From: Flavitalea plasmicola
GTDB lineage: Bacteria; Bacteroidota; Bacteroidia; Chitinophagales; Chitinophagaceae
Direction: 5' to 3'
Assembly: GCF_030546645.1 (NCBI RefSeq)
Contig: NZ_JAUOTO010000007.1
Span: 124,001-188,000, forward strand
DNA: 64,000 nt
Part shown: positions 1 through 64,000 of the stretch, one piece after another
Layout: each line of letters begins with the position of its first letter
How positions within the stretch are numbered: the stretch's first letter is position 1
Notes under the pieces: model-generated
Database searches by the model: none
What the model was told of the DNA's origin: nothing
Seen by the model: the letters and a program-made list of their open reading frames with translations, nothing else
Translations under genes and position numbers: made by a program

Positions 1-2801
1 GATTCAGCTACTGTAGGGATATAAGGCAGTGCCGAGTTGGGGTTCAGGATATTACCCGGTACGCCGGCATAGATCAGCGTGTAAGGGCTGCCGGACTGAC
101 CGGAGTAGAAGAAATTCAGGGAAGTGGTGTGCATCGGGTTCCAGTTCAACGCTCCACCCAGGGTCGCTACGATATGCTGGCGCAGATCGAAGTTGGAATA
201 ACCCAGCTGGGGATTATTGGAAGAAATGGCCGGATTGTAATCCCAGTTGCTCTGCATGGAGTTGCGGATACCATTGGCGACGTCTTTCGACATGCCATAC
301 GTATAGGCAGCGGACCAGTTATAGCTGAAGGTAGCTGTGCTGCCTACCCGGATAGGATCAGATGTCCTCGCGATCTGGGCAGTAAGATTATACCGGTAGC
401 CCTTATTGGTGTTGGTCAGCAGGAAAACGTTGGCGAAGTCCCCGTTGACATTGCCGCCTGTGTACACCGGCGTCTGGGTTGGCCCGGTGGAATAGAACTG
501 CGTCACATCCTTCTTATTGATCTGCTGAAACAGGACGTCATGGATGGTCTTGGTGTACATACCGTCCAGGGTCAGCTTGTAACCATGCCCCAGCTTGAAG
601 TCCACCGCTACGCTGCTGCGCCATACAGAAGGAAGCTTGAACTTATTGTCCACGATATCGAGTTCACGTGTCTTAATGGAGTTCGGGCTCACCGCACCGA
701 TGGTAGATACCAGGTTATCAGGTCCAACCAGGGGTACCGTAGTACCTGCTGCAGGCTTGTAATCGATATTGTTGAAGTTAGGACCGCTGAGGGTGTATGC
801 ATAACCTAACCAGGCGAAGGGGATACGGCCGGTGAAGATGCCCGTACCGCCTCTCAGCACAACGGATTTATCACCCTTGATATCCCAGTTGAAGCCCAGA
901 CGGGGGGACAAAGCGACATTGCCAAACCATTTGTTGTCGAATTTGCCATAAGGCGTATGCGAATACGTCGGGTTGGTGGGGTTGACATAGTCAACTGTAG
1001 TGTTCAGCTCCGGGTCGGTAGCAGGCTGCTTCCCTACATAGGAATAGTCGATCCGGATGCCGGGCGTAACCTTCAGACGGCGGGTGATGGAGATCTCATC
1101 GCCCACATAGGCGCTGAGCAGGCCTACATTGAAATGGCTGCCGGGCGTATTGGCACGTAATGCATCATAATCGTTCTTACCTGCACCGGGAGCATAGGCG
1201 CCCCGGATCCGGCTGGGGCGGTTGATGAGAAAACTATCGACGCCTCCATACTGCCAGCGACCGTTCCAGCTGTTGACAAATCCATAGTCGAAGCTATAGA
1301 ATTCGTTATGCGTCCCAAAGGTAAATTTATGAATGCCCTTGTTCCAGGTGACATTGTCCGTAAATTCAAATGTCTTTTGACGCTGGTCATAGATAGCAGC
1401 CTCGCGCCAGGTACCTAACCAGATATTGGAGGCGCCGTTGGTGATGTCCACATAGGGGGTCACATTATTAAAAGCGCCGGGAAAGGTACGGTAGTCGTGT
1501 ACGTTGATATAACCCAGGATCAGCTGGTTGTTCACCGTATTGCTGAACTTGGTCTTCAATTCAGCTACGATGTTGATATTCTTGCTGTATTGGGTAAAGT
1601 CCGTCGAGCTGAACTGGTATACTGCGGGCGTACGCTCCAGGTTATTACCCCAGCCCTTGGTATAAATGCCACGCAGCGTAAGCGTGGTTTTGGGGCTGAT
1701 ATTGTAATCCAGGCGGCCGAAGTATTTATCGCTGTTGGTGAAGATCTTGCCCGGAGCATAGGAGCCCGGGTCGAATCCGGCGGCTTTGAAGGCGTTGGTG
1801 ATCTGCACAGCCTGTGCTGCCGTCATCGCGGCGCCGGCTTCACCTACATTGTAGAAAGTAGGTTCCTGGCGGCGGGTGAGCTCCACATTGGCGATGAAGA
1901 ACAGCTTATTCTTAATGATGGGTCCGCTAAGCGTCGCACCATATTGATAGTCATAAAAATCGGAACCGATTGACTTCTTCGCGGCATCCGGGCTTTTCCC
2001 CACCAGGGCGTTGTTCCTGCCATAGCCATAGACAGAACCATGAAAGTCATTGGTACCGCTCTTGGTAACAGCATTCACCGTACCGCCCGTGAAATTACCC
2101 AGCTTTACGTCATAAGGAGCCAGCTGCACCTGAACTTCCTGGATAACGTCCAGGCTGTAGGGATTGGTGCGGGTGCCGGATCCGGCCGTACCTGCCTGGC
2201 CACCACCGCTGGTGCCGCCAAAAGAGTTGCTGAAGCCGATGGCGTCATTGTTCATGGCGCCGTCCAGCGTAATGTTATTATAGCGAAAGTTACTGCCGCC
2301 AAAAGAGTTGTTGTTCGACTGCGGAGTAAGCCTGGTAAAATCGGAAAGGCTTCTACCCAGCGTAGGCAGGGTGGTCAGCTGCGCCTTGCCCACGGTGAGC
2401 CCGGAGGTCTGGGCTCTCTTGCCGCCTACTACCACGACTTCCGTCAGGGCAGCCTCATTGAGCTTTAATCCAACGTTTACCTCAGGGTTCTCACCCAATG
2501 TGAGGCTGAGGTCGGAGATCGTCTCTTCTTTATAGCCTGTGAAAGAGATCTTTACTGTATAAGGCCCTCCCACTTTCAGGTTGGGTATAACAAAAATTCC
2601 TTTGCTGTTTGTCTGGGAACCTGTAGAGTATCCCGTGGGTTCATGTTTTACTACAACGGATGCGCCCGGTACGGGAGCTCCCTTGGAATCATAAACGACA
2701 CCATTAAGCGTGGCGGTCGTCTCCTGCGCCCGGGCGAGTCCCCCGGTGAGAAGAGCGATCGTGCTGAACATAAGCAATAGTCTGAGTCTGAAACGCGACA
2801 T
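1..2801 (-). CDS. TonB-dependent receptor, Oar/CarboxypepD-reg type, 3' end beyond window
   Basis: Outer-membrane receptor, partial: the ATG is at 2801 and the frame stays open for 933 codons to the left edge. The N-terminus has a signal peptide (MSRFRLRLLLMFSTIALLTG, then ARAQ). It is followed by a carboxypeptidase-regulatory-like fold at about residues 28-115 (NGVVYDSKGAPVPGASVVVK, then GYKEETISDL). A plug domain comes next, with LDGAMNNDAIGFSNSFGG and a conserved TGGTVNAVTKSGTNDFHGS stretch, and then long alternating aromatic beta-strands of the barrel. No SusD-like partner is visible, and the Oar-like layout (no clear TonB box) suggests a solitary receptor. Substrate cannot be told. Transcribed away from the DUF47 gene at 3133, with a 331-bp leader region between them. 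Confidence 0.9.
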   Translation of the reverse strand, partial: MSRFRLRLLLMFSTIALLTGGLARAQETTATLNGVVYDSKGAPVPGASVVVKHEPTGYSTGSQTNSKGIFVIPNLKVGGPYTVKISFTGYKEETISDLSLTLGENPEVNVGLKLNEAALTEVVVVGGKRAQTSGLTVGKAQLTTLPTLGRSLSDFTRLTPQSNNNSFGGSNFRYNNITLDGAMNNDAIGFSNSFGGTSGGGQAGTAGSGTRTNPYSLDVIQEVQVQLAPYDVKLGNFTGGTVNAVTKSGTNDFHGSVYGYGRNNALVGKSPDAAKKSIGSDFYDYQYGATLSGPIIKNKLFFIANVELTRRQEPTFYNVGEAGAAMTAAQAVQITNAFKAAGFDPGSYAPGKIFTNSDKYFGRLDYNISPKTTLTLRGIYTKGWGNNLERTPAVYQFSSTDFTQYSKNINIVAELKTKFSNTVNNQLILGYINVHDYRTFPGAFNNVTPYVDITNGASNIWLGTWREAAIYDQRQKTFEFTDNVTWNKGIHKFTFGTHNEFYSFDYGFVNSWNGRWQYGGVDSFLINRPSRIRGAYAPGAGKNDYDALRANTPGSHFNVGLLSAYVGDEISITRRLKVTPGIRIDYSYVGKQPATDPELNTTVDYVNPTNPTYSHTPYGKFDNKWFGNVALSPRLGFNWDIKGDKSVVLRGGTGIFTGRIPFAWLGYAYTLSGPNFNNIDYKPAAGTTVPLVGPDNLVSTIGAVSPNSIKTRELDIVDNKFKLPSVWRSSVAVDFKLGHGYKLTLDGMYTKTIHDVLFQQINKKDVTQFYSTGPTQTPVYTGGNVNGDFANVFLLTNTNKGYRYNLTAQIARTSDPIRVGSTATFSYNWSAAYTYGMSKDVANGIRNSMQSNWDYNPAISSNNPQLGYSNFDLRQHIVATLGGALNWNPMHTTSLNFFYSGQSGSPYTLIYAGVPGNILNPNSALPYIPTVAE

Positions 2802-3132
2802 AACGATTAGTTAAAATTTGCTGCAAAGGTGGCTCCGGCATGTTACCGGCAGGTTACCCCAGTGTTAAGAAATTGTAAAGAGGGTGTAACAAGTCAATCT
2901 TATATGATAGAAGGCATATCCATATTAATCTATAATACAACGGATTACAAAATACTTTGCTAAAAAAGACCGTTACATCCCGTCTTCCTCAATTATTGGA
3001 GAATTATCGCAGCAGGGGTAATCTTATTCCCTGTATCCAGGCGTCCGCTGCCCTGTATTAATAAATCATTACCATATTTAATTGCGATTATCCCGGGGTC
3101 AATGCCTTGTAATTTTATTAAAATTCTCTCCC
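2802..3132. other. Divergent intergenic region, TonB receptor / DUF47
   Basis: No gene is visible in these 331 bases. The half next to the receptor has an 11-bp tandem repeat (2837-2858) and a CACCTTTG sequence on the minus strand (2823-2830) that resembles the Bacteroidota -7 box TAnnTTTG with one mismatch. The central part is AT-rich. No clear promoter for the DUF47 gene could be assigned. Confidence 0.5.
2837..2858. repeat. 11-bp tandem direct repeat upstream of TonB receptor
   Basis: GGCATGTTACC is followed directly by GGCAGGTTACC (10 of 11 identical), starting 36 bp upstream of the receptor start codon. The position and one-turn spacing would suit an operator or stem-loop in the leader, but nothing else supports a role. 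Confidence 0.4.
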
Positions 3133-3783
3133 ATGAGTTTTAATTCAATAATGAAAGTGTTCATGCCCAAGGACCAGGTGTTCTACACTTTATTTGAAGA
3201 GGTGGCTGGCAACGTGCATGGCATGGGCAAGGCCCTGAAGGCGGTGGTCTCGGAGACAGATTTCGATAAGCGCGAGGGATTGATCGCGGGGTTGGAGACC
3301 CAGGAGCATCTCAACGATGCGCTGACGCACCAGATCTATACCGAGCTGGGCAGGAATTTCATCACTCCTTTCGACAGGGAGGACATACACTACCTGGCCA
3401 GCACCCTGGAAGATATCTGCGATTATATTTACTCCTCCGCCAAAAAGATAAATTTTTACCGGGTCAACCCAAACGACATGGGCATCCAGAAACTGGCAGA
3501 CCTCATCGAACAGAGTGCGGAACAGATCAACAAGGCTGTCCGGGAGCTCCGGGATATGCGGGACATGCGTAAGATCACCGACGCCCTGGTAAGGGTCGAC
3601 AGCATCGAGAACCAGGCCGACGATGTCTTCGACATGAGCATCGACCGCCTCTTCGAAACCGAACCCGACGCGAAGGAGGTCATTAAGAAAAGAGAGATCT
3701 ACCAGGCAATGGAAACCGCCACGGACAAATGCGTGGACGTCACCAGCGTGATCGAGTCTATTATTATTAAATACTCAAAATAG
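3133..3783 (+). CDS. DUF47 / PhoU-like phosphate transport regulator (stand-alone paralogue)
   Basis: A 216-residue all-helical DUF47 protein. Family members are PhoU-like cytoplasmic proteins that normally accompany PiT phosphate transporters and are thought to control them. Diagnostic stretches are TELGRNFITPFDREDIHYLA, DICDYIY, RELRDMRDMRKITDALVRV, ENQADDVFD and ETEPDAKEVIKKREIYQ. The start MSFNSIMKVF was chosen over an in-frame start 17 codons upstream because it aligns with the start of the paralogue at 16459. The two proteins are very similar along their whole length. Unlike that copy, this one has no transporter gene beside it: upstream is a divergent TonB receptor and downstream is the convergent efflux operon. 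It may regulate a transporter elsewhere. Confidence 0.9.
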   Translation: MSFNSIMKVFMPKDQVFYTLFEEVAGNVHGMGKALKAVVSETDFDKREGLIAGLETQEHLNDALTHQIYTELGRNFITPFDREDIHYLASTLEDICDYIYSSAKKINFYRVNPNDMGIQKLADLIEQSAEQINKAVRELRDMRDMRKITDALVRVDSIENQADDVFDMSIDRLFETEPDAKEVIKKREIYQAMETATDKCVDVTSVIESIIIKYSK

Positions 3784-3809
3784 GCCCGGTATCCAGGATG
3801 CACCGGGCC
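3783..3809. terminator. Hairpin between convergent DUF47 and efflux operon
   Basis: GGCCCGGT (3783-3790) pairs perfectly with ACCGGGCC (3802-3809) across an 11-nt loop, starting at the last base of the DUF47 stop codon. It lies between two convergent genes and can serve as a bidirectional terminator. There is no U-tract. Confidence 0.55.
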
Positions 3810-3815
3810 ATCAGA

Positions 3816-4922
3816 TCATTGCAGCGCGGCTCCATCCCTGATCTCATCATTGGCATTGACGACGATCTTTTCATGCAGCTGAATATTGCCGAAGACCTCG
3901 GTGGAGTCATTCCTGGAATTGCCGGTGACGATGTCAACCCAATGAGCCTTGCCCTGCGCAACGGCAACAACGTACTTCTTCTCCTGGGAGGTCACAATGG
4001 CGGAAGCCGGCACGATGAACGAGCTGGTACCCCTCTTCACGGGTAACATCACCTCCGCATACATCCCCGGCTTCAGCAGGCCCTGGGTGTTATTCACATC
4101 CACTTCCACGGCCTCACTCCGGTATTTCATATTGAGCGCACCGGCGCTCCGGCTGATGGTACCCTGGAAGACCTTGCCCGGCAGCGTGCTTACCCGGAAG
4201 CCGACGAGCGTATGGCCCGTCAGCTGGTTGCTGTAAAGCTCCGGCACGTCGATCGACAGGCGCAGCTTGCTTTCCTGCTGCAGCACCAGCATGGGCCGGT
4301 CGTCCGTCTTCAGGTTGGGTCCTACCAGCGCGCCGGGATGGACATTGCGCTCCGTGATCGCCCCCTCGAAAGGCGCCGTCACCGTGAGATAGTTCTTTGT
4401 CACCTCCAAAGACTTGTAGTTCGCCATCTCCCCCTGGGCAGTCGCGCTGTCCGCGATCATACGGGCGCGTGCCAGCTCCAGGTCATGCGCCGAGACGGTC
4501 CCCGGCATCCTGTTGGCCTGGACAAGCCGTTCATAATTATCTTTACTGGCCAGCGAAAGCGAATAGACCTGCAGGTATTTGGCCCTGGCCGCCAGGTATT
4601 GCTGTTCCATTTCAGGCGCTTCCAGGACGATCAGCACCTGCCCCCTTCTCACTTGCGATCCCCTGTCTACCGGAACCTCTTTGACAAACCCATTGACCCT
4701 GGGATAAATATCCACCATCTCGAAAGGTCGGAGCACTGCCGGCAGATTTACAGAAGCGCCCAGCTGGCCCTCCGTCACCTCGCCGATGACGTACCTGTTC
4801 TTCACCGCTTCCTTGTCTGAAGAATCCTTGTCGACAGGCTTTGTTTCAGCCTGGTTGCAAGCGGCCATCAGCATCACCAGCAGGCCGTAAAAAGAATATT
4901 TTATCGCATTACTCACGTTCAT
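3816..4922 (-). CDS. RND efflux periplasmic adaptor (membrane-fusion) lipoprotein
   Basis: A 368-residue membrane-fusion protein linking the inner-membrane pump to the TolC channel. The start at 4922 (MNVSNAIKYS) was preferred over one 13 codons upstream because it gives a clean lipoprotein signal: hydrophobic LLVMLMAAC with the lipid-attachment Cys near residue 22. Next come a lipoyl-like half (GFVKEVPVDRGSQVRRGQVL), a coiled-coil hairpin (MEQQYLAARAKYLQVYSL onward), the returning lipoyl half (TAPFEGAITERNVHPGALVG) and a beta-barrel domain (SIDVPELYSNQLTGHTLVGF). Last gene of the operon; it begins 43 bp after the pump gene ends. Confidence 0.92.
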   Translation of the reverse strand: MNVSNAIKYSFYGLLVMLMAACNQAETKPVDKDSSDKEAVKNRYVIGEVTEGQLGASVNLPAVLRPFEMVDIYPRVNGFVKEVPVDRGSQVRRGQVLIVLEAPEMEQQYLAARAKYLQVYSLSLASKDNYERLVQANRMPGTVSAHDLELARARMIADSATAQGEMANYKSLEVTKNYLTVTAPFEGAITERNVHPGALVGPNLKTDDRPMLVLQQESKLRLSIDVPELYSNQLTGHTLVGFRVSTLPGKVFQGTISRSAGALNMKYRSEAVEVDVNNTQGLLKPGMYAEVMLPVKRGTSSFIVPASAIVTSQEKKYVVAVAQGKAHWVDIVTGNSRNDSTEVFGNIQLHEKIVVNANDEIRDGAALQ

Positions 4923-4965
4923 AATGATTTCTTTATGGTGTTCGTGCATCTTCGATGTCATATAC

Positions 4966-7900
4966 TTAGTTTATATTTTGATTTGCCTCCGGCATCAGGG
5001 AGGGTGTGGAAAAATTCGTTCGCTTTTGTACCAATGCATACACCTGTGGCAGGATCAGCAAGGCCGCCAGGGTGGAAAATACCAATCCGCCAATAACAGC
5101 ACGGCCGAGCGGCGCCGTCTGGTCGCCCGCCTCACCCATGCCCGAAGCCATGGGTATCATCCCCGCGATCATGGCCAGGCTGGTCATGAGGATCGGGCGC
5201 AGACGAATAGAGGCGCTGGTGACGGCGGCACGGGAGGCATCCTTATACTCCATCCGCAGCTTCTCCGCGTTGGTGACGATCAGGATCGCATTGGCCACCG
5301 ATACGCCCGTGGACATGATCATCCCCATGTAGCTCTGGAGGTTCAGGGTAGAGCCGGTGAGCAGCAAAGCGATAAGTGATCCCAGGATCACGGCCGGGAC
5401 GGTCGTCAATACCGCCAGGGATACCTTAAAGGACTGGTAATTGGCCGCCAGCAGGAGAAAGATCACCACGATGGCAATGGCCAGGCCATTCTGCAGTCCG
5501 CTGAGCGTCTCCACCAGCAGGCTGGATGTCCCTTTTATCTCCGTGACCAGGCCGCGGGGCGGAGCGCCCAGCTCCTTAATGGCCATCTGAACGGCAGCCG
5601 TGGCGGCGCCCAGGTCTTTTTTATAGATATTGGCGCTCACAGTGACATAGCGGCGGGGGCCGGCCCGGTCATATTCCCCGGGAAGACTGTCGATCGAAAA
5701 ATTCGCAATATCCTCCAGGACGGGTCTCGGCTGTCCTTCGACCAACGGTATCTCTTTCAGATCGCCTACCTCATGCATAATGTATTCCGGCACCTGCACC
5801 TGTACCTGGTAGGTATACGAAGTGCGGTCATCCAGCCAGAGGTTCTTCTGCGTATAGCGGCTGGAGCTGGTGGCAGCCGTCACCGACCGCGCAACATCCG
5901 ACAGGTTGATACCCATCTGCGCCGCCTTGAATCGGTCCACGTTAATATTGATCACGGGAAATTTAAGCGGCTGGGCGATCTGCACGTCCCGGAGAAAAGA
6001 TACTTTTTCCAACCTGTCCACCAGCTTGCCTGCAAAGTGCCCGATCTGCTGCATGTCCCTTCCGGCCACCCGGACCTCGATAGGCGTGGAAGCACCCTGG
6101 CTCATGATCTTTTCAGTGAGATCGATGGGCTCGAAAGAAACTTTCATTTCAGGCAGCTGCGCCGCGATCTTCTTCCTGATCTCATCTTTGAGCTCATCCA
6201 TATTCACTTTGTATTTCTCATCCAGGTTCACCTGCAATATGCCCTCATGCGTGCCGCTGTTGAATACATAGAGATTGCTGGAACCGAAATTGGTAGGCAC
6301 CGGTCCGACAAAGGCCGAGCTGATCGCCACATGCCCGTCCACCATCTTATTGACGATATCCAGTACATCATGCAGCTTGTGCTCAGTCACTTCCAGGCGG
6401 GTGCCGTCGGGCTCTTTGATCCGCAGCTGGAACTGGCCTGTGTTCACCTTGGGCATCAGGTCCTTGCCGATCATCACAAAAGCAAGACCTGCACATCCAA
6501 AAACCACGAGGAAATACAAGCTCACCGTTGCCCCCTTGTAGCGCATCAGCGCTTCGATCCGGCGCGTATAGGCCATCTTGAAACGCTGGAACCGGTCGTT
6601 CTTTTCCGGCACCGTCCGCTCATTATTGCCGTGGAGCCTTACTTCATCCACTTCCGCGGTGTTCAGCGCCAGGCCGGCATGCGCATGCTGGTGACCATGA
6701 CGGTACATGAACTTTTCCGCCTTCAATATCCAGTTGGAAAGAATGGGCACCAGGGTCTGCGCAAGGAAATAAGAAGCGATCATCGCAAAGCCAATGGCCA
6801 GCGACAGGGGCAGGAACATCGCCTTGGGCACGCCTGTCATGATCAGGGCCGGCGCAAATACCGCCAGGATGCACAGCAGGATCAATAATAAGGGAAACGA
6901 TATTTCCTCGCAGGCTTCATAGATCGCCTGGCGCTTGGGTTTTCCCATCTCCAGGTGCTGGTGAATGTTTTCGATGGTGACGGTGGCCTGGTCCACCAGC
7001 ACGCCAATGGCCAATGCCAGCCCGCTGAGGGTCATGATATTGATGGTTTGCCCCGCCAGCTTCAGCAGCAGCACGGCGCTGAGCACCGAGACAGGGATCG
7101 TGATGATGACCACCAGGCTGCTGCGCCAGTCCTGGAGGAACAGCAGCACCATCAGACCCGTCAGGATGGCGCCCAGGACCCCTTCCGTCATAAGGCTCTT
7201 CACTGCATTGATCACAAAGACGGACTGGTCGAACTCGTAAGAGACATGCACGTCCTCCGGGAGCAAGGTCTGTATCTCCGGCAGCTTGGCCTTCAACCCT
7301 TTCACGACATCCCAGGTAGAGGCGTCCGATGTCTTTACCACAGGAATATAAACGGACCTCCGTCCATTCACCAGCGCATAGTCGATCGTGATGTCCGCCG
7401 CGTCGCTGACCCTCCCGATGTCCCTGACAAAGACAGTGCTATTGCCATTGTTGACGACGGGAATATTGTCAAATGCCTCCACCTTCTGCTCCAGCGAGTT
7501 CAGGGTCGTCACATACATAGTATTGTTGATCCTGATATTACCCGAAGGACTGATGGAATTGTTCTTCGCGATGGCGGCCACCACCTGGTCCGGCGAAAGA
7601 TTGAACCCCCTGATCCGCTCGGGATCGATATTGATGATGACAGACCGGGCATTGGACCCAAACGGCGGAGGTGCGGAAAGGCCCGGCACGGTAGCGAACA
7701 TTGGCCGTACCCGCGTCAACGCCAGGTCATAGATGTCTTTCAGCGGCCTGGTCGGACTGCTGAAGACCAGCTCACCCACCGGCAGGGAAGAAGCGTCAAA
7801 ACGCACCACTTGCGGCGGTAAAGCGCCGGGAGGGAAAAAGGCCGAGGCACGATTGACCTGCAATGCCACCTGCGCCGAGGCTTCCGCCATATCCGTCGTT

Positions 7901-8190
7901 TCATAGAACGTAAGCTTGATGATGCTGATACCCTGGATATTCTTGCTTTCAATATTTTTGATGCCATTGACATAAAGGAACTGGTCCTGCATACGCGTGG
8001 CAAAGAACCCTTCCATCTGCTGCGCCGACATACCTCCATAGGGCTCGATCACATAGATGGTAGGTAGGTTCAGCTTGGGAAATATATCAATGGGTATGGT
8101 AAAGATCGCCAGCACCGAGAACAGCAGCACCCCAAGGGTGATCACGACCACGGCGATCGGCTTCTTTAGTCCCGAAGACACTAATGACAT
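4966..8190 (-). CDS. RND family efflux pump, inner-membrane permease
   Basis: A 1074-residue proton-driven RND transporter of the AcrB/HAE1 type, forming the inner-membrane part of a tripartite drug or metabolite exporter. It shows the duplicated layout: TM1 (residues 12-32), a large periplasmic loop, a TM2-TM6 bundle, a second amphipathic start (MAYTRRIEALMRYKG), a second periplasmic loop and a C-terminal TM bundle ending MASGMGEAGDQTAPLGRAVI. The TM4 motif reads GLALAIGVLVDQATVTIENI, so Asp400 is followed by Gln401, whereas AcrB-type pumps normally have two adjacent Asp. This is not the heavy-metal CzcA motif either. The gene lies 7 bp after tolC in the same operon. Substrate unknown. Confidence 0.95.
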   Translation of the reverse strand: MSLVSSGLKKPIAVVVITLGVLLFSVLAIFTIPIDIFPKLNLPTIYVIEPYGGMSAQQMEGFFATRMQDQFLYVNGIKNIESKNIQGISIIKLTFYETTDMAEASAQVALQVNRASAFFPPGALPPQVVRFDASSLPVGELVFSSPTRPLKDIYDLALTRVRPMFATVPGLSAPPPFGSNARSVIINIDPERIRGFNLSPDQVVAAIAKNNSISPSGNIRINNTMYVTTLNSLEQKVEAFDNIPVVNNGNSTVFVRDIGRVSDAADITIDYALVNGRRSVYIPVVKTSDASTWDVVKGLKAKLPEIQTLLPEDVHVSYEFDQSVFVINAVKSLMTEGVLGAILTGLMVLLFLQDWRSSLVVIITIPVSVLSAVLLLKLAGQTINIMTLSGLALAIGVLVDQATVTIENIHQHLEMGKPKRQAIYEACEEISFPLLLILLCILAVFAPALIMTGVPKAMFLPLSLAIGFAMIASYFLAQTLVPILSNWILKAEKFMYRHGHQHAHAGLALNTAEVDEVRLHGNNERTVPEKNDRFQRFKMAYTRRIEALMRYKGATVSLYFLVVFGCAGLAFVMIGKDLMPKVNTGQFQLRIKEPDGTRLEVTEHKLHDVLDIVNKMVDGHVAISSAFVGPVPTNFGSSNLYVFNSGTHEGILQVNLDEKYKVNMDELKDEIRKKIAAQLPEMKVSFEPIDLTEKIMSQGASTPIEVRVAGRDMQQIGHFAGKLVDRLEKVSFLRDVQIAQPLKFPVININVDRFKAAQMGINLSDVARSVTAATSSSRYTQKNLWLDDRTSYTYQVQVQVPEYIMHEVGDLKEIPLVEGQPRPVLEDIANFSIDSLPGEYDRAGPRRYVTVSANIYKKDLGAATAAVQMAIKELGAPPRGLVTEIKGTSSLLVETLSGLQNGLAIAIVVIFLLLAANYQSFKVSLAVLTTVPAVILGSLIALLLTGSTLNLQSYMGMIMSTGVSVANAILIVTNAEKLRMEYKDASRAAVTSASIRLRPILMTSLAMIAGMIPMASGMGEAGDQTAPLGRAVIGGLVFSTLAALLILPQVYALVQKRTNFSTPSLMPEANQNIN

Positions 8191-8197
8191 ACGGTAG

Positions 8198-9628
8198 TTA
8201 TTTTAAAGTAGATAAAAGTTGGTAAATGTCTCCCTTCGCGTAGGCTTTCTGCACAATAGCCCTCCACACGCCGTCCTTCGTGTTGACCACATCTGTCTGG
8301 GCCCTGTTCAGGACATACAAAGCATTGGTAACATCGATGATATTGGAAAGGCCCGCATTGTATTGCGTCAGCCGTTGATTATAAGCATCCCTGGCGGCAT
8401 TCAGCTGCACCGGGATCTCATTGAATTTTTCGATGGCCGTGGTGAGGTTCACCGACGCCTGCAGACTGGCATTGGTCAGCGTCTGCTCCTGCTGCTCGTA
8501 GTTATGAAGGGCGACCTCCGTCTGGTACCGCTGTACATTTAACCTGTCCTTTTGGCGCCTGAGATCGAAGAGATCGTAGGTGATACCCAGCCCAAACAGG
8601 TAATTGTAACGTGAATAGCCCAATCCGGAACCAAGGTCTTTATTGATCGTCCCGTCCGGCTGAATGCTGGACCCTTTCATCCAGCCGGCAGCCAGCACAT
8701 ATAATTTGGGCAAATAGGATTTCCTGATCAGCCGCTCCCTCGCCTGGCTGTTCTCATAGATGGAATGAAAATAGGTGAGAAAGGGATGACCGGACCTGGC
8801 AGTATCCTTATACCCGGCGACGTTCAGCGACCCCAGCAACAGGCTGTCATTGCCCTGATCCGGGCTGATAGCGGCGGTATCCAGCGCCGTCAGTAAAGAC
8901 AGCTGCACTTTGGATTGCCGGAAAGCATTGTAGACGTCCATATAATTCAGCCGGGCCTTGGAATATTCCGCCTCTGCCAGGCTGCTGTCTACCCCCGGCC
9001 GCAAGCCGCTTATTACATAATTGCGGATAGCCATCCGGATCGTATCAGCGCGCCGGAGATTCTCCCATTGTATCAGGCTGAGCTCGTAATTCCTGATAAG
9101 GTCCAGGTAGGACTGAAGGACGATGGAGGCGATGTAGAAGCGCTCTCTGCCCAGGTCCATCGTATCCACCTTCAGCCGGGAATAAGCTTCCTGTATGCCG
9201 GCCTTATAACCACCGAAATTAGAGGCCTGCCATTGCAGATAGGCAACGCCGATATTACCTGAGGACACCGTGCCGATATTTTCCGGACGGGCGCTGACGC
9301 CGGATACAGAAGGCACAATGCCGCCCGAAAAATAGGCGGCTCCAAGATTATTGCTGGTGCCCGCATCCACCTGCTCGAAAAGATTCAGGGAAGGCAAACG
9401 CCTGTCCCTTGTCTCCGTGACAGCGGCCATGCCGGACCTCACCTGCGCCTCCCGGGCGCGGATGGAAGGATAATTGCGCAGCGCAAGAGACACCGCGTCG
9501 TTGATGGATAATGCCCTTCCCGGACTGCTTACCTGGGCACGCATGGGCAGTCCGGCAAATACAAATACTATTAAAAAAATGCCAGGACAGCGCCATCCTG
9601 TATCCTTTTTCAATGCATACACGATCAT
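8198..9628 (-). CDS. TolC family outer-membrane efflux protein
   Basis: A 476-residue outer-membrane channel component and first gene of the efflux operon (TolC, pump, adaptor). The signal peptide is within residues 1-32 (GIFLIVFVFAGLPMRAQ). Two TolC-type repeats follow, with long helices and the typical ALSINDAVSLALRNYPSIRAREAQVRSG beginning split over residues 39-66, and YNQRLTQYNAGLSNIIDVTNA near the C-terminus. Length and repeat layout are normal for the family. Having TolC first in the operon is common in Bacteroidota. The region upstream (9629-9711) holds no identified promoter. Confidence 0.93.
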   Translation of the reverse strand: MIVYALKKDTGWRCPGIFLIVFVFAGLPMRAQVSSPGRALSINDAVSLALRNYPSIRAREAQVRSGMAAVTETRDRRLPSLNLFEQVDAGTSNNLGAAYFSGGIVPSVSGVSARPENIGTVSSGNIGVAYLQWQASNFGGYKAGIQEAYSRLKVDTMDLGRERFYIASIVLQSYLDLIRNYELSLIQWENLRRADTIRMAIRNYVISGLRPGVDSSLAEAEYSKARLNYMDVYNAFRQSKVQLSLLTALDTAAISPDQGNDSLLLGSLNVAGYKDTARSGHPFLTYFHSIYENSQARERLIRKSYLPKLYVLAAGWMKGSSIQPDGTINKDLGSGLGYSRYNYLFGLGITYDLFDLRRQKDRLNVQRYQTEVALHNYEQQEQTLTNASLQASVNLTTAIEKFNEIPVQLNAARDAYNQRLTQYNAGLSNIIDVTNALYVLNRAQTDVVNTKDGVWRAIVQKAYAKGDIYQLLSTLK

Positions 9629-9711
9629 GTGCTTGTTTTTTTCAGGACAGCAAATAAGATTGTCCTGCTACAAAGAAATAATTGCAAAAATGAAAAGTGA
9701 TAGCTGGAAGA

Positions 9712-10080
9712 TCAGCCCAGGGAAGGAGGACCCCGAAGCGGGAAATTACCAATGAACTGCCGGATGCAGCCGCCCGGTAAAAAGGGAGAATAATGATGTT
9801 GACAATACGTGAAATCCGGATGAAGAACGAGGGGAAAGTCAGCCACAATAGCTTCGCTAAGCAAAGACTTGCCATGCCGCTTCTCGCCATGTCTTGTATG
9901 ATCGGAAGGCTGACCCTGCGCCAGCAGTGATATAAAATGCTGCGGTTGCCGGGAGACATGCAGGGACGAACGCCAGGACTGGGCCGGCGGCAGGTCATGA
10001 ACAGGCGGTTGCGCGCTCTTTACAAAGCCCGCTATCAGCACCAGCAATGCTATGATCAAAGTATTCCTGCCTGCTCTCAT
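9712..10080 (-). CDS. Small exported hypothetical protein upstream of efflux operon
   Basis: Not recognised. The frame codes for 122 residues starting MRAGRNTLIIALLVLIAGFV, a convincing signal peptide with a cleavage site near KSA-QP. The mature part is short, unusually rich in His (11 or so) and has two Cys (TYCQHHYSPFLPGGC), ending in a Pro-rich FPLRGPPSLG tail. It is transcribed in the same direction as, and 83 bp before, the tolC-pump-adaptor operon, so it could be a periplasmic metal- or substrate-binding accessory. That is inference. The signal peptide is the main reason to call it real; overlapping open frames on the same strand look like noise. Confidence 0.5.
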   Translation of the reverse strand: MRAGRNTLIIALLVLIAGFVKSAQPPVHDLPPAQSWRSSLHVSRQPQHFISLLAQGQPSDHTRHGEKRHGKSLLSEAIVADFPLVLHPDFTYCQHHYSPFLPGGCIRQFIGNFPLRGPPSLG

Positions 10081-10118
10081 TGAACAGCTAAGATAGAAAA
10101 TATTACGTTAAGGCGTAG

Positions 10119-10412
10119 TTATTCCTCGTCGTCTTCCTCGAACTCAAAATATTCCTGCTGTTCTTCAGTCGCCGGCTCTTCGTACAGCGCCTGGAACTTT
10201 TCAGCCGTCTCCTGGTCAAACTCTTCCACCAGTTTGAAGACCGCCTCATCCTTATATTGAAAAAAATCTTCGGCCTGTGGCAGATAGCTGCGCAGTAGCA
10301 CCGCCTCTTTAGTAGTAAGGAGCACCGATATCAGCTCGATATCGGATTCATCATCTACCTGGATCAGGTAATAGGTGTTGGGCTTGAGATCTCCGAAAGT
10401 GGCCATGATCAT
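10119..10412 (-). CDS. Small acidic hypothetical protein
   Basis: A 97-residue cytoplasmic protein of unknown function (MIMATFGDLKPNTYYLIQVD onward). A second ATG two codons in (10406) is an equally good start. The N-terminal two thirds look like a small folded domain with alternating hydrophobic residues (IELISVLLTTKEAVLLRSYL). The C-terminal 25 residues are almost entirely acidic and end EFEEDDEE. No signal peptide, Cys or known motif. It follows the histone-like gene at 10600 on the same strand, with a strong hairpin between them, so it probably has its own promoter. Confidence 0.65.
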   Translation of the reverse strand: MIMATFGDLKPNTYYLIQVDDESDIELISVLLTTKEAVLLRSYLPQAEDFFQYKDEAVFKLVEEFDQETAEKFQALYEEPATEEQQEYFEFEEDDEE

Positions 10413-10550
10413 TCGTTTTAGTCGGTAAAAGTCTTTTATTAATGTTATCGCACCATAAATTCTCTGAAAACATTTTGTTAGGTCTGTGACTCACCTGCGA
10501 TGCCGAAAAAATCGTGCCTGGTTGAATGTAGGTTGGACTATAAAAAGGAG

Positions 10551-10574
10551 CGTCCCGGCACAGATGCCGGGACG
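10551..10574 (-). terminator. Strong hairpin after the histone-like gene
   Basis: CGTCCCGGCA (10551-10560) and TGCCGGGACG (10565-10574) form a perfect 10-bp GC-rich stem with a 4-nt loop, 25 bp past the stop codon of the gene at 10600. In the minus direction it is followed by CTCCTTTTTATAG, which contains a T-run. It fits an intrinsic terminator. Confidence 0.8.
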
Positions 10575-10599
10575 TGTGCGCAAATGGTTGGTCGTTGGA

Positions 10600-10854
10600 T
10601 TATTTCTTTGCTTTTACCTTTGCAGTTTTTTGACGGGTCTTTTTTGCCACCGTTTTCTTCGTGCGCTTTTTCTTGCTGATCTTCAACAGATCACGACTGA
10701 TGAGCTTGCTGACATTCTTTACATGGGTAGCCAGTTTTTTTTCACCTAATTCCTGCTTGTAATCAGCCAGGGCGCCTGTCAACTTTTCCACGATCTCCTT
10801 CCGGACCTGCTTTTTCTTCGGGATAGCTACGGCTTCTGTCTCTTGATGACTCAT
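10600..10854 (-). CDS. Small lysine-rich histone-like protein
   Basis: An 84-residue protein with an amphipathic helical front (residues 15-55, RKEIVEKLTGALADYKQELG) and a C-terminal tail of about 28 residues made almost only of Lys, Arg, Thr and Ala (KKKRTKKTVAKKTRQKTAKV). Such a tail resembles histone H1-type bacterial DNA-binding proteins (Hc1/AlgP style). The function is inferred from composition only: it may bind DNA or RNA. It is a monocistronic gene bounded by a strong terminator. Tail composition makes homology hard to judge. Confidence 0.75.
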   Translation of the reverse strand: MSHQETEAVAIPKKKQVRKEIVEKLTGALADYKQELGEKKLATHVKNVSKLISRDLLKISKKKRTKKTVAKKTRQKTAKVKAKK

Positions 10855-11010
10855 ACGAATAACGTTTTTTGATAATAAAAAGATAACTTAAAATTAATAT
10901 TAAAACCACAGACCCAATGTTAAGTTTTCTTCCCTGCAGCCTTTCCTGCTGACATAATGCTGTCACTTACGGGTGTTTACTTTGTCTGACAAACCAAAAA
11001 AAACTACACC

Positions 11011-11511
11011 ATGTCCACCGTCCGGATGTTACTGAAAGAAATGGAGCAGGAAGCCCTTACTACCCGCAAAATGCTGGAACGTGTCCCCTCCCATTACTTT
11101 GACTGGCAACCACATAAGAAAAGCATGACCCTGCAGCGCCTGGCCACTCATGTAGCCGAGCTACCCTCCTGGGTGGAAATGGCCGTGATCACAGACGAGC
11201 TGGACTTTGCCCATAATGCCTATGCCCCTGAAGTGGTGGAAGATACCGCCGCTTTGATGGAATATTTCGAGCGCAATCTCGCCAGAGGCCGGGAAAGCCT
11301 TGCCAAGGCCTCCGAAAGCACCCTGTCAGAGAATTGGACGCTCCGCAACGGGGACCAGGTCTACCAGGTATCCAGCAAGGGAGAGGTCATCCGCATGGCC
11401 TACAACCAGATCGTGCACCACAGAGCCCAGCTGGGCGTATTTCTCCGGCTGCTGGATGTGCCCATCCCTGGCAGCTACGGCCCCAGCGCCGATGAAGCGG
11501 AATTCATGTAA
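11011..11511 (+). CDS. DinB family protein
   Basis: A 166-residue four-helix-bundle protein of the DinB/YfiT-like superfamily. These are putative metal-dependent enzymes, some of which are thiol transferases. Features include LLKEMEQEALTTRKMLERVP at the start, HVAELPSW carrying the first metal-ligand His near residue 45, and a late HHRAQLGVFLRLLDVPIPGS stretch carrying the others. Length is normal. Single gene, convergent with the epoxide-hydrolase-like gene at 11545 (33 bp apart). The specific reaction is unknown. Confidence 0.9.
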   Translation: MSTVRMLLKEMEQEALTTRKMLERVPSHYFDWQPHKKSMTLQRLATHVAELPSWVEMAVITDELDFAHNAYAPEVVEDTAALMEYFERNLARGRESLAKASESTLSENWTLRNGDQVYQVSSKGEVIRMAYNQIVHHRAQLGVFLRLLDVPIPGSYGPSADEAEFM

Positions 11512-11544
11512 GTGAAAAAGGCGGGCAGATGATCGGAGACCCGA

Positions 11545-12696
11545 TCAGGTTTGAAGCTCCACCTGGGCAGGTATACCCAGCTTTTTAGCAAACTGCATGA
11601 TATCGTCCGCCAGCAGGATCGGCCTTTCCATGGCTGCGAAGTGACCGCCCTCCGGCATATTGGTCCATTGCTGTATGTTGAAGATGCGCTCAGCATACTC
11701 TTTCGGAGCAGGCACCATATCCTTGGGAAAGATGGCGACGGCTGTAGGAATGCTTATCCTGCTTCCGGCTCCCTTGTTCTTCAGCATGTCCCGCATCGCC
11801 TCGTAATACATCCTGAAAGCCGAGCCCGCCGTTTGCGTGACCCAGTAGATCGTCAGGTTCGTAAGCAATTCATTCTTGGTAAAGCTGTTTTCCAGCTGCC
11901 CTTTGGTATCGCTCCAGGCGTAAAATTTCTCGATGATCCAGCTTGCCAGCCCGATGGGAGAATCATTGACCGCATACGCGAGCGTCTGCGGCTTCGTGCT
12001 CTGAAGGATAGCATAGCCTCCTTCTGTCATCTGCCACTGCTGGCCGGCCTGCATATATTTTTTCTCTGCCTCCGAGAGGTCTTCCGCCTTCATCGTAAAA
12101 AGATGATGGTAAGGTACATCTGTCAGGTGGATACCCAGCAACGCCTCCGGATGATGGACGGCCAGCTGTTCGGCGATGCTGCTGCCCCAGTCCCCGCCAT
12201 GGGCGATGAATTGCCTATACCCCAGCTCATCGGTCATCAGTTGGGCAAAAAGGTCGGCCACCAGCTCGGGATTCATACCCGGTTGTTTTGGCCTGTCGGA
12301 AAAGCCAAATCCGGGAATGGAGGGCACCACCACGTCAAAGCCCGCCGCCGTCAACAAAGGGATGACCTTTAAAAAACGGATAAAACAGTCCGGGTAGCCA
12401 TGTGTCAGCAGGATCGGAGTTGTTCGGCGCCCCTTCCCCTTGTGATGGATGAAATGAATGCCAAAGCCGCCGATATCCGCCCGGAAATGAGAGAAGGTGT
12501 TCAGGTAATCCTGTTGTTCATACCAGTCGAAGCCATGTCCCCAGTGCGTACAAAGCTCGTATAAGTACTCTTTATTGGTGCCGTACGCCCAGCCGCTGTC
12601 TTCTATTTCATCTGGCCAACGGGCTCTCCCCAGGCGTTCTCTCAGATCATCAATAACGAAGGGAGAGATGGAAATGTGGAATTTTTGTATTGACAT
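11545..12696 (-). CDS. Epoxide hydrolase-like alpha/beta hydrolase
   Basis: A 383-residue protein with the N-terminal epoxide-hydrolase cap-lid domain (FVIDDLRERLGRARWPDEIE, then GWAYG and HWGHGFDWYEQQDYLN) and an alpha/beta hydrolase core. HGYPDCFIRFLKVIPLL replaces the usual HGWPGS oxyanion motif. The nucleophile elbow is AHGGDWGSSIAEQLA with Asp as nucleophile, as in epoxide hydrolases. The catalytic His is in PEGGHFAAMERP near the end. It is cytoplasmic with no signal peptide. Substrate unknown; a role in opening xenobiotic or lipid epoxides is the family expectation. The Trp-to-Tyr and Gly-to-Asp changes in the oxyanion motif are worth noting. Confidence 0.88.
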   Translation of the reverse strand: MSIQKFHISISPFVIDDLRERLGRARWPDEIEDSGWAYGTNKEYLYELCTHWGHGFDWYEQQDYLNTFSHFRADIGGFGIHFIHHKGKGRRTTPILLTHGYPDCFIRFLKVIPLLTAAGFDVVVPSIPGFGFSDRPKQPGMNPELVADLFAQLMTDELGYRQFIAHGGDWGSSIAEQLAVHHPEALLGIHLTDVPYHHLFTMKAEDLSEAEKKYMQAGQQWQMTEGGYAILQSTKPQTLAYAVNDSPIGLASWIIEKFYAWSDTKGQLENSFTKNELLTNLTIYWVTQTAGSAFRMYYEAMRDMLKNKGAGSRISIPTAVAIFPKDMVPAPKEYAERIFNIQQWTNMPEGGHFAAMERPILLADDIMQFAKKLGIPAQVELQT

Positions 12697-12750
12697 AGCG
12701 GTCCTTTAAATGCCGTATGCAAAAAACAGACCACCCGTGGCAGCGGAAGA

Positions 12751-14418
12751 TCAACGACTAACGCGCATCAGCTCAAACCATTCCAGGCTGTGCTCCCGCG
12801 TGCGGTGATCCAGGAACGCCCCCGAAAGCTGGCTTACATGAAAGTTGGGGAACCGCTGCAGCCTGTCAACATGATATCCCTCACGTAAAAGAGTATCTGA
12901 AAATGCCGGCCTGGCGAAGAAAAGCGCCTGCCCCCCGGCCAACAGGGCGGGCAGGCTGTCCAGCGGCATCCGCCGGACGGGACAGGGTGCGTAAAATTCG
13001 ATGGAATAATTTTCCGGCGCCTTTTCCGGCATGTAGAGGATATTACAGGAAGGGAGCTGATGCCGCAGATAGTCCCCCGCAACCATGCCAGCCTGGTAGC
13101 GCAGCATCGTCGGGTACAGGCAACAATTAATGAACAGGAAGGCCAGCAGCGCCATCCAGTAGCTGCGCCCCACAGCCGACGTCAGTGGATTGCCCCGGAA
13201 CCAATAGAAAGGAAAGATCGACAGCCCCGAAAAAACCAGCAGAACATATAGCCATCCGTAAAAATGGAACAGCCAGCAAAGCAAAAACACCATGGCAGGC
13301 AATAGGAAAACGATGGCCCCCTGGACCACGGTAATGACCCGGACAGCGACCCGGCGCCGGATACGATAAAGGTAGGATGCCGTCAATATCGCAAAAAAGG
13401 GAAAGAGAATATTCAGATAGTGCGGCAGCTGGAAACGGGAAAGCGAGAACATACCAAAGCTGATGAGGGCGCCGGCCAGGAACATCCGATCGCCCGAAAC
13501 AGCTCGGCGGGTGAAGCCCCGGAACACGGAAGCATACAACAACAATGACCAGGGCAGAAAAGCCCAGAGCAATGTATGAAAATAGAAAAAAGGATCTCCG
13601 TTGCCCTTGATAGGACCTGTATTAAAAAATCGTCCGAATTGACTGTCCCAGAAGAAAAAACGAATGCCGGACACGCCCGTTCGGCCAAACACCTGCTTCT
13701 CCGGGTGCAGATCGAACTGGACATAAAGACAATATAATTCCGGAAGGATGAAAACACCCGTCAGCAGCAGCGCGATCCACCAGCGGACGTTGCGGAACTG
13801 CGCCCAATCTTTACTTATTATCCAGTCCAGGACTAAGCCACCACCAATGGTCACCAATACAAACGGGCCCTTGGTCATCATGGCGCAGGCTGTCAGCAAG
13901 CTCCCGGCGACCAGGTGCCAACCCGGCCTCACCCTGGAGGCCTTATAGAAATGATAGACAGCGCCGATCACCAGCGCCGTGAGGTAAGGCTCTGCCCTTA
14001 CGTCATTGTTGGAGATCACCAGGTGCGCCGCCGAGACATACAGGAGCACGGACAGCTGCGCAACGGCCCTTCCATAGTTATCCTTTGCCAGACGATAAAC
14101 ATATCCCCCTCCCGCAGCCCAGAACAGCAGGGCCGGTAATTTATAAGCAAAGCTGTTGATACCGAAAATGCGAAAGCTGATGGCCGCCAGCCAGAAAGGG
14201 AAATGGGGTTTGTCCAGCCAGTCCCTTCCTTCGACACGGAGATGTATGAAGTCGCCTGTTTCGGCAATGGTGCGGGCGATCATCGCATACAGCGCGCCAT
14301 CGGGTTCTATGATGCGTATGAACAACCCACTGGCATTGACAAGTATGCCAGGCGCCAATAGCAGGAGAAACCATTTGTTCAGCCACGCTTCCCAGGGGGA
14401 GCTATTTGGATCGATCAT
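12751..14418 (-). CDS. GT39-type integral-membrane glycosyltransferase (ArnT-like)
   Basis: A 555-residue polytopic protein of the dolichyl-phosphate-mannose/ArnT glycosyltransferase superfamily, which moves a sugar from a polyprenyl-phosphate donor onto lipid or protein at the periplasmic face. The first periplasmic loop has the family signature (EPDGALYAMIARTIAETGDF, then GRDWLDKPHFPFWLAA). About 11 hydrophobic helices follow and a C-terminal periplasmic domain begins near residue 440. The ATG at 14418 overlaps the stop codon of the upstream PAP2 gene in a TGATG arrangement, so the two are translationally coupled. With a PAP2 phosphatase beside it, a role in polyprenyl-phosphate-linked envelope modification is plausible. 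The sugar and acceptor are unknown. Confidence 0.87.
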   Translation of the reverse strand: MIDPNSSPWEAWLNKWFLLLLAPGILVNASGLFIRIIEPDGALYAMIARTIAETGDFIHLRVEGRDWLDKPHFPFWLAAISFRIFGINSFAYKLPALLFWAAGGGYVYRLAKDNYGRAVAQLSVLLYVSAAHLVISNNDVRAEPYLTALVIGAVYHFYKASRVRPGWHLVAGSLLTACAMMTKGPFVLVTIGGGLVLDWIISKDWAQFRNVRWWIALLLTGVFILPELYCLYVQFDLHPEKQVFGRTGVSGIRFFFWDSQFGRFFNTGPIKGNGDPFFYFHTLLWAFLPWSLLLYASVFRGFTRRAVSGDRMFLAGALISFGMFSLSRFQLPHYLNILFPFFAILTASYLYRIRRRVAVRVITVVQGAIVFLLPAMVFLLCWLFHFYGWLYVLLVFSGLSIFPFYWFRGNPLTSAVGRSYWMALLAFLFINCCLYPTMLRYQAGMVAGDYLRHQLPSCNILYMPEKAPENYSIEFYAPCPVRRMPLDSLPALLAGGQALFFARPAFSDTLLREGYHVDRLQRFPNFHVSQLSGAFLDHRTREHSLEWFELMRVSR

Positions 14419-15140
14419 CAATTTGTGTTGCCGGCTTCTTTTTTAAACCATCCGATAAAGTTATACCGTCCCTCACTATTTCTGGCCCACACGTAGTTGA
14501 AGATACGGGATATACCAACGCCGGTAAGCCACCCGGTGCCGGCCCCTGCCAGCGTATCGAAAGGATAATGCTTACCTACATAGATCTGGGCATAGCAAAC
14601 TGCTGCCGCCCAGACATAAAGGCCCCACCATTTCTTCCCACCCGTTAATGTCCGGAAGACGGGTTTTCTGAAAAATTTACCCCGTCTTCCGGAAAGATCT
14701 AATGACTGTCCTTCGGACAACGAACCTCCGGTTCGTTCAATAGTACGTACGGCAAAATACCAGAAAGCAGCCAGGCCAAAATGATTGGCGGCATGCGAAG
14801 AAGGCATGGAATAAAGGCCCCCGCAATCCCCCAGTATCCTGATCGTCTGCGCCATATCAGGATCGTGACAGGGACGGAGCCGTTCGAAAAAAGGTTTCAT
14901 CACCTGGGCCGTAAGACTGTCCGTAATAGCAAAGGTCAATAAGCTCAGCAGGATGAAAGGCAATGCCTGCTGCCGGACATACCGCAGGGAATAATACAGC
15001 ATGAAGACATAGAAGGGTATCCAGGTATACGGATCACGCAGGATCGGCGCCACCCGGTCCAGCACCGCATGATCCGAGTCATGCTGGATCAGCGTGAATA
15101 AAATTTTATCGATATGATCCAGCCATTCAGGGAAGTTCAT
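14418..15140 (-). CDS. PAP2 family phosphatase with an internal palindrome-derived insertion
   Basis: A 240-residue membrane phosphatase of the PAP2 (lipid phosphatase/undecaprenyl-diphosphatase-like) superfamily. The three signature blocks are present: KPFFERLRP, MPSSHAANHFGLA and QIYVGKHYPFDTLAGA, carrying the catalytic Arg and two His. Between blocks 2 and 3, after FWYFAVRTIE, lie about 33 extra residues (RTGGSLSEGQSLDLSGRRGK onward to VFRTLTGG) encoded by a cluster of palindromes at 14651-14738; without them the protein would be near the usual 200-210 residues. The insertion keeps the frame and both flanking motifs. First gene of a two-gene unit with the GT39 gene. Confidence 0.9.
   Translation of the reverse strand: MNFPEWLDHIDKILFTLIQHDSDHAVLDRVAPILRDPYTWIPFYVFMLYYSLRYVRQQALPFILLSLLTFAITDSLTAQVMKPFFERLRPCHDPDMAQTIRILGDCGGLYSMPSSHAANHFGLAAFWYFAVRTIERTGGSLSEGQSLDLSGRRGKFFRKPVFRTLTGGKKWWGLYVWAAAVCYAQIYVGKHYPFDTLAGAGTGWLTGVGISRIFNYVWARNSEGRYNFIGWFKKEAGNTN
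14651..14738. repeat. Palindrome cluster inserted in frame in the PAP2 gene
   Basis: Three inverted repeats lie side by side within coding sequence: a perfect 13-bp pair TCCGGAAGACGGG / CCCGTCTTCCGGA (14651-14663 and 14681-14693, 17-nt loop), TGTCC-TTC-GGACA (14707-14719) and AACGAACC-TCC-GGTTCGTT (14719-14737). The last 20-mer, AACGAACCTCCGGTTCGTTC, recurs exactly in the intergenic region at 37772-37791, which argues that this is a dispersed repeat and not ordinary protein-coding sequence. Confidence 0.75.
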
Positions 15141-15298
15141 GGGCGCCGATTTTATCTAAAACTAATATCCCAATATAACCGCTGGATTGCCGGTGCATTA
15201 TTGTTCCGTTAAAAAAAGCGTGGATGCGGTAATAAAGACTTAATCTTCCGTTAAACATGCGGTCATACGCCGGGTTTACCTTTAATAAACCCATTATC

Positions 15299-16531
15299 AT
15301 GAGATCCTTCACACCCTTTTTGATAGCATTTTTGTTCATTTCCACGGGCGCCGGCGCGCAATCTCCGGAGAGAGGATCATCACGGCATCTTTTTGTCATC
15401 ACCATCGACGGGGTCAGATGGAAGGAAATATTCGAGGGCGCCGATCCCCAGCTGGTCTCCAATACTGACTATGTACAGGATACAGCCCTGACGCGGGAGC
15501 TCTACTGGGACACCACAGCAGACCTCCGCAAACACAGGCTTCTGCCATTCTTCTGGAATACAATTGCAAAAAAAGGGTGTCTATATGGCAACCGGACTTT
15601 TGATAATAAGGTTAATGTGAAGAACTTCTATAAGATCTCCTATCCAGGCTACAATGAGATCTTCACAGGACATACGGACGCCTTTATCAGCCCCAACCTG
15701 GCCATCAATAATAAGAACACGAACGTGCTGGAATATCTCAATGGTACAAAAGAATATCATGGAAAAGTGGCCGTTTTCACTTCCTGGAGCGTTTTCCCCT
15801 ATATTTTGAATGAATCCCGCAACGGTTTGCCTATCAACAGTGGCTATGAAAAGCTTCAGGAAGAGGATGATCCGGAAGCAGGGCTGATCGACAGCGTGCA
15901 GGGAAGCATGCCTGCGTCGCATACCCGGCACGACCAGCTCACCTGGCTCACTGCAAGGGAATATGTCCGGCAGCATCATCCTTCTGTCGTATTCATTGGC
16001 CTGGGGGAGACCGACGAATGCGCCCATGCCGGAAGATATGACCTCTACCTGCAGCATATCGCCGATGCGGACAGGATGATAGCCGAATTATGGTATGCCG
16101 TCCAGACCGACCCCTTTTATAAGGATAGCACCACTTTCCTCATTACCACCGACCATGGCAGGGGACGGAAGCCCAATAAATGGACCACGCATGGGTTCTG
16201 GGCAAAAGGGTCGGGGGACATCTGGCTGGCAATGGTGGGACCGGATATAGCCCCGGAAGGTGAGCTGAGGGGCGGCGGACAGGTCTATCAGCGACAGCTG
16301 GCGGCCACCATGGCTTCCCTGCTGGGAGATCCCCCGGGAAAAGGACATCCGCCGGGCAGTCCGATCGTCCCTCCCCATCCATTGGAAACCGATAACTTAA
16401 CACAAAAGCTTTATTCAAAACGGTTAAATAGCCCTATTTTCGCCCCAAATTTCGCTGCATGGGCTTTAACTCAATCGTTCAACTCTTTACCCCTAAAGAC
16501 CGTGTCTTCTATTCCCTTTTCGAAGAAGTAG
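15299..16531 (+). CDS. Secreted alkaline phosphatase/phosphodiesterase-superfamily protein with read-through C-terminus
   Basis: A 410-residue exported protein of the alkaline phosphatase/sulfatase superfamily. The start at 15299 gives a signal peptide (MRSFTPFLIAFLFISTGAGA-QS); in-frame codons further upstream do not. Metal-site motifs are FVITIDGVRWKEIFEG (first Asp), a family-like NKVNVKNFYKISYPGYNEIFTG, GLGETDECAHAGRYDLYLQH and TTDHGRGRKPNKWTTHGFWA. The expected end is near GKGHPPGSPI. The frame runs on for about 45 residues of uncharacteristic sequence and overlaps the first 73 bp of the DUF47 gene at 16459 in another frame. Either the original stop was lost or the overlap is natural. 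Substrate unknown. Confidence 0.85.
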   Translation: MRSFTPFLIAFLFISTGAGAQSPERGSSRHLFVITIDGVRWKEIFEGADPQLVSNTDYVQDTALTRELYWDTTADLRKHRLLPFFWNTIAKKGCLYGNRTFDNKVNVKNFYKISYPGYNEIFTGHTDAFISPNLAINNKNTNVLEYLNGTKEYHGKVAVFTSWSVFPYILNESRNGLPINSGYEKLQEEDDPEAGLIDSVQGSMPASHTRHDQLTWLTAREYVRQHHPSVVFIGLGETDECAHAGRYDLYLQHIADADRMIAELWYAVQTDPFYKDSTTFLITTDHGRGRKPNKWTTHGFWAKGSGDIWLAMVGPDIAPEGELRGGGQVYQRQLAATMASLLGDPPGKGHPPGSPIVPPHPLETDNLTQKLYSKRLNSPIFAPNFAAWALTQSFNSLPLKTVSSIPFSKK

Positions 16532-17106
16532 CAGAGGGCGTAGGAAGAATGGGGAAACTGATCAAAGAAGTAGTAGCCGAGCCTGATTTTGACAAACGGG
16601 CGGCCATCATCTCCCAGGTGGAAGACCAGGAACACGTCAATGATGATCTTACACACCGCGTATTCACCGAGCTGGGCAGGAACTTTATTACGCCTTTCGA
16701 CCGGGAGGACATCCACTATCTCGCCAGCTCGCTGGATGATATCTGCGATTATATTTACGCCACCACCAAAAAGATCAATTTCTACAAGGTCAACCCCAAT
16801 GACACAGGCATCCAGAAAATGGCCGACCTGATCGAGCAGGGTACGGCTCAGATCCGGATTGCCGTCCGGGAGCTCCGCAATATGCGCGATATGCGCAAGA
16901 TCACCGATGCGCTGGTAAAGGTCAACAGCATCGAGAACCAGGCCGATGACATTTTCGATCTCAGCATCGAACGCCTGTTCGAGACGGAGCCCGATGCCAA
17001 GGAAGTGATCAAGAAAAGGGAGATCTACCAGGTAATGGAGATCGTTACAGATAAATGCGAGGATGCTGCCAACGTAATAGAGTCCATCATTATTAAATAC
17101 GCCTGA
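16459..17106 (+). CDS. DUF47 / PhoU-like regulator of PiT transporter
   Basis: A 215-residue DUF47 protein, closely similar to the one at 3133 (shared TELGRNFITPFDREDIHYLA, KKINFYKVNPND, ETEPDAKEVIKKREIYQ). This copy has the classic arrangement: the PiT transporter starts 6 bp after its stop, so the two are co-transcribed and probably act together in low-affinity phosphate uptake. The start MGFNSIVQLF sits 73 bp inside the out-of-frame end of the upstream phosphatase gene. A TATTTTCG stretch about 20 bp before the start resembles the Bacteroidota -7 box with one mismatch. Confidence 0.92.
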   Translation: MGFNSIVQLFTPKDRVFYSLFEEVAEGVGRMGKLIKEVVAEPDFDKRAAIISQVEDQEHVNDDLTHRVFTELGRNFITPFDREDIHYLASSLDDICDYIYATTKKINFYKVNPNDTGIQKMADLIEQGTAQIRIAVRELRNMRDMRKITDALVKVNSIENQADDIFDLSIERLFETEPDAKEVIKKREIYQVMEIVTDKCEDAANVIESIIIKYA

Positions 17107-17112
17107 TAGGTT

Positions 17113-18153
17113 ATGAGCTTTCTGGTAATTATTATCATCCTTGCCCTGGTGTTCGACTATATCAATGGGTTCCATGACGCAGCCAATTCAATAGCAACCA
17201 TCGTCTCGACAAAGGTCCTCACCCCTTTTCAGGCAGTGCTCTGGGCTGCGGTTTTCAATTTTGCCGCTTTTTTCATCTCCCGCTATATTATTGGTGAGTT
17301 CAAGATCGGCAATACCATCGCCAGCTCCGTCAATCCCGGGTTCATCAACCTGGATGTCATCTTTTCCGGGCTGATAGCCGCCATCTGCTGGAACCTCCTT
17401 ACCTGGTGGTTCGGCATCCCTTCCAGCTCTTCCCACACGTTGCTGGGCGGCTTTATGGGCGCGGCATTGGCCCACGCGGGAGCCCTGTCCAGGGACGGGG
17501 TCAACGTCATCAACTATGCCAAGGTGATCCCTACGTTCCTTTTCATTTTCATGGCCCCTTTGATCGGCATGGTCGTCGCCTTTGTCATTACGCTCCTTAT
17601 TCTCAATATCTGCCGCCGGGCAAACCCCTACCGGGCCGATAATTGGTTCCGCAGGCTGCAGCTGGTGTCCTCAGGATTACTGAGCCTGGGTCATGGAGGA
17701 AATGACGCCCAGAAGGTCATGGGCATCATCGGGGCAGCCATGATCTATTATGAAAAGTCCAAAGGGCACGTGATGACTTTCACTCATTTTGTGGACGCGA
17801 ATATGTGGGTGCCGCTGGCAAGTTTTTCCGCCATTGCCCTGGGCACCATGAGTGGGGGTTGGAAGATCGTGAAGACCATGGGCACAAGGATCACGAAGGT
17901 CACCCCTTTGGAAGGCGTCGCCGCAGAAACGGCGGGCGCCGTCACCCTGTTCCTCACTGAAAAGCTGGGTATCCCGGTCAGCACCACCCATACCATCACA
18001 GGCTCCATCATCGGCGTCGGCGCTGTCCGCCGCCTGTCAGCAGTACGATGGGGCGTCACTATCAGCCTGCTCTGGGCCTGGATCCTCACCATCCCCGTCA
18101 GCGCCCTGCTGGCCGCCGTCGTTTATTTCATCCTTCGCCTGGTACACGGCTGA
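17113..18153 (+). CDS. Inorganic phosphate transporter, PiT family
   Basis: A 346-residue polytopic phosphate permease that uses a cation gradient. Both PiT signature repeats are present: GFHDAANSIATIVSTKVLTP near residue 20 and GHGGNDAQKVMGIIGAAMI in the second half. The two GIPSSSSHTLLGG and GIPVSTTHTITGSIIGVG motifs mark the inverted-repeat architecture. About 9-10 membrane helices are expected. Length is near the short bacterial form. It follows its DUF47 partner by 6 bp. No PhoB-type box could be recognised. Confidence 0.95.
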   Translation: MSFLVIIIILALVFDYINGFHDAANSIATIVSTKVLTPFQAVLWAAVFNFAAFFISRYIIGEFKIGNTIASSVNPGFINLDVIFSGLIAAICWNLLTWWFGIPSSSSHTLLGGFMGAALAHAGALSRDGVNVINYAKVIPTFLFIFMAPLIGMVVAFVITLLILNICRRANPYRADNWFRRLQLVSSGLLSLGHGGNDAQKVMGIIGAAMIYYEKSKGHVMTFTHFVDANMWVPLASFSAIALGTMSGGWKIVKTMGTRITKVTPLEGVAAETAGAVTLFLTEKLGIPVSTTHTITGSIIGVGAVRRLSAVRWGVTISLLWAWILTIPVSALLAAVVYFILRLVHG

Positions 18154-18253
18154 TAGCGCAAACGATTGAGCCAATGGACGAATTATTGATGGTGGGTTAA
18201 CAATTCTTTGCTATTTTCGGGGGATTATTTTAACCATCCCCAATTGAGGAACT

Positions 18254-19117
18254 ATGAAGGGAATAATTCTGGCCGGAGGATCCGGCACTCGTCTGCACCC
18301 GATCACTTACGCCATCAGCAAACAGATCATGCCCGTATATGACAAACCCATGATCTACTATCCTTTGTCCACCCTGATGCTGGCTGGTATCCACGAGATC
18401 CTGATCATTTCCACGCCACATGATCTCCCGATGTTTAAAAAATTATTCGGGGACGGATCGCAGCTGGGCCTGCAGTTCTCCTATGCCGAACAGCCCTTGC
18501 CCAACGGACTGGCGCAAGCCTTCGTCATCGGCGCGGACTTCATCGGGAAAGACCCGGTGGCCCTCGTGCTGGGAGATAATATATTTTATGGGGCCGGCCT
18601 CGGCAAACAGCTGGAGAAAAATGCCAACCCCGAAGGCGGTATCGTATACGCTTACCAGGTCAGCGACCCCGAACGCTACGGCGTTGTCGAGTTCGACCAG
18701 GACAATAAAGCCATCTCTATTGAAGAGAAGCCGTCAAAGCCCAAAAGCAACTATGCGGTGCCGGGCCTTTATTTCTATGACAACGAGGTGGTAGGCATCT
18801 CCAAAAGCCTGAAACCTTCCCCCCGCGGAGAATACGAGATCACCGACGTCAATAAGGAATACCTCCGGCAAGGGAAGCTGAAAGTATCCATCCTGGATCG
18901 CGGCACCGCCTGGCTGGATACAGGCACTTTCGACTCCCTGATGCAGGCTTCGCAGTTCGTACAGGTCATAGAACAAAGACAAGGTATCAAGATCGCCTGC
19001 ATCGAAGAGATTGCCTACCGGAAAGGCTTTATAGACAAACAGCAGCTGGAAAAAATGGCGCAGCCACTGCTGAAGAGCGGTTACGGCCAATACCTTATTA
19101 ATCTGATTCATTCATAA
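18254..19117 (+). CDS. rfbA: Glucose-1-phosphate thymidylyltransferase
   Basis: A 287-residue nucleotidyltransferase that makes dTDP-glucose from dTTP and glucose-1-phosphate, the entry step to dTDP-rhamnose and related sugars. The N-terminus has the pyrophosphorylase signature [20 protein letters not shown] and [27 protein letters not shown], the metal/sugar-binding [19 protein letters not shown] and [11 protein letters not shown] follow in the usual order. Length is normal. The other rml genes are absent; it is followed 23 bp later by galE, so the two probably form a nucleotide-sugar unit for surface polysaccharide. Confidence 0.95.
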
Positions 19118-19140
19118 ACCCCCTGTAATTACTCTCGCTT

Positions 19141-20199
19141 ATGGAGAAAATTCTTGTCACCGGAGGATGCGGCTATATAGGCAGTCATACGATCGTAGAC
19201 CTTATTGCAAACGGATTTGAAGTTATTTGTGTAGACAATAACGTCCGCAGCTCTCCACGGATCTTAGAGGGCGTGGAAAAGATCACGGGCAAAAAGATCA
19301 AGAACTATAAAGTAGATCTTTGCAACTACGATGACACTTTCGCCATCTTCCAGGAAAATGAGAACATAGCAGGTATCATCCATTTCGCCGCCTACAAGGC
19401 AGTGGGAGAATCCGTGGAACAACCGCTGATGTACTTCGAGAACAACCTGATGTCCCTGATCAACCTGCTGAAATGCGTACAGGAATTCGAAATCCCGCAT
19501 TTTGTGTTCTCTTCCTCCTGCACCGTTTACGGCAATCCCGACGTGATCCCCGTGACGGAAATGACGCCCCCCAAGCCCGCCGAGTCGCCCTACGGCTATA
19601 CCAAGCAGATGGGAGAGCAGATCATCAATGAATTCTCCAAATCCACGAAATCCACGAAGAGCATCCTGTTGCGCTATTTCAATCCCGTAGGCGCTCACCC
19701 TTCCATCCTCATCGGGGAAATGCCCATCGGCAGACCCGCCAACCTGGTGCCCGCCATTACACAGACAGCCATCGGCAAATTGCCGCAGATGACCGTCTAT
19801 GGCGACGATTACCCCACCCGGGACGGCTCCTGCATCCGGGATTTCATCCACGTCTGCGATATTGCACACGCCCACACCCTGGCCATTCAATACATGCTGA
19901 ACGGGAAAATGTCCAAAGCGGCCGAAGTATACAACCTGGGAACAGGCAATGGCGTCACCGTGCTGGAAGCCATCCGCGCTTTCGAAAAGGTCAGCGGCGT
20001 AAAGCTGAATTACCAGATCGGCCCTCGCCGGCCGGGAGATGTAATAGCCATCTACGCCAACAACGACCTGGCTAAACGACAGCTGGGATGGCAGACGGAA
20101 TTCGGACTGGAAGATATGATGTCCACCGCCTGGAAATGGGAGCAGAAATTAAAGACGGACGAGAAGTTCTTCAACGGAAAATTTTCCGAGCTGAACTAA
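19141..20199 (+). CDS. galE: UDP-glucose 4-epimerase
   Basis: A 352-residue extended short-chain dehydrogenase that interconverts UDP-glucose and UDP-galactose with bound NAD. The Rossmann motif is GGCGYIGSHT at residues 8-17. The catalytic triad is visible as Ser in FVFSSSCTVYG and Tyr151-x3-Lys155 in SPYGYTKQMGEQ. Substrate-binding stretches are RYFNPVGAHPS, DYPTRDGSCIRDFIHVCDIA and GPRRPGDV. Full-length and typical. Located between rfbA and the transketolase half-gene on the same strand. Confidence 0.95.
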   Translation: MEKILVTGGCGYIGSHTIVDLIANGFEVICVDNNVRSSPRILEGVEKITGKKIKNYKVDLCNYDDTFAIFQENENIAGIIHFAAYKAVGESVEQPLMYFENNLMSLINLLKCVQEFEIPHFVFSSSCTVYGNPDVIPVTEMTPPKPAESPYGYTKQMGEQIINEFSKSTKSTKSILLRYFNPVGAHPSILIGEMPIGRPANLVPAITQTAIGKLPQMTVYGDDYPTRDGSCIRDFIHVCDIAHAHTLAIQYMLNGKMSKAAEVYNLGTGNGVTVLEAIRAFEKVSGVKLNYQIGPRRPGDVIAIYANNDLAKRQLGWQTEFGLEDMMSTAWKWEQKLKTDEKFFNGKFSELN

Positions 20200-20278
20200 A
20201 TTTTTGCCGTTAATTTGCATCACCAAACAAGGGCCCAGGCCCTTACAATTCTATTTTAATAATTCTCAATTCTGATTC

Positions 20279-21238
20279 ATGTTAAAAGAGATTCAAGTCA
20301 GTGGCAATAAGGACACAAGGAGCGGCTTTGGAGACGGCATCGCGGAAGCGGCACGTAAGAACCCGAATATCGTAGCGTTGACAGCCGACCTGGCCGGCTC
20401 GATGAAGCTGAATCAGTTCATGAAAGAATTTCCCGAAAGATTCGTCCAATGCGGCATTGCAGAAGCCAATATGATCGGCATCGCAGCCGGGTTGACCATC
20501 GGAGGTAAAATACCTTATACTACCACATTCGCCAACTTCTCCACAGGCAGGGTGTACGACCAGATCCGCCAGTCCGTGGCCTATTCCGGCAAGAATGTAA
20601 AAATATGCGCTTCCCACGCCGGCGTCACGCTCGGAGAGGACGGCGCCACCCACCAGATCCTGGAAGACATCGGCTTAATGAAAATGCTGCCCGGTATGTC
20701 CGTGGTCGTCCCTTGCGACTATGCACAGACAAAGGCTGCCACCATGGCTATCGCTGACTATGTCGGCCCCGTGTACCTCCGTTTCGGCCGCCCCGTATGG
20801 CCCATCTTCACCGACAAGCTCCCCTTTCAGCTGGGCAAGGCCCAGGTCTTCTCCGAAGGCACTGATGTCACGATCTTCGCCTGCGGCCACCTGGTATGGA
20901 AAGCGATAGAAGCCGGCCGCATCCTGGAAGAAAAAGGCATTTCCGTGGAAGTCATCAATATTCATACGATCAAGCCGCTGGACACCGCAGCCGTGATCAA
21001 CTCCCTTACCAAGACCCGCTGCGCCGTGACTGCCGAAGAGCATAACATCATCGGCGGGTTGGGCGACGCCATTGCACAGGTGGCTGCCCGCCATCTTCCC
21101 ACACCCATCGAATACGTCGGTACGAACGATACTTTTGGCGAAAGTGGTACTCCCACCGATCTCCTGAAAAAGTACGGCCTGGATACCCCTAATATCGTGG
21201 CAGCAGCCGAAAAGGTCATAGCCAGGAAAAATAAATAA
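20279..21238 (+). CDS. Transketolase C-terminal subunit (half-transketolase)
   Basis: A 319-residue protein covering only the pyrimidine-binding and C-terminal domains of transketolase. In split transketolases it pairs with a separate N-terminal thiamine-diphosphate-binding subunit to transfer two-carbon units in the pentose phosphate pathway. The catalytic Glu is at residue 62 in FVQCGIAEANMIGIAAGL. SHAGVTLGEDGATHQILEDI and EEHNIIGGLGDAIAQV are also typical. Split genes are usually adjacent, but no N-terminal half lies on either side: galE is upstream and a sigma-factor gene downstream. The partner must be elsewhere, or the protein serves a 1-deoxyxylulose-synthase-like complex. Its stop overlaps the sigma gene start by one base (TAATG). 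Confidence 0.9.
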   Translation: MLKEIQVSGNKDTRSGFGDGIAEAARKNPNIVALTADLAGSMKLNQFMKEFPERFVQCGIAEANMIGIAAGLTIGGKIPYTTTFANFSTGRVYDQIRQSVAYSGKNVKICASHAGVTLGEDGATHQILEDIGLMKMLPGMSVVVPCDYAQTKAATMAIADYVGPVYLRFGRPVWPIFTDKLPFQLGKAQVFSEGTDVTIFACGHLVWKAIEAGRILEEKGISVEVINIHTIKPLDTAAVINSLTKTRCAVTAEEHNIIGGLGDAIAQVAARHLPTPIEYVGTNDTFGESGTPTDLLKKYGLDTPNIVAAAEKVIARKNK

Positions 21239-21801
21239 TGAAGATGCCTATGGGGGTGACGATCCATGATGCGGAATTGCTAATTCAGTTCAGAAGCCCT
21301 GACACCAAGGAAAAGGCCTTTACTGCTATTATAAAAAAATACCAGGAAAAGCTTTATTGGCATATACGCCGTATGGTAGTCGACCATGAAGACGCCAATG
21401 ACGTATTGCAAAATGTTTTCATACGTGTATGGAACGGATTGGAGAATTTCCGGGAGGATAGCCAGCTGTATACCTGGCTGTACAGGATCGCTACGAATGA
21501 ATGCCTCAGCTTCCTGGACCAGCAAAAGAGAAAATCTACCCTCACTCTGGACGAGTCGGAATCGGGCCTGAGTAACAAGCTGATAGCGGACAAACATTTC
21601 GATCCCAACAAGCTGGAATGGAAACTGCAGCTCGCAATCCAGCAACTTCCTGAAAAACAAAGACTTGTATTCAATCTAAGATATTATGATGAGATGCCCT
21701 ACGAGGAAATGAGCCGGGTGCTGGATACCTCGGAAGGCGCACTGAAGGCATCTTATCACCATGCTGTGAAAAAAATTGAGGATTATATCCTGAATCATTA
21801 A
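21238..21801 (+). CDS. ECF-type sigma-70 factor
   Basis: A 187-residue extracytoplasmic-function sigma factor. Region 2 is residues 20-90 (YQEKLYWHIRRMVVDHEDAN, then DVLQNVFIRVW and TWLYRIATNECLSFLDQQKR). Region 4 is residues 130-185 (QLPEKQRLVFNLRYYDEMPY, then EEMSRVLDTSEGALKASYHHAVKKIE, the helix-turn-helix). The ATG overlaps the transketolase stop by one base, so it may be co-transcribed with metabolic genes, but its functional partners are the two genes after it: a membrane protein likely to be its anti-sigma factor (32 bp later) and a small exported protein. Met3 or Met5 could also be the start. Confidence 0.92.
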   Translation: MKMPMGVTIHDAELLIQFRSPDTKEKAFTAIIKKYQEKLYWHIRRMVVDHEDANDVLQNVFIRVWNGLENFREDSQLYTWLYRIATNECLSFLDQQKRKSTLTLDESESGLSNKLIADKHFDPNKLEWKLQLAIQQLPEKQRLVFNLRYYDEMPYEEMSRVLDTSEGALKASYHHAVKKIEDYILNH

Positions 21802-21833
21802 ACTTTAATTACCCCACGGGGTCTGAAAAGTAC

Positions 21834-22751
21834 ATGCAATCGAAGAAAGAAATATTGGAAGAATTGGAGGGGCTGAGCATGAAGGTCGCCGGCATCAGCC
21901 GGCAAATGCCTTTTGAGGTACCTGAAGGGTATTTCCCAGGGTTTCCCGAAAAAATGCTAGGCCTCCTCGCTGAGGATACTGCGGATGCGGCCCTGTCTCC
22001 CGGATGGGGGAAAGGCCCTGCCTTCAGTGTCCCTTCCGGCTATTTCGAAGGGTTCGCCTCCCGGATGATGGACAGGATAAAGACAGAACTGGGGGAGCAG
22101 CCCCTTGACGTAACCAATGAGGTGAGCCAGGAGGTAAGCGCGGAACTGGCCGCCATTTCCCCTTTCCTGAGCCAAATAGCCAAAAAAACACCCTTCCAGG
22201 TGCCCGTAGGCTATTTTGAAACCCTGGAAGCAGCACCCGTACTCCCGGAAGAAACCCTCTCCCCCCTGATGGCCGGACTAAAGAACCAGCCAACTTATCA
22301 GGCGCCGGAAGGATACTTTGAGACATTCCCGGAGATCCTGTCCGCCAGGGTGCAGCCGGCGGCTGCCGCCCCCGCCCGGACCGCCAGGGTCATTTCCATG
22401 AACAGCAGAAGGAAAGTATGGTGGCAATATTCAGCAGCAGCCGTGATCATAGGATTTGTCTTTAGCATCGGATGGCTGCGCCTGCATACCTCCGTCAACA
22501 AGCCGGGATTGACCGGCACCGACGTGTCCCAGGGATTGGCCAAGGTCAGCGACCAGGATATCGAGAGTTATCTGGATAACCAGGACAATCATGTCGCGCA
22601 GCTCCAGCAGGATGACGCCATTGGCAAGAGCATAGCTTCGTTGGAATTCTCGGACAATGATATAAAGAGTTTTTTAGGCGATCTTTCAGACAATGAATTG
22701 ACTCAGTACATGGAAGAGCATGGAGATCTTAAAGATTATCCAACGAATTAA
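21834..22751 (+). CDS. Putative anti-sigma membrane protein with four xVPxGYF motifs
   Basis: A 305-residue protein with one clear transmembrane helix near residues 202-220 (QYSAAAVIIGFVFSIGWLRL). The cytoplasmic N-terminal part carries four spaced copies of a short motif: FEVPEGYFPGF (about residue 26), FSVPSGYFEGF (64), FQVPVGYFETL (120) and YQAPEGYFETF (155). The extracytoplasmic C-terminal part has two related acidic segments, DQDIESYLDNQ and DNDIKSFLGDLSDNELTQYM. The gene directly follows an ECF sigma gene and has the N-in single-TM layout of an anti-sigma factor, so that role is inferred. It lacks a recognisable zinc-binding anti-sigma motif. The repeated GYF element may be the interaction unit. 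Confidence 0.8.
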   Translation: MQSKKEILEELEGLSMKVAGISRQMPFEVPEGYFPGFPEKMLGLLAEDTADAALSPGWGKGPAFSVPSGYFEGFASRMMDRIKTELGEQPLDVTNEVSQEVSAELAAISPFLSQIAKKTPFQVPVGYFETLEAAPVLPEETLSPLMAGLKNQPTYQAPEGYFETFPEILSARVQPAAAAPARTARVISMNSRRKVWWQYSAAAVIIGFVFSIGWLRLHTSVNKPGLTGTDVSQGLAKVSDQDIESYLDNQDNHVAQLQQDDAIGKSIASLEFSDNDIKSFLGDLSDNELTQYMEEHGDLKDYPTN

Positions 22752-22759
22752 GAGCGATC

Positions 22760-23173
22760 ATGATTAAAAAAATACTATCCGTATTAATCTTACTTGGCTG
22801 GTTCGCACTGCCGGGCCTCGCCCAGGCGGGAAGGCAGCAGCGTCCCGGTGCCGCCCTGGAAGCCATGAAGATCGCTTTTATCACCAAAAGGCTGGACCTC
22901 ACTCCTGAAGAAGCTGAACGCTTCTGGCCTATCTATAACCGCTATGCCGCCGAAGTCAGACAGGCCTACATTGTTTACCGGGACCGTCAAAACGAGATCG
23001 AGCTGGATGAAGCGCTCCTCACCATAAGGAAAAAGTATAACTCCGAATTTTTAAAGGCACTCGCTCCCGAAAAGGTCAACCAGTTCTTCCGGGCCGAAAA
23101 GGACTTTGCCGGCTTCGTACAAAAGGAAATGCAGCGACGACAAATGCAGCGACGACCTTTTGGCGGCAGGTAG
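22760..23173 (+). CDS. Small exported protein with LTPEEAERFWPIY motif (Spy/LTXXQ-like)
   Basis: A 137-residue protein with a signal peptide (MIKKILSVLILLGWFALPGL-AQA). The helical mature part holds KRLDLTPEEAERFWPIYNRY and later LAPEKVNQFFRAEKDF, ending in a basic RRQMQRRPF tail. This pattern is frequent in small periplasmic Bacteroidota proteins found next to sigma/anti-sigma genes and resembles the LTXXQ motif of Spy/CpxP envelope-stress chaperones. It follows the putative anti-sigma gene by 8 bp and completes a three-gene envelope-stress-like module. Ligand or client unknown. Confidence 0.82.
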   Translation: MIKKILSVLILLGWFALPGLAQAGRQQRPGAALEAMKIAFITKRLDLTPEEAERFWPIYNRYAAEVRQAYIVYRDRQNEIELDEALLTIRKKYNSEFLKALAPEKVNQFFRAEKDFAGFVQKEMQRRQMQRRPFGGR

Positions 23174-23328
23174 CCATCCCACCATAGACCGCTATATTTT
23201 ACTTATTTACCGATTAATTTTATTGGGCGGTGGCCTATTACCGATATTTGAACCTGGTGTTTTTCATAGGTTAGCAACGGCCGGCTCTTTCCAGGGCAGG
23301 CCTTCTTTTTGCGCCTACGGCAGCCATG

Positions 23329-23410
23329 AGCTGCAAGCCTCAAGCCTCAAGCTACAAGCTGAGACCTAATTAAGCGTAGCTTGTAGCTTGCAGCTATCAG
23401 CTTGAAGCTA
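23329..23410. repeat. Heptamer hairpin repeat, site A
   Basis: The left arm is a 7-bp series (AGCTGCAAGCCTCAAGCCTC onward, 23329-23360) and the right arm its complement (23377-23410). The core CAAGCTACAAGCT (23348-23360) pairs perfectly with AGCTTGTAGCTTG (23378-23390) across 17 nt. It lies between convergent genes, and its right arm encodes the last residues and stop codon of the MBL hydrolase. Confidence 0.85.
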
Positions 23411-24143
23411 AGTAGGGTGTCCGGATATCATGGTAAAAAAGGAACGTCCACCCTTCCTTCCTCCCCAACTCCCACCATTGCTGCCTGAGCTCCATCGCCT
23501 TCTTCCCGTCATAGTCATACTTCGCTACAAAACGGCTTTTCATCTGCTGCAGCTGAGGGGCCACATCCCCTCCGAAAAATACCTTCTCCCCTCCATCCAC
23601 GATCCAGAACACCTGGTGCCAGGGACAATGCGCACCCGTCACTTCATATTTAATATAACCATCCAGCACCCCGTTGCCATCCAGGAAAACAACTTTTGGA
23701 GAATCCTTCAGGATGTCCAGCTCGTCCGTGATGTAAGAGGTAGGGCCTTTCTCGTAGGCATATTCCAGCTCCTTTCGCTGTACATAATAAGTGGCATTGG
23801 GAAAAGACAGCTCCCGGGTCCCGGGACGACCTTTCACCTCCCTGCTCACACCGCCCGCATGATCCTTATGAAGATGGCTCATCAATACTTTGGTGACCCT
23901 GGCCGGGTCAATGCCCGCCGCCCGCAGGTTGCGATGGATCTGCAGCTCCCCGTCTATCTCAAACCCCAATCCCGTATCCACCACCAGGATATCCTCCGCG
24001 GTGATGATCGCGAATGGCTGGACTTCCACCAGCAGGCTTCCGACAGGACGCTGCTGCAGATCGTCCTTCTGCGTATCGAAAGGGACGAATAACTTGCTCT
24101 TATCGATGGTGAAAGAACCTTCGGACAATGGAATGATCTTCAT
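23397..24143 (-). CDS. MBL-fold metallo-hydrolase
   Basis: A 248-residue metallo-beta-lactamase-fold hydrolase. The metal-binding motif SHLHKDHAGG (HxHxDH) is near residue 90, GAHCPWHQVFWIVDGGEKVFFGGD carries the later His/Asp ligands, and VDTGLGFEIDGEL is the loop before. Cytoplasmic with no signal peptide. The C-terminal YLASS and the stop lie within repeat site A, so the natural end may have been altered by the repeat. It could act on a lactone or thioester, but the substrate is unknown. It ends the same strand as the rod-shape operon, starting 28 bp after rodA, and may be co-transcribed. Confidence 0.88.
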   Translation of the reverse strand: MKIIPLSEGSFTIDKSKLFVPFDTQKDDLQQRPVGSLLVEVQPFAIITAEDILVVDTGLGFEIDGELQIHRNLRAAGIDPARVTKVLMSHLHKDHAGGVSREVKGRPGTRELSFPNATYYVQRKELEYAYEKGPTSYITDELDILKDSPKVVFLDGNGVLDGYIKYEVTGAHCPWHQVFWIVDGGEKVFFGGDVAPQLQQMKSRFVAKYDYDGKKAMELRQQWWELGRKEGWTFLFYHDIRTPYLASS

Positions 24144-24171
24144 GCTGCAAAATTAACGGTATTACTACTAT

Positions 24172-25515
24172 CTATCTTAATACCATCTGCCTGTCCGCAT
24201 CCAGCCGCACCAGGATAAACAGCATGACGCTGAAGGTAAGCAGGCTCGTCCCTCCATAGCTGACAAATGGAAGGGGTATACCGATAACAGGGGCCAGGCC
24301 GATCGTCATACAGACATTGATGACGATGTGAAAGAAGAGCACGCTGGCCACTCCATAAGCATAGCAACGGCTGAATACGCTGCGCTGTCGCTCGGCAACA
24401 GAGACGATCCGCATCAGCAGTAATGCATAAATACCCAGGAACAGGATACTGCCAACAAAACCAAACCCCTCCCCGATGGTACAGAAGATAAAGTCGGTTT
24501 TCTGTTCGGGCACGAAATCATACCGGGTCTGTGTGCCCTTCAATAACCCCTTCCCTATAAGCCCCCCGCTGCCAATAGCGATCTTACTCTGCTTGACATT
24601 GTAGTTGTTGTCTTTTTTCTTCCCTTTCTGCTCGCTTTCAATCGCCGCTTCCGTGGCCTGGTCCTTGGGAACATAATCCTTCCCGATGGCATCATAGATC
24701 CGTTTCACCTGGTAAGGCTTGAACACATGATCGAAGACAAAGGGAACGACAAATCGTTGCACACCCACACAGACAAACCAGATACCCACGATCAGGAAAA
24801 GGATGCTGCGGCTCCGCTTCACCTGCCTGCGCAGGATATAAATGGCCAATAGTGCGATCAGCGTGAGGATAATGGCCAGCGTATTCGGTTCCAGCAGCAG
24901 CGTCGCCACTACCAGTACGGAAAAGCTAAAGCCGATCACCAGCACGGAAGCAGGCAGACCTTCCCGGAACATCACCAGGAAAAAGGAGAAATACACCAGC
25001 GAAAGGCCCGTCTCCTTCTGCATGATGCTGAACATGGCCGGAACCAGGGCAATGGCGGCAGCGATCAGCTGACTGCGGGGCCGGGTAAAATTAGTATCGA
25101 CCCTGGATAGGTATTTCGCCAGGGCGAGGTTCACAAAAAGCTTGCAAAGGTCAGCCGGCTGCAGCTGGAAGGCGCTGCCAAAGCGAATGATCGACTCCGT
25201 GCCCTTTACCTTGGAGTGAAAGGGGAATACCAGCAGCAGGAGGAAAATCCCAAAGGCATAACCCAGGTTAGCCGTAGCCGTGAAAAATTTGCTATCCGTC
25301 AGCAGGATGAAGGTACCGATGATACCCGCGATGATAAAGAACAGCAGCTGGCGGCTATAGTCCGTTTTCAGGGAAATAAAGCCCTGTATGACATTTTCAC
25401 CTTCATGATAGGAGGCGGCAAAAATGCTGGTGACCCCGATGGCGCAGAGGATAAACCAGATCCAGACCAGGCTCCAGTCTACACCTTTTGATATGGTAGG
25501 GTTACGTTGGCTCAT
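24172..25515 (-). CDS. rodA: Peptidoglycan polymerase RodA (SEDS family)
   Basis: A 447-residue polytopic SEDS glycosyltransferase that polymerises peptidoglycan glycan strands during elongation together with PBP2. Conserved blocks are SIIRFGSAFQLQPADLCKLF-like near residue 120, QKETGLSLVYFSFFLVMF with the catalytic-region Asp replaced in the local pattern (E-T-G), and GLAPVIGIPLPFVSYGGTSL near the C-terminus. An extended loop of about 60 residues between residues 270 and 330 (rich in Lys, Glu and Asn) makes it longer than the E. coli protein, as is usual for Bacteroidota. Starts 2 bp after the mrdA stop. Confidence 0.95.
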   Translation of the reverse strand: MSQRNPTISKGVDWSLVWIWFILCAIGVTSIFAASYHEGENVIQGFISLKTDYSRQLLFFIIAGIIGTFILLTDSKFFTATANLGYAFGIFLLLLVFPFHSKVKGTESIIRFGSAFQLQPADLCKLFVNLALAKYLSRVDTNFTRPRSQLIAAAIALVPAMFSIMQKETGLSLVYFSFFLVMFREGLPASVLVIGFSFSVLVVATLLLEPNTLAIILTLIALLAIYILRRQVKRSRSILFLIVGIWFVCVGVQRFVVPFVFDHVFKPYQVKRIYDAIGKDYVPKDQATEAAIESEQKGKKKDNNYNVKQSKIAIGSGGLIGKGLLKGTQTRYDFVPEQKTDFIFCTIGEGFGFVGSILFLGIYALLLMRIVSVAERQRSVFSRCYAYGVASVLFFHIVINVCMTIGLAPVIGIPLPFVSYGGTSLLTFSVMLFILVRLDADRQMVLR

Positions 25516-25517
25516 AA

Positions 25518-27791
25518 TTATCGTTGGGTGGAATCCCCCTTCTGATCCGATGGTTTCTTAATAGTCGTGGATGACGGCTTGCGGCTATCCCCCGTGTCCG
25601 GCCTGCGGTGGACCACCGGGGTATCCGGCCTTCGATGGGCCGCCGGCGAATCCGGCGGGGCAGAAGCACGACGACCGGAATCCTGTCTTGGCGTAGCTGC
25701 CGCAGCTGCCGGCACCACAGGCGCTAGCCTGGGTGTCAGGGGCTTGTAACCCGGCATCTTCCGGATATTTTGCATCAAAGGATTTCTTGAGCCTTCCGAA
25801 GTATCCAATAAGAACGTACGATTGGCCTTGTCCAAATACTTCAGCAGCCGGGTGCTGTCCCCCGTCAGCCGGGCCCAGTCGGCCGCGCGGCCGGAATCTG
25901 CCTTGAATTGAAGACGGACCAGGTATTTGGGCATCAGGTTCACGCCGGCTATCCTGTTGACATCCGCCAGTCGCTCGTTCCGCAACGTGTCGTTCAGGTA
26001 TTTTTCAACCATGAAAGACGCGATGGGTGCGGCCTGCGCCCCGCCGTATCCCCCATTTTCCACAATGACAGCTACCGCGATCCTGGGATTTTCCCGGGGT
26101 GCAAAACAGACAAACCAGGAGTGGTCGCGCATCTTGAGAACACGACCGTCGATCACTTTCTTATTCTCAGCCGTCCCCGTCTTACCGCACATCGTAATAC
26201 CGGGTATCCGCGCCGGGCGGCCTGTGCCAATCTCGATCACATCCTGCATACCGCTGCGCACCACTTCAAAGACATCATCGGTAATATGCGACACGGGCTC
26301 ATGCTTCTGGTGAAAACGGTTCAGCAACGTGTCTTCTTCCGCAGCGCCTTCGATATCCTTTACAAAATGAGGCGTATAGTAATACCCTTTATTGGCGACA
26401 ATGCACATGGCATTGGCCATTTGCAGCGGAGTGACCGTCATCTTATCCTGCCCTATCCCCATGGTCACCATTGTACAGGAATTCCAGCTGTGGTTGTATT
26501 CCTTGTCATACGCAGCCGTATCCGGAATATTGCCCCCATCCTCACTGGGCAGATCGACCCCGATGCGATGCCCCAATCCAAATGCGTTGACATACTCCTT
26601 CCATTTTTGAAGTCCCTTACGCGAGCTATGATATTCCGGATTATCGACAGTCAACCGGAAAGTGTTACAAAAGAAAGAATTACAAGAGTGGGCTATGGCA
26701 AGACGCAAATTGGCCGCGTGACCAGGCCATTTCTCAAGGCATTTCACCGGTTTGTTGCAGCCATAATAAGTGCCCAGACATCCAATCCCGCTGGAGGGAT
26801 CGATCACCCCTTCGTCCAGGCCGATCAGCGCCCCCACAGGCTTATAGGTCGAGCCGGCGGGATACTGCCCCTTGATTGCCCTGTTCAGCATGGGTCCCGA
26901 AACATCCAGCGCCAGTTTTGCATAGTTGGTCTGCTTGTCCGGTCCGGTCAGCGAGTTGGGGTCATAGTTCGGCCCGGATGCCATGGCCAATATCCCCCCG
27001 GTGGATGGTTCCAGGGCAACAATAGCCCCTGTCTTGCCTGCCAGCAACCGTTCAGCCAGCTGCTGCAGCTCGATATCCATATAGGTATGGAGATTCTTTC
27101 CGGCAATGGCGGGCGTATCCAGGTCCGCATTGCCATAGCGCCTCACCAGCCTGTTCTTATTGTCCTTCAGCCAGAATTCAATGCCCCGCTGTCCCATCAG
27201 CGACTTTTCATAATACTGCTCCAGGCCGCTGCGCCCCACATAGTCGCCCAGCTGATAATAATTGTTGGATCTTCGCAGGATAGCCGAATCGACTTCCCCT
27301 ACATAACCCATGATATGGGCCGCCGCATTGTAAGGATAGACCCTCACCGGTCGCTCCTGCAGGTTAAATCCCGGAAATTTCCAGATATTCTCCTCCAGTC
27401 GGGCATACATCTCCGGTGGCAGCAGATCCTCGAAAATAGTAGGCCGGAAAGGTCCGTTCTTGGCTTTTGCATCCAGGACACGGCTGCGGAACTCCACCGT
27501 ATCGATGCCTATCAGCTGACACAAATACGCTGTGTCGATATTTTTCACCTGCGCAGGCGTGACCATCAGGTCATACAGAATGGTATTGTTGAGTATCGCC
27601 CTTCCCTTACGGTCATAAATGATCCCCCGGGAAGGATAAATGCTTTTCCGGTACAGGGCGTTCTCCTGCGCCTGCTGCTTATACTTCTTGGAGATGATCT
27701 GCAGGTGGAACAATTGCGCCGCGATGATCAGGAACATACCCGCAAATATGAGGCGGACAACATTACTACGGGACTGGTTAAATACAGACAT
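25518..27791 (-). CDS. mrdA: Penicillin-binding protein 2, transpeptidase of elongation
   Basis: A 757-residue class B penicillin-binding protein that cross-links peptidoglycan during cell elongation with RodA. It has an N-terminal membrane anchor (residues 12-30), the PBP dimerisation domain, then the transpeptidase domain with SxxK at Ser314 (AGSTYKPVG), SxN in AHSCNSFFCN and KTG at residue 537 (MCGKTGTAENK). After about residue 680 comes an unusual Pro/Ala/Arg-rich tail with the repeat HRRPDTPVVHRRPDTGDSRK, likely disordered and periplasmic. Fourth gene of the mreB-mreC-mreD-mrdA-rodA series, separated from mreD by heptamer repeat site B. Confidence 0.95.
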   Translation of the reverse strand: MSVFNQSRSNVVRLIFAGMFLIIAAQLFHLQIISKKYKQQAQENALYRKSIYPSRGIIYDRKGRAILNNTILYDLMVTPAQVKNIDTAYLCQLIGIDTVEFRSRVLDAKAKNGPFRPTIFEDLLPPEMYARLEENIWKFPGFNLQERPVRVYPYNAAAHIMGYVGEVDSAILRRSNNYYQLGDYVGRSGLEQYYEKSLMGQRGIEFWLKDNKNRLVRRYGNADLDTPAIAGKNLHTYMDIELQQLAERLLAGKTGAIVALEPSTGGILAMASGPNYDPNSLTGPDKQTNYAKLALDVSGPMLNRAIKGQYPAGSTYKPVGALIGLDEGVIDPSSGIGCLGTYYGCNKPVKCLEKWPGHAANLRLAIAHSCNSFFCNTFRLTVDNPEYHSSRKGLQKWKEYVNAFGLGHRIGVDLPSEDGGNIPDTAAYDKEYNHSWNSCTMVTMGIGQDKMTVTPLQMANAMCIVANKGYYYTPHFVKDIEGAAEEDTLLNRFHQKHEPVSHITDDVFEVVRSGMQDVIEIGTGRPARIPGITMCGKTGTAENKKVIDGRVLKMRDHSWFVCFAPRENPRIAVAVIVENGGYGGAQAAPIASFMVEKYLNDTLRNERLADVNRIAGVNLMPKYLVRLQFKADSGRAADWARLTGDSTRLLKYLDKANRTFLLDTSEGSRNPLMQNIRKMPGYKPLTPRLAPVVPAAAAATPRQDSGRRASAPPDSPAAHRRPDTPVVHRRPDTGDSRKPSSTTIKKPSDQKGDSTQR

Positions 27792-27873
27792 ATAAAGGGA
27801 ACTCCCAACGGGTTACAAAGTACGGTATATTAACGCTGATCGCCTAAAAATCATTGCCTCGGCGACTGGCTTT

Positions 27874-27955
27874 TAGCTACTAGCTGCAAGCTACAAGCTA
27901 CAAGTTCGCTTATTTAAGTCCTGGCTTGCAGCTAGTAGCTTGTAGCTTGAGGCTA
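27874..27955. repeat. Heptamer hairpin repeat, site B (mreD-mrdA spacer)
   Basis: A perfect 16-bp inverted repeat, AGCTACTAGCTGCAAG (27875-27890) with CTTGCAGCTAGTAGCT (27925-27940), is extended on both sides by more AAGCTNC units. It lies between mreD and mrdA, inside a same-strand gene series, and its end covers the mreD stop codon (27953-27955). It may act as a partial terminator or an mRNA stabiliser. Confidence 0.85.
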
Positions 27956-28486
27956 GATAGTATTGGTTCTGAATTTCTGCTTGCGGAAGAACAGCAATTC
28001 TGTCAGCAGCACCAGCAGTAGGCTGACAGCCGTCGAAGCGATGACCTTACCCAAAAAATACAGGAAAGATCCAAAGCTCATCCATTCCAGTAATACCAGC
28101 CATGTATGATGGAGAAAGGTAAGAACGATGACATAAGTCGCATAGGGCGCCCATCCCATACTGACGATGGAAGGAGAAATATAGTTCTTGTCGGCGCCTT
28201 CCTGCGAAATGAGCAGACCAATGACGAAAGGCCTGACATAAGCGATCAGGGTACAGGCCGCAGCATGGAGGCCGGGCGTTTTGCTGAAATAATCCAGGCT
28301 GAGGCCAAAAATGAACCCCACCACCGTGAGGCCGGCCCTGGACAGGCTGAAAGGGAGCCAAAGGATGAACAGGTAATAAAGATAGGGGGTGATAAACCGG
28401 TGCAAGGGCGGCATCTTGAACAGGATGAACACCTGTACCAGGATGAATAAGATGAACCGGATAGTATTTTTCAGCAGCTCGCTCAT
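27953..28486 (-). CDS. mreD: Rod shape-determining protein MreD-like membrane protein
   Basis: A 177-residue protein of about five or six membrane helices (IRFILFILVQVFILFKMPPL at the start). Sequence similarity to MreD is low, as is general in Bacteroidota. The assignment rests on size, topology and position between mreC and mrdA. MreD is a membrane member of the elongation complex. The ATG overlaps the mreC stop by 4 bp (ATGA), so the two are translationally coupled. Confidence 0.85.
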   Translation of the reverse strand: MSELLKNTIRFILFILVQVFILFKMPPLHRFITPYLYYLFILWLPFSLSRAGLTVVGFIFGLSLDYFSKTPGLHAAACTLIAYVRPFVIGLLISQEGADKNYISPSIVSMGWAPYATYVIVLTFLHHTWLVLLEWMSFGSFLYFLGKVIASTAVSLLLVLLTELLFFRKQKFRTNTI

Positions 28487-29337
28487 TGTACTTTTTTACG
28501 GGTAGAGTCCTCTATGCGTTTTTGCTCCTCGAATTGCATATTATCTATAACATACACATACTCAATATTAAAGAAGTTCGTGGCGGGTCTTACTTTCAAT
28601 GTATAGAAATTGCTGGCATTATCCGGGACAATGTCATAAACGGTACCTACCATGATATTGGCCGGGAAGAGCGAAGAAGTCTGGCTGGTGAGGACGGTAT
28701 CGCCTTTGGCCACCTTGGCGCTTTTGGGAATATCCTTCAGAGTTACAAAGAGAGGGCTCAGGCCGTCCCATTCAATGGCGCCTCTTTCCGCTCCATTCTT
28801 CAGCTTGACAACCACTTTGTACTGGCGATGGAGCAGGCTCATCACCGTGGCATAGTTCTCACTGACATTGACCACCGTGCCCACGATACCCTGCGGCCCT
28901 ACCACACCCATATTGGGACGAACCTGCTGGGCAAAGCCCCGGTGGATCGTAAGATAATTGAACTGAAGCGCTGTGGTATTGCCGACGACCTTTGCCTCCA
29001 GGTAGTTGTATTTAAGGATAGACCTGGCCGAGTCCACCCGGATCGTGTCCATCACCAGGCGCCTGTTTGAATCCGGCGCCTCATAATTCTCTTTCAGCAG
29101 CTGGCGCAGACGGATATTTTCCTTCACCAGCGACTCATTGGTCCGCTTTAGCTGGAAATAATATTCGATACCATTGTATTTTTCGTTGATCCTGCCGGTG
29201 AGCTCCGTACTGACATTCATGAAGGCCGCTTCATGGAACTTGTTATATCGGAAGAGGAAGGAAAGGGAAACTATCTGCAACACCAGGAAGAAGAGGAAGT
29301 TAAAATGCCTTCTGATGAAGAGAAAAACGTTACGCAC
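28483..29337 (-). CDS. mreC: Rod shape-determining protein MreC
   Basis: A 284-residue bitopic protein of the elongasome. It has a TM helix at residues 12-30 (HFNFLFFLVLQIVSLSFLF), then a coiled coil (residues 60-85, LKRTNESLVKENIRLRQLLK) and the periplasmic beta-domain pair (VVGPQGIVGTVVNVSENYAT and the SSLFPANIMVGTVYDIV strand). The start is GTG at 29337, coding MRNVFLFIRRHFNFL, which matches the normal family N-terminus; no ATG upstream or nearby fits. It lies 57 bp after mreB. Confidence 0.95.
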   Translation of the reverse strand: MRNVFLFIRRHFNFLFFLVLQIVSLSFLFRYNKFHEAAFMNVSTELTGRINEKYNGIEYYFQLKRTNESLVKENIRLRQLLKENYEAPDSNRRLVMDTIRVDSARSILKYNYLEAKVVGNTTALQFNYLTIHRGFAQQVRPNMGVVGPQGIVGTVVNVSENYATVMSLLHRQYKVVVKLKNGAERGAIEWDGLSPLFVTLKDIPKSAKVAKGDTVLTSQTSSLFPANIMVGTVYDIVPDNASNFYTLKVRPATNFFNIEYVYVIDNMQFEEQKRIEDSTRKKVQ

Positions 29338-29394
29338 CGCTGTGTAGATTTATTTCGGGTTCCTTTTTCTGGTTTTAGTTCGGCCGCCATCCTC

Positions 29395-30420
29395 CTATCG
29401 CATGACGAAGGGATAACGGTCGTAATTCTTCAGGGCGATGCCGGTACCCCGGACAACGCTTTTCAGAGGATCGTCGGCGATGTGTACAGGTAACTTGATC
29501 TTTTGGCTCAGGCGCTTGTCCAGTCCGCGCAATAAGGCGCCACCACCCGTCAGGTAGAGGCCGCGGCGGTAAATGTCGCCTGCCAGCTCCGGTGGTGTTG
29601 TTTCCAGGGCTTTCAGGATAGCTTCTTCGATCTTGAAGATGCTCTTATCGAGCGCTTCGGCTATCTCCTGGTAGCTTACCATGATCTGCTTGGGGATACC
29701 AGTTACCAGGTCGCGTCCATTGACAGGAATATCGTCAGGGGGGTTGTCCAGGTCCTTCAGGGCCGCGCCGATCTGGATCTTTATCTGCTCAGCGGTACGT
29801 TCGCCGATGAGCAGGGAATGGTAACGGCGGAGCGCTTCCATAATATCGGCCGTGAATTCGTCGCCGGCGATCCGGATGGATTGATCGCATACGATCCCGG
29901 CCAGGGCAATGACGGTGATACCGGTGGTACCGCCGCCGATGTCGATGATCATATTACCTACAGGCTCTTCCACGTCGATGCCGATGCCCAGGGCTGCTGC
30001 CATAGGTTCGTGGATCAGGTATACTTCCTTGGCCCCGGCTTGCTCGGCACTGTCCCGGACGGCCCTCTTTTCTACTTCAGTGATGCTGGAAGGGATACAG
30101 ATCATCATCCGCCAGCTGGGCGGGAACAGCGGCTTCTTGGGATAGATCATCTTGATCATCTCCCTGATCATTAGCTCGGCTGCGTTGAAGTCAGCGATAA
30201 CGCCATCTTTCAGCGGTCTTACGGTGCGGATGCTTTCATGGGTCTTTTCGTGCATCATCAGGGCTCGCTTGCCCACGGCCAGCACGGTTTTCGGGTTGTT
30301 GCGATCCAACGCAACGATGCTCGGTTCATTCACCACAATTTCGTCGTTATGTATGATGAGGGTATTGGCGGTACCCAGGTCCATGGCTATTTCTTGCGTA
30401 AGGAAATTGAATAATCCCAT
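29395..30420 (-). CDS. mreB: Rod shape-determining actin homologue MreB
   Basis: A 341-residue actin-like ATPase that organises cell-wall elongation under the inner membrane. It shows a membrane-binding N-terminus (MGLFNFLTQEIAMDLGTANT), phosphate 1 motif AMDLGTANTLI, phosphate 2 GNMIIDIGGGTTGITVIALA and the adenosine motif LTGGGALLRGLDKRL. Full-length. First gene of the mreB-mreC-mreD-mrdA-rodA cluster. The 468-bp region before it carries no gene. A CACCTTTG sequence there (minus strand, 30582-30589) has one mismatch to the -7 consensus and might be the operon promoter. Confidence 0.97.
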   Translation of the reverse strand: MGLFNFLTQEIAMDLGTANTLIIHNDEIVVNEPSIVALDRNNPKTVLAVGKRALMMHEKTHESIRTVRPLKDGVIADFNAAELMIREMIKMIYPKKPLFPPSWRMMICIPSSITEVEKRAVRDSAEQAGAKEVYLIHEPMAAALGIGIDVEEPVGNMIIDIGGGTTGITVIALAGIVCDQSIRIAGDEFTADIMEALRRYHSLLIGERTAEQIKIQIGAALKDLDNPPDDIPVNGRDLVTGIPKQIMVSYQEIAEALDKSIFKIEEAILKALETTPPELAGDIYRRGLYLTGGGALLRGLDKRLSQKIKLPVHIADDPLKSVVRGTGIALKNYDRYPFVMR

Positions 30421-30888
30421 TTTAGTATAAAGGTCAGATTTTTGAAATTTCAGCTATTAGTGCACCCTTGCAGTACCAGTACTTCGTCGGAGCTGCTTCG
30501 ACACGCTCCTCCTCGTCCGTACCCTTCGGTTACCCTCGGGTACCACTTGGACAGCAAAATTGAAGGAAATAATTTGAATTACAAAGGTGAAACCCTTGAT
30601 TCATCGGATTATTTTCCACAAAGCTTTAACTGCCAAATTTTTTTTTGAAGGCCGTCTTCAAAGGGTATAACTCACTGTACAGAACGAAAAAAGTTAGAGT
30701 TGCGTATGTGATGGGCAATGTGCCCGCAAAGATTTTTTCGAATGCAGTCCCTCTCTTGTTTTCGGAAAGGACAAGTCCTTCCGAAAACGATCTCATAATT
30801 GGGAACTTCGCCGGCCCTTCGGCCCTCGGCCCGTCTCGTTCATAACCTTCGCTACGCTTAGTTACAGCCGCCGAGCCTGTGGCTCGTC
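30421..30888. other. Gene-free region with palindromic repeats, mreB-kynA
   Basis: There is no credible gene in these 468 bases. They contain segments of the short-palindrome family: ACTTCGTCGGAGCTGC at 30481-30496, which matches 14 of 16 bases at 37688, GTACCC/GGGTAC (30519-30543) and CGAGCC-TGT-GGCTCG (30872-30886). A larger hairpin is at 30758-30788. The mreB promoter should also be here. Short open frames on the plus strand have no recognisable protein character. Confidence 0.6.
30758..30788. repeat. Long inverted repeat in mreB upstream region
   Basis: GTTTTCGGAAAGGAC (30758-30772) and GTCCTTCCGAAAAC (30775-30788) pair with one bulged A and a 2-nt gap. It could be a terminator for the upstream side or part of the palindrome-cluster repeat family. 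Confidence 0.65.
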
Positions 30889-31962
30889 CTAGCGCGCAAA
30901 CCCCAACCTCTTTTCCATTTCAGCATCCAGTTGCGGCAATCGCTTCCTTTCAATGAGAAAGCTCGTGAGCCCTGCAACGTCTTTGAACAAATGATGCTTC
31001 ATTAACGCCGCGCTCAGGTAATCCTTACCCGTGCTGCCTCCCGTGCCGATGCGCGTACCAATGATCCGGTGTACCATGCTCATATGCCGGTAACGCCAGG
31101 TGCTCAGCTGCTCATCGATCTCCAGCAGCTGATGCAGGACCTGGAAAGGCAGCTGCAGGATGGGATATCCCCGGTAAAGCATGATGAAAAGCGCAGCGCG
31201 GCTCGCAGCAGGAGAAAGCGAGCGACTTTCCGCAAAAGTCCTTTCAGCGAATGGTCCCTCCGGTGAGGGAGCACCGAAGAAGATCCTGTCGAAGAGGTCA
31301 AGGTTGGACTTTTCCCGCTCTGCCAAAGATTCCAGGTAGCGCTGCCTGTAATTCGCCCAGAAAGCAATCCCATGATCCTGCGGTGGAATAACGCCCCCGG
31401 GTATGGGCCCATCCGCAGGCAGGCGGAAGAAAGGCATCCGCTCCAGCCAGGTATTGACCAGTTCAAGAAGAGAAGGGGCGTTTTCGGCCGCTTTGATGGT
31501 ATCTATCTCGGGCTGGCGAAGCTGGGAGACATAATACTGCTGTCCGTACCGATGCTCGTATTTAAGCCCCAGGCGGGCTTCCAACAGCTTAAACTGCCAG
31601 CTCTGGAAGCCGGAGGCAGGACGGAGCATATCCCGGAAGTCCAGGAAATCCATGGGCGTCATGGTCTCCATGATATCGATCTGGTGAACCAGCACTTTCA
31701 GAATGGTTCCGCAACGGCCAAGCCGGTGCACGACGGTTTGCAGCTCCGGAGCGTTGTCATTCAGGGAAGGTTGCTGCATGATGTCGATGACCGAACCGGT
31801 CTCGAACAACAGTTGCTTGAACCAAAGTTCATAGGCCTGATGAATGACGATGAAGAGCATCTCATCATGGGCAGGCTCCCCACGCAGCACGCTCTCCGGA
31901 GATTGTGCGTTCAGGATCTGGTTCAGCTGCAGGTAATCGTTGTAATGGACTTCATTAGACAT
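30889..31962 (-). CDS. kynA: Tryptophan 2,3-dioxygenase
   Basis: A 357-residue haem enzyme that opens the indole ring of tryptophan to N-formylkynurenine, the first step of the kynurenine pathway. The ATG at 31962 (MSNEVHYNDYLQLNQILNAQ) was preferred over a TTG six codons upstream. Conserved parts are HDEMLFIVIHQAYELWFKQL with the substrate-site His, SGFQSWQFKLLEARLGL, and the C-terminal RYRHMSMVHRIIGTRIGTGG with the haem-ligand His and TGGSTGKDYL. The gene follows purD by 27 bp on the same strand; no other kynurenine gene is adjacent. Confidence 0.95.
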   Translation of the reverse strand: MSNEVHYNDYLQLNQILNAQSPESVLRGEPAHDEMLFIVIHQAYELWFKQLLFETGSVIDIMQQPSLNDNAPELQTVVHRLGRCGTILKVLVHQIDIMETMTPMDFLDFRDMLRPASGFQSWQFKLLEARLGLKYEHRYGQQYYVSQLRQPEIDTIKAAENAPSLLELVNTWLERMPFFRLPADGPIPGGVIPPQDHGIAFWANYRQRYLESLAEREKSNLDLFDRIFFGAPSPEGPFAERTFAESRSLSPAASRAALFIMLYRGYPILQLPFQVLHQLLEIDEQLSTWRYRHMSMVHRIIGTRIGTGGSTGKDYLSAALMKHHLFKDVAGLTSFLIERKRLPQLDAEMEKRLGFAR

Positions 31963-31989
31963 ATTGGAGGTATAATACAATTAAGTTCT

Positions 31990-33270
31990 TTACAGGAATT
32001 CATAGCCGATGTCACGCCGGTAGTAAATGCCTTCGTAATTTATCTTTTCCAGCACGTCCCTGGACTTGTCGACAGCCTCGTAAACAGTTTCGGCAAAGGA
32101 TGACACGCACAAGACACGGCCCCCATTCGTCAGCACCTCGCCTTTTTCCATACGGGTGCCGGCATGAAATATCAGGCTGTCCTCCGGCAATGGCTCTTCC
32201 AGTCCCGTGATCGGCAACCCCTTCTCATAGCTCCCCGGATAGCCGCCGCTGACAGCCACAATGGTACAGCAAATACGCGGGTCCATCTCGATCTTCACCT
32301 TGTCCAGGCGCTGTTCAGCCACGGCCAGGAAAAGCTCCGCCAGGTCATTCTTTAGCCGGGGCATCACCACCTCCGTCTCAGGATCGCCCATCCGGCAATT
32401 GTACTCGATGACATAAGGCTCTTCCCCCACCTTAATAATACCGATAAAGATGAAACCCTTATAATCAATGTCCTCTTTTGCCAGGCCTTCCACGGTGGGA
32501 ACAATGATCCGCTGTGTTATCTTGGACATGAAGACCTCGTCGGCGAAGGGTACGGGACTGACGGCGCCCATCCCCCCGGTGTTCGGGCCTTTATCACCTT
32601 CACCTACCCGCTTGTAGTCTTTTGCCTCCGGCAGGACGACGTAATGCCGCCCATCCGTCAGCACGAAGACAGACATTTCGATGCCATAGAGGAATTCCTC
32701 CACGACCACCTTGCTGCCTGCCTCGCCAAACTTATTGCCCTGCAGCATCAGCTCGAACTCGGCCACCGCCTCGATATGGTTTTGACAGATCACCACGCCC
32801 TTGCCCGCTGCCAGGCCATCCGCCTTCAGTACGATCGGCAGGCTATGCTGCTGCAGATAAGTAATACCCTCGCTGAAATTAGCGGTACTGAACTCACGGT
32901 AACTTGCGGTAGGGATCTGATGCCGCTCCATGAATTTCTTGGAAAAGGCCTTGCTGCCCTCCAGCAGCGCGCCTTTTCCGGAAGGCCCAATGACGGGAAT
33001 ATGCTGCAGGTCCGGGTCCGTGGCGAAAAAATCCACAATACCCTTTACCAGCGGCTCTTCCGGGCCTACAATTACCATCCCGATCTTCTGTTTTGAACAG
33101 AACTTCCGGACGCCTTCGAAATCTACAGGAGACAGATCGACATTGGTGCCGCATTGAGCCGTACCGGCATTTCCAGGAGCAATGAATAGTGATGAACAGA
33201 GACTGCTGCCGGCAAGTTTCCAGGCCAGCGCATGCTCTCTACCACCCGAGCCTAACAATAAAATATTCAT
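31990..33270 (-). CDS. purD: Phosphoribosylamine-glycine ligase
   Basis: A 426-residue ATP-grasp enzyme for the second step of purine synthesis, joining glycine to phosphoribosylamine. The N-terminal motif is LLLGSGGREHALAWKLAGS. GPEEPLVKGIVDFF, KADGLAAGKGVVIC and the ATP-grasp region NTGGMGAVSPVPF and EYNCRMGDPETEVVMPRL are all present. Full-length and typical. Upstream of kynA in what looks like a two-gene unit, with a -7-type promoter element about 80 bp before the start. Confidence 0.96.
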   Translation of the reverse strand: MNILLLGSGGREHALAWKLAGSSLCSSLFIAPGNAGTAQCGTNVDLSPVDFEGVRKFCSKQKIGMVIVGPEEPLVKGIVDFFATDPDLQHIPVIGPSGKGALLEGSKAFSKKFMERHQIPTASYREFSTANFSEGITYLQQHSLPIVLKADGLAAGKGVVICQNHIEAVAEFELMLQGNKFGEAGSKVVVEEFLYGIEMSVFVLTDGRHYVVLPEAKDYKRVGEGDKGPNTGGMGAVSPVPFADEVFMSKITQRIIVPTVEGLAKEDIDYKGFIFIGIIKVGEEPYVIEYNCRMGDPETEVVMPRLKNDLAELFLAVAEQRLDKVKIEMDPRICCTIVAVSGGYPGSYEKGLPITGLEEPLPEDSLIFHAGTRMEKGEVLTNGGRVLCVSSFAETVYEAVDKSRDVLEKINYEGIYYRRDIGYEFL

Positions 33271-33352
33271 GGGGGTGTAAATTATGGTGCGCTTTTCAAC
33301 TTAAGTGCCCGAAATTCGAATTTCATGGGCACATTCTGAAAAAGAATTTTTG

Positions 33353-33360
33353 CAAAGGTA
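33353..33360 (-). promoter_or_regulatory. Candidate -7 element upstream of purD
   Basis: TACCTTTG on the minus strand matches the Bacteroidota TAnnTTTG consensus exactly, about 83 bp upstream of the purD start. The expected TTTG -33 box is not evident, so this is a candidate only. Confidence 0.45.
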
Positions 33361-33464
33361 CAACAGCCTGTATATGCGGTATTCCTCCGCTTTTGTCCAT
33401 TAAATGACGCGCAACACCGTCCGTAAGGTATTTATCTGTATTTTAGGCACCAATAATTCAACCC

Positions 33465-35147
33465 ATGAGTCAACCTACAACCCTGACCGGCAAGCATCCC
33501 AAGGCATTGTATGTATGTTTTTTAACTGAAATGTGGGAGCGTTTCGCCTACTATCTCATTGCCGGTATCCTGCTGCTCTATTTGCTGGACAGCAGGAACA
33601 ACGGGGGCAAGGGCATGGATGCCAGTACGGCGGCTGATATCACCGGCACCTTCATCGCCCTCATCTGGCTTCCCCCATTCATAGGCGGGCTTATAGCCGA
33701 TCGCTATCTGGGCTATATCAAGTCCATCTTTATCGGGGGCTCACTATTGGCTGCCGGCTACCTGGGGCTCACTTTGCCGGGAGACACCACCATGTACGTT
33801 TCACTTGGATTGATCATCGTCGGCAACGGCTTTTTCAAACCCAATATCAGCACCCTCCTGGGTAATATTTACAACCGGGAAGACCTGAAACCCCTGAAGG
33901 ACAATGCATACAATATCTTTTATATGGGCATCAACATCGGCGCCCTACTCTGCAATTTCGTTGCAGCCTACCTGCGGAACAAATATGGCTGGGGATATGC
34001 TTTCGGTGCCGCCGGCATCGGGATGATCATCGCCCTGATCACTTTCGGACTGAATCTTTCAAAGGTGCGGGTAGGGAATGTGCTGAAACCTGCTCAGCCG
34101 GAAGACATGCACCTGTCCAGGATCTCCCTGTACGTATTCGTACCCGCCATAGTGGCGGCTATCATTGGCTTTTATGTGCCGTCGAGGGTCTTCCATACCA
34201 CCCTGATGGGCAAACCTTCCAATGACGCCTTCGTTTTTGCCTGCGTGCCAGTGATAGGCTATTTTATCTCCTTATGGGTGAAAGCCAGGGGAGAAGATAA
34301 AAAAGGCATCGGCGCCCTGCTGTTCATATTTGCCGTCTCCGTCATCTTCTGGTCACTGTATTATCAGAATTTTACGGCCTATACCCTTTGGACGGAAAGG
34401 CATACGGACAGGACGATCACCTCGGCCATCACGGAAAAAGTGGCCGACCAGATGGGACTGATGCAAACGGTAAGCACCACCCCCCGGGAAACGGAAAAAC
34501 TGGATGATCACCTGATGCCGGTGACGGATGACAGCGGCCATATCGTAAAGACCATGGGCCCGGACCCCTACTATAATAATGTCCCCCGGGAAAACTGGCC
34601 GCCACCTGGCCAGGAGCAGAAACTGGCCAATGCAGAGCTATACCAGTCTATCGGCCCTTTCTTCATCGTGACCCTGACACCCCTGCTCGTGCTCCTGTTC
34701 GGCTGGCTTAGAAAAAGGAAAAAAGAACCTACTACCCCGGCTAAGTTCGGCATCGCCCTTTTTGTTTCCGGCCTGTCCTCCCTATGGATGGTATTTGCCG
34801 TCCTCTCCGTATCCTCTATCTATCATTATAAGGTATCGCCGGGATGGATGTGGGGGACCTACTTTCTCGTTACGGTGGCTGAGATCTTCCTAAGCCCCAT
34901 GGGCCTTTCGCTCGTGTCCAAGCTGGCGCCGCCCCGGCTGACCTCCCTGCTGATGGGGGGCTGGTTCCTCACCATGTCGCTGGGCGGAAAGTTCGCCGGG
35001 TTGATGACCAGCTCCTGGGATAAGTTCCCCGACAAAAAAGTGTTCTTCCTGATATGGTTTGTCGCAGGTACGCTCGGAAGTTTCCTGATCTTTAGCCGCA
35101 TCAAATCCCTCAACAGGATCGTCCGCGAAAAAACAGGCGAAGCTTAA
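33465..35147 (+). CDS. Proton-dependent oligopeptide transporter (POT/PTR2 family)
   Basis: A 560-residue MFS-fold peptide symporter. It has the family signature near TM1 (KALYVCFLTEMWERFAYYLI, containing ExxER-like TEMWERF), then GGLIADRYLGYIKSIFIGG and NGFFKPNISTLLGNIYNRED (PTR2 motif), and a long hydrophilic insertion between TM helices at residues 310-390. The C-terminal EIFLSPMGLSLVSKLAPPRL block is also typical. Likely imports di- and tripeptides with protons. Followed 17 bp later by the OPT transporter, giving a peptide-uptake pair. Confidence 0.94.
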   Translation: MSQPTTLTGKHPKALYVCFLTEMWERFAYYLIAGILLLYLLDSRNNGGKGMDASTAADITGTFIALIWLPPFIGGLIADRYLGYIKSIFIGGSLLAAGYLGLTLPGDTTMYVSLGLIIVGNGFFKPNISTLLGNIYNREDLKPLKDNAYNIFYMGINIGALLCNFVAAYLRNKYGWGYAFGAAGIGMIIALITFGLNLSKVRVGNVLKPAQPEDMHLSRISLYVFVPAIVAAIIGFYVPSRVFHTTLMGKPSNDAFVFACVPVIGYFISLWVKARGEDKKGIGALLFIFAVSVIFWSLYYQNFTAYTLWTERHTDRTITSAITEKVADQMGLMQTVSTTPRETEKLDDHLMPVTDDSGHIVKTMGPDPYYNNVPRENWPPPGQEQKLANAELYQSIGPFFIVTLTPLLVLLFGWLRKRKKEPTTPAKFGIALFVSGLSSLWMVFAVLSVSSIYHYKVSPGWMWGTYFLVTVAEIFLSPMGLSLVSKLAPPRLTSLLMGGWFLTMSLGGKFAGLMTSSWDKFPDKKVFFLIWFVAGTLGSFLIFSRIKSLNRIVREKTGEA

Positions 35148-35164
35148 CTCCTAAAAAATCAACA

Positions 35165-37213
35165 ATGGCTGAAAAACGATTTCAACCTTTTGTCAGTGCG
35201 GATACCCAGATGAAAGAGTTTACTTTCAAGGCCGTCCTGATGGGCAGCCTCTTCGGGATCCTCTTCGGCGCCTCCACCGTCTACCTCGCCCTGAAAGCAG
35301 GCCTCACCGTGTCGGCCTCCATCCCTATAGCGGTACTCGCCATTACCCTGGGACGGAAATTATTCAGGACCACCATCCTGGAGAACAATATTATCCAGAC
35401 CACCGGCAGCGCCAGCGAAAGCATCGCGGCAGGCGTCGTCTTTACCCTGCCTGGGTTCCTTTTTCTTTCCAACGTCGAATCCGGCAATTATTTCAACTAT
35501 GCCGTCATCTTCATTCTCTCCATCTTCGGCGGCATTATGGGCACCCTGCTAATGATTCCCTTGCGTCGCAGCCTCATCGTAAAAGAACACGAGACCCTGC
35601 CGTATCCGGAAGGGACAGCCTGCGCCTCCGTGCTGATCGCAGGCGAAAAAGGAGGAAGCTTCGCCAGAACAGCGTTTCAGGGCCTGGGCTTCGCCTTCGT
35701 TTACGCCCTGTTGCAGAAAATGTTCAAGGTCGTCGCCGAAACACCGCTGTTCGATACGGCCAAATACAAATCCCTTAACAGCGTATTTCCTTCCGCCCGC
35801 ATTTCGGCCGACATCACCCCGGAATATATGGGCCTGGGCTATATCGTAGGTCCACGCATCGCCGGCGTCCTGGTGGCAGGCAGCGTCCTGAGCTGGCTGG
35901 TCATGCAGCCGCTCCTGGCTTCACTGGTCAACCCCTCGGTCATCGCGCTGCAGCTGGTCAAGCTGGGGATGCTCAAAGACATTCATACGGCCGGTGGCAC
36001 GGGTGGATGGAACCCTGTTACCCAAACCTTCACAGACCCCGCTTCCGCGATCTACAGGGCCTATATCCGGCAGATCGGGGCAGGAGCCGTGGCCATGGGC
36101 GGCCTGATCACCCTCATCAAGACCATCCCTACCATCGTATCCTCCTTTAAGGAAAGCATTGGCTCCGTAAAAGAAAAGGGTGCCGACAGCCGCATCCGTA
36201 CCGAACGCGACCTGAGCCTGAAAGTCGTACTGTTCGGCAGCATCGGCCTGGTGCTGCTCATTGCCTGCCTGAATATCATTCCCGGAGACTCCTTCTTCAG
36301 CCGCCTGCTCATCGGGGTGCTGATCCTCGTCTTCGGCGCCTTCTTTGTCACGGTAGCATCCCGCATCGTGGGCATCATCGGGTCATCCAATAGTCCCGTC
36401 TCCGGCATGACCATCGCCACCATCATGGGCACCTGCCTTATCTTCCTGGCCGTGGGCTGGGGAGGGCAAGGATACGAAGCCATGGCCCTGGTAGTAGGGG
36501 GAATGGTCTGCATCGCCGCCTCCAACGCCGGAGGCACTTCCCAGGACCTGAAGACGGGCTTCCTGGTGGGCGCTACCCCCCGCTATCAGCAGCTGGCGCT
36601 GTTCATAGGCGTCATTGTTTCGGCATTGGCCGTGGGCTTCACCATTAAGATCCTGGATATGCCCACCGCGGCATTGCGGGCCCAGGGCATCCAACACGCC
36701 ATCGGCTATACCTTCAGCGCCCCACAGGCCACCCTGATGGCCACCCTCATCAAAGGCATACAGGGTGGAAAGCTGGACTGGAACTTCGTACTGGCCGGCG
36801 CATTCCTCGCCCTGGTCGTGGAGCTTTGCGGGGTCCGCGCACTAAGCTTCGCCATCGGCGTCTACCTGCCCCTCTCCACCACACTGCCCATCTACATCGG
36901 TGGCATGATCCGCGGATTGGCCGATAAGGCCAAAAAGAGAAGAGGCTTACAGACAAAAGAAGGTGAAGAAGAGTTGGAAAAAGGCAACCTGTTCGCCACC
37001 GGCCTGGTGGCAGGCGGCGCCCTGATGGGAGTCATCTTTGCCTTTTTGAGCATCCCGGAAAAAGTTTCCGACTTCCTTAAAAAGCTCAGCCTGGAAGAGA
37101 CCCTGGGTAAGTCGATGGGAGAGATGCCCTACTATCTGCTGGGTGTCGCCTTCTTCGCTATCATGGGCTATGTCCTTTACAGGACAGCCATTGCAAAAGA
37201 AAAGTCCTTATAG
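35165..37213 (+). CDS. Oligopeptide transporter, OPT family
   Basis: A 682-residue polytopic transporter of the OPT superfamily (bacterial peptide branch). It has roughly 15 membrane helices. Signature stretches are [80 protein letters not shown] and VPxGYL-like late motifs ([20 protein letters not shown]). The protein is full-length. It is co-transcribed with the POT gene, suggesting the pair works in peptide uptake during growth on protein. The stop overlaps the convergent lipoprotein gene by 6 bp. Confidence 0.94.
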
Positions 37214-37534
37214 TTTTCGAATAGACTTAACGACAACGATCCGGGGACCCGTGACGCCGGGCAGGGCCTCCATTCCTAATGTCCGGCCCGTATCGAAGAA
37301 GTTGATGGCCACATGGGCGTTTACATCCGTATGTTTGAATTCGGCCGGAAGATGCTGAAGATGGAGATTTTCATGGGTACTGTCGGTGACGATGTAATAG
37401 CCCAGCCCGTCCGCATTGGGATCGCCGCCATACTTCAGCTGTCCGGTGACCGTCGAAGCACCGGGTTCGGTATTGCTCTTCTGGCAGGAGGCCAGCATGC
37501 CCAGGGCCAGCAATAAGATCAATGAAAATTTCAT
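37208..37534 (-). CDS. Small lipoprotein, hypothetical
   Basis: A 108-residue predicted lipoprotein. The start at 37534 gives MKFSLILLLALGMLASCQKS, with the lipid-attachment Cys at residue 17; upstream in-frame codons only add a non-signal leader. The mature protein (TVTGQLKYGGDPNADGLGYY, then FFDTGRTLGMEALPG) looks like a small beta-rich domain, possibly an immunoglobulin-like or membrane-anchored binding domain. No known motif. Convergent with, and overlapping by 6 bp, the OPT gene. Confidence 0.75.
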   Translation of the reverse strand: MKFSLILLLALGMLASCQKSNTEPGASTVTGQLKYGGDPNADGLGYYIVTDSTHENLHLQHLPAEFKHTDVNAHVAINFFDTGRTLGMEALPGVTGPRIVVVKSIRKL

Positions 37535-37687
37535 AGTACTTGCATAAAGGTCCACTATAGACAACGCCCGCCGGAGACCCGTTGCACCCAAAAATATCCG
37601 GTCAACGCTTTTTTCAAAAATTTAACGCGTTGCCCGGAATCATCTAATATCTGAGACCTTCGGAGGAGTTCCGGGCCCTCACTCAGA

Positions 37688-37791
37688 ACTTCGTCAAAGC
37701 TGCGTTCCTCGCTTTTTCCTCGTTCGTACCTTTCGTTCCTCAGGTACGGTCGTAACCTTGCGGTTATAGGCAACGAACCTCCGGTTCGTTC
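37688..37791. repeat. Intergenic short-palindrome cluster
   Basis: The segment carries ACTTCGTCAAAGCTGC (37688-37703, 14 of 16 shared with 30481), a TAACC-TTGC-GGTTA hairpin (37753-37766) and AACGAACCTCCGGTTCGTTC (37772-37791), which is identical to 14719-14738 inside the PAP2 gene. It ends 3 bp from the apaG stop codon. It appears to be a second member of the dispersed palindrome family. Confidence 0.7.
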
Positions 37792-37794
37792 GGG

Positions 37795-38181
37795 TTAATT
37801 CATTTTGAAAGGAACGATCATCTCGAAGATCGGGATATTGACCTCGAAATTTTTCTTGTTGTTAAGGTTCTCCATCGTATAGGAGCCATACATCTTGCCC
37901 ATTTCGGTGCGCAGGTTGCACCCGCTGACATACTGGTACCTCTCCCCGGGGTTCAGGATGGGCTGTACCCCAACCACCCCTTCTCCTTCCACCTCGCGGT
38001 AACTGCCGTTGCTGTCGAAGATATGCCAGTGACGCCGGTGGAGCTTGACAGAAAAATTGTTGTGATTTTCGATGGTGATGCGATAGGCAAACATATATTC
38101 ACCGGAAAGGGGATTGGAGTAATCCGGTTGATAAAAGGTCTCAACGCTTACCTCCACGCCTTCTGAGATCTTATTTGCCAT
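37795..38181 (-). CDS. apaG: ApaG domain protein
   Basis: A 128-residue single-domain ApaG/DUF525 protein with an immunoglobulin-like beta-sandwich. Typical motifs are GEYMFAYRITIENHNNFSVK, LHRRHWHIFDSNGSYREVEG, EGVVGVQPILNPGERYQYVS and MYGSYTMEN. Family members have been linked to cobalt/magnesium handling and diadenosine-tetraphosphate metabolism; the exact role is unsettled. Divergent from the isocitrate dehydrogenase gene. Confidence 0.95.
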   Translation of the reverse strand: MANKISEGVEVSVETFYQPDYSNPLSGEYMFAYRITIENHNNFSVKLHRRHWHIFDSNGSYREVEGEGVVGVQPILNPGERYQYVSGCNLRTEMGKMYGSYTMENLNNKKNFEVNIPIFEMIVPFKMN

Positions 38182-38229
38182 CTAATCAATTTTGTCTAAA
38201 ATTAATCAAAATCAGCGGAAAAACTGGCT

Positions 38230-38237
38230 TAATTTTG
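38230..38237 (+). promoter_or_regulatory. Candidate -7 element upstream of isocitrate dehydrogenase
   Basis: TAATTTTG fits the Bacteroidota TAnnTTTG consensus and lies 40 bp upstream of the icd start. No clear TTTG -33 box is visible. Confidence 0.4.
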
Positions 38238-38276
38238 CGCCTGATTCGTAGCAGCATAGATATAAAATAACAAAAT

Positions 38277-39728
38277 ATGAAGATCGCAGTAGCAAAGGGA
38301 GATGGCATAGGGCCGGAGATCATGGACGCAGTGCTCAATATATTCAAGGCAGGAAAGGTATCGCTGGAATATGTTTTCGTAGATATGGGCAAGTGGGTAT
38401 TCGACAAAGGATTCTCCAATGGCATGACGCCCGAGGCCAAACAGACGATCGAAGAACTGGGGATCTTATTCAAAGGACCGATGGAAACGCCTAAAGGCAA
38501 GGGCGTGAAAAGCGTGAACGTTACGGCGCGCAAGACATGGAACACCTATGCCAACAAACGGGTCTTTCAAACATTACACGGCGTGGATACCGTGTTTTCC
38601 AAGGCCGGCATTCCCATTGATATCACCATTGTACGCGAGAATATCGAAGATACTTACGGCGGGATCGAGCATATGCTGACCCAGGACGTAGCGCTCAGCC
38701 GCCGTTTTATCACCCGTCCGGGCAGCCTGCAGGTGATCAAGTATGCGTTTGAGATGGCCAGGAAAAAAGGCGCCCGCCGCATCACCTGCGGTCACAAGGC
38801 GAATATCATGAAGCTGACAGACGGCCTGTTCCTGGAATGCTTCCAGGAAGTGGCAAAGGAATATCCCGAGCTGAAAGCCGATGACGTCATCGTGGATGAT
38901 CTGGCCATGAAACTGGTGGTCCGTCCCCAGGAATTCGACGTAGTAGTCCTCACGAACCTGCAGGGCGATATTATCTCCGACCTCTGCGCGGGATTGGTAG
39001 GCGGACTCGGATTCGCCCCTTCGGCCAACATCGGCGATCACATCGCGATTTTTGAAGCAGTCCATGGTACCGCCCCCGACATCGCCGGAAAGAACATCGC
39101 CAACCCTACAGCCTTGCTGCTCAGCGGCATATCTATGCTACGCCACCTGGGACTGATGGAAAATGCCGCCATCATCGAGAATGCGCTGCTGTATACCCTG
39201 GAACAGGGCGTACATACCGGGGACTTCGGCGACAGGAACACCCCTTCCCTGAACACGACGGCCTTTGCGGAATCCATCATAAAGAACTTCGGCAAAACGC
39301 CGGAACACATGGCCAGGCCCCTGCTGCCGAATATGCCCGTTACGCAGACAGCCTTTAAGCTCACCAGCAATGAAATGATGGTCACCGAAGAAACGCAGAA
39401 AGAGTTCATCGTCGGCGTGGACCTTTTTATCGAGAGCTCGGAACAGCCCGAGACCATCGCCAAAAAATGCCAGCGTCATGCAGGCGTGAAATTCAACCTC
39501 ATCAACATCAGCAACAGGGGAACACAGGTGTGGCCTACCGGCTCCGTCTATACGAATCTTGTCAACCAATACAATGTCCGCTTTGAAAGCATCGACGGGT
39601 CACCCCTGAACCAGCAGGACGTGCTGGGCCTGTATGTCAGCCTCAGCGGGGATTTCAAGATCTGCTCGTCTGAACTGCTCAATATGTGGGGGAATAAAAA
39701 AGCATACTCGCTGGCGCAGGGGCAGTGA
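38277..39728 (+). CDS. icd: Isocitrate dehydrogenase with C-terminal extension
   Basis: A 483-residue isocitrate/isopropylmalate dehydrogenase-family enzyme that converts isocitrate to 2-oxoglutarate in the TCA cycle. The catalytic core spans residues 1-335 with AKGDGIGPEIMDAVL, TIVRENIEDTYGGIEHM (substrate Ser/Arg region), DVIVDDLAMKLV, TNLQGDIISDLCAGLVGGLG and EAVHGTAPDIAGKNIANPTA. About 140 more residues follow (from MMVTEETQKEFIVGVDLF), like the small C-terminal domain of the 496-residue Thermus thermophilus enzyme. NADP use is likely but not proven from sequence alone. Monocistronic, with a hairpin after the stop. Confidence 0.93.
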   Translation: MKIAVAKGDGIGPEIMDAVLNIFKAGKVSLEYVFVDMGKWVFDKGFSNGMTPEAKQTIEELGILFKGPMETPKGKGVKSVNVTARKTWNTYANKRVFQTLHGVDTVFSKAGIPIDITIVRENIEDTYGGIEHMLTQDVALSRRFITRPGSLQVIKYAFEMARKKGARRITCGHKANIMKLTDGLFLECFQEVAKEYPELKADDVIVDDLAMKLVVRPQEFDVVVLTNLQGDIISDLCAGLVGGLGFAPSANIGDHIAIFEAVHGTAPDIAGKNIANPTALLLSGISMLRHLGLMENAAIIENALLYTLEQGVHTGDFGDRNTPSLNTTAFAESIIKNFGKTPEHMARPLLPNMPVTQTAFKLTSNEMMVTEETQKEFIVGVDLFIESSEQPETIAKKCQRHAGVKFNLINISNRGTQVWPTGSVYTNLVNQYNVRFESIDGSPLNQQDVLGLYVSLSGDFKICSSELLNMWGNKKAYSLAQGQ

Positions 39729-39766
39729 AAAAATCATGCCACGCATCTGAGATTATTGTGCGCGCC

Positions 39767-39785
39767 GGCATGAAAAAATCATGCC
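39767..39785. terminator. Hairpin downstream of isocitrate dehydrogenase
   Basis: GGCATGA and TCATGCC form a 7-bp stem around AAAAA. The overlapping 16-mer TGAAAAAATCATGCCA occurs twice, at 39726-39741 (starting with the icd stop codon) and 39771-39786. No U-tract follows, so the terminator role is tentative. Confidence 0.5.
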
Positions 39786-39950
39786 AGCCCCCATGGAAAA
39801 TATTATAGCTCCTATTGGCCAGAAACCCAAGATTGGCGTGGATTTTGCCGTGTTACCGCGGTTCCACAGTTGCCCCTTTTACCCACCCATAGAACGGCGT
39901 TGCTACCTTATTTCTATTTCCTTTTAAAGACTTATTTAAACACGTAAATT

Positions 39951-42566
39951 ATGAAAGAACTGTACAAATTCTGTCAGGCAGGTATTTTATGCCTGGCGCT
40001 CCTTTCGGTTCCAGGCCTGATCTTCGCTCAATCCAAAAGAACGCTGACAGCGTACAAGAGCACGCCGATCAACAAGTACGTCAACGGTTTTTACAATTCC
40101 CTTCCGGCCAATTACAGTACCAGCGGTAAGAGTTATCCCTTACTGGTCTTCATCCATGGCATGGGTGAGATAGGCGACGGCAACGCCCAGCTTGTCAATG
40201 TCCTGCACAACGGCCCCACCCAGCAGATCAACCAGCAGGTGAACCTTGGCTATAACGCCAACTTCCCCGATCCGGTGGTCGTGAACGGCAAGTCTTTTGA
40301 GTTCATCGTCATCGCCCCCCAGCTGAACGCCTGGCCTCCGGGAGCCGATGAGCCCAACACGGTCAACGACGTCATCAACTATGCCATCAGTCACTATAGG
40401 GTGGATCAAAGTAAGATATATCTCACCGGCCTCAGCATGGGCGGAGGCATCACCTGGAACTACCCGGGCTATTCCAAGGCGTACGCTAAACGCCTGGCGG
40501 CCATTGTTCCGATAGCCGGCGCTTCCTATCCGCAAAGTTCACCTGCCTCCAATATAGCGGCAGAGCATGTACCCGTCTGGGCCACCCACAACCAGAGCGA
40601 CCCTACGGTCCCCTTGTCCTATACGACGGGTTGGATCTCTCTGCTGCAGGGGCTTAAAGAAACCCCGGCTCCCCTGGAGACCATCTTTCCTGCCACCGGC
40701 CATGGCGGCTGGTTTCAGACCTACGGCACCGTCAATGTACCAGGGATCAAGAACAGCGCCGGACTCAATATTTACCAGTGGATGCTTCAATATAAAAGGA
40801 GCGGAGACAATGTCATCATCGACCAGGGTACCACCGTGCCGCCGCCTTCCGCCAGCGCCGGGAATGACGCGGCTATTACCCTTCCCACCGCCAGCACGGT
40901 GCTGACAGGTACCGCTGCGGAACCGAATGGCACCATCACCGCCTACCAGTGGTCACAGGTCAGCGGTCCCAATACTGCCATTTTCTCCACTCCAAAGAAC
41001 GCGCAGACTTCCGTCAGCGGACTGATACAAGGCACCTACGTGTTTAAATTCACCGTCACCAGCAGCACGGGCCAGTCGGCCAGTGACCAGGTGACTGTAG
41101 TCGTGAATGCAGCGACGGTCGTCACCGTCACCGCAAATGCCGGAGCTGATCAATCCATTACCCTCCCCACCGCCAGCGTCGCGCTGACGGGCACGGGTAC
41201 GGTAACCAACAGCACCATTTCCACCTATCATTGGACCCAGGCCAGCGGCCCCAATACCGCCGTGTTTGCAGATGCATGGAGCGGAAACACCACCGTCAGC
41301 GGTCTGGTACAGGGCACCTATGTATTCACCTTCACCACCACCACCGCCTCGGGCAAATCCGCCAGCGACCAGGTGACTGTAGTAGTGAATGCAGCGCCGG
41401 CTGTCACCGTCACTGCAAATGCCGGTGCTGATCAGTCCATCACACTCCCCACCGCCAGCGCCGCCCTCACCGGTACAGGTTCGGCAACGAACAGTACTAT
41501 CTCGACCTATCATTGGACGCAGGCCAGTGGTCCCAACACCGCCGTATTTGCAGATGCATGGAGCGGAAAAACCAACGTCAGCGGTCTGGTGCAGGGCACC
41601 TATGTATTCACCTTCACCACCACCACCGCCTCGGGCAAGTCCGCCAGCGACCAGGTGACGGTCAAAGTGAACGCCGCACCGGTGACTTCCGTCTTCACCG
41701 TGAGCGCCGGTCCGGATATCAGCATGACCCTGCCGACCAGCAATACAAAGATCGCAGGCGTAGCCACCGTTAAAGGAGAGGCCGTAGCCACCTGTAAATG
41801 GACCCAGGTCAGCGGCCCGGCGAAGGCCACGATCACTGGCGCAGGATCCATCAGCCCCACCGTCAGCGGGCTCATCCAGGGCTCCTACGTCTTCCAGGTA
41901 ACCATTACTAGTACGTCCGGAAATTCTGCCTCCGACCAGACGACGGTGACGGTGAATCCGCTTGTCACTTCCACTTTTGCCGCAAGCGCCGGCGGCGATG
42001 CCACGATTGCCCTGCCGCTCAATATTTATATGATCAATGGCGTATGTACGGTGAAAGGTCAGAAAGTCAAAACCTGCACCTGGAAACAGATCACCGGTCC
42101 CAACGCGGCGACCATCTCTGGCCGGGGTAGTATCAAGCCCGTCGTCAGCAACCTGATAGCAGGGGCCTATGTCTTCGAAGTAGACATCACCAGCACAACA
42201 GGACTTAAGACCAGCGACCAGATGAAGCTCACCGTAAAACCGACAACGGCCAGCGCCGTGGAAACATCAGCCGCCAACGCGACCAGCCTGATGCTCGACA
42301 GCGCCTCTTCCGGCCTCAAGGTTTATCCAAACCCCGTTGCCGCCGGCCAGCAGTTTGCCGTCGAAGGACAGGGCATGAAAGCAGGTACCGTGAAGTTCCT
42401 GATCTATGACATCTCAGGCAGGTTGGTAAAACAGGTCGTGCTGGATAACCAATCCACCTATTTCCGGCAGACCATACCCGCCACTGGACTTACGAAAGGA
42501 ACGTATGTGCTGATGGTAGTGACGGAAGGAGAGAAACCTAAAACATTCAAGCTGCTGGTCAACTAA
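39951..42566 (+). CDS. T9SS-exported esterase with five PKD-like modules
   Basis: An 871-residue secreted multidomain protein. A signal peptide (about residues 1-26, LCLALLSVPGLIFAQ) leads into an alpha/beta hydrolase domain, residues 35-285, of the feruloyl-esterase/PHB-depolymerase type, with nucleophile Ser162 (TGLSMGGG), Asp217 (NQSDPTVP) and His251 (GHGGW). Five PKD/REJ-like modules then follow from residue 302, each with an ITLPTAS start, a W-T-Q-x-SGPN core and an SGLxQGTYVF end. Modules 2 and 3 are nearly identical in DNA with a 282-bp period. The last 85 residues (LKVYPNPVAAGQQF to KTFKLLVN) are a type A T9SS sorting domain, so the gldKLMN machinery in this window is its expected exporter. 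Probably a polysaccharide- or ester-degrading surface enzyme. Confidence 0.9.
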   Translation: MKELYKFCQAGILCLALLSVPGLIFAQSKRTLTAYKSTPINKYVNGFYNSLPANYSTSGKSYPLLVFIHGMGEIGDGNAQLVNVLHNGPTQQINQQVNLGYNANFPDPVVVNGKSFEFIVIAPQLNAWPPGADEPNTVNDVINYAISHYRVDQSKIYLTGLSMGGGITWNYPGYSKAYAKRLAAIVPIAGASYPQSSPASNIAAEHVPVWATHNQSDPTVPLSYTTGWISLLQGLKETPAPLETIFPATGHGGWFQTYGTVNVPGIKNSAGLNIYQWMLQYKRSGDNVIIDQGTTVPPPSASAGNDAAITLPTASTVLTGTAAEPNGTITAYQWSQVSGPNTAIFSTPKNAQTSVSGLIQGTYVFKFTVTSSTGQSASDQVTVVVNAATVVTVTANAGADQSITLPTASVALTGTGTVTNSTISTYHWTQASGPNTAVFADAWSGNTTVSGLVQGTYVFTFTTTTASGKSASDQVTVVVNAAPAVTVTANAGADQSITLPTASAALTGTGSATNSTISTYHWTQASGPNTAVFADAWSGKTNVSGLVQGTYVFTFTTTTASGKSASDQVTVKVNAAPVTSVFTVSAGPDISMTLPTSNTKIAGVATVKGEAVATCKWTQVSGPAKATITGAGSISPTVSGLIQGSYVFQVTITSTSGNSASDQTTVTVNPLVTSTFAASAGGDATIALPLNIYMINGVCTVKGQKVKTCTWKQITGPNAATISGRGSIKPVVSNLIAGAYVFEVDITSTTGLKTSDQMKLTVKPTTASAVETSAANATSLMLDSASSGLKVYPNPVAAGQQFAVEGQGMKAGTVKFLIYDISGRLVKQVVLDNQSTYFRQTIPATGLTKGTYVLMVVTEGEKPKTFKLLVN

Positions 42567-42595
42567 CAGGACCTCCATATTATTTCATTCATCTT

Positions 42596-42621
42596 CCCGG
42601 CGGATCAATCGATCCGCCGGG
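42596..42621. terminator. Bidirectional terminator hairpin
   Basis: CCCGGCGGATC (42596-42606) and GATCCGCCGGG (42611-42621) form a perfect 11-bp stem with the 4-nt loop AATC, between two convergent genes. It overlaps the last codons and stop of the minus-strand gene at 42605. Confidence 0.8.
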
Positions 42622-42868
42622 CTATTATTACCAGGATCAATACTCCCAGCATCACGAAAGCCAATAGGGAAATGAAGTGGATGGATTGATAAAGCCGCTC
42701 TTTCCTGTCGAGCTCTTCATGCCTGCGATGCTGATCCGGTCCTGTCTCATCCGGATGATCCCTTTCCGTTAGCCTGGTCCGGATATAGAGGGTAAAGCTG
42801 ATGAGCGTGGTCAGTGCGCTGCCGATGCAAAGCGCAACCAGCAAAATAAACAATACGGGACTGTCCAT
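42605..42868 (-). CDS. Small two-helix membrane protein, hypothetical
   Basis: An 87-residue protein not recognised by family. It has an N-terminal membrane helix (VLFILLVALCIGSALTTLIS), a polar middle rich in Asp, Arg, His and Glu (RLTERDHPDETGPDQHRRHE) and a C-terminal membrane helix (SLLAFVMLGVLILVIIARRI). The layout suggests a hairpin in the inner membrane with the charged loop on one side. It follows the SUI1-like gene by 11 bp on the same strand. Confidence 0.65.
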   Translation of the reverse strand: MDSPVLFILLVALCIGSALTTLISFTLYIRTRLTERDHPDETGPDQHRRHEELDRKERLYQSIHFISLLAFVMLGVLILVIIARRID

Positions 42869-42879
42869 ATCACCGCAAA

Positions 42880-43221
42880 TTATCCGGCTTTTTTCGAGGA
42901 GCTGTAATCATGTTTAAGCAGCCATTGCAGGACCTTATCCCGCTGATCGCCTTGTACCAGGATCTGCCCGTCTTTCACCGAGCCGCCCGTACCGCAATGG
43001 GCTTTTAGCTTTTTACCCAGGTCTTCCAGGTCGGACGCCGTACCGGCAAAACCTTCTACGAGGGTCACCGCCTTGCCGGCCCGCTGCCGGGTATCCAGCT
43101 TGACACGTAATTTCTGCTGGCGGGGCGCCAGCGTTATTTCCTGGGGGAGGTCCTCGTCTATCCGGAAATCAGGGTCGGTGGAAAAGACGATACCGGAGGA
43201 ATTCGTTTTTTTCTTGCTCAT
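42880..43221 (-). CDS. SUI1/eIF1-like translation factor (YciH family)
   Basis: A 113-residue protein of the eIF1/SUI1 fold. The core is in the second half: KLRVKLDTRQRAGKAVTLVE, GFAGTASDLEDLGKKLKAHC, GTGGSVKDGQILVQGDQRDK and the final VLQWLLKHDY. The first 30 residues are polar and likely flexible. Bacterial members are thought to influence start-codon selection. It lies in the same strand block as nadC and the small membrane protein. Confidence 0.93.
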   Translation of the reverse strand: MSKKKTNSSGIVFSTDPDFRIDEDLPQEITLAPRQQKLRVKLDTRQRAGKAVTLVEGFAGTASDLEDLGKKLKAHCGTGGSVKDGQILVQGDQRDKVLQWLLKHDYSSSKKAG

Positions 43222-43259
43222 GTTCTGGTGTTTATAAGGTGCCCTGGGGCCATACGCAG

Positions 43260-44120
43260 CTATTGTACGGTGATGGCCTTCAGGCTAAGGTCCAGGCTCT
43301 TTGCCTGGTGGATCAGCGCGCCGATGCTGACATAATCCACACCGGTACGGGCATAATCCTCGACGTTGTTAAGGTTGATGCCGCCGCTGGCTTCCGTCTC
43401 ATACCGCTCGCCTATCAGGGCCAGGGCCTTGGACAGCTGGCGGGGAGTAAAGTTATCCAGCATGATCCGGTCTACCTTGCCGATGTCCAGCACCCGCTGG
43501 ACCTCTTCGATATTGCGGGTCTCCACTTCTATCTTAAGATGGGGCCGGTAGGCCTGCCGGTAAGCGCTGGCCTTTTCAATCGCCTTTTCCAGGCTGCCGG
43601 CATAGTCGATGTGATTGTCCTTCAGCATGATCATGTCATAAAGCCCAAAGCGATGGTTGATACCGCCGCCGATGCGGACGGCTTCCTTCTCCAGCAGACG
43701 GAAATTGGGCGTGGTCTTACGCGTATCCAGGACGCGCGTCTTATACTTCTGCAGTTTGTCGACATATTGCCGGGTGAGCGTGGCAATACCGCTCATACGC
43801 TGCATGCAGTTAAGGATAAGGCGCTCGCATTGCAGAATAGTATGCACGGTGGCTTCAGCCTCGAATGCTTCTTCGCCGTCCCTCATGATCTCGCCATCTT
43901 GCTTGAAAGGAGTAAAAATCGCGGAAGGCTCTTTCAGCCGGAATATTTTTTCTGCTATCTCCATGCCGGCAAGGATCCCATCCTGCTTGATCTTCAGGAC
44001 AGCCTTACCCCTTGCTTCGGGAGGGATACAGGATAAAGTGGAATGATCGCCATCACCAACATCCTCCCGCAAGGCAGATTCCACGAGGAATCGCAATTGA
44101 TCGTCAAAATTGTTGGACAT
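43260..44120 (-). CDS. nadC: Nicotinate-nucleotide pyrophosphorylase (carboxylating)
   Basis: A 286-residue enzyme that condenses quinolinate with PRPP to nicotinate mononucleotide and CO2 in NAD synthesis. Typical parts are EDVGDGDHSTLSCIPPEARG, ERLILNCMQRMSGIATLTRQ, YKTRVLDTRKTTPNFRLLEK, GGGINHRFGLYDMIMLKDNH and EASGGINLNNVEDYARTGVD (PRPP/quinolinate-site residues). Full-length and well conserved. The protein would use quinolinate made either by NadAB or from the kynurenine pathway. Confidence 0.96.
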   Translation of the reverse strand: MSNNFDDQLRFLVESALREDVGDGDHSTLSCIPPEARGKAVLKIKQDGILAGMEIAEKIFRLKEPSAIFTPFKQDGEIMRDGEEAFEAEATVHTILQCERLILNCMQRMSGIATLTRQYVDKLQKYKTRVLDTRKTTPNFRLLEKEAVRIGGGINHRFGLYDMIMLKDNHIDYAGSLEKAIEKASAYRQAYRPHLKIEVETRNIEEVQRVLDIGKVDRIMLDNFTPRQLSKALALIGERYETEASGGINLNNVEDYARTGVDYVSIGALIHQAKSLDLSLKAITVQ

Positions 44121-44201
44121 GCGGTAAAGATACAGGAATTCACCATGCGGTAATACGGGGTACGGAGGAAAGGAAGGGAAGCTAAACGATAAAAAAAGGA
44201 G

Positions 44202-44591
44202 CTATTCTGCAGGCTGAAAACGGAGATCCTGCAGCAGCAGCCTGTCGCCTTTCTGCTTGATAAATAGGGTGGTCCGGTAATCTCCATTGCGGGTCTGCAG
44301 GACGCCTATGCAGAATTCAAGGCCGCTGTTCTCGCCTTTGTGCTTGACCAGGAAATTACGAACGACATTGGTCTTGAAGAAATCACGGATGATCATCTCC
44401 GCCTGGCTTTTGCTGTAAGTATCGCTTTTTTCGGGGAGAGCTATATCTACCCTCGTGTCAAGATAACGGGATAGCTGGTTAATGTTTCCGGAGCGCATCG
44501 CAGTGGCAATGTCCTCAATGCTGTAATCAGTTCGGAAAGAAACCAGGACGAGCGCCATAGTCATGACTGCCAATCCAAGGATGCTTTTCAT
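44202..44591 (-). CDS. DUF4783 family protein
   Basis: A 129-residue exported protein typical of Bacteroidota (DUF4783, an NTF2-like fold). The signal peptide is MKSILGLAVMTMALVLVSFR. The mature part reads SIEDIATAMRSGNINQLSRY, LDTRVDIALPEKSDTYSKSQ, AEMIIRDFF and LEFCIGVLQTRNGDYRTTLF. Function unknown. In this family the gene is often next to nadC, as here (81 bp away, same strand). Confidence 0.85.
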   Translation of the reverse strand: MKSILGLAVMTMALVLVSFRTDYSIEDIATAMRSGNINQLSRYLDTRVDIALPEKSDTYSKSQAEMIIRDFFKTNVVRNFLVKHKGENSGLEFCIGVLQTRNGDYRTTLFIKQKGDRLLLQDLRFQPAE

Positions 44592-44704
44592 ATGAATAGA
44601 ATATTAGTCGACTCGCTTAATACCAATTATATGCCAAACTATCTTCCATGTGTAAAAATACCATTATCAGGTAAGTAGATGCCCCCTTTAATCGCTATTC
44701 TTCC

Positions 44705-44712
44705 TAACTTTG
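44705..44712 (+). promoter_or_regulatory. Candidate -7 element upstream of gpmI
   Basis: TAACTTTG is an exact match to the Bacteroidota TAnnTTTG box, 32 bp upstream of the gpmI start. A TTTA at 44687-44690 could be a weak -33 box. Confidence 0.5.
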
Positions 44713-44743
44713 CCCGCCACGATCATGTAAAAAATCAGTTTTT

Positions 44744-46267
44744 ATGCCTAAAAAGAAAGTAATCCTGGTCATAATGGACGGGTGGGGGTTAGGAAAGAAA
44801 AAGTCATCGGATGCCATCCAGCATGCCCGGGTTCCCTTTGTCAGCTCGCTATATCAGCAATATCCCAATACTACGCTGGTGACCTGCGGCGAAGCGGTAG
44901 GGCTGCCGGAAGGCCAGATGGGCAATTCGGAAGTAGGCCACCTGAACCTGGGGGCCGGCAGGGTCGTTTACCAGGAGCTGCAGCGTATCAATGTAGGTAT
45001 CCGGGATGGCTCTTTCGCCCAAAATAAGATCTTGCTTGACGCCATCCGCGGCGCGAAAACCAAAGGCAAGCCGCTCCACCTCCTTGGCCTGGTCAGCGAT
45101 GGCGGCGTGCATAGCCATATCAATCACGTAAAAGCCATTGTGGACGTCTGCAAACAGGAAGGCCTGGACCAGGTATATATCCACGCCTTTACGGATGGCC
45201 GCGATACGGACCCCAAAAGCGGACTGGGCTTCATTCGCGAGCTGCAGGAGCACCTGAACAATACGACAGGCAAAATTGCCACCGTAAGCGGCCGTTATTA
45301 TGCCATGGACCGTGACAAACGCTGGGAACGCGTCCGTCTGGCCTATGACGCCATGGTGCATGGTAAAGGCGCAAAAGCCACGGACGCCCTTGCTGCCGTG
45401 GAACAGGCCTATGCCGCGGGGATCACGGACGAGTTCATCAAGCCCACCGTCATCATTGATGAAGATCAGCAGCCGCTGGCGACTATACAGGACGGGGATT
45501 TCGCCCTCTGCTTCAATTTCCGGACAGACCGCTGCCGTGAGATCACACAGGTCCTAACGCAGACGGATATCCCCGAACAGGAGATGAAGCGGTTGTCCCT
45601 GGACTATACCACCATGACCCAATATGATCAAAGCTTCAAGGGAGTGCATGTCATATTCGAAAATGACGACCTGAAAAATACGCTGGGAGAGATCATCGCG
45701 GGACTGGGGCTCAAACAGATCCGCATAGCCGAAACGGAAAAATACCCGCACGTGAGCTTCTTCTTCAGCGGGGGCAGGGAAGTCCCTTTCGAGGGGGAAA
45801 AAAGGATCATGGTCCCCTCGCCGAAAGTGGCCACCTATGACCTGAAGCCCGAAATGAGCGCACTGGAGCTGACCGAAGCCATTTTGCCCGAGATCCGGCA
45901 ACAATCGGCGGATTTTATCTGCCTGAATTACGCCAACACCGATATGGTAGGCCATACGGGCGTCTGGGAGGCCGTCATCAAGGCCGCCGAGACGGTGGAC
46001 AGCTGCGTGGAAAAAGTGGTAAAAGCCGCGCTGGACAACGGTTACACCGTATTCCTCACGGCCGATCACGGGAATGCCGACTATATGGTCAACGACGACG
46101 GGAGCCCCAACACGGCCCATAGCCTGAACCTGGTCCCCTTCTTCATCATCGACAAGGATTGGAAAGGGAAAGTCCAGCCGGGCAAGCTGGGCGACCTGGC
46201 GCCTACCATATTGACTTTCATGGAATTGCCCATTCCGCCGGAAATGACGGGGAAAGTGCTTATTTAG
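44744..46267 (+). CDS. gpmI: 2,3-bisphosphoglycerate-independent phosphoglycerate mutase
   Basis: A 507-residue two-domain enzyme of the alkaline phosphatase superfamily that interconverts 3- and 2-phosphoglycerate in glycolysis. It has the first metal ligand Asp12 (VIMDGWGLGK), the phosphorylated Ser62 in QMGNSEVGHLNLGAGR, HAFTDGRDTDPKSG and the second metal cluster LNYANTDMVGHTG and TADHGNADYM. Length is standard. The TAG stop is inside repeat site C. Confidence 0.97.
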   Translation: MPKKKVILVIMDGWGLGKKKSSDAIQHARVPFVSSLYQQYPNTTLVTCGEAVGLPEGQMGNSEVGHLNLGAGRVVYQELQRINVGIRDGSFAQNKILLDAIRGAKTKGKPLHLLGLVSDGGVHSHINHVKAIVDVCKQEGLDQVYIHAFTDGRDTDPKSGLGFIRELQEHLNNTTGKIATVSGRYYAMDRDKRWERVRLAYDAMVHGKGAKATDALAAVEQAYAAGITDEFIKPTVIIDEDQQPLATIQDGDFALCFNFRTDRCREITQVLTQTDIPEQEMKRLSLDYTTMTQYDQSFKGVHVIFENDDLKNTLGEIIAGLGLKQIRIAETEKYPHVSFFFSGGREVPFEGEKRIMVPSPKVATYDLKPEMSALELTEAILPEIRQQSADFICLNYANTDMVGHTGVWEAVIKAAETVDSCVEKVVKAALDNGYTVFLTADHGNADYMVNDDGSPNTAHSLNLVPFFIIDKDWKGKVQPGKLGDLAPTILTFMELPIPPEMTGKVLI

Positions 46268-46356
46268 CTGCAAGCCACAAGCTACAAGCTGCAAGCCAGG
46301 TACATATAAGCACTTAATAGGTCCGACTTGTAGCTTGCAGCTTGAAGCTTGAAGCT
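46265..46356. repeat. Heptamer hairpin repeat, site C (gpmI 3' end)
   Basis: The left arm (46265-46297, beginning at the gpmI stop codon TAG) is a series of AAGCTNC units; the right arm (46326-46356) is the complement. AGCTGCAAGCCACAAG pairs 15 of 16 with CTTGTAGCTTGCAGCT (46327-46342). It separates gpmI from the next sigma-factor gene, both on the plus strand. Confidence 0.85.
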
Positions 46357-46445
46357 CATTTAGGTGCTTGCACCTTTTTTTCCGCCATGCAGCTTTGCGT
46401 CACAAAAATTGTCTAAATTACAGGGCAACCAATTCCGGTGACGAT

Positions 46446-47021
46446 ATGACCGAAGAAGCCATTTTACAAGGCTGTTTAAAAAACTCGGCGGCTGCCCAGC
46501 GGGAACTGTACAACAGGTACAGCCCCAAAATGCTGGCAGTCTGTTATCGGTTTGCTCACAACAGAGAAGACGCGGAGGACATGTTACAGGAAGGGTTCAT
46601 TAAGGTCTTTTCACAAATGCATACTTTCCAGAATAAAGGTGCATTTGAAGGTTGGATCAGGAGGATCATCGTCCACACCTGTATCAACAACCTGAAAAAG
46701 AATAAACGCTTTAATGAGAGCCTGGATATCGTCCATGCCAGCGGTGTCCAGGTGCGGGAGGAAAGCGTTCCATCCATCGTGCAGGCCAAACAGATCGTGG
46801 AATGCATTCGGATCCTGCCCATCGGCTATCGCACCGTTCTTAACCTGTACGCCATCGAAGGGTACTCTCATAAAGAGATAGCGGAGATGCTGGACATCGA
46901 GGAGAGCACCAGTCGTAGTCAATACACCAGAGCTAAACAAATGTTGGAAGATATACTGATCAGGAAGAAAATACTACCAAAACCAAGAGAAAAGTCGACG
47001 TGGCTGTTTGCTATCCGATAA
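46446..47021 (+). CDS. ECF-type sigma-70 factor (second)
   Basis: A 191-residue ECF sigma factor. The start at 46446 (MTEEAILQGCLKNSAAAQRE) was chosen over a TTG 26 codons upstream that yields non-family sequence. Region 2 is residues 20-85 (LYNRYSPKMLAVCYRFAHNR, then EDAEDMLQEGFIKVF and GWIRRIIVHTCINNLKKNKR); region 4 ends the protein (GYRTVLNLYAIEGYSHKEIA, then EMLDIEESTSRSQYTRAKQM). It is followed 46 bp later by a gene coding for a single-TM protein with a beta-barrel-like end, a frequent sigma/regulator arrangement in Bacteroidota. Not closely similar to the sigma factor at 21238. Confidence 0.92.
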   Translation: MTEEAILQGCLKNSAAAQRELYNRYSPKMLAVCYRFAHNREDAEDMLQEGFIKVFSQMHTFQNKGAFEGWIRRIIVHTCINNLKKNKRFNESLDIVHASGVQVREESVPSIVQAKQIVECIRILPIGYRTVLNLYAIEGYSHKEIAEMLDIEESTSRSQYTRAKQMLEDILIRKKILPKPREKSTWLFAIR

Positions 47022-47067
47022 GATAAAAAGATCCAAACCATGAAAATATGTCTAAAAATGCTTGATA

Positions 47068-48699
47068 ATGCGGGAGAGCAACTTCTATAGTGAGGAATTT
47101 GAACAACTGCTCAGGGAAAAGACGGAGCAATACAAAATGTACCCCTCAGAGAAGGTATGGAAGGGTATCCACGGTTCATTGCACACTAAAAGGAGATGGT
47201 TCATAACAAGCATGTCCCTGCTGGTAACAGGCATCCTCTTCTTCGCCGGCAGAGAGCTCCTTTCCCCCTCTAAAGCAGAATTGGCCAGGCGATCAGCCGC
47301 CGCCACCCACGGTCTCGCTGACCCGGCAGTCGCCAGTGATGAAAATGAAAGTCCTTCCCCATTGGTGGCCCTTTCGGGCCAACGCCGTAATACAGCCGCT
47401 TTCCAGGCCAATAAACGTAATGCGCCAGGCGCTGATGATCGCTCCTACAGAGAGATCAACATCAGGGTAAGCGGTCCGGCAAAGAGCCAACCGGACATTT
47501 CCGGGATGCTGAGCCAGGTGGTCAGCCTCCCTTCAGAGCCCCCTTCCATTCCCCTGATCGCAGCAGTGCACATAATGCCGACACTCCAGTCACCCGGCGT
47601 GACAGAAGATGCAGCTTCGGCTTCGGCCGGCTCCGCCGCCCAGGCAGGCCGGAATGTCATCGCAGCAGGCAATACTCCGGCAGGCGCGGGGACCTCACCA
47701 GGCACGGACAGGTCGCTGACCTTTATTTCCAACACGCCTGCAGCGGCCGAAAATGCTAAAGACATCGATCCCCCCGTACACGCAGCCAGGAACAACCCGC
47801 TCTCCAGGAATAATCTTGCGATAACCCGCTCCACCACCGGTGCCGTCACAGGTAGCGAAGCCCTGGTCGACTCCGCGGGTAAGGCGGCCGGCGGTAAGGT
47901 CGTATTCACCGAAGCCATTGCCGATCAGCAGCGCATCAACTGGCTGTATGATTATGCCGTTTACAATATGCCCGCTGCCGCCAAAAGAGGAAGAAAATAC
48001 TTCCAGCTATACGTATCACCCACCCTCACCTACAGGAGCCTGTCAGGCGGACAACCTGGATCCAAGACATACTTTATGCACGGTGATGCCACCGATTACA
48101 TCGACCACAAACCCTCCCTCGGATTTGAAGTGGGCGGTATGATCATGTACAGGCTGACACGCAACCTGACGGTCAAGGGAGGTCTGCAGTTCAATTTCAG
48201 CCGCAATACCTTGAAAGCCTATGCGAGCAAGCCGTTGCGGCCCACCGCCGACCTCAGCTCCTACTACGGCTATTATATCGACAGCATGATGGCCCGTAAC
48301 ACCGTTACCAATTTCGACAGCAGGGCGCAGGTCAACCTCACCAACGATTTTTATCAGCTGTCCGCACCCATCGGCTTCGAGCTGAGGATCATGGGCAACG
48401 AGCGTTTGCAGCTTAATGTGGCTGCCACCATACAACCCAGCTACCTGATGAATACCAACTCCTATCTGCTGACGGGTGATTACTACAATTATGTCAAAGG
48501 CCCCAGCCAGTTCAGAAGATGGAATCTCTACGGAGGGTTGGAAACCTTCCTTTCCTACAGGCTGCCCAACGGGTTGCGCCTGCAAGCCGGGCCCGAATTC
48601 CGCTACCAGCTGCTGTCCTCCTTCAACAGCGGCTATCCCATCCAGGAACACCTGAAGGGATACGGCTTCAAGATCGGCATTGTCAAAGCCATTCCATAA
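47068..48699 (+). CDS. Single-TM protein with disordered linker and beta-barrel-like C-terminus
   Basis: A 543-residue protein, start ATG 47068. The N-terminal 45 residues are soluble (FYSEEFEQLLREKTEQYKMY, PSEKVWKGI), followed by one membrane helix (FITSMSLLVTGILFFAG). A long Ala/Pro/Ser-rich linker spans about residues 70-290. The final ~230 residues show strand-like alternation with aromatic residues (YFQLYVSPTLTYRSLSG, then LGFEVGGMIMYRLTRNLTVK, and a terminal GFKIGIVKAIP), like an outer-membrane beta-barrel. Position after an ECF sigma gene suggests a trans-envelope anti-sigma or sensor, in which the soluble N-terminus would bind the sigma factor. That role is inference. Confidence 0.75.
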   Translation: MRESNFYSEEFEQLLREKTEQYKMYPSEKVWKGIHGSLHTKRRWFITSMSLLVTGILFFAGRELLSPSKAELARRSAAATHGLADPAVASDENESPSPLVALSGQRRNTAAFQANKRNAPGADDRSYREINIRVSGPAKSQPDISGMLSQVVSLPSEPPSIPLIAAVHIMPTLQSPGVTEDAASASAGSAAQAGRNVIAAGNTPAGAGTSPGTDRSLTFISNTPAAAENAKDIDPPVHAARNNPLSRNNLAITRSTTGAVTGSEALVDSAGKAAGGKVVFTEAIADQQRINWLYDYAVYNMPAAAKRGRKYFQLYVSPTLTYRSLSGGQPGSKTYFMHGDATDYIDHKPSLGFEVGGMIMYRLTRNLTVKGGLQFNFSRNTLKAYASKPLRPTADLSSYYGYYIDSMMARNTVTNFDSRAQVNLTNDFYQLSAPIGFELRIMGNERLQLNVAATIQPSYLMNTNSYLLTGDYYNYVKGPSQFRRWNLYGGLETFLSYRLPNGLRLQAGPEFRYQLLSSFNSGYPIQEHLKGYGFKIGIVKAIP

Positions 48700-48714
48700 T
48701 CGTAATTTTGGGGC

Positions 48715-49317
48715 ATGAACATAACGGTATCCTTTTTCGCCGGCTGCCTGCTGCTCTTAGCTGCCTGTGGAAACCAAAAGACCCCCGCCTCTACCCCAGA
48801 CAAGGTATCCAAAGCCACGGATACGACCGCCCAAAAATTCTTTCCCGTAGCAGATTATCTGCAGTCTGAGATCCGGTATGTCGACTCCACCCCCCTGGCC
48901 ATACTGAAATGTGAGACCGTGCATAACAGGACGGATTCCTCCTTTCTTACGCCGAAGGAGTTCAACAGGCTGGCGTCCTCCTTCCTGATGCCTGAGCTGG
49001 ACAGCCTGCAGCAGGGTTTTACGGAGAATTCCTTTGGCGACCAGACGACAGGCTATCTCAGCTTCACCTATTCTCCAAAGAATAAAGAGCAGCCCCTTCG
49101 CCGCGTGGACGTAGTGGTCGCTTCCGGTGAAGGATTTGACAAAGTGAAAAGCATCTACCTGGAACGCACCGCCCGCGAGTCGGATACCCTGGTAGTAAAG
49201 AAAATGTACTGGCAGTCCAGGCACAGTTTCCTGGTGATCACCAGCTTTCAGGCTACCGGAAAAACACCCGAGACCCGGCAGCTGAAAGTGATCTGGAACA
49301 ATGAAGAGGCAGACTAA
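48715..49317 (+). CDS. Lipoprotein, hypothetical
   Basis: A 200-residue predicted lipoprotein with signal MNITVSFFAGCLLLLAACGN, where the lipid-attachment Cys is residue 18. The mature protein contains a low-complexity stretch (KTPASTPDKVSKATD) and a mostly beta domain (FFPVADYLQSEIRYVDSTPL, then TTGYLSFTYSPKNKEQPLRR). No family recognised. It lies 15 bp after the preceding gene and only 5 bp before uvrC, so it probably shares transcripts with both. Confidence 0.8.
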   Translation: MNITVSFFAGCLLLLAACGNQKTPASTPDKVSKATDTTAQKFFPVADYLQSEIRYVDSTPLAILKCETVHNRTDSSFLTPKEFNRLASSFLMPELDSLQQGFTENSFGDQTTGYLSFTYSPKNKEQPLRRVDVVVASGEGFDKVKSIYLERTARESDTLVVKKMYWQSRHSFLVITSFQATGKTPETRQLKVIWNNEEAD

Positions 49318-49322
49318 AAAAT

Positions 49323-51146
49323 ATGACGCAGGAGCAGTTTAGCAATATCGCACATACAATACCTGTAGACCCGGGTATTTACAAATATTTCGACGAAAAG
49401 AATGAGCTGATCTACGTCGGGAAGGCCAAAAGTCTGCGTAAAAGAGTAAGCTCCTATTTCACCAAGACCTTCACCACTTATAAGACCCATGAGCTGGTGC
49501 AGCGTATCCGGCGCATCGAGTTCACCATCGTGAATTCGGAGCAGGATGCATTCCTGCTGGAAAATTCCCTCATCAAGCAGTTCCAGCCGAAATTTAACAT
49601 AAACCTGAAGGACGACAAGAGCTACCCTTTCATCGTCGTCAAGAACGAACCATTCCCCCGTGTATTCCTCACCCGCCGCAAGATCAATGACGGATCTGAA
49701 TACCTGGGCCCGTTCACCTCGGTGGGAAAGGTCCGCGAGCTGCTGGACTTTGTCAAGGGCAATATCCAGCTGCGGACCTGTCAGCTCAATCTTACTGATA
49801 ACAATATCCGTAAAGGAAAATTCAAAGTCTGCCTGGAATACCACCTGGGCAACTGCAAAGGTCCCTGCGAGGGGCTGCAGACGGCTGAAGATTATAAAGA
49901 AGGCCTCGTGCAGCTGAAGAATATCCTGAAAGGCAATCTCGGACCGCTGATGCAGGAATTTAAAAAAGAGATGCGCGAGCTGGCCGAGAAAATGAATTTT
50001 GAAAAAGCCGAGATCGTCCGCAAAAAGCTCGAGCACCTGGAGACCTATGAGTCCCGCTCCATCATTGTCAGCCGGCATCTCAGCCACGCGGATGTATTCT
50101 CCATGCTCCGGGACGGCGACCATGCCTATGTCAACTTCCTGATGGTGGAGAATGGCACCATCGTACAGACACATACGACGGAAGTAGAGACACACCTCGA
50201 AGAGTCGGACGAGGAAGTGCTCGCATTTACCGTGGCGCAATTAAGAGAGACCTTTAACAGCCATGCCCGGGAGATCATCCTCCCTTTTCCCATTGAATAC
50301 CCCGAAGAAGGCATCACCCTCACCATACCAAAAGGAGGTGACAAGAAAAAGCTGCTGGAGCTATCGGAGAAGAACGTGGACTATTTCCGGGAAGAGCTGC
50401 GCAAAAAGAAGATCCTCCAGCTGGAAGGCAAGACGTTGGACGAGCGGAAGAAAGTGCTTGATCAGCTGATGGAAGACCTTCAGCTGTCGGAACTGCCCAT
50501 ACACATCGAATGCTTTGATAACTCCAATTTCCAGGGGAGCTACCCCGTGTCCGCGATGGTCTGCTTCAGAGATGGAGTGGAAAGCAAAAAGGATTATCGT
50601 CATTTCAATGTGAAGACGGTACAGGGCATCAATGACTTCGCAACGATGAAAGAGGTGGTACACCGGCGATATCGAAGATTGCTGGAAGAGCAACAGTCCC
50701 TTCCACAGCTTGTGATCATTGACGGCGGCAAAGGTCAGCTGAGCGCGGCCATGGAAAGCATTACGGAGCTGGGACTCACCGGGATGATGACAGTGGTAGG
50801 CCTGGCGAAGAATGAGGAAGAGATCTTTTTCCCCGGCGATACCGAGTCCATCAAGCTGCCATACAACAGCGACAGTCTGAAGCTCATCCGCCGTATCCGG
50901 GATGAAGTACACCGCTTTGGCATTACATTTCACAGGCAGAAAAGAAGCAAAGGTACTTTTGTAAATGAGCTGGAGCAGATCCAGGGCATCGGCCGTCGCA
51001 CCGCAGACATGCTGCTAAAGGAATTCAGGTCGGTGAACAAGATCAAACTATTGACGGAAGAAGAAATAGCCGCTGTGATAGGTGGAGCAAAGGCGAAGCT
51101 GGTGAAGGCGCATTTTAGTCCGCCGCCTCGGGAAGAAAACTTGTAA
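49323..51146 (+). CDS. uvrC: Excinuclease ABC subunit C
   Basis: A 607-residue nucleotide-excision-repair nuclease that makes the 3' and 5' incisions around a lesion bound by UvrAB. It has the GIY-YIG domain at the start (DPGIYKYFDEKNELIYVGKA), the UvrB-binding UVR motif around residue 215 (MRELAEKMNFEKAEIVRKKL), the RNase H-like 5' incision domain (HIECFDNSNFQGSYPVSAMV, LVIIDGGKGQLSAA) and C-terminal helix-hairpin-helix (FVNELEQIQGIGRRTADMLL). Complete and typical in length. Confidence 0.97.
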   Translation: MTQEQFSNIAHTIPVDPGIYKYFDEKNELIYVGKAKSLRKRVSSYFTKTFTTYKTHELVQRIRRIEFTIVNSEQDAFLLENSLIKQFQPKFNINLKDDKSYPFIVVKNEPFPRVFLTRRKINDGSEYLGPFTSVGKVRELLDFVKGNIQLRTCQLNLTDNNIRKGKFKVCLEYHLGNCKGPCEGLQTAEDYKEGLVQLKNILKGNLGPLMQEFKKEMRELAEKMNFEKAEIVRKKLEHLETYESRSIIVSRHLSHADVFSMLRDGDHAYVNFLMVENGTIVQTHTTEVETHLEESDEEVLAFTVAQLRETFNSHAREIILPFPIEYPEEGITLTIPKGGDKKKLLELSEKNVDYFREELRKKKILQLEGKTLDERKKVLDQLMEDLQLSELPIHIECFDNSNFQGSYPVSAMVCFRDGVESKKDYRHFNVKTVQGINDFATMKEVVHRRYRRLLEEQQSLPQLVIIDGGKGQLSAAMESITELGLTGMMTVVGLAKNEEEIFFPGDTESIKLPYNSDSLKLIRRIRDEVHRFGITFHRQKRSKGTFVNELEQIQGIGRRTADMLLKEFRSVNKIKLLTEEEIAAVIGGAKAKLVKAHFSPPPREENL

Positions 51147-51230
51147 ACCTCCATTTCCTGCGTATTCGCAGGCGCTTGCAGTTTCTTTCGGCAGCTGCGC
51201 TGCCGGAGTTTAGTTAGACGCTAATCTATT

Positions 51231-51250
51231 GCGCGCTTCGCGCGCTTTTT
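51231..51250 (+). terminator. Intrinsic terminator of uvrC
   Basis: A GC-only 5-bp stem (GCGCG/CGCGC) with a CTT loop is followed by GC and a TTTTT tract on the plus strand, 85 bp downstream of the uvrC stop. Confidence 0.7.
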
Positions 51251-51479
51251 CAAGGCGCTGGACGCGCCTAGAAAAAAAAGGGGCCCGGATAGACATCCAG
51301 CCCCGTTTTTAAAATCCAATATCCTATGAAAAACCAGTGTAAAAATAGTAAAACAATTTTATTTAACAATACCCGCTTTTGGGTATTTTGAGAAAAAAAA
51401 ATTCCATACTAACTAATTAATTTTTAGTTATTTATTAAGGTATTACCCCAGGAGGAAATGAGGTGATACTCCTAAAGGA

Positions 51480-51509
51480 AAAGGGTATCGTATTTTTACG
51501 ATACCCTTT
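51480..51509. terminator. Long hairpin downstream of gldN
   Basis: AAAGGGTATCGTA (51480-51492) and TACGATACCCTTT (51497-51509) form a perfect 13-bp stem with a TTTT loop, 24 bp beyond the gldN stop. It probably ends the gld operon transcript. Confidence 0.75.
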
Positions 51510-51532
51510 AATTATTTACATTTTTATCTTAA

Positions 51533-52561
51533 TTAATACGACCAGAGATCCTGCTCGTAATTGAATATTTTCTCTTTGATATTCTCTCCTTCCAGCAGTT
51601 GGAGGATAGGGTCCCTGATATAGCCGCTGATGAACTGGTCACCAGGATTATCTACCGTGGACTTGATGATACGGCTGGCGAACATGCGGCTCTCAAAAAG
51701 CTCTTCCCAGCTCATACGGGCCCCGAAATTCTTACCATTATACGCTTCAAACTTCGCCAATATAGGGCGGATCTCGGGATAATATACCCAGAAGATAGGC
51801 AATACGGCGCGGAAGCTGCCGTCAGGGTTAAGGATCGTCTTTTCGGGCGCGATACCCAGGATACGTACGTGAAGACGGGATGATTCCTTATCGAATACCC
51901 ATTCTTCCTTGATCTGATACCTTTCCACCGCATCAGGGTTGAACTCCTGTGTGATCGTAGTGTCCTTCATGGTACCTTTGGATCCATCCGGGTCATTCAC
52001 GGGATCGGGGATCTGAATGGTCTGCGGCTTACCCACCAGGCCGTTGGCAATCTGCTGGAAGGTCATCGGGGTGGTAAAACGATCGTCGACGTTGGCGTCG
52101 AAGGCCGTAATGTTACCCGCTTTGATACCATTCAGCAGGATATAGATGAAGCGTTGGTTACCATTGTCTTCTGTGGCCTTGTACACGAAGGGAAGGTTCA
52201 TCTTCTCGTGCACGTCGATCTCTCTCCATACCCTTTGACGGTAAACGGCATCGTCCTCACGGATGTGTTCATACGTCAGGGGCGTACGGTCTTTTACCAG
52301 ATTGCGCTCGATGATGGCATCGTTACGGAGGGACTTCAGGGGGTCAACCAGCTTGATATCCGCGTCTGCCACGGGAGCCGGCTTCACCGTATCCTTCACA
52401 GGGGCTACGGCGGCGTTGTTCCCGCCCTGGCTCTTGGTACTAGCGGACTTTTTAGCCGGGGGCCGCTTCTTTCCCTTCCTGGTTGTCTGCGCATCAGCTG
52501 TTCCGGCTGCCAATGCAACCACCAGCGCCAACAAGCATAATCTGATAAAATGCTTTTTCAT
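51533..52561 (-). CDS. gldN: Type IX secretion/gliding protein GldN
   Basis: A 342-residue periplasmic component of the T9SS, forming ring structures with GldK. Signal peptide MKKHFIRLCLLALVVALAAG, then a basic, Lys/Pro/Ala-rich segment (KGKKRPPAKKSASTKSQGGN) and the conserved domain: NDAIIERNLVKDRTPLTYEH, IREDDAVYRQRVWREIDVHEKMNLPF and FWVYYPEIRPILAKFEAYNG. Last gene of the gldK-L-M-N series, 72 bp after gldM, with a hairpin in the spacer and a long terminator hairpin after the stop. Confidence 0.95.
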   Translation of the reverse strand: MKKHFIRLCLLALVVALAAGTADAQTTRKGKKRPPAKKSASTKSQGGNNAAVAPVKDTVKPAPVADADIKLVDPLKSLRNDAIIERNLVKDRTPLTYEHIREDDAVYRQRVWREIDVHEKMNLPFVYKATEDNGNQRFIYILLNGIKAGNITAFDANVDDRFTTPMTFQQIANGLVGKPQTIQIPDPVNDPDGSKGTMKDTTITQEFNPDAVERYQIKEEWVFDKESSRLHVRILGIAPEKTILNPDGSFRAVLPIFWVYYPEIRPILAKFEAYNGKNFGARMSWEELFESRMFASRIIKSTVDNPGDQFISGYIRDPILQLLEGENIKEKIFNYEQDLWSY

Positions 52562-52594
52562 CTCTCTTGATTTATCTTATTAAATACTTTAGAA

Positions 52595-52623
52595 AGATCT
52601 GCCCGCCAGTGGCGGACAGATCT
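52595..52623. promoter_or_regulatory. Hairpin in the gldM-gldN spacer
   Basis: AGATCTG-C-CCGCC and GGCGG-A-CAGATCT pair over 12 bp with one C-A mismatch and the loop AGT. It lies directly after the gldM stop. It could act as a partial terminator or mRNA-stability element that sets the gldN level relative to gldM. Confidence 0.6.
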
Positions 52624-52633
52624 CAAAAATTTA

Positions 52634-54220
52634 TTATTTCAGGCTGAACACCATCGGAGGTAATTCCCGGTTTCTTCCGTCCTTACCTACCACCGTGATC
52701 GCGTCAAAGAAAACGTTGGTGCCAGGAGAGGCGCGCTGCACGATGCCGGCGGCTTGTCCGGTCCAGCGGGGACCTTCATTGACGGCTTCCTGGTATTGAG
52801 GGATATTGCCGCCCAGCGCTGCCAGCTTGTAGCTGACAACTCTGAAGCCTGACTGGAACTCAGAACCTTCCAGCTTGGCCAGCAATCCACCGATGGCTTT
52901 GAACTCAGCGGAGGAAATGGCGCCACCCTTCTTGGAACCTACAAAACCCGTGGGGTTCGGCAGGTATTTCACCCGCATGGGGAATTCCGTTCTCTTTCCG
53001 TCAGCGTCGACAATGATCTTACCATCGCCGGGGCTGGTGGGCACTACATTGTAGTTATCGCCATCGGTATGTGTGATCTCACCATTGGTGAAGGATACAT
53101 GCACTTTCTCGCGGCCTACGCTGCCACCGGAGATCCTTACGGGGTTGTCTTCCTTCACATACAGCACGTTCATCTTCTCCAGGAAAACAGAGGCGCCGGA
53201 AGGCTGGCCTACAGTATATTTTACATCTCTCTCGACAGTAGCAATGGTGCCATCGGGCTTAGCATAATCAATTTTTACTTTGACAGTACCGGTAGAGCTG
53301 ACCTTTGTTTTCCAAAGGGCTGTACCGTCTGCAGTCAGGGGCTGCACAGAGCCATTGATAGTGATCTTCGGCTGGGCGGCGGCACTGAAAGCGCCGATAC
53401 CGGCCTTGATCTCCAGGTCATCGCCTGGCATCAAATACGTAGCGTTGGGAGCTACAAGGGCGTCGAACTTGTCGAATACGATCTTCACTTCGCCGATGCG
53501 CTTGTGCAGCTCGTCGATCACATGGGCTTCAGAGTTCTTGATGTCACTCTGGAACTTGCTGAGGATCGTAAGGGCCGCAATGGTCGGCGTCATGTGGAAA
53601 TAGTTGATCGTCCAGTCCTTGGGAATATTGCCGCTGGGCGTATTGTTGGATTCCGACTTGGGAATGCTTAGGTCAAGGGGCAGTTCCTTCTCAAAACGCG
53701 CCTTGGTCTGGCGGAGCTCTTCCTTCAGCTTCTCGTCCGTCAGTTCCGGATAGTTCGAAGGGTCCAGCAGGTTCAGCAGATTGGTCTTATATTCAGTAAG
53801 ACCTTTGTACAGCTTGGGGCCTTCACCCTTTGTATCGAAGATACGGGTGGCGGCGTCCAGGTTACCTTCGGTAAATTCCTTTTTGCCATCCTTCATCTGG
53901 GGATTGGACTCCTCGATGAGCTGGTTCTTAAGGCCTTCGATATAGCTGGTGAGCTCACCGGAGATCTTTTGGGCTTTGAAAGCGCTGGGGGCCCACATTT
54001 TGGCTTTCTCAGCCGTCTGGGGGTCTTCGAGCTTTGCTTTGAATGAAGCGTAGGTGAGGTCATTCTTCTGACTAACCACCCCATTGGATTTTTCTATGCT
54101 CGTATTCACGGTCTTAAAAGCGTTCAATACCTCGACGGATACATTCAGTGCCAGCAGGGCTGTAAGCACCAAATACATCATATTGATCATCTTTTGCCGC
54201 GGTTCTTTAGGTAAAGACAT
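52634..54220 (-). CDS. gldM: Type IX secretion/gliding motor protein GldM
   Basis: A 528-residue rotary component of the T9SS motor. The N-terminus is cytoplasmic (MSLPKEPRQKMINMMYLVLT) with one membrane helix that inserts into the GldL ring (LTALLALNVSVEVLNAF). The long periplasmic part has four domains, ending TVVGKDGRNRELPPMVFSLK. Typical in length and in its opening PKEPRQKMINMMYLVLTALL. Between gldL and gldN in the same operon. Confidence 0.96.
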   Translation of the reverse strand: MSLPKEPRQKMINMMYLVLTALLALNVSVEVLNAFKTVNTSIEKSNGVVSQKNDLTYASFKAKLEDPQTAEKAKMWAPSAFKAQKISGELTSYIEGLKNQLIEESNPQMKDGKKEFTEGNLDAATRIFDTKGEGPKLYKGLTEYKTNLLNLLDPSNYPELTDEKLKEELRQTKARFEKELPLDLSIPKSESNNTPSGNIPKDWTINYFHMTPTIAALTILSKFQSDIKNSEAHVIDELHKRIGEVKIVFDKFDALVAPNATYLMPGDDLEIKAGIGAFSAAAQPKITINGSVQPLTADGTALWKTKVSSTGTVKVKIDYAKPDGTIATVERDVKYTVGQPSGASVFLEKMNVLYVKEDNPVRISGGSVGREKVHVSFTNGEITHTDGDNYNVVPTSPGDGKIIVDADGKRTEFPMRVKYLPNPTGFVGSKKGGAISSAEFKAIGGLLAKLEGSEFQSGFRVVSYKLAALGGNIPQYQEAVNEGPRWTGQAAGIVQRASPGTNVFFDAITVVGKDGRNRELPPMVFSLK

Positions 54221-54302
54221 GGGTCAGTAAATTATTTATTTTCCAAATTGTAGTTTTTCATAATGGTGCTCCGGACAAAACGGGCTGGTAGATATCATGA
54301 TA

Positions 54303-55076
54303 TTAGGACTGGCGGCCTTGCATTGCGCTCAGCATATTGCCATAAACATGGTTCAGATTACCCAGGTTCTTAGCGAGCAGGGCAATTTGTTCCTGTGTCT
54401 TCTTAGCGTCGGATACACTGCCTTGCATCGTCTCGGAGGCCTTCACCAGGTTGCCATAGAAGCTGTTCATCGCCTTCAAATGGTTGTTGGTATCCTGCAG
54501 TTCCAGCTCATAGATGGCATTCAGGCTGCCCAGGTTCTTGGTCAGCACCTGCACCTGTGTATGGAATTGCTTGGTGCCTTCAGCGGCAGCGTTGAAGCTG
54601 GAAATGGTATTGGTAGCATTCTGGTAAGCGCCTTTCATGCTATCCAGGGCCAGTGCGGCTTCTTTAGTCTTATTGGTATAATCGGTTGTCGCAGCAAGGG
54701 CGCCGGAGACATCGCTGATCTTTTCAACAGTCGTACCGAATTTCTTGAACCCATCGCTCAGGCGATTCAGGTTAGCCGGCGTAATATCGGCTTCCTGCAG
54801 CATTTTGTCCATCTTGTCCAGGGCAGGATTACCGCTGGTGCCACCGGCCAGTTTGGGCAGCGCTTCAACCAGGGCATGCATTTCACCTCCGGGAGGGGGT
54901 AAGAAAGCATATACGAGGAAGATCAAAGCCTCTGTCAACAAACCTGCAGTCAAAAAGAAGTCGGCCAGTTTCGTGTGCAGGATCTTTTGCAGGGCTCCGA
55001 AGATAACAACGGCTGCACCTACGCACACTATAATGTTTATCAGTCTTTCGGTAGATTTAGATACACCAGCGCTCAT
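54303..55076 (-). CDS. gldL: Type IX secretion/gliding motor protein GldL
   Basis: A 257-residue inner-membrane protein forming the pentameric stator-like ring around GldM. Two membrane helices lie at about residues 12-30 and 38-60 (IIVCVGAAVVIFGALQKILH, then LADFFLTAGLLTEALIFLVY) with the conserved Glu in the second, proposed to carry protons. A long cytoplasmic helical part follows (from HALVEALPKLAGG). Located between gldK and gldM. Confidence 0.95.
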   Translation of the reverse strand: MSAGVSKSTERLINIIVCVGAAVVIFGALQKILHTKLADFFLTAGLLTEALIFLVYAFLPPPGGEMHALVEALPKLAGGTSGNPALDKMDKMLQEADITPANLNRLSDGFKKFGTTVEKISDVSGALAATTDYTNKTKEAALALDSMKGAYQNATNTISSFNAAAEGTKQFHTQVQVLTKNLGSLNAIYELELQDTNNHLKAMNSFYGNLVKASETMQGSVSDAKKTQEQIALLAKNLGNLNHVYGNMLSAMQGRQS

Positions 55077-55194
55077 AGTTTAAATTTTTAAGTGTTTTTG
55101 AAAGGATTTTAGAAGGGTTATGGAAAAAAGAGTTCCTGTTGATTTCTAGGTTCTCAAAATCAAAACGTAATTTTTTTTAAAAAATTGTCAGGTC

Positions 55195-56484
55195 CTACCT
55201 GCGGTTGTTGGTCATTGTAGGCGGCAGATCGATCACACACCGGAACCCGATGTACGACTTGGCAGTATCCTGGTACTCATAAGTACGGGTACTGGTCTGC
55301 AGAAAATAACCTACATCCTTCCAACTGCCGCCACGTATCACCTTACGCTTCATACGGGGGGGGTCGGAATCTTTCGCATTCCAACGGATATCCGGGTTCA
55401 TGTCGTGCTGGAAGTTGTAAGAACCTTCATAATAGAAGGAGGAGGTCCACTCAGCCACGTTGCCGGCCATGCAATACAGACCAAAGTCATTAGGCCAGTA
55501 CGCATCGGCACGAACCGTATAGAACCCGCCATCTTCCGGGTAGTTACCACGGCCAGGTTTGAAGTTTGCCAGTAAGCAGCCTTTTTTATTTCTCAGGTAA
55601 TAGTTACCCCAGGGAAACATCGATTGAGAACGTCCGCCGCGTGACGCATATTCCCACTCCGACTCGGTAGGCAGACGGAAATCCGATTCGGTAGCCATTT
55701 TCTTCCTTTCCAGGAAGGAATTCAGGTAGCGCGTCCTCCATTCGCAGAACACCGTCGCCTGCGTCCAGTTCACCCCTACCACAGGATAATTGCCGAAAGC
55801 AGGGTGGGAATAGTAGCGCTTGGTCATGGGCTCATTATACGAATAGCTGAAATCACGGATCCAGACCAGGGTATCCGGATAGATCTTAACGTCTTTTTTC
55901 CGGATATACTGACCACGGGGCTTGCCTTCATTTTGCTTCTGAGCGGCTTCCTTCAGGTCAAAGGTCTCTGAATGGTACACCAGCTTGTTGGGATCAATTT
56001 CTTTCTTGCCGAAGATACGGTTGTCGGGAACGACTACCATCTGATCGATCTTCTCGATCGTGGCCTTGTCGCCCCATTTGATGGTAGAAGCCTTCTTCCA
56101 GTCGATCTGGAAATGGCCGTCCACATCCTTACCATATTGCATCAGGGTTGCTGCAGTGGAGTCTCTTACCCAGTTGGTAAACTGGCGGTACTCATTGTTA
56201 GTGATCTCTGTGGCATCCATCCAGAAACCATTAATAGAGGTTTGCCTGTTCCTTGCAGTGTAAGCAAAGTTGACGTCTTCATCGCTCGGCCCCATGTGGA
56301 AGGTTCCGGGCGGGATATACACCATACCGGGGGGCTTCGAAAGATTATAGGCATTTGCAGGAGAAACGCCGTGCAACTGCCCGTCATCAGGGAGTCCCTT
56401 GTGGGACTTGCCTAACTTTCCGCATGCGGTCATCAGCATCAAAGCCGACAAGGCCGTCAAAGTGGATAGGTTTTTCATTTTCAT
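55195..56484 (-). CDS. gldK: Type IX secretion/gliding lipoprotein GldK (FGE-sulfatase fold)
   Basis: A 429-residue outer-membrane-attached lipoprotein that forms the T9SS periplasmic ring with GldN. The start at 56484 gives MKMKNLSTLTALSALMLMTA before the lipid-attachment Cys; an in-frame start 14 codons upstream lacks a signal. The domain resembles formylglycine-generating enzymes: GMVYIPPGTFHMGPSDEDVN, DATEITNNEYRQFTNWVRDS, PVVGVNWTQATVFCEWRTRY, RLPTESEWEYASRGGRSQSM and VIRGGSWKDVGYFLQTSTRT. First gene of gldKLMN, with a good promoter candidate just upstream. Confidence 0.95.
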   Translation of the reverse strand: MKMKNLSTLTALSALMLMTACGKLGKSHKGLPDDGQLHGVSPANAYNLSKPPGMVYIPPGTFHMGPSDEDVNFAYTARNRQTSINGFWMDATEITNNEYRQFTNWVRDSTAATLMQYGKDVDGHFQIDWKKASTIKWGDKATIEKIDQMVVVPDNRIFGKKEIDPNKLVYHSETFDLKEAAQKQNEGKPRGQYIRKKDVKIYPDTLVWIRDFSYSYNEPMTKRYYSHPAFGNYPVVGVNWTQATVFCEWRTRYLNSFLERKKMATESDFRLPTESEWEYASRGGRSQSMFPWGNYYLRNKKGCLLANFKPGRGNYPEDGGFYTVRADAYWPNDFGLYCMAGNVAEWTSSFYYEGSYNFQHDMNPDIRWNAKDSDPPRMKRKVIRGGSWKDVGYFLQTSTRTYEYQDTAKSYIGFRCVIDLPPTMTNNRR

Positions 56485-56533
56485 AATATTAAAGGGTATT
56501 GGGCAAAAAAAATCTTTTGACAACATCTCGCTA

Positions 56534-56564
56534 CAAGTTTAAAATTAATTTTTCGAAAGTCAAA
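56534..56564 (-). promoter_or_regulatory. Promoter candidate for gldKLMN
   Basis: On the minus strand, TTTG (56564-56561) is followed after 19 bp by TAAACTTG (56541-56534), which fits the Bacteroidota TTTG / TAnnTTTG promoter with one mismatch and normal spacing. It lies 50 bp upstream of the gldK start. Confidence 0.55.
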
Positions 56565-56640
56565 GTTTTGATCCGGATTAAAAGTCCTTTGCCGCTTACC
56601 ACTTTAAATCCCAATGGTTTACGCAAACATTACGACATTT

Positions 56641-56699
56641 TCAAAGGCCGGACAAAATCCTCGAATCGTCCATTCAAAACATGCTCTCAAAGGCCGGAC
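56641..56699. repeat. 13-bp direct repeat upstream of gldK
   Basis: TCAAAGGCCGGAC occurs at 56641-56653 and again at 56687-56699, 46 bp apart start to start, in the gldK-DUF255 spacer. Both copies contain GGCC-centred dyads. They lie upstream of the gldK promoter candidate, so a regulator site is possible. Confidence 0.5.
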
Positions 56700-56777
56700 G
56701 AAACCTTCTAAGCCAAGACGCTAGTTATATTAACGCAGGGCATGCCCGACTTATTGTACATTCAAGGGGCTAAACTT

Positions 56778-58790
56778 TTACACATTTTCGAGGAGACGGA
56801 TGAACGCAGCAACTTCATTTACAGGTAGTTGACAGGTATAGTTTTTACATAGGAACATCAACGGAAAGTCTTCCACAGACTTATCCGACAATAAAGGGAA
56901 TTGGGTATTGATAACGTTGGCAGATTGAAAGACCCGGTAGGGGATAAACTGCTGTAAAAGTGCTGACCGGGCCTCTTCCGGGTGCCTGCCGGTGAGAACG
57001 ATCTCCGGGATTATATACGTAAGGGCCTGGTACAGGGTTGCCCAAATTCCAAAACTGCCGGGGTACTGTGTCACAGGCCTGTGAAGCCCCGCCGCCATCC
57101 GGACCGCCCGCTCCCGCCATGCCCCTTCATTAAAAATAATGCCCATATACGCCAGGTTAAATGCCATCAGCCCATTTCCGGAAGGCGTGGCCCCATCGTA
57201 AATCTCCTTTTTACGGACGATCAGGTCCTGCTGATCTTTGTGCGTAAAGAAGAAAAGGTCCGTATCCTCATCGGAGAAATGATGGAGGGTAAATTCCATA
57301 ATCTCCTTAGCTTTAATAAGATAGCCGGCATCGCCCGTTATTTCCTGCAGCTGGAGCAGGGCTGCCATCAGCCCCGCATAATCGTCCAGGAAAGCGGGGA
57401 ATTTGGCCTGTCCGGCTTTATATGAGTGATAAAAAAAATATAAGTCTTTGCCTTTCAAATGCCGGTAGATAAAATCCATGTTTTCTACGGCCCATTCCCT
57501 GTATTGCTCATCGCCCAAAGCGCCATAAGCCTTACAACAGGCAATATTCATCAGGGCATTCCAGCCCAAAAGTATCTTGTCATCCAGGGCCGGGCGAACG
57601 CGCTGCCCACGATGTGCCAGCAGGCGGATACGGGCGCTTTCGATCCGCGGATCATGGGACACCAGGTCGCCGGGCCGGATGAGGATATTCCTCCCTTCCC
57701 AGTTACCTTCCGCCGTCACGCCATAAAATTGATTGAAAACAGGAGCCTCTTCCCCCAGCACCGCATCGATCTCCGTCTTGTCCCAAACATAAAAACGCCC
57801 TTCTTCCCCTTCACTATCCGCGTCCAGCGCCGAATAAAATGCCCCCGCGCCATCCGACAATTCCCGGCGGACAAAATCCATGGTCTGCCGGATCGTATCC
57901 CTATACACCTCTTTATGGGTAAGCTGGTACGCCTCACTTAGCACGATGACCAGCAGAGCGTTGTCATAAAGCATCTTTTCAAAATGGGGGACCAGCCAAT
58001 TTCCGTCCGTTGAATAACGGGCAAAGCCTCCTCCCAGCTGATCATATATTCCTCCCCGGATCATTTTCTCCAGGCTGAGACAAGCCTGCTCCAAAGCAGC
58101 AGCTTCCTTTGTAAAATAATAATAATGTAAAAGGAACTGGATGGAGAAGGTCTGGGGGAACTTTGGCGCCCTGCCAAAGCCGCCATCCTGCTTATCGGCC
58201 ATGCCCATCAGGCTTTCATAGACCTGGCGAAGCGTATCCTTATGGAAGACTCCGCCGCCGGGAAGGGGAGCGCCCCCGCCCACGCCGAAAGATCCCGTTG
58301 TCGCCACATGATCGGTGAGCTGCTGCGCCTGCTGCTCTATCTCCTGCCTTTTCTCCCGGAATGAGTCCGTAATCGCCTTCAGGACGTCCCGCCAGGAAGG
58401 ACGGTTGTAGATGGCCCGGGGAGGGAAATAAGTGCCCCCGTAAAAAGGCTTGCCCTCCGGCGTGAGAAATACATTCAAAGGCCAGCCGCCACTGCCGGTG
58501 ATGGCCTGCACAGCCTCCATGTATATGTGGTCCAGGTCCGGACGTTCCTCCCGGTCGATCTTGATGTTGATGAAATGCCGGTTCATAAAGCCCGCTGTCT
58601 CTTCATCCTCGAAGCTTTCCCTTTCCATGACATGACACCAGTGACAAGCCGCATAGCCAATGCTTACCAGAATGGGCTTATTTTCCGTCCTGGCTTTCTG
58701 CAATGCCTCGTCTCCCCAGGGATACCAATCCACCGGGTTATGGGCATGCTGCAATAAATAAGGGCTGGTCTCCTGTGAGAGTCTGTTCAT
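56778..58790 (-). CDS. DUF255 thioredoxin-like / six-hairpin glycosidase-like protein (YyaL family)
   Basis: A 670-residue protein. The N-terminal domain (residues 1-165) is the DUF255 thioredoxin fold with signature [20 protein letters not shown] and the active-site-like [20 protein letters not shown]. The rest is an alpha/alpha-barrel of the six-hairpin glycosidase type ([59 protein letters not shown]). The family (YyaL, human SSP411) has no firmly proven reaction. The gene's upstream side is occupied by the compound heptamer repeat array (site D). Confidence 0.95.
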
Positions 58791-58794
58791 AATT

Positions 58795-59009
58795 CAGCTT
58801 CAAGCTGCAAGCGACAAGCTGCAAGCCTGGGACTTAAAGTTACAAGCTTCAGGCCAGAAATTAGCTGCAAGCGACAAGCTTCAAGCTACAAGCAAAAAAA
58901 ACAGCTGCAAGCTTCAAGCTACAAGCTACAAGTAAAGAATGTTAGGTATTAGAAGAATCAAAAGCACTTAAAAGTCGAGCTTGCAGCTTGAAGCTAGCAG
59001 CTTGCGGCT
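58795..59009. repeat. Compound heptamer hairpin array, site D
   Basis: Three AAGCTNC-type left arms (58795-58827, 58862-58893, 58903-58932) are followed by one complementary right arm (58978-59009). Any of the three can pair with the right arm, so alternative hairpins are possible. The array fills the spacer between hemD and the DUF255 gene and ends 4 bp from the hemD stop codon. Confidence 0.85.
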
Positions 59010-59012
59010 TTA

Positions 59013-59786
59013 TCAGATTCTCTTCCCCACCACAGCCAGGTATTTCTCCAGGGCCGAAACCATGGAAGGCGCCTGCGGCTGGGGAGCCTTGATATCGAGG
59101 GTGAGGCCGGCTTCTTCAACAGCTTTCGAAGTATTGCTGCCAAAAGCCCCGATCTTAGTGCCGTTTTGCTTGAATTTGGGATAATTATCGAAGAGACTTT
59201 TCACACCGCTGGGAGTGAAAAAACAAATAATGTCATATTCGCTTTGATCGAGGACGACCTTCACATCATTGCTGATGGTCCGGTACATGAACGGGGTGGC
59301 AAATCCGCAATTGTTATGCTTCAGCCAATTGATGATCTCGTTATCCTGCTGATTCTCCGAGCACGGATAAAGGAACTTCTCGTTCTCTTTATGTTTGTTG
59401 ATGACGTCGAACATGCTTTTGTTCAATCCATCGGCGCCATAAAAAACTTTCCGCTTGCGATAGAGGATGAACTTCTGGAGATAGAGGGCCACAGCTTCCG
59501 TGATACAGAAATACTTGGTGTCCTGCGAAACGATCACCTTCATCTCTTCACAGATACGAAAGAAATGGTCGATAGCATTACGACTGGTGAAGATCACCGC
59601 CGTGTATTGCGCGATATCTACCTTTTGCTTCCGGAAATCCTTTGCAGGGATGGGTTCCAGGCGAATGAACGGATGGAAAGCCAGTTCCACGTCGTATTTC
59701 TTGGCAAGTTCGAAATACGGCGACTTGTCTGTCTCAGGTCTGGGTTGCGTGATTAAAATCCTTTGTTTATCCCCGTTTTTAATCAT
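59013..59786 (-). CDS. hemD: Uroporphyrinogen-III synthase
   Basis: A 257-residue enzyme that closes hydroxymethylbilane to uroporphyrinogen III in haem and cobamide synthesis. Conservation in this family is weak; the recognisable parts are ILITQPRPETDKSPYFELAK, QYTAVIFTSRNAIDHFFRIC, KFLYPCSENQQDNEIINWL and YDIICFFTPSGVKSLFDNYP, then KIGAFGSNTSKAVEEAGL. It follows the DUF4271 gene, a normal Bacteroidota arrangement. Confidence 0.93.
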   Translation of the reverse strand: MIKNGDKQRILITQPRPETDKSPYFELAKKYDVELAFHPFIRLEPIPAKDFRKQKVDIAQYTAVIFTSRNAIDHFFRICEEMKVIVSQDTKYFCITEAVALYLQKFILYRKRKVFYGADGLNKSMFDVINKHKENEKFLYPCSENQQDNEIINWLKHNNCGFATPFMYRTISNDVKVVLDQSEYDIICFFTPSGVKSLFDNYPKFKQNGTKIGAFGSNTSKAVEEAGLTLDIKAPQPQAPSMVSALEKYLAVVGKRI

Positions 59787-59816
59787 TTGTGTTTCCCCTA
59801 TGGATTTGTAAAGTTA

Positions 59817-60923
59817 CTACACTTTTTCCAAATAAGTCAATAACACCTTGTAAATCAACAGCAGGGGTGCTATTTCGAAGGCGCAAAGGTACAAAAAAAA
59901 GTAAAACGGAGTTAGTTTTATTTCGGTCCTTACGGGCCGGTAGGCCGCCACCACCCTATAGATCAGCAAGATAAAAACCATTGCTACTGAAATAGTTATA
60001 AAGACCTCCCGGGCTTCCAGGCCAGAAAAAGTGATCAGGATCAAGAAAGGGAGGAGGAAAATTCCCAGCATTTTATTCACCAGGAATACCACGAAGATAT
60101 AAGTATCGGTAGCCCGTGAAATACCAAAGACCCAGCCGCTGAATTTCAGGATCAGGAATTTTCCCAGGTAAATGACGGCCAGCCCGGCGATGCAGTCCAG
60201 GTAGAGGACCCAGAAGTTAAGCCCACTGCCCAACCGGGAATAATACAGCAGGAAACAGGCATACAATCCGCCCGTGACGAAGAACAGGATATTCAGCAGC
60301 AGGGAAGGCAGGGGCGCCTGCAGCACCTGTTCCCTTATCTGCTGCTGCCGCAGCGATACACGGAAGAACAAGGTCATCAGGTTGGAAAAATATTTCTCGA
60401 AGAAGATCCGCACCAGGGCGAAATAGAACAGGATACCCACCAGCAGGTAGAAGAAGCTGTCCTTTGATTGGGGCCGGTGCGGCTGAAAAGGCTGCTGCAC
60501 GGGCTTGCCCGGGAAATTAAAATATGTATTGATGTTCAGCACCTGCCTCCAGTAAACAAGCGCGTCAGGTCCTTTCTCCTTCACAGGCGCGGATGGCGCG
60601 GGTCCGCCTGCCGGCTGAGCCGCCAGCACCGTACTATCAGGCCGCATCTTCGCAATGACAGCCGTGGCCGAGTCGCGCCGGCCTGCCGTATCGCGTCGCA
60701 GACTATCCCTGCGCAGGCTGTCGCGGCGATGACGCCGCAGGGCCTTCGCAACAGAATCAGCCCTGATCGCGGAGTCGGATCGCACCACCGGACGATGCGC
60801 CGTGACATGCAAGCTGTCATGCACGGGCCGGGCCGGCGGCAAGGTCGTGTCGGTTTGAGCAAACAGGTTGCCAAAGAACAAAAGGCAGGGAACAAGGAGA
60901 GAAACTAGTTTATGCAGGTACAT
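59817..60923 (-). CDS. DUF4271 membrane protein with basic low-complexity segment
   Basis: A 368-residue protein. The start ATG at 60923 (MYLHKLVSLLVPCLLFFGNL) is better than a GTG three codons earlier. After the signal-like segment, residues 45-85 form a repetitive charged stretch (RRHRRDSLRRDSLRRDTAGR) of likely disorder. From about residue 145 come some six membrane helices typical of DUF4271 (FFYLLVGILFYFALVRIFFE, FWVLYLDCIAGLAVIYLGKF). Function unknown; it neighbours hemD as is common in Bacteroidota. Confidence 0.88.
   Translation of the reverse strand: MYLHKLVSLLVPCLLFFGNLFAQTDTTLPPARPVHDSLHVTAHRPVVRSDSAIRADSVAKALRRHRRDSLRRDSLRRDTAGRRDSATAVIAKMRPDSTVLAAQPAGGPAPSAPVKEKGPDALVYWRQVLNINTYFNFPGKPVQQPFQPHRPQSKDSFFYLLVGILFYFALVRIFFEKYFSNLMTLFFRVSLRQQQIREQVLQAPLPSLLLNILFFVTGGLYACFLLYYSRLGSGLNFWVLYLDCIAGLAVIYLGKFLILKFSGWVFGISRATDTYIFVVFLVNKMLGIFLLPFLILITFSGLEAREVFITISVAMVFILLIYRVVAAYRPVRTEIKLTPFYFFLYLCAFEIAPLLLIYKVLLTYLEKV
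59884..59891 (-). promoter_or_regulatory. Candidate internal promoter for hemD
   Basis: TACCTTTG on the minus strand matches the TAnnTTTG consensus exactly, about 98 bp upstream of hemD and within the end of the DUF4271 gene. No -33 box is evident. Confidence 0.35.
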
Positions 60924-60955
60924 ATTGGTCACGGTTACAAAAGTATCATTTGATT

Positions 60956-62755
60956 TTAAAAAAAGCTCACATATCCCAGATGTATCTTCGCGTCATGAAA
61001 ATTGAGATGGGTATCTTCCCGCTTTCCCAGGGCGTAGGAGATATTGAAGATGCCGGCCTTTGTCTCAAAAGCCAGTCCCAGACCGAAGCCCAGGAAAGTA
61101 CTATTGAGGTTGAAGCCGGTCACTGAATTTTTGGCCCAGCCGCCATCCATGAACGTGAACAAATAAGAGTTCAGGCCGATGAGATAGCGATATTCCAACG
61201 TCCCCACCGCATACTGCGAAGCCAGGATACTTTCTTCATCAAATCCTCTCAGCAGCTTGTACCCGCCGATCCTGAAAAGCTCGTTCCTGTAGGTAGTCGG
61301 GCTGTTATAAACGCCGCCATTGAATGCCAGTTTCAACGTGGAAGCGTGGGATAAAGAAAAATAATGGGCTGCGGCCCCTTTCAGCAACAGCTGATAAGAG
61401 CTGAGCTTCACCGTATCATACAAAGAGGCATAGGAAAAGTCCGGGTCAGCGGGGTCTTTCAGCTTTACGATCTGCGGGTTCTCCTTTATTTTCTTCGTCC
61501 CCACCGAACCAGTGAACTGGACCTCATTCCCTTTGCGGGGGTTAAACCGGTAGTCCGTATTGTTGAAATCATAGCTCAATCCAAGGCTGACGGCCCGGAT
61601 ATCCGCTTCGCTGGGCAAAGCGCGGGAAGCCAGCACCTGCACCGTGTCGACGTCCAGCAGGCTGGAGATCATATTCCGTATGAACACTGCCCCCGTCTGG
61701 GTGGCGGAGAAAGCATACTGCACGCCCAGCAACATATTGACATTGATGTAGGAGGAATCCTGTTTGAACAGATCGAAAGAAGCATTCATGCCGAAAGGGG
61801 AATGGAACAGGTAAGGCTGCTGGAACAAAAGGTTCAGCCGGGGCGAGCCGGCCTGCAACTGCTGCCAGTTGAGCCCGATGGTCTCCCCATTGCCCAGGGC
61901 GTTCTTCAGGTTCACCGTTGCCTCGCCGGTCACCAGGAGCTTGTTGCCCAGCACGGGATCGCTGCTGGGAAGAAAGCCCACCAGGGCGTTGATCTGGCTG
62001 CTTTTCTTAGGTTTGAGGTAAAGGTTGATAACGCTGCCCGTGCCCAGCATGGCCAGCGTCCAGGGCTGCTGCTCCTGCACATAAGGCAGCTCCAGGATCT
62101 TCCTGCTGATAGCCTCCAGCCGCTCTTTCCTATATACGCTGCCATTGGGAATATTCAGATAGCGTTGCATAAATTCATTGGAGATCTTGCCCGTACCATA
62201 CACGCGGATGCTGTCTATATGGTATAAAGGCCCTTTCTCCACCTTTAATTTCGCTGATACTTCCCCGTTGGCGCCCATCGTGACGCTGTCCAGGCTGATC
62301 TTACCGAAAGGATAGCCGTTGTTCTCAAGATAGTTCAGGAGCTGCTGCTGCCGGGCCTGGTACTGCCTGAAATCCAGCAGCCGGTGAGAAAAAGACCGTT
62401 CATTCCACGCGACGCCGGACAGAAGGGTGGGATCGACCCCGCTGACATCGATCCGGGCCCATCGGTACGTCTCACCGACAAACAGACGGATGGTCGTGCC
62501 TGTAGTGTCTGCACCGACGCTGTCGACCGAAGCCGTCAGGTAGCCTTTGGCCTGGAGAAGAACGGGTAGGGTGAAAATATACTCCGTGCAGGCATCTTTG
62601 CTCTTGAAGGAGCTGAGAAGGCCCAGCTGCTTATGAATAAAGAGAGAATCCTTGTCAACAGACATGATATGCAGGGGATATTGCGTCCATCCCCTGGAAG
62701 TAATCAATAATACAGCCACAATAAGGGCATATCGGCTTATTTTTGTACTTCGCAT
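60956..62755 (-). CDS. BamA/TamA family outer-membrane protein
   Basis: A 599-residue Omp85-superfamily protein. The start at 62755 (MRSTKISRYALIVAVLLITS) gives a signal peptide; a longer in-frame reading into the divergent hemW gene is improbable. POTRA-like domains occupy about residues 100-270 (YLENNGYPFGKISLDSVTMG, VEKGPLYHIDSIRVYGTGKI). The C-terminal ~310 residues form the surface-antigen barrel, including the L6 motif region (GGYKLLRGFDEESILASQYA) and a terminal aromatic strand (KIHLGYVSFF). Likely role: insertion or translocation of outer-membrane proteins or lipids. Shorter POTRA part than true BamA. Confidence 0.92.
   Translation of the reverse strand: MRSTKISRYALIVAVLLITSRGWTQYPLHIMSVDKDSLFIHKQLGLLSSFKSKDACTEYIFTLPVLLQAKGYLTASVDSVGADTTGTTIRLFVGETYRWARIDVSGVDPTLLSGVAWNERSFSHRLLDFRQYQARQQQLLNYLENNGYPFGKISLDSVTMGANGEVSAKLKVEKGPLYHIDSIRVYGTGKISNEFMQRYLNIPNGSVYRKERLEAISRKILELPYVQEQQPWTLAMLGTGSVINLYLKPKKSSQINALVGFLPSSDPVLGNKLLVTGEATVNLKNALGNGETIGLNWQQLQAGSPRLNLLFQQPYLFHSPFGMNASFDLFKQDSSYINVNMLLGVQYAFSATQTGAVFIRNMISSLLDVDTVQVLASRALPSEADIRAVSLGLSYDFNNTDYRFNPRKGNEVQFTGSVGTKKIKENPQIVKLKDPADPDFSYASLYDTVKLSSYQLLLKGAAAHYFSLSHASTLKLAFNGGVYNSPTTYRNELFRIGGYKLLRGFDEESILASQYAVGTLEYRYLIGLNSYLFTFMDGGWAKNSVTGFNLNSTFLGFGLGLAFETKAGIFNISYALGKREDTHLNFHDAKIHLGYVSFF
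62738..62745 (+). promoter_or_regulatory. Candidate -7 element for hemW
   Basis: TATTTTTG fits TAnnTTTG, 37 bp upstream of the hemW start and inside the first codons of the divergent BamA-like gene. The spacer between the two genes is only 26 bp, so overlapping divergent promoters are expected. Confidence 0.35.
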
Positions 62756-62781
62756 TCGTCCGCTAAAATTAAGCAAACCGC

Positions 62782-63903
62782 ATGGCAGGTATCTATCTTC
62801 ATATTCCTTTTTGCAGGCAGGCCTGTCATTACTGTAATTTTCATTTTTCCACATCCCTGCATCGTAAAAACGATTTTGTCCTTGCTTTATTGAAAGAAAT
62901 GGAAGCAAGGAAGGATTATCTTGCCGCAACGCAGGTGGACACCATCTATTTTGGGGGTGGAACGCCTTCCCTGCTTACGGATGAAGAGCTCCGCCTTATC
63001 CTCGACAGCCTGCACACGCTTTTCCCCGTGGCTCCCGGGGCGGAGATCACGCTGGAAGCCAACCCCGACGACATGGCGGCGCCCGGTAAGCTGGCCGGCT
63101 GGCGACAGTCCGGGATCAACCGGCTCAGCATCGGTATCCAATCCTTCTTCGAAGAGGATCTCCGGTGGATGAACAGGGTCCATAATGCTGGACAGGCGGC
63201 GGATGCCATCCGTAATGCCCAGGACGCAGGCCTGGATAATATCAGCATCGACCTGATCTATGGAACCCCCGGCCTCTCCGACCAGCGCTGGGAAAAGAAT
63301 GTGACCCGGGCCCTGCAATTGAACATTCCCCACCTCTCCTGCTACGCCCTGACAGTAGAGCCGCGGACAGCCCTGGATACCATGATCCGGCAGCACAAAA
63401 AAGAAGATGTGGACCCGGATGTCCAGGCCCGCCAGTTCCTGTTGCTGATGGACCTCCTTTCAACAGCCGGCTACGAGCACTATGAGATCTCCAATTTCTC
63501 TCTTCCCGGACGGCGCAGCCGGCACAATACAGCTTATTGGCAGGGTAAGCCCTACCTCGGGCTGGGCCCTTCCGCCCATTCGTATGACGGCAGGGCCTCC
63601 CGCCAATGGAATGTCGCTAATAACGCGCTCTATATAGCCGATCCCACCGCCCGGATCGAAAAGGAAACGCTCACATCCACCCAGCAGCTGAATGAATATA
63701 TCATGATCTCGCTGCGGACGATGGAAGGCTGTGACCTCGATCACGTCTCGCAAAGATTCGGAGACAACGAAGCCCATGCCCTGCGCCTTAAGATAGCGCC
63801 TTATGTCCGCGGGGGAAAAGCCATTGACGACGGACGCCGCCTTATATTGACAAAAGAAGGAAAATTACTGGCGGATGGGATCTCGGCGGACCTTTTCTTC
63901 TAA
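62782..63903 (+). CDS. hemW: Radical SAM haem chaperone HemW
   Basis: A 373-residue HemN-like radical SAM protein. The iron-sulphur motif is CRQACHYC (CxxxCxxC) near residue 12 in GIYLHIPFCRQACHYCNFHF, followed by the SAM-binding YFGGGTPSLLT, EANPDDM and RLSIGIQSFFEEDLRWMNR. HemW-type proteins lack coproporphyrinogen oxidase activity and deliver haem to respiratory proteins; absence of the HemN N-terminal extension supports HemW. Its stop overlaps the next, convergent gene by 3 bp. Confidence 0.93.
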   Translation: MAGIYLHIPFCRQACHYCNFHFSTSLHRKNDFVLALLKEMEARKDYLAATQVDTIYFGGGTPSLLTDEELRLILDSLHTLFPVAPGAEITLEANPDDMAAPGKLAGWRQSGINRLSIGIQSFFEEDLRWMNRVHNAGQAADAIRNAQDAGLDNISIDLIYGTPGLSDQRWEKNVTRALQLNIPHLSCYALTVEPRTALDTMIRQHKKEDVDPDVQARQFLLLMDLLSTAGYEHYEISNFSLPGRRSRHNTAYWQGKPYLGLGPSAHSYDGRASRQWNVANNALYIADPTARIEKETLTSTQQLNEYIMISLRTMEGCDLDHVSQRFGDNEAHALRLKIAPYVRGGKAIDDGRRLILTKEGKLLADGISADLFF

Positions 63904-64000
63904 CCATTCCACCCATAGGTGAAATATTCATTGTCGAAGGTGCCGTCATCGTACAGGTTCACCATCGCATATCCATTGTCTGTGCGAAAATGCTTGCCAT
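63900..64000 (-). CDS. C-terminal end of an unrecognised protein (runs off window)
   Basis: The last 32 codons of a minus-strand gene are in the window: GKHFRTDNGYAMVNLYDDGT and then FDNEYFTYGWNG before a TAG at 63902-63900. The sequence has protein character (aromatic and Asp/Asn-rich, like the end of a secreted hydrolase) and its stop overlaps the hemW stop. The family cannot be decided from this fragment. Confidence 0.6.
   Translation of the reverse strand, partial: GKHFRTDNGYAMVNLYDDGTFDNEYFTYGWNG

Follow-up and report, generated by a model that had tools for sequence, protein, structure and literature searches.

The window analysed here, a stretch of 64,000 nucleotides (G000:C17:124001-188000) from a source genome of 8.73 Mb in 19 contigs, contains a PAP2 phosphatase gene with a palindromic element inside its coding sequence, and an intergenic repeat cluster that shares the end of that element (Table 1). 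The gene product matches the PAP2 family (PF01569) with E 5.7e-16, and the element comprises three stem-loops and a single-stranded linker. The 95-nt unit has a predicted fold of -37.9 kcal/mol, compared to -22.4 +/- 2.9 for shuffled sequences (z -5.3, with 0/200 as stable). Stem-loop 3 is 19 bases long and occurs at 20 places in the genome with no more than one mismatch (the reversed control gave 0), and the terminal 20 bases of the element recur exactly at 37772-37791 and at no other place in the window with up to three mismatches (shuffles expect 0.00). The element termini are placed only within a few bases, and the window copy (14645-14740) is among the sequences used to build both of the covariance models, R1 and R2, described below.

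The first-pass annotation had described three inverted repeats, one of them a perfect 13-bp pair, within the PAP2 gene and an exact recurrence of the last 20 bases at 37772, and all of these are present, the cluster at 37591-37791 being a longer variant of the element. Its statement that the reading frame is kept also holds, although the unit is about 95 nt rather than 88 bp and the net addition to the protein is 32 residues, not 33. We note separately that the spacer at 30523-30900 contains pieces resembling the expanded stem-loop 2 of long variants (CGCTCCTCCTCG and AACCTTCGCTACGCTTAGTTAC), and that the model matches it only weakly, at 30754-30827 (E 0.063).

Table 1. Locations of the element, the genes that carry it in frame, and a candidate mobiliser. 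Positions are those of the window unless a genome or locus is named.
Feature	Location	Strand	Evidence
PAP2 phosphatase gene, 240 aa, element-bearing	14418..15140	-	ORF and Pfam PF01569
96-bp coding insertion, PAP2 residues 135-166 (ERTGGSLSEGQ...VFRTLT)	14643..14738	-	Homologue comparison
Full-length three-hairpin element copy, antisense inside the PAP2 gene	14645..14740	+	R1 109.6 bits; R2 105 bits, E 6.3e-26 in the window
Stem-loop 1: perfect 13-bp stem 14651-14663 / 14681-14693, 17-nt A-rich loop with AAAAATTTA	14651..14693	+	Double-sided changes in 13/13 pairs, 102 copies
Single-stranded conserved linker AAGATCTAATGACT	14694..14707	+	Alignment of 102 copies
Stem-loop 2, GTCC TTC GGAC; becomes a branched insert in long variants	14708..14718	+	Folding, covariation
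Stem-loop 3, AACGAACC TCC GGTTCGTT	14719..14737	+	Folding, covariation
Intergenic long variant of the element, stem-loop 3 at 37772-37791	37591..37791	+	R2 47.5 bits over the first 93 nt (37591-37683); exact 20-mer
GreA-like factor	G000		+90 bp; 3 homologues without insert; GreA_GreB below Pfam cut-off
ABC ATPase	G000		+90 bp vs G018, +87 bp vs G004; two others with a different short stretch there
GYF-like protein	G000		Truncated copy, variable linker; GYF_2 below Pfam cut-off
Histidine kinase, inside HATPase_c	G004		+96 bp; 2 homologues
POTRA protein	G004		About +93 bp; variable linker following signal peptide
DUF2480 protein	G004		+93 bp; 5 homologues
NnrU-like protein	G018		+93 bp; 1 homologue
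4HBT_2 thioesterase			Inside domain, 151 residues over 120 positions; Pfam only
CP_ATPgrasp, FGE-sulfatase, DUF2264, glycosyl hydrolase 3			In-frame copies; Pfam or position only
HlyD (L171), MFS (L114)			Copy ≤10 residues from predicted start, later start possible; Pfam or position only
Multihaem cytochrome			In-frame copy; weak Pfam matches
RAYT-like tandem pair	L078 733-2040 = G000:C16 about 211330-212574		Relatives in 14 other genomes (15/33 genus genomes)

The insertion in the PAP2 gene

As judged from sequence comparison, residues 135-166 are an insertion of a dispersed three-hairpin element. The segment is absent from all 19 PAP2 homologues captured in a protein alignment, 12 of which belong to the same subfamily and seven of which are more distant, one of the seven being a paralogue in the same genome (a motif filter left L063, L064, L068 and L070 outside this alignment). 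The PAP2 protein has matches in 17 of the 33 genus genomes searched, and in a DNA-level alignment the 96 bp between the Ile134 and Gly167 codons are missing in 7/7 homologous genes; in the nearest relative, G018, residues 1-134 and then 166-240 match and the DNA is contiguous. This outcome agrees with the earlier proposal of an absorbed element, and neither a segment present in all homologues nor a unit found nowhere else in the genome, the two outcomes named as refuting it, was encountered. Because one genome only has the segment, an ordinary indel, an ancestral segment lost elsewhere or an assembly artefact might be proposed, but the segment is a full copy of the element, it is missing in 19/19 captured homologues, and the same pattern is repeated in other genes and other genomes, and we give these explanations almost no credence.

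The insert is located between the PSSH and GKHYPFD motifs, which we take to be catalytic motifs of PAP2; both motifs and the reading frame are intact, and the domain is stretched to 154 residues over 127 Pfam positions. Of the genomes compared only one has the insertion, which looks young, and it might have damaged PAP2, such that the gene is decaying and its open frame is a matter of luck. However, the intact motifs and frame argue against decay, as does a dN/dS of 0.09-0.13 relative to the nearest relative, compared to 0.06-0.12 in a non-carrier pair (carrier flanks overall give 0.02-0.32 where dS is computable and non-carrier pairs 0.03-0.33, all values averaging in time preceding insertion). 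The lower identity of the C-terminal flank (74%, with 86% for the N-terminal flank) is mirrored in the non-carrier pair (70% vs 81%), and decay therefore seems unlikely.

The PAP2 copy has the second-best score in the genome, which suggests a young insertion. With a net length increase divisible by three and no stop codon in the frame that is read, the insertion has left the PAP2 frame intact. The likely explanation, in our view, is that a dispersed and mobile three-hairpin element entered PAP2 recently, with the frame maintained in this manner. The enzyme may well still be working with the peptide as a tolerated passenger; the proposal that the element has become protein sequence is best taken to mean that it was recently inserted and is probably tolerated, with neither a new function nor translation implied. 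A structure prediction for the protein was uninformative (pLDDT 36). A PAP2 homologue in G028 (L065) has another in-frame insert at a different site, of a dozen or more residues with GNAAGRHVAGG, and this insert does not match the three-hairpin element.

A family of covarying hairpins

The extent of the family was examined by searches of the source genome and its relatives, and several patterns emerge. First, the element is dispersed in its own genome, with 44 blast matches to the 95 bp at E≤10, eleven of which are near full length, and 52 places matching R1, a model built from 11 copies, at E≤0.001; the earlier view of a mobile or amplified element is in accord with this. Secondly, at E≤0.01 R1 gives at least 740 matches, spread over 15 of the 33 genus genomes, with up to 121 per genome among the best 128 candidates per genome, a few of the 740 being reverse-strand shadows of palindromes. 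The bearers are Bacteroidota genomes of 4.3-9.4 Mb, and at least two of the genomes compared are MAGs. Thirdly, in the wider family, for which 195 genomes from a larger group were searched under stricter filters, R1 matches are in four (G000, G030, G096 and G175), with G096 and G175 belonging to another genus. R2, a second model built from 102 copies in 11 genomes, has 38 matches in G096 and 25 in G175, as well as one marginal match each in G014 (E 0.0066), which belongs to the genus and has no R1 matches, and in G038 (E 9e-4).

The structure is strongly supported by covariation. Among the 102 copies, whose alignment is fitted to the model, double-sided changes that keep pairing are seen in 13/13 pairs of the first helix, 2/4 of the second and 8/8 of the third (23/25 in total); 95.0% of cells are paired, as against 74.3% in shuffled alignments and no more than 56.9% in slid structures, and the covariation score is 0.522, compared to 0.145 for shuffled versions (0/500 shuffles) and no more than 0.131 for slid ones. 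The arms themselves are diverse, with 79 different stem-loop 1 arms and 40 different stem-loop 3 arms, and stem-loop 2 has eight positions that are 95-98% conserved, one loop base at 89% and a variable pair at about 60%. Unpaired bases are also well conserved, with A33-A35, T38 and A39 of the loop and T65, A67 and T68 of the linker at 91-99% (within the linker TAAT, T65, A67 and T68 are at 94-99% and A66 at 75%). Of the 117 copies first extracted, a set that does not include the own-genome place C12:99950-100008 (E 1.1e-7), six are long variants of 142-154 nt and one is of 117 nt; in the three long variants folded, stem-loops 1 and 3 are kept and stem-loop 2 is expanded and branched. A first loop-pattern search of the genome gave no match. 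Two minimal, apparently internally deleted copies were also seen (G000:C16:126838-126861 and C13:544993-545011; L042 and L048), in which a 5′ end like AATGTCC/TGTCC is joined straight to GGACAACGAACCTCCGGT... without stem-loop 1 and the linker.

Strong covariation together with conserved unpaired bases could reflect a structured RNA, such as a regulator, terminator or processing site, selected in spacers, with genic copies as accidents of spread. Consistent with this, 89 of 117 copies lie between crudely called ORFs, with median distances of 14 bp to gene 3′ ends and 22 bp to 5′ ends. The substitution pattern, however, points elsewhere: pair-keeping changes include 460 two-sided and 15 one-sided (G-T type) cells, and G-T pairs occupy 19 of 2523 cells, a rarity that speaks for a hairpin in DNA more than for a working RNA, since G-U pairs would be expected to be commoner in a structure transcribed and acting at the RNA level. 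By the same crude ORF calls, moreover, copies are more numerous in divergent than in convergent spacers (25 vs 11) and, between tandem gene pairs, in antisense than in sense (35 vs 18), and a search with six loci found no Rfam family at E≤1. An RNA role for the family is thus improbable, and we favour a DNA hairpin, or the copying of one arm from the other by hairpin templating. An excess of A-C mismatches (48) over G-T pairs (19), which hints at folding of the other strand, was set aside, with 18 non-standard cells falling in one pair. A structure that covaries strongly with hardly any G-T pairs may help to separate DNA-level from RNA-level selection.

In-frame copies in other genes

Genes carrying the element were sought among 157 copies in eight genomes (52 in G000, 45 in G018, 20 each in G004 and G096, 11 in G001, four in G028, three in G021 and two in G003), which are mostly the best-scoring copies per genome and not a random draw. 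Sixteen of these are in frame in recognisable genes (7/52 in G000, 5/45 in G018, 3/20 in G004, 1/11 in G001 and 0/29 in the other genomes, with 0/20 in G096 as judged by eye); the gene screens detect in-frame copies only, and the observation that the frame is always kept is partly one of ascertainment. For eight of the 16 there are homologues that lack the insert; the other eight have the support of Pfam or position only. Seven genes in addition to PAP2, in three genomes, therefore carry a copy that is missing in homologues, and these genes are unrelated to one another (Table 1). The POTRA and GYF cases, which involve variable linkers, are the weakest of the eight. The insert in the ABC ATPase is situated between the Walker A and Q-loop motifs, stretching the ABC_tran match to 167 residues over 129 positions, and that in the histidine kinase stretches HATPase_c to 141 residues over 110. 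In six of the eight cases resting on Pfam or position the element precedes the domain, near the N-terminus. By R1 score the copies in PAP2, the GreA-like gene and the ABC gene come 2nd, 5th and 6th in their genome, and to judge by these scores they would be young. The ORFs through L183 and L186 are open but have no Pfam family and were left uncounted, and in MsrA (L109), a TPR lipoprotein (L160), ExoIII (L157) and others the start may follow the element, placing them outside the 16.

The element is open in several of its reading frames. Among 91 full-length copies with clear anchors, S2 is open in 55, A0 in 47, A2 in 44, S0 in 16, A1 in 12 and S1 in four, where base shuffling gives an expectation of 18% per frame. 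All eight homologue-backed carriers use S2 or A0. So do 13 of the 15 cases classed (P 0.017), and with two doubtful ones included the count becomes 14 of 17 (P 0.029), relative to a crude frame-openness expectation of 57%; the glycosyl hydrolase 3 case is outside this classing. The preference for S2 and A0 given their openness is only a hint, and they are not the sole frames used, with A1 and A2 cases appearing at a lower length cut-off. Copies are depleted in ORFs, with 27 of 117 inside crudely called ORFs compared to 444 of 519 random positions at the same loci, and most genic insertions have presumably been lost.

The favouring of two of the six frames by the classed in-frame copies could be taken as a sign that the encoded peptide has been recruited for function, as a domesticated new protein segment. 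The expectation is crude, however, the tested insertions are each private to one genome, the conservation of the peptide is no higher than that of the element itself, and the A1 and A2 frames are also used; we regard recruitment as very unlikely.

Candidate mobilisers and relationship to known elements

Two conserved kinds account for most of the Y1_Tnp genes in the bearers. In the first, a pair of RAYT-like genes stands in tandem next to a gene for a UvrD-type helicase (at four loci, by eye). The first protein of the pair has no Pfam family and no HxH by eye, and the second is present at E≤1.2e-70 in 15/15 element-bearing genus genomes; of the 18 non-bearers, four have weaker relatives (5e-31 to 2.5e-11) and 14 have none at 1e-8. 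The second protein retains HxH, and in the 14 of 15 bearers aligned (L308 of G031, L315, L316 and L317 being outside the alignment) the tyrosine of Y-I-H-x-N-P, presumably catalytic, is replaced by His (12), Glu (1) or Ser (1). For E. coli TnpAREP, Y115F is named as the catalytic mutant (PMC8266576). The pair is not a proven mobiliser, as it marks the bearers within the genus and fails to do so outside: G096 and G175, of the other genus, have elements and no RAYT-like pair, and G034, G035 and G037, with its closest outside relatives, have no elements. Common descent could explain the co-occurrence. Among 31 Y1_Tnp loci one element match reaches E<0.01 and adjoins an IS200-type gene of G003, and two weak ones have E 0.07 and 0.97; no element was seen near the RAYT-like pair in the loci examined, including five more RAYT-like loci.

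The second kind is a small IS200-TnpA-like gene (L077 1422-1902; G000:C14 about 780500-781000) that occupies a fixed place in 13 genus genomes, flanked by apparent chorismate mutase and aroB (3-dehydroquinate synthase) genes, one on each side, by eye, as if domesticated. As a candidate mobiliser it was rejected, being found in 11/15 bearers and also in the non-bearers G024 and G032, with one element-like match adjoining (L228). Terminal inverted repeats were not found in 104 copies (the best mean 10-nt identity is 0.386), and direct repeats of at least 4 flank 26 of the 104, compared to 17.9 in permutations, with the termini approximate.

Insertion of palindromes in frame is a known phenomenon, encountered here with a different element in Bacteroidota. 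Rickettsia palindromic elements (RPEs) are described as 100-150 bp repeats of Rickettsia and Wolbachia (PMC3767692) that lie in frame inside unrelated ORFs and add a protein segment (PMC3767692, PMC10969869), and those of R. conorii are stated to end in CGTC (PMC3733652). The likeness that the first-pass annotation drew to them holds for behaviour, in that dispersed palindromes lie in frame in unrelated genes, eight here, whose homologues are without the insert. The present element differs in being about 95 nt long with three hairpins and conserved unpaired bases, and in occurring in Bacteroidota, the comparison being with published descriptions of RPEs. The terminal tags also differ: CGTC is in the first 12 nt of three and the last 12 nt of nine of 104 copies, and GTAG is within 12 nt of an end in 0/104.

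REPs, with their GTAG and CGTC families, are moved by RAYT transposases. They are likewise reported as high-copy hairpins that are mostly intergenic yet are also known from ORFs of several species, O. terrae and R. conorii among them, with frequent G-T pairing used as an argument, and one sentence of the same text mentions CGTC repeats in Bacteroidetes (PMC3733652). The element resembles REPs in copy number and in its mostly intergenic placement with some copies in ORFs; a RAYT-like pair is present in 15/15 genus bearers but does not mark the bearers outside the genus. It departs from them in the lack of a GTAG tag, in having three hairpins in about 95 nt rather than a 20-40 bp palindrome, in a RAYT-like pair that is unflanked by elements at the loci examined and whose presumed tyrosine is replaced, and in the rarity of G-T. 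MITEs, on record in another Bacteroidota species, P. gingivalis (PMC5771137), are similarly small, dispersed and presumably non-autonomous, but the present element shows neither terminal inverted repeats nor a clear target duplication. The element is therefore RPE-like in its behaviour, and the results do not support placing it in the tagged REP/RPE families. An earlier report of this family in the Bacteroidota group was not found in the openly licensed literature. The original observation is confirmed and its interpretation supported, save for a place in those tagged families.

We propose that the element may move as folded single-stranded DNA, like the hairpin substrates of HUH/Y1 enzymes, without clear target duplication, and that it would land in genes and spacers alike. 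Selection would then purge genic copies unless the roughly 31 added residues fall at tolerant sites of the protein, and because three of the six frames are open more often than chance, some genic insertions could survive as translated inserts. A more speculative reading, which we find conceivable but doubtful, is that the family represents a new class of mobile structured nucleic acid that spreads copy-paste by an undescribed route and is a recurrent source of segments of about 31 residues outside Rickettsia. The mobile form would be a single strand that has three hairpins and a conserved core of unpaired bases, its favoured open frames supplying ready-made segments, and the route might involve a domesticated RAYT pair without the usual tyrosine together with another nuclease.

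High-frequency in-frame insertion of palindromes has been described for Rickettsia, and a 2024 review treats a similar route of protein evolution in other prokaryotes as only conceivable (PMC10969869); REPs inside ORFs of several species had been reported in 2013 (PMC3733652). With at least eight homologue-backed cases in large Bacteroidota genomes, the idea that selfish hairpins feed protein evolution becomes testable in a new system.
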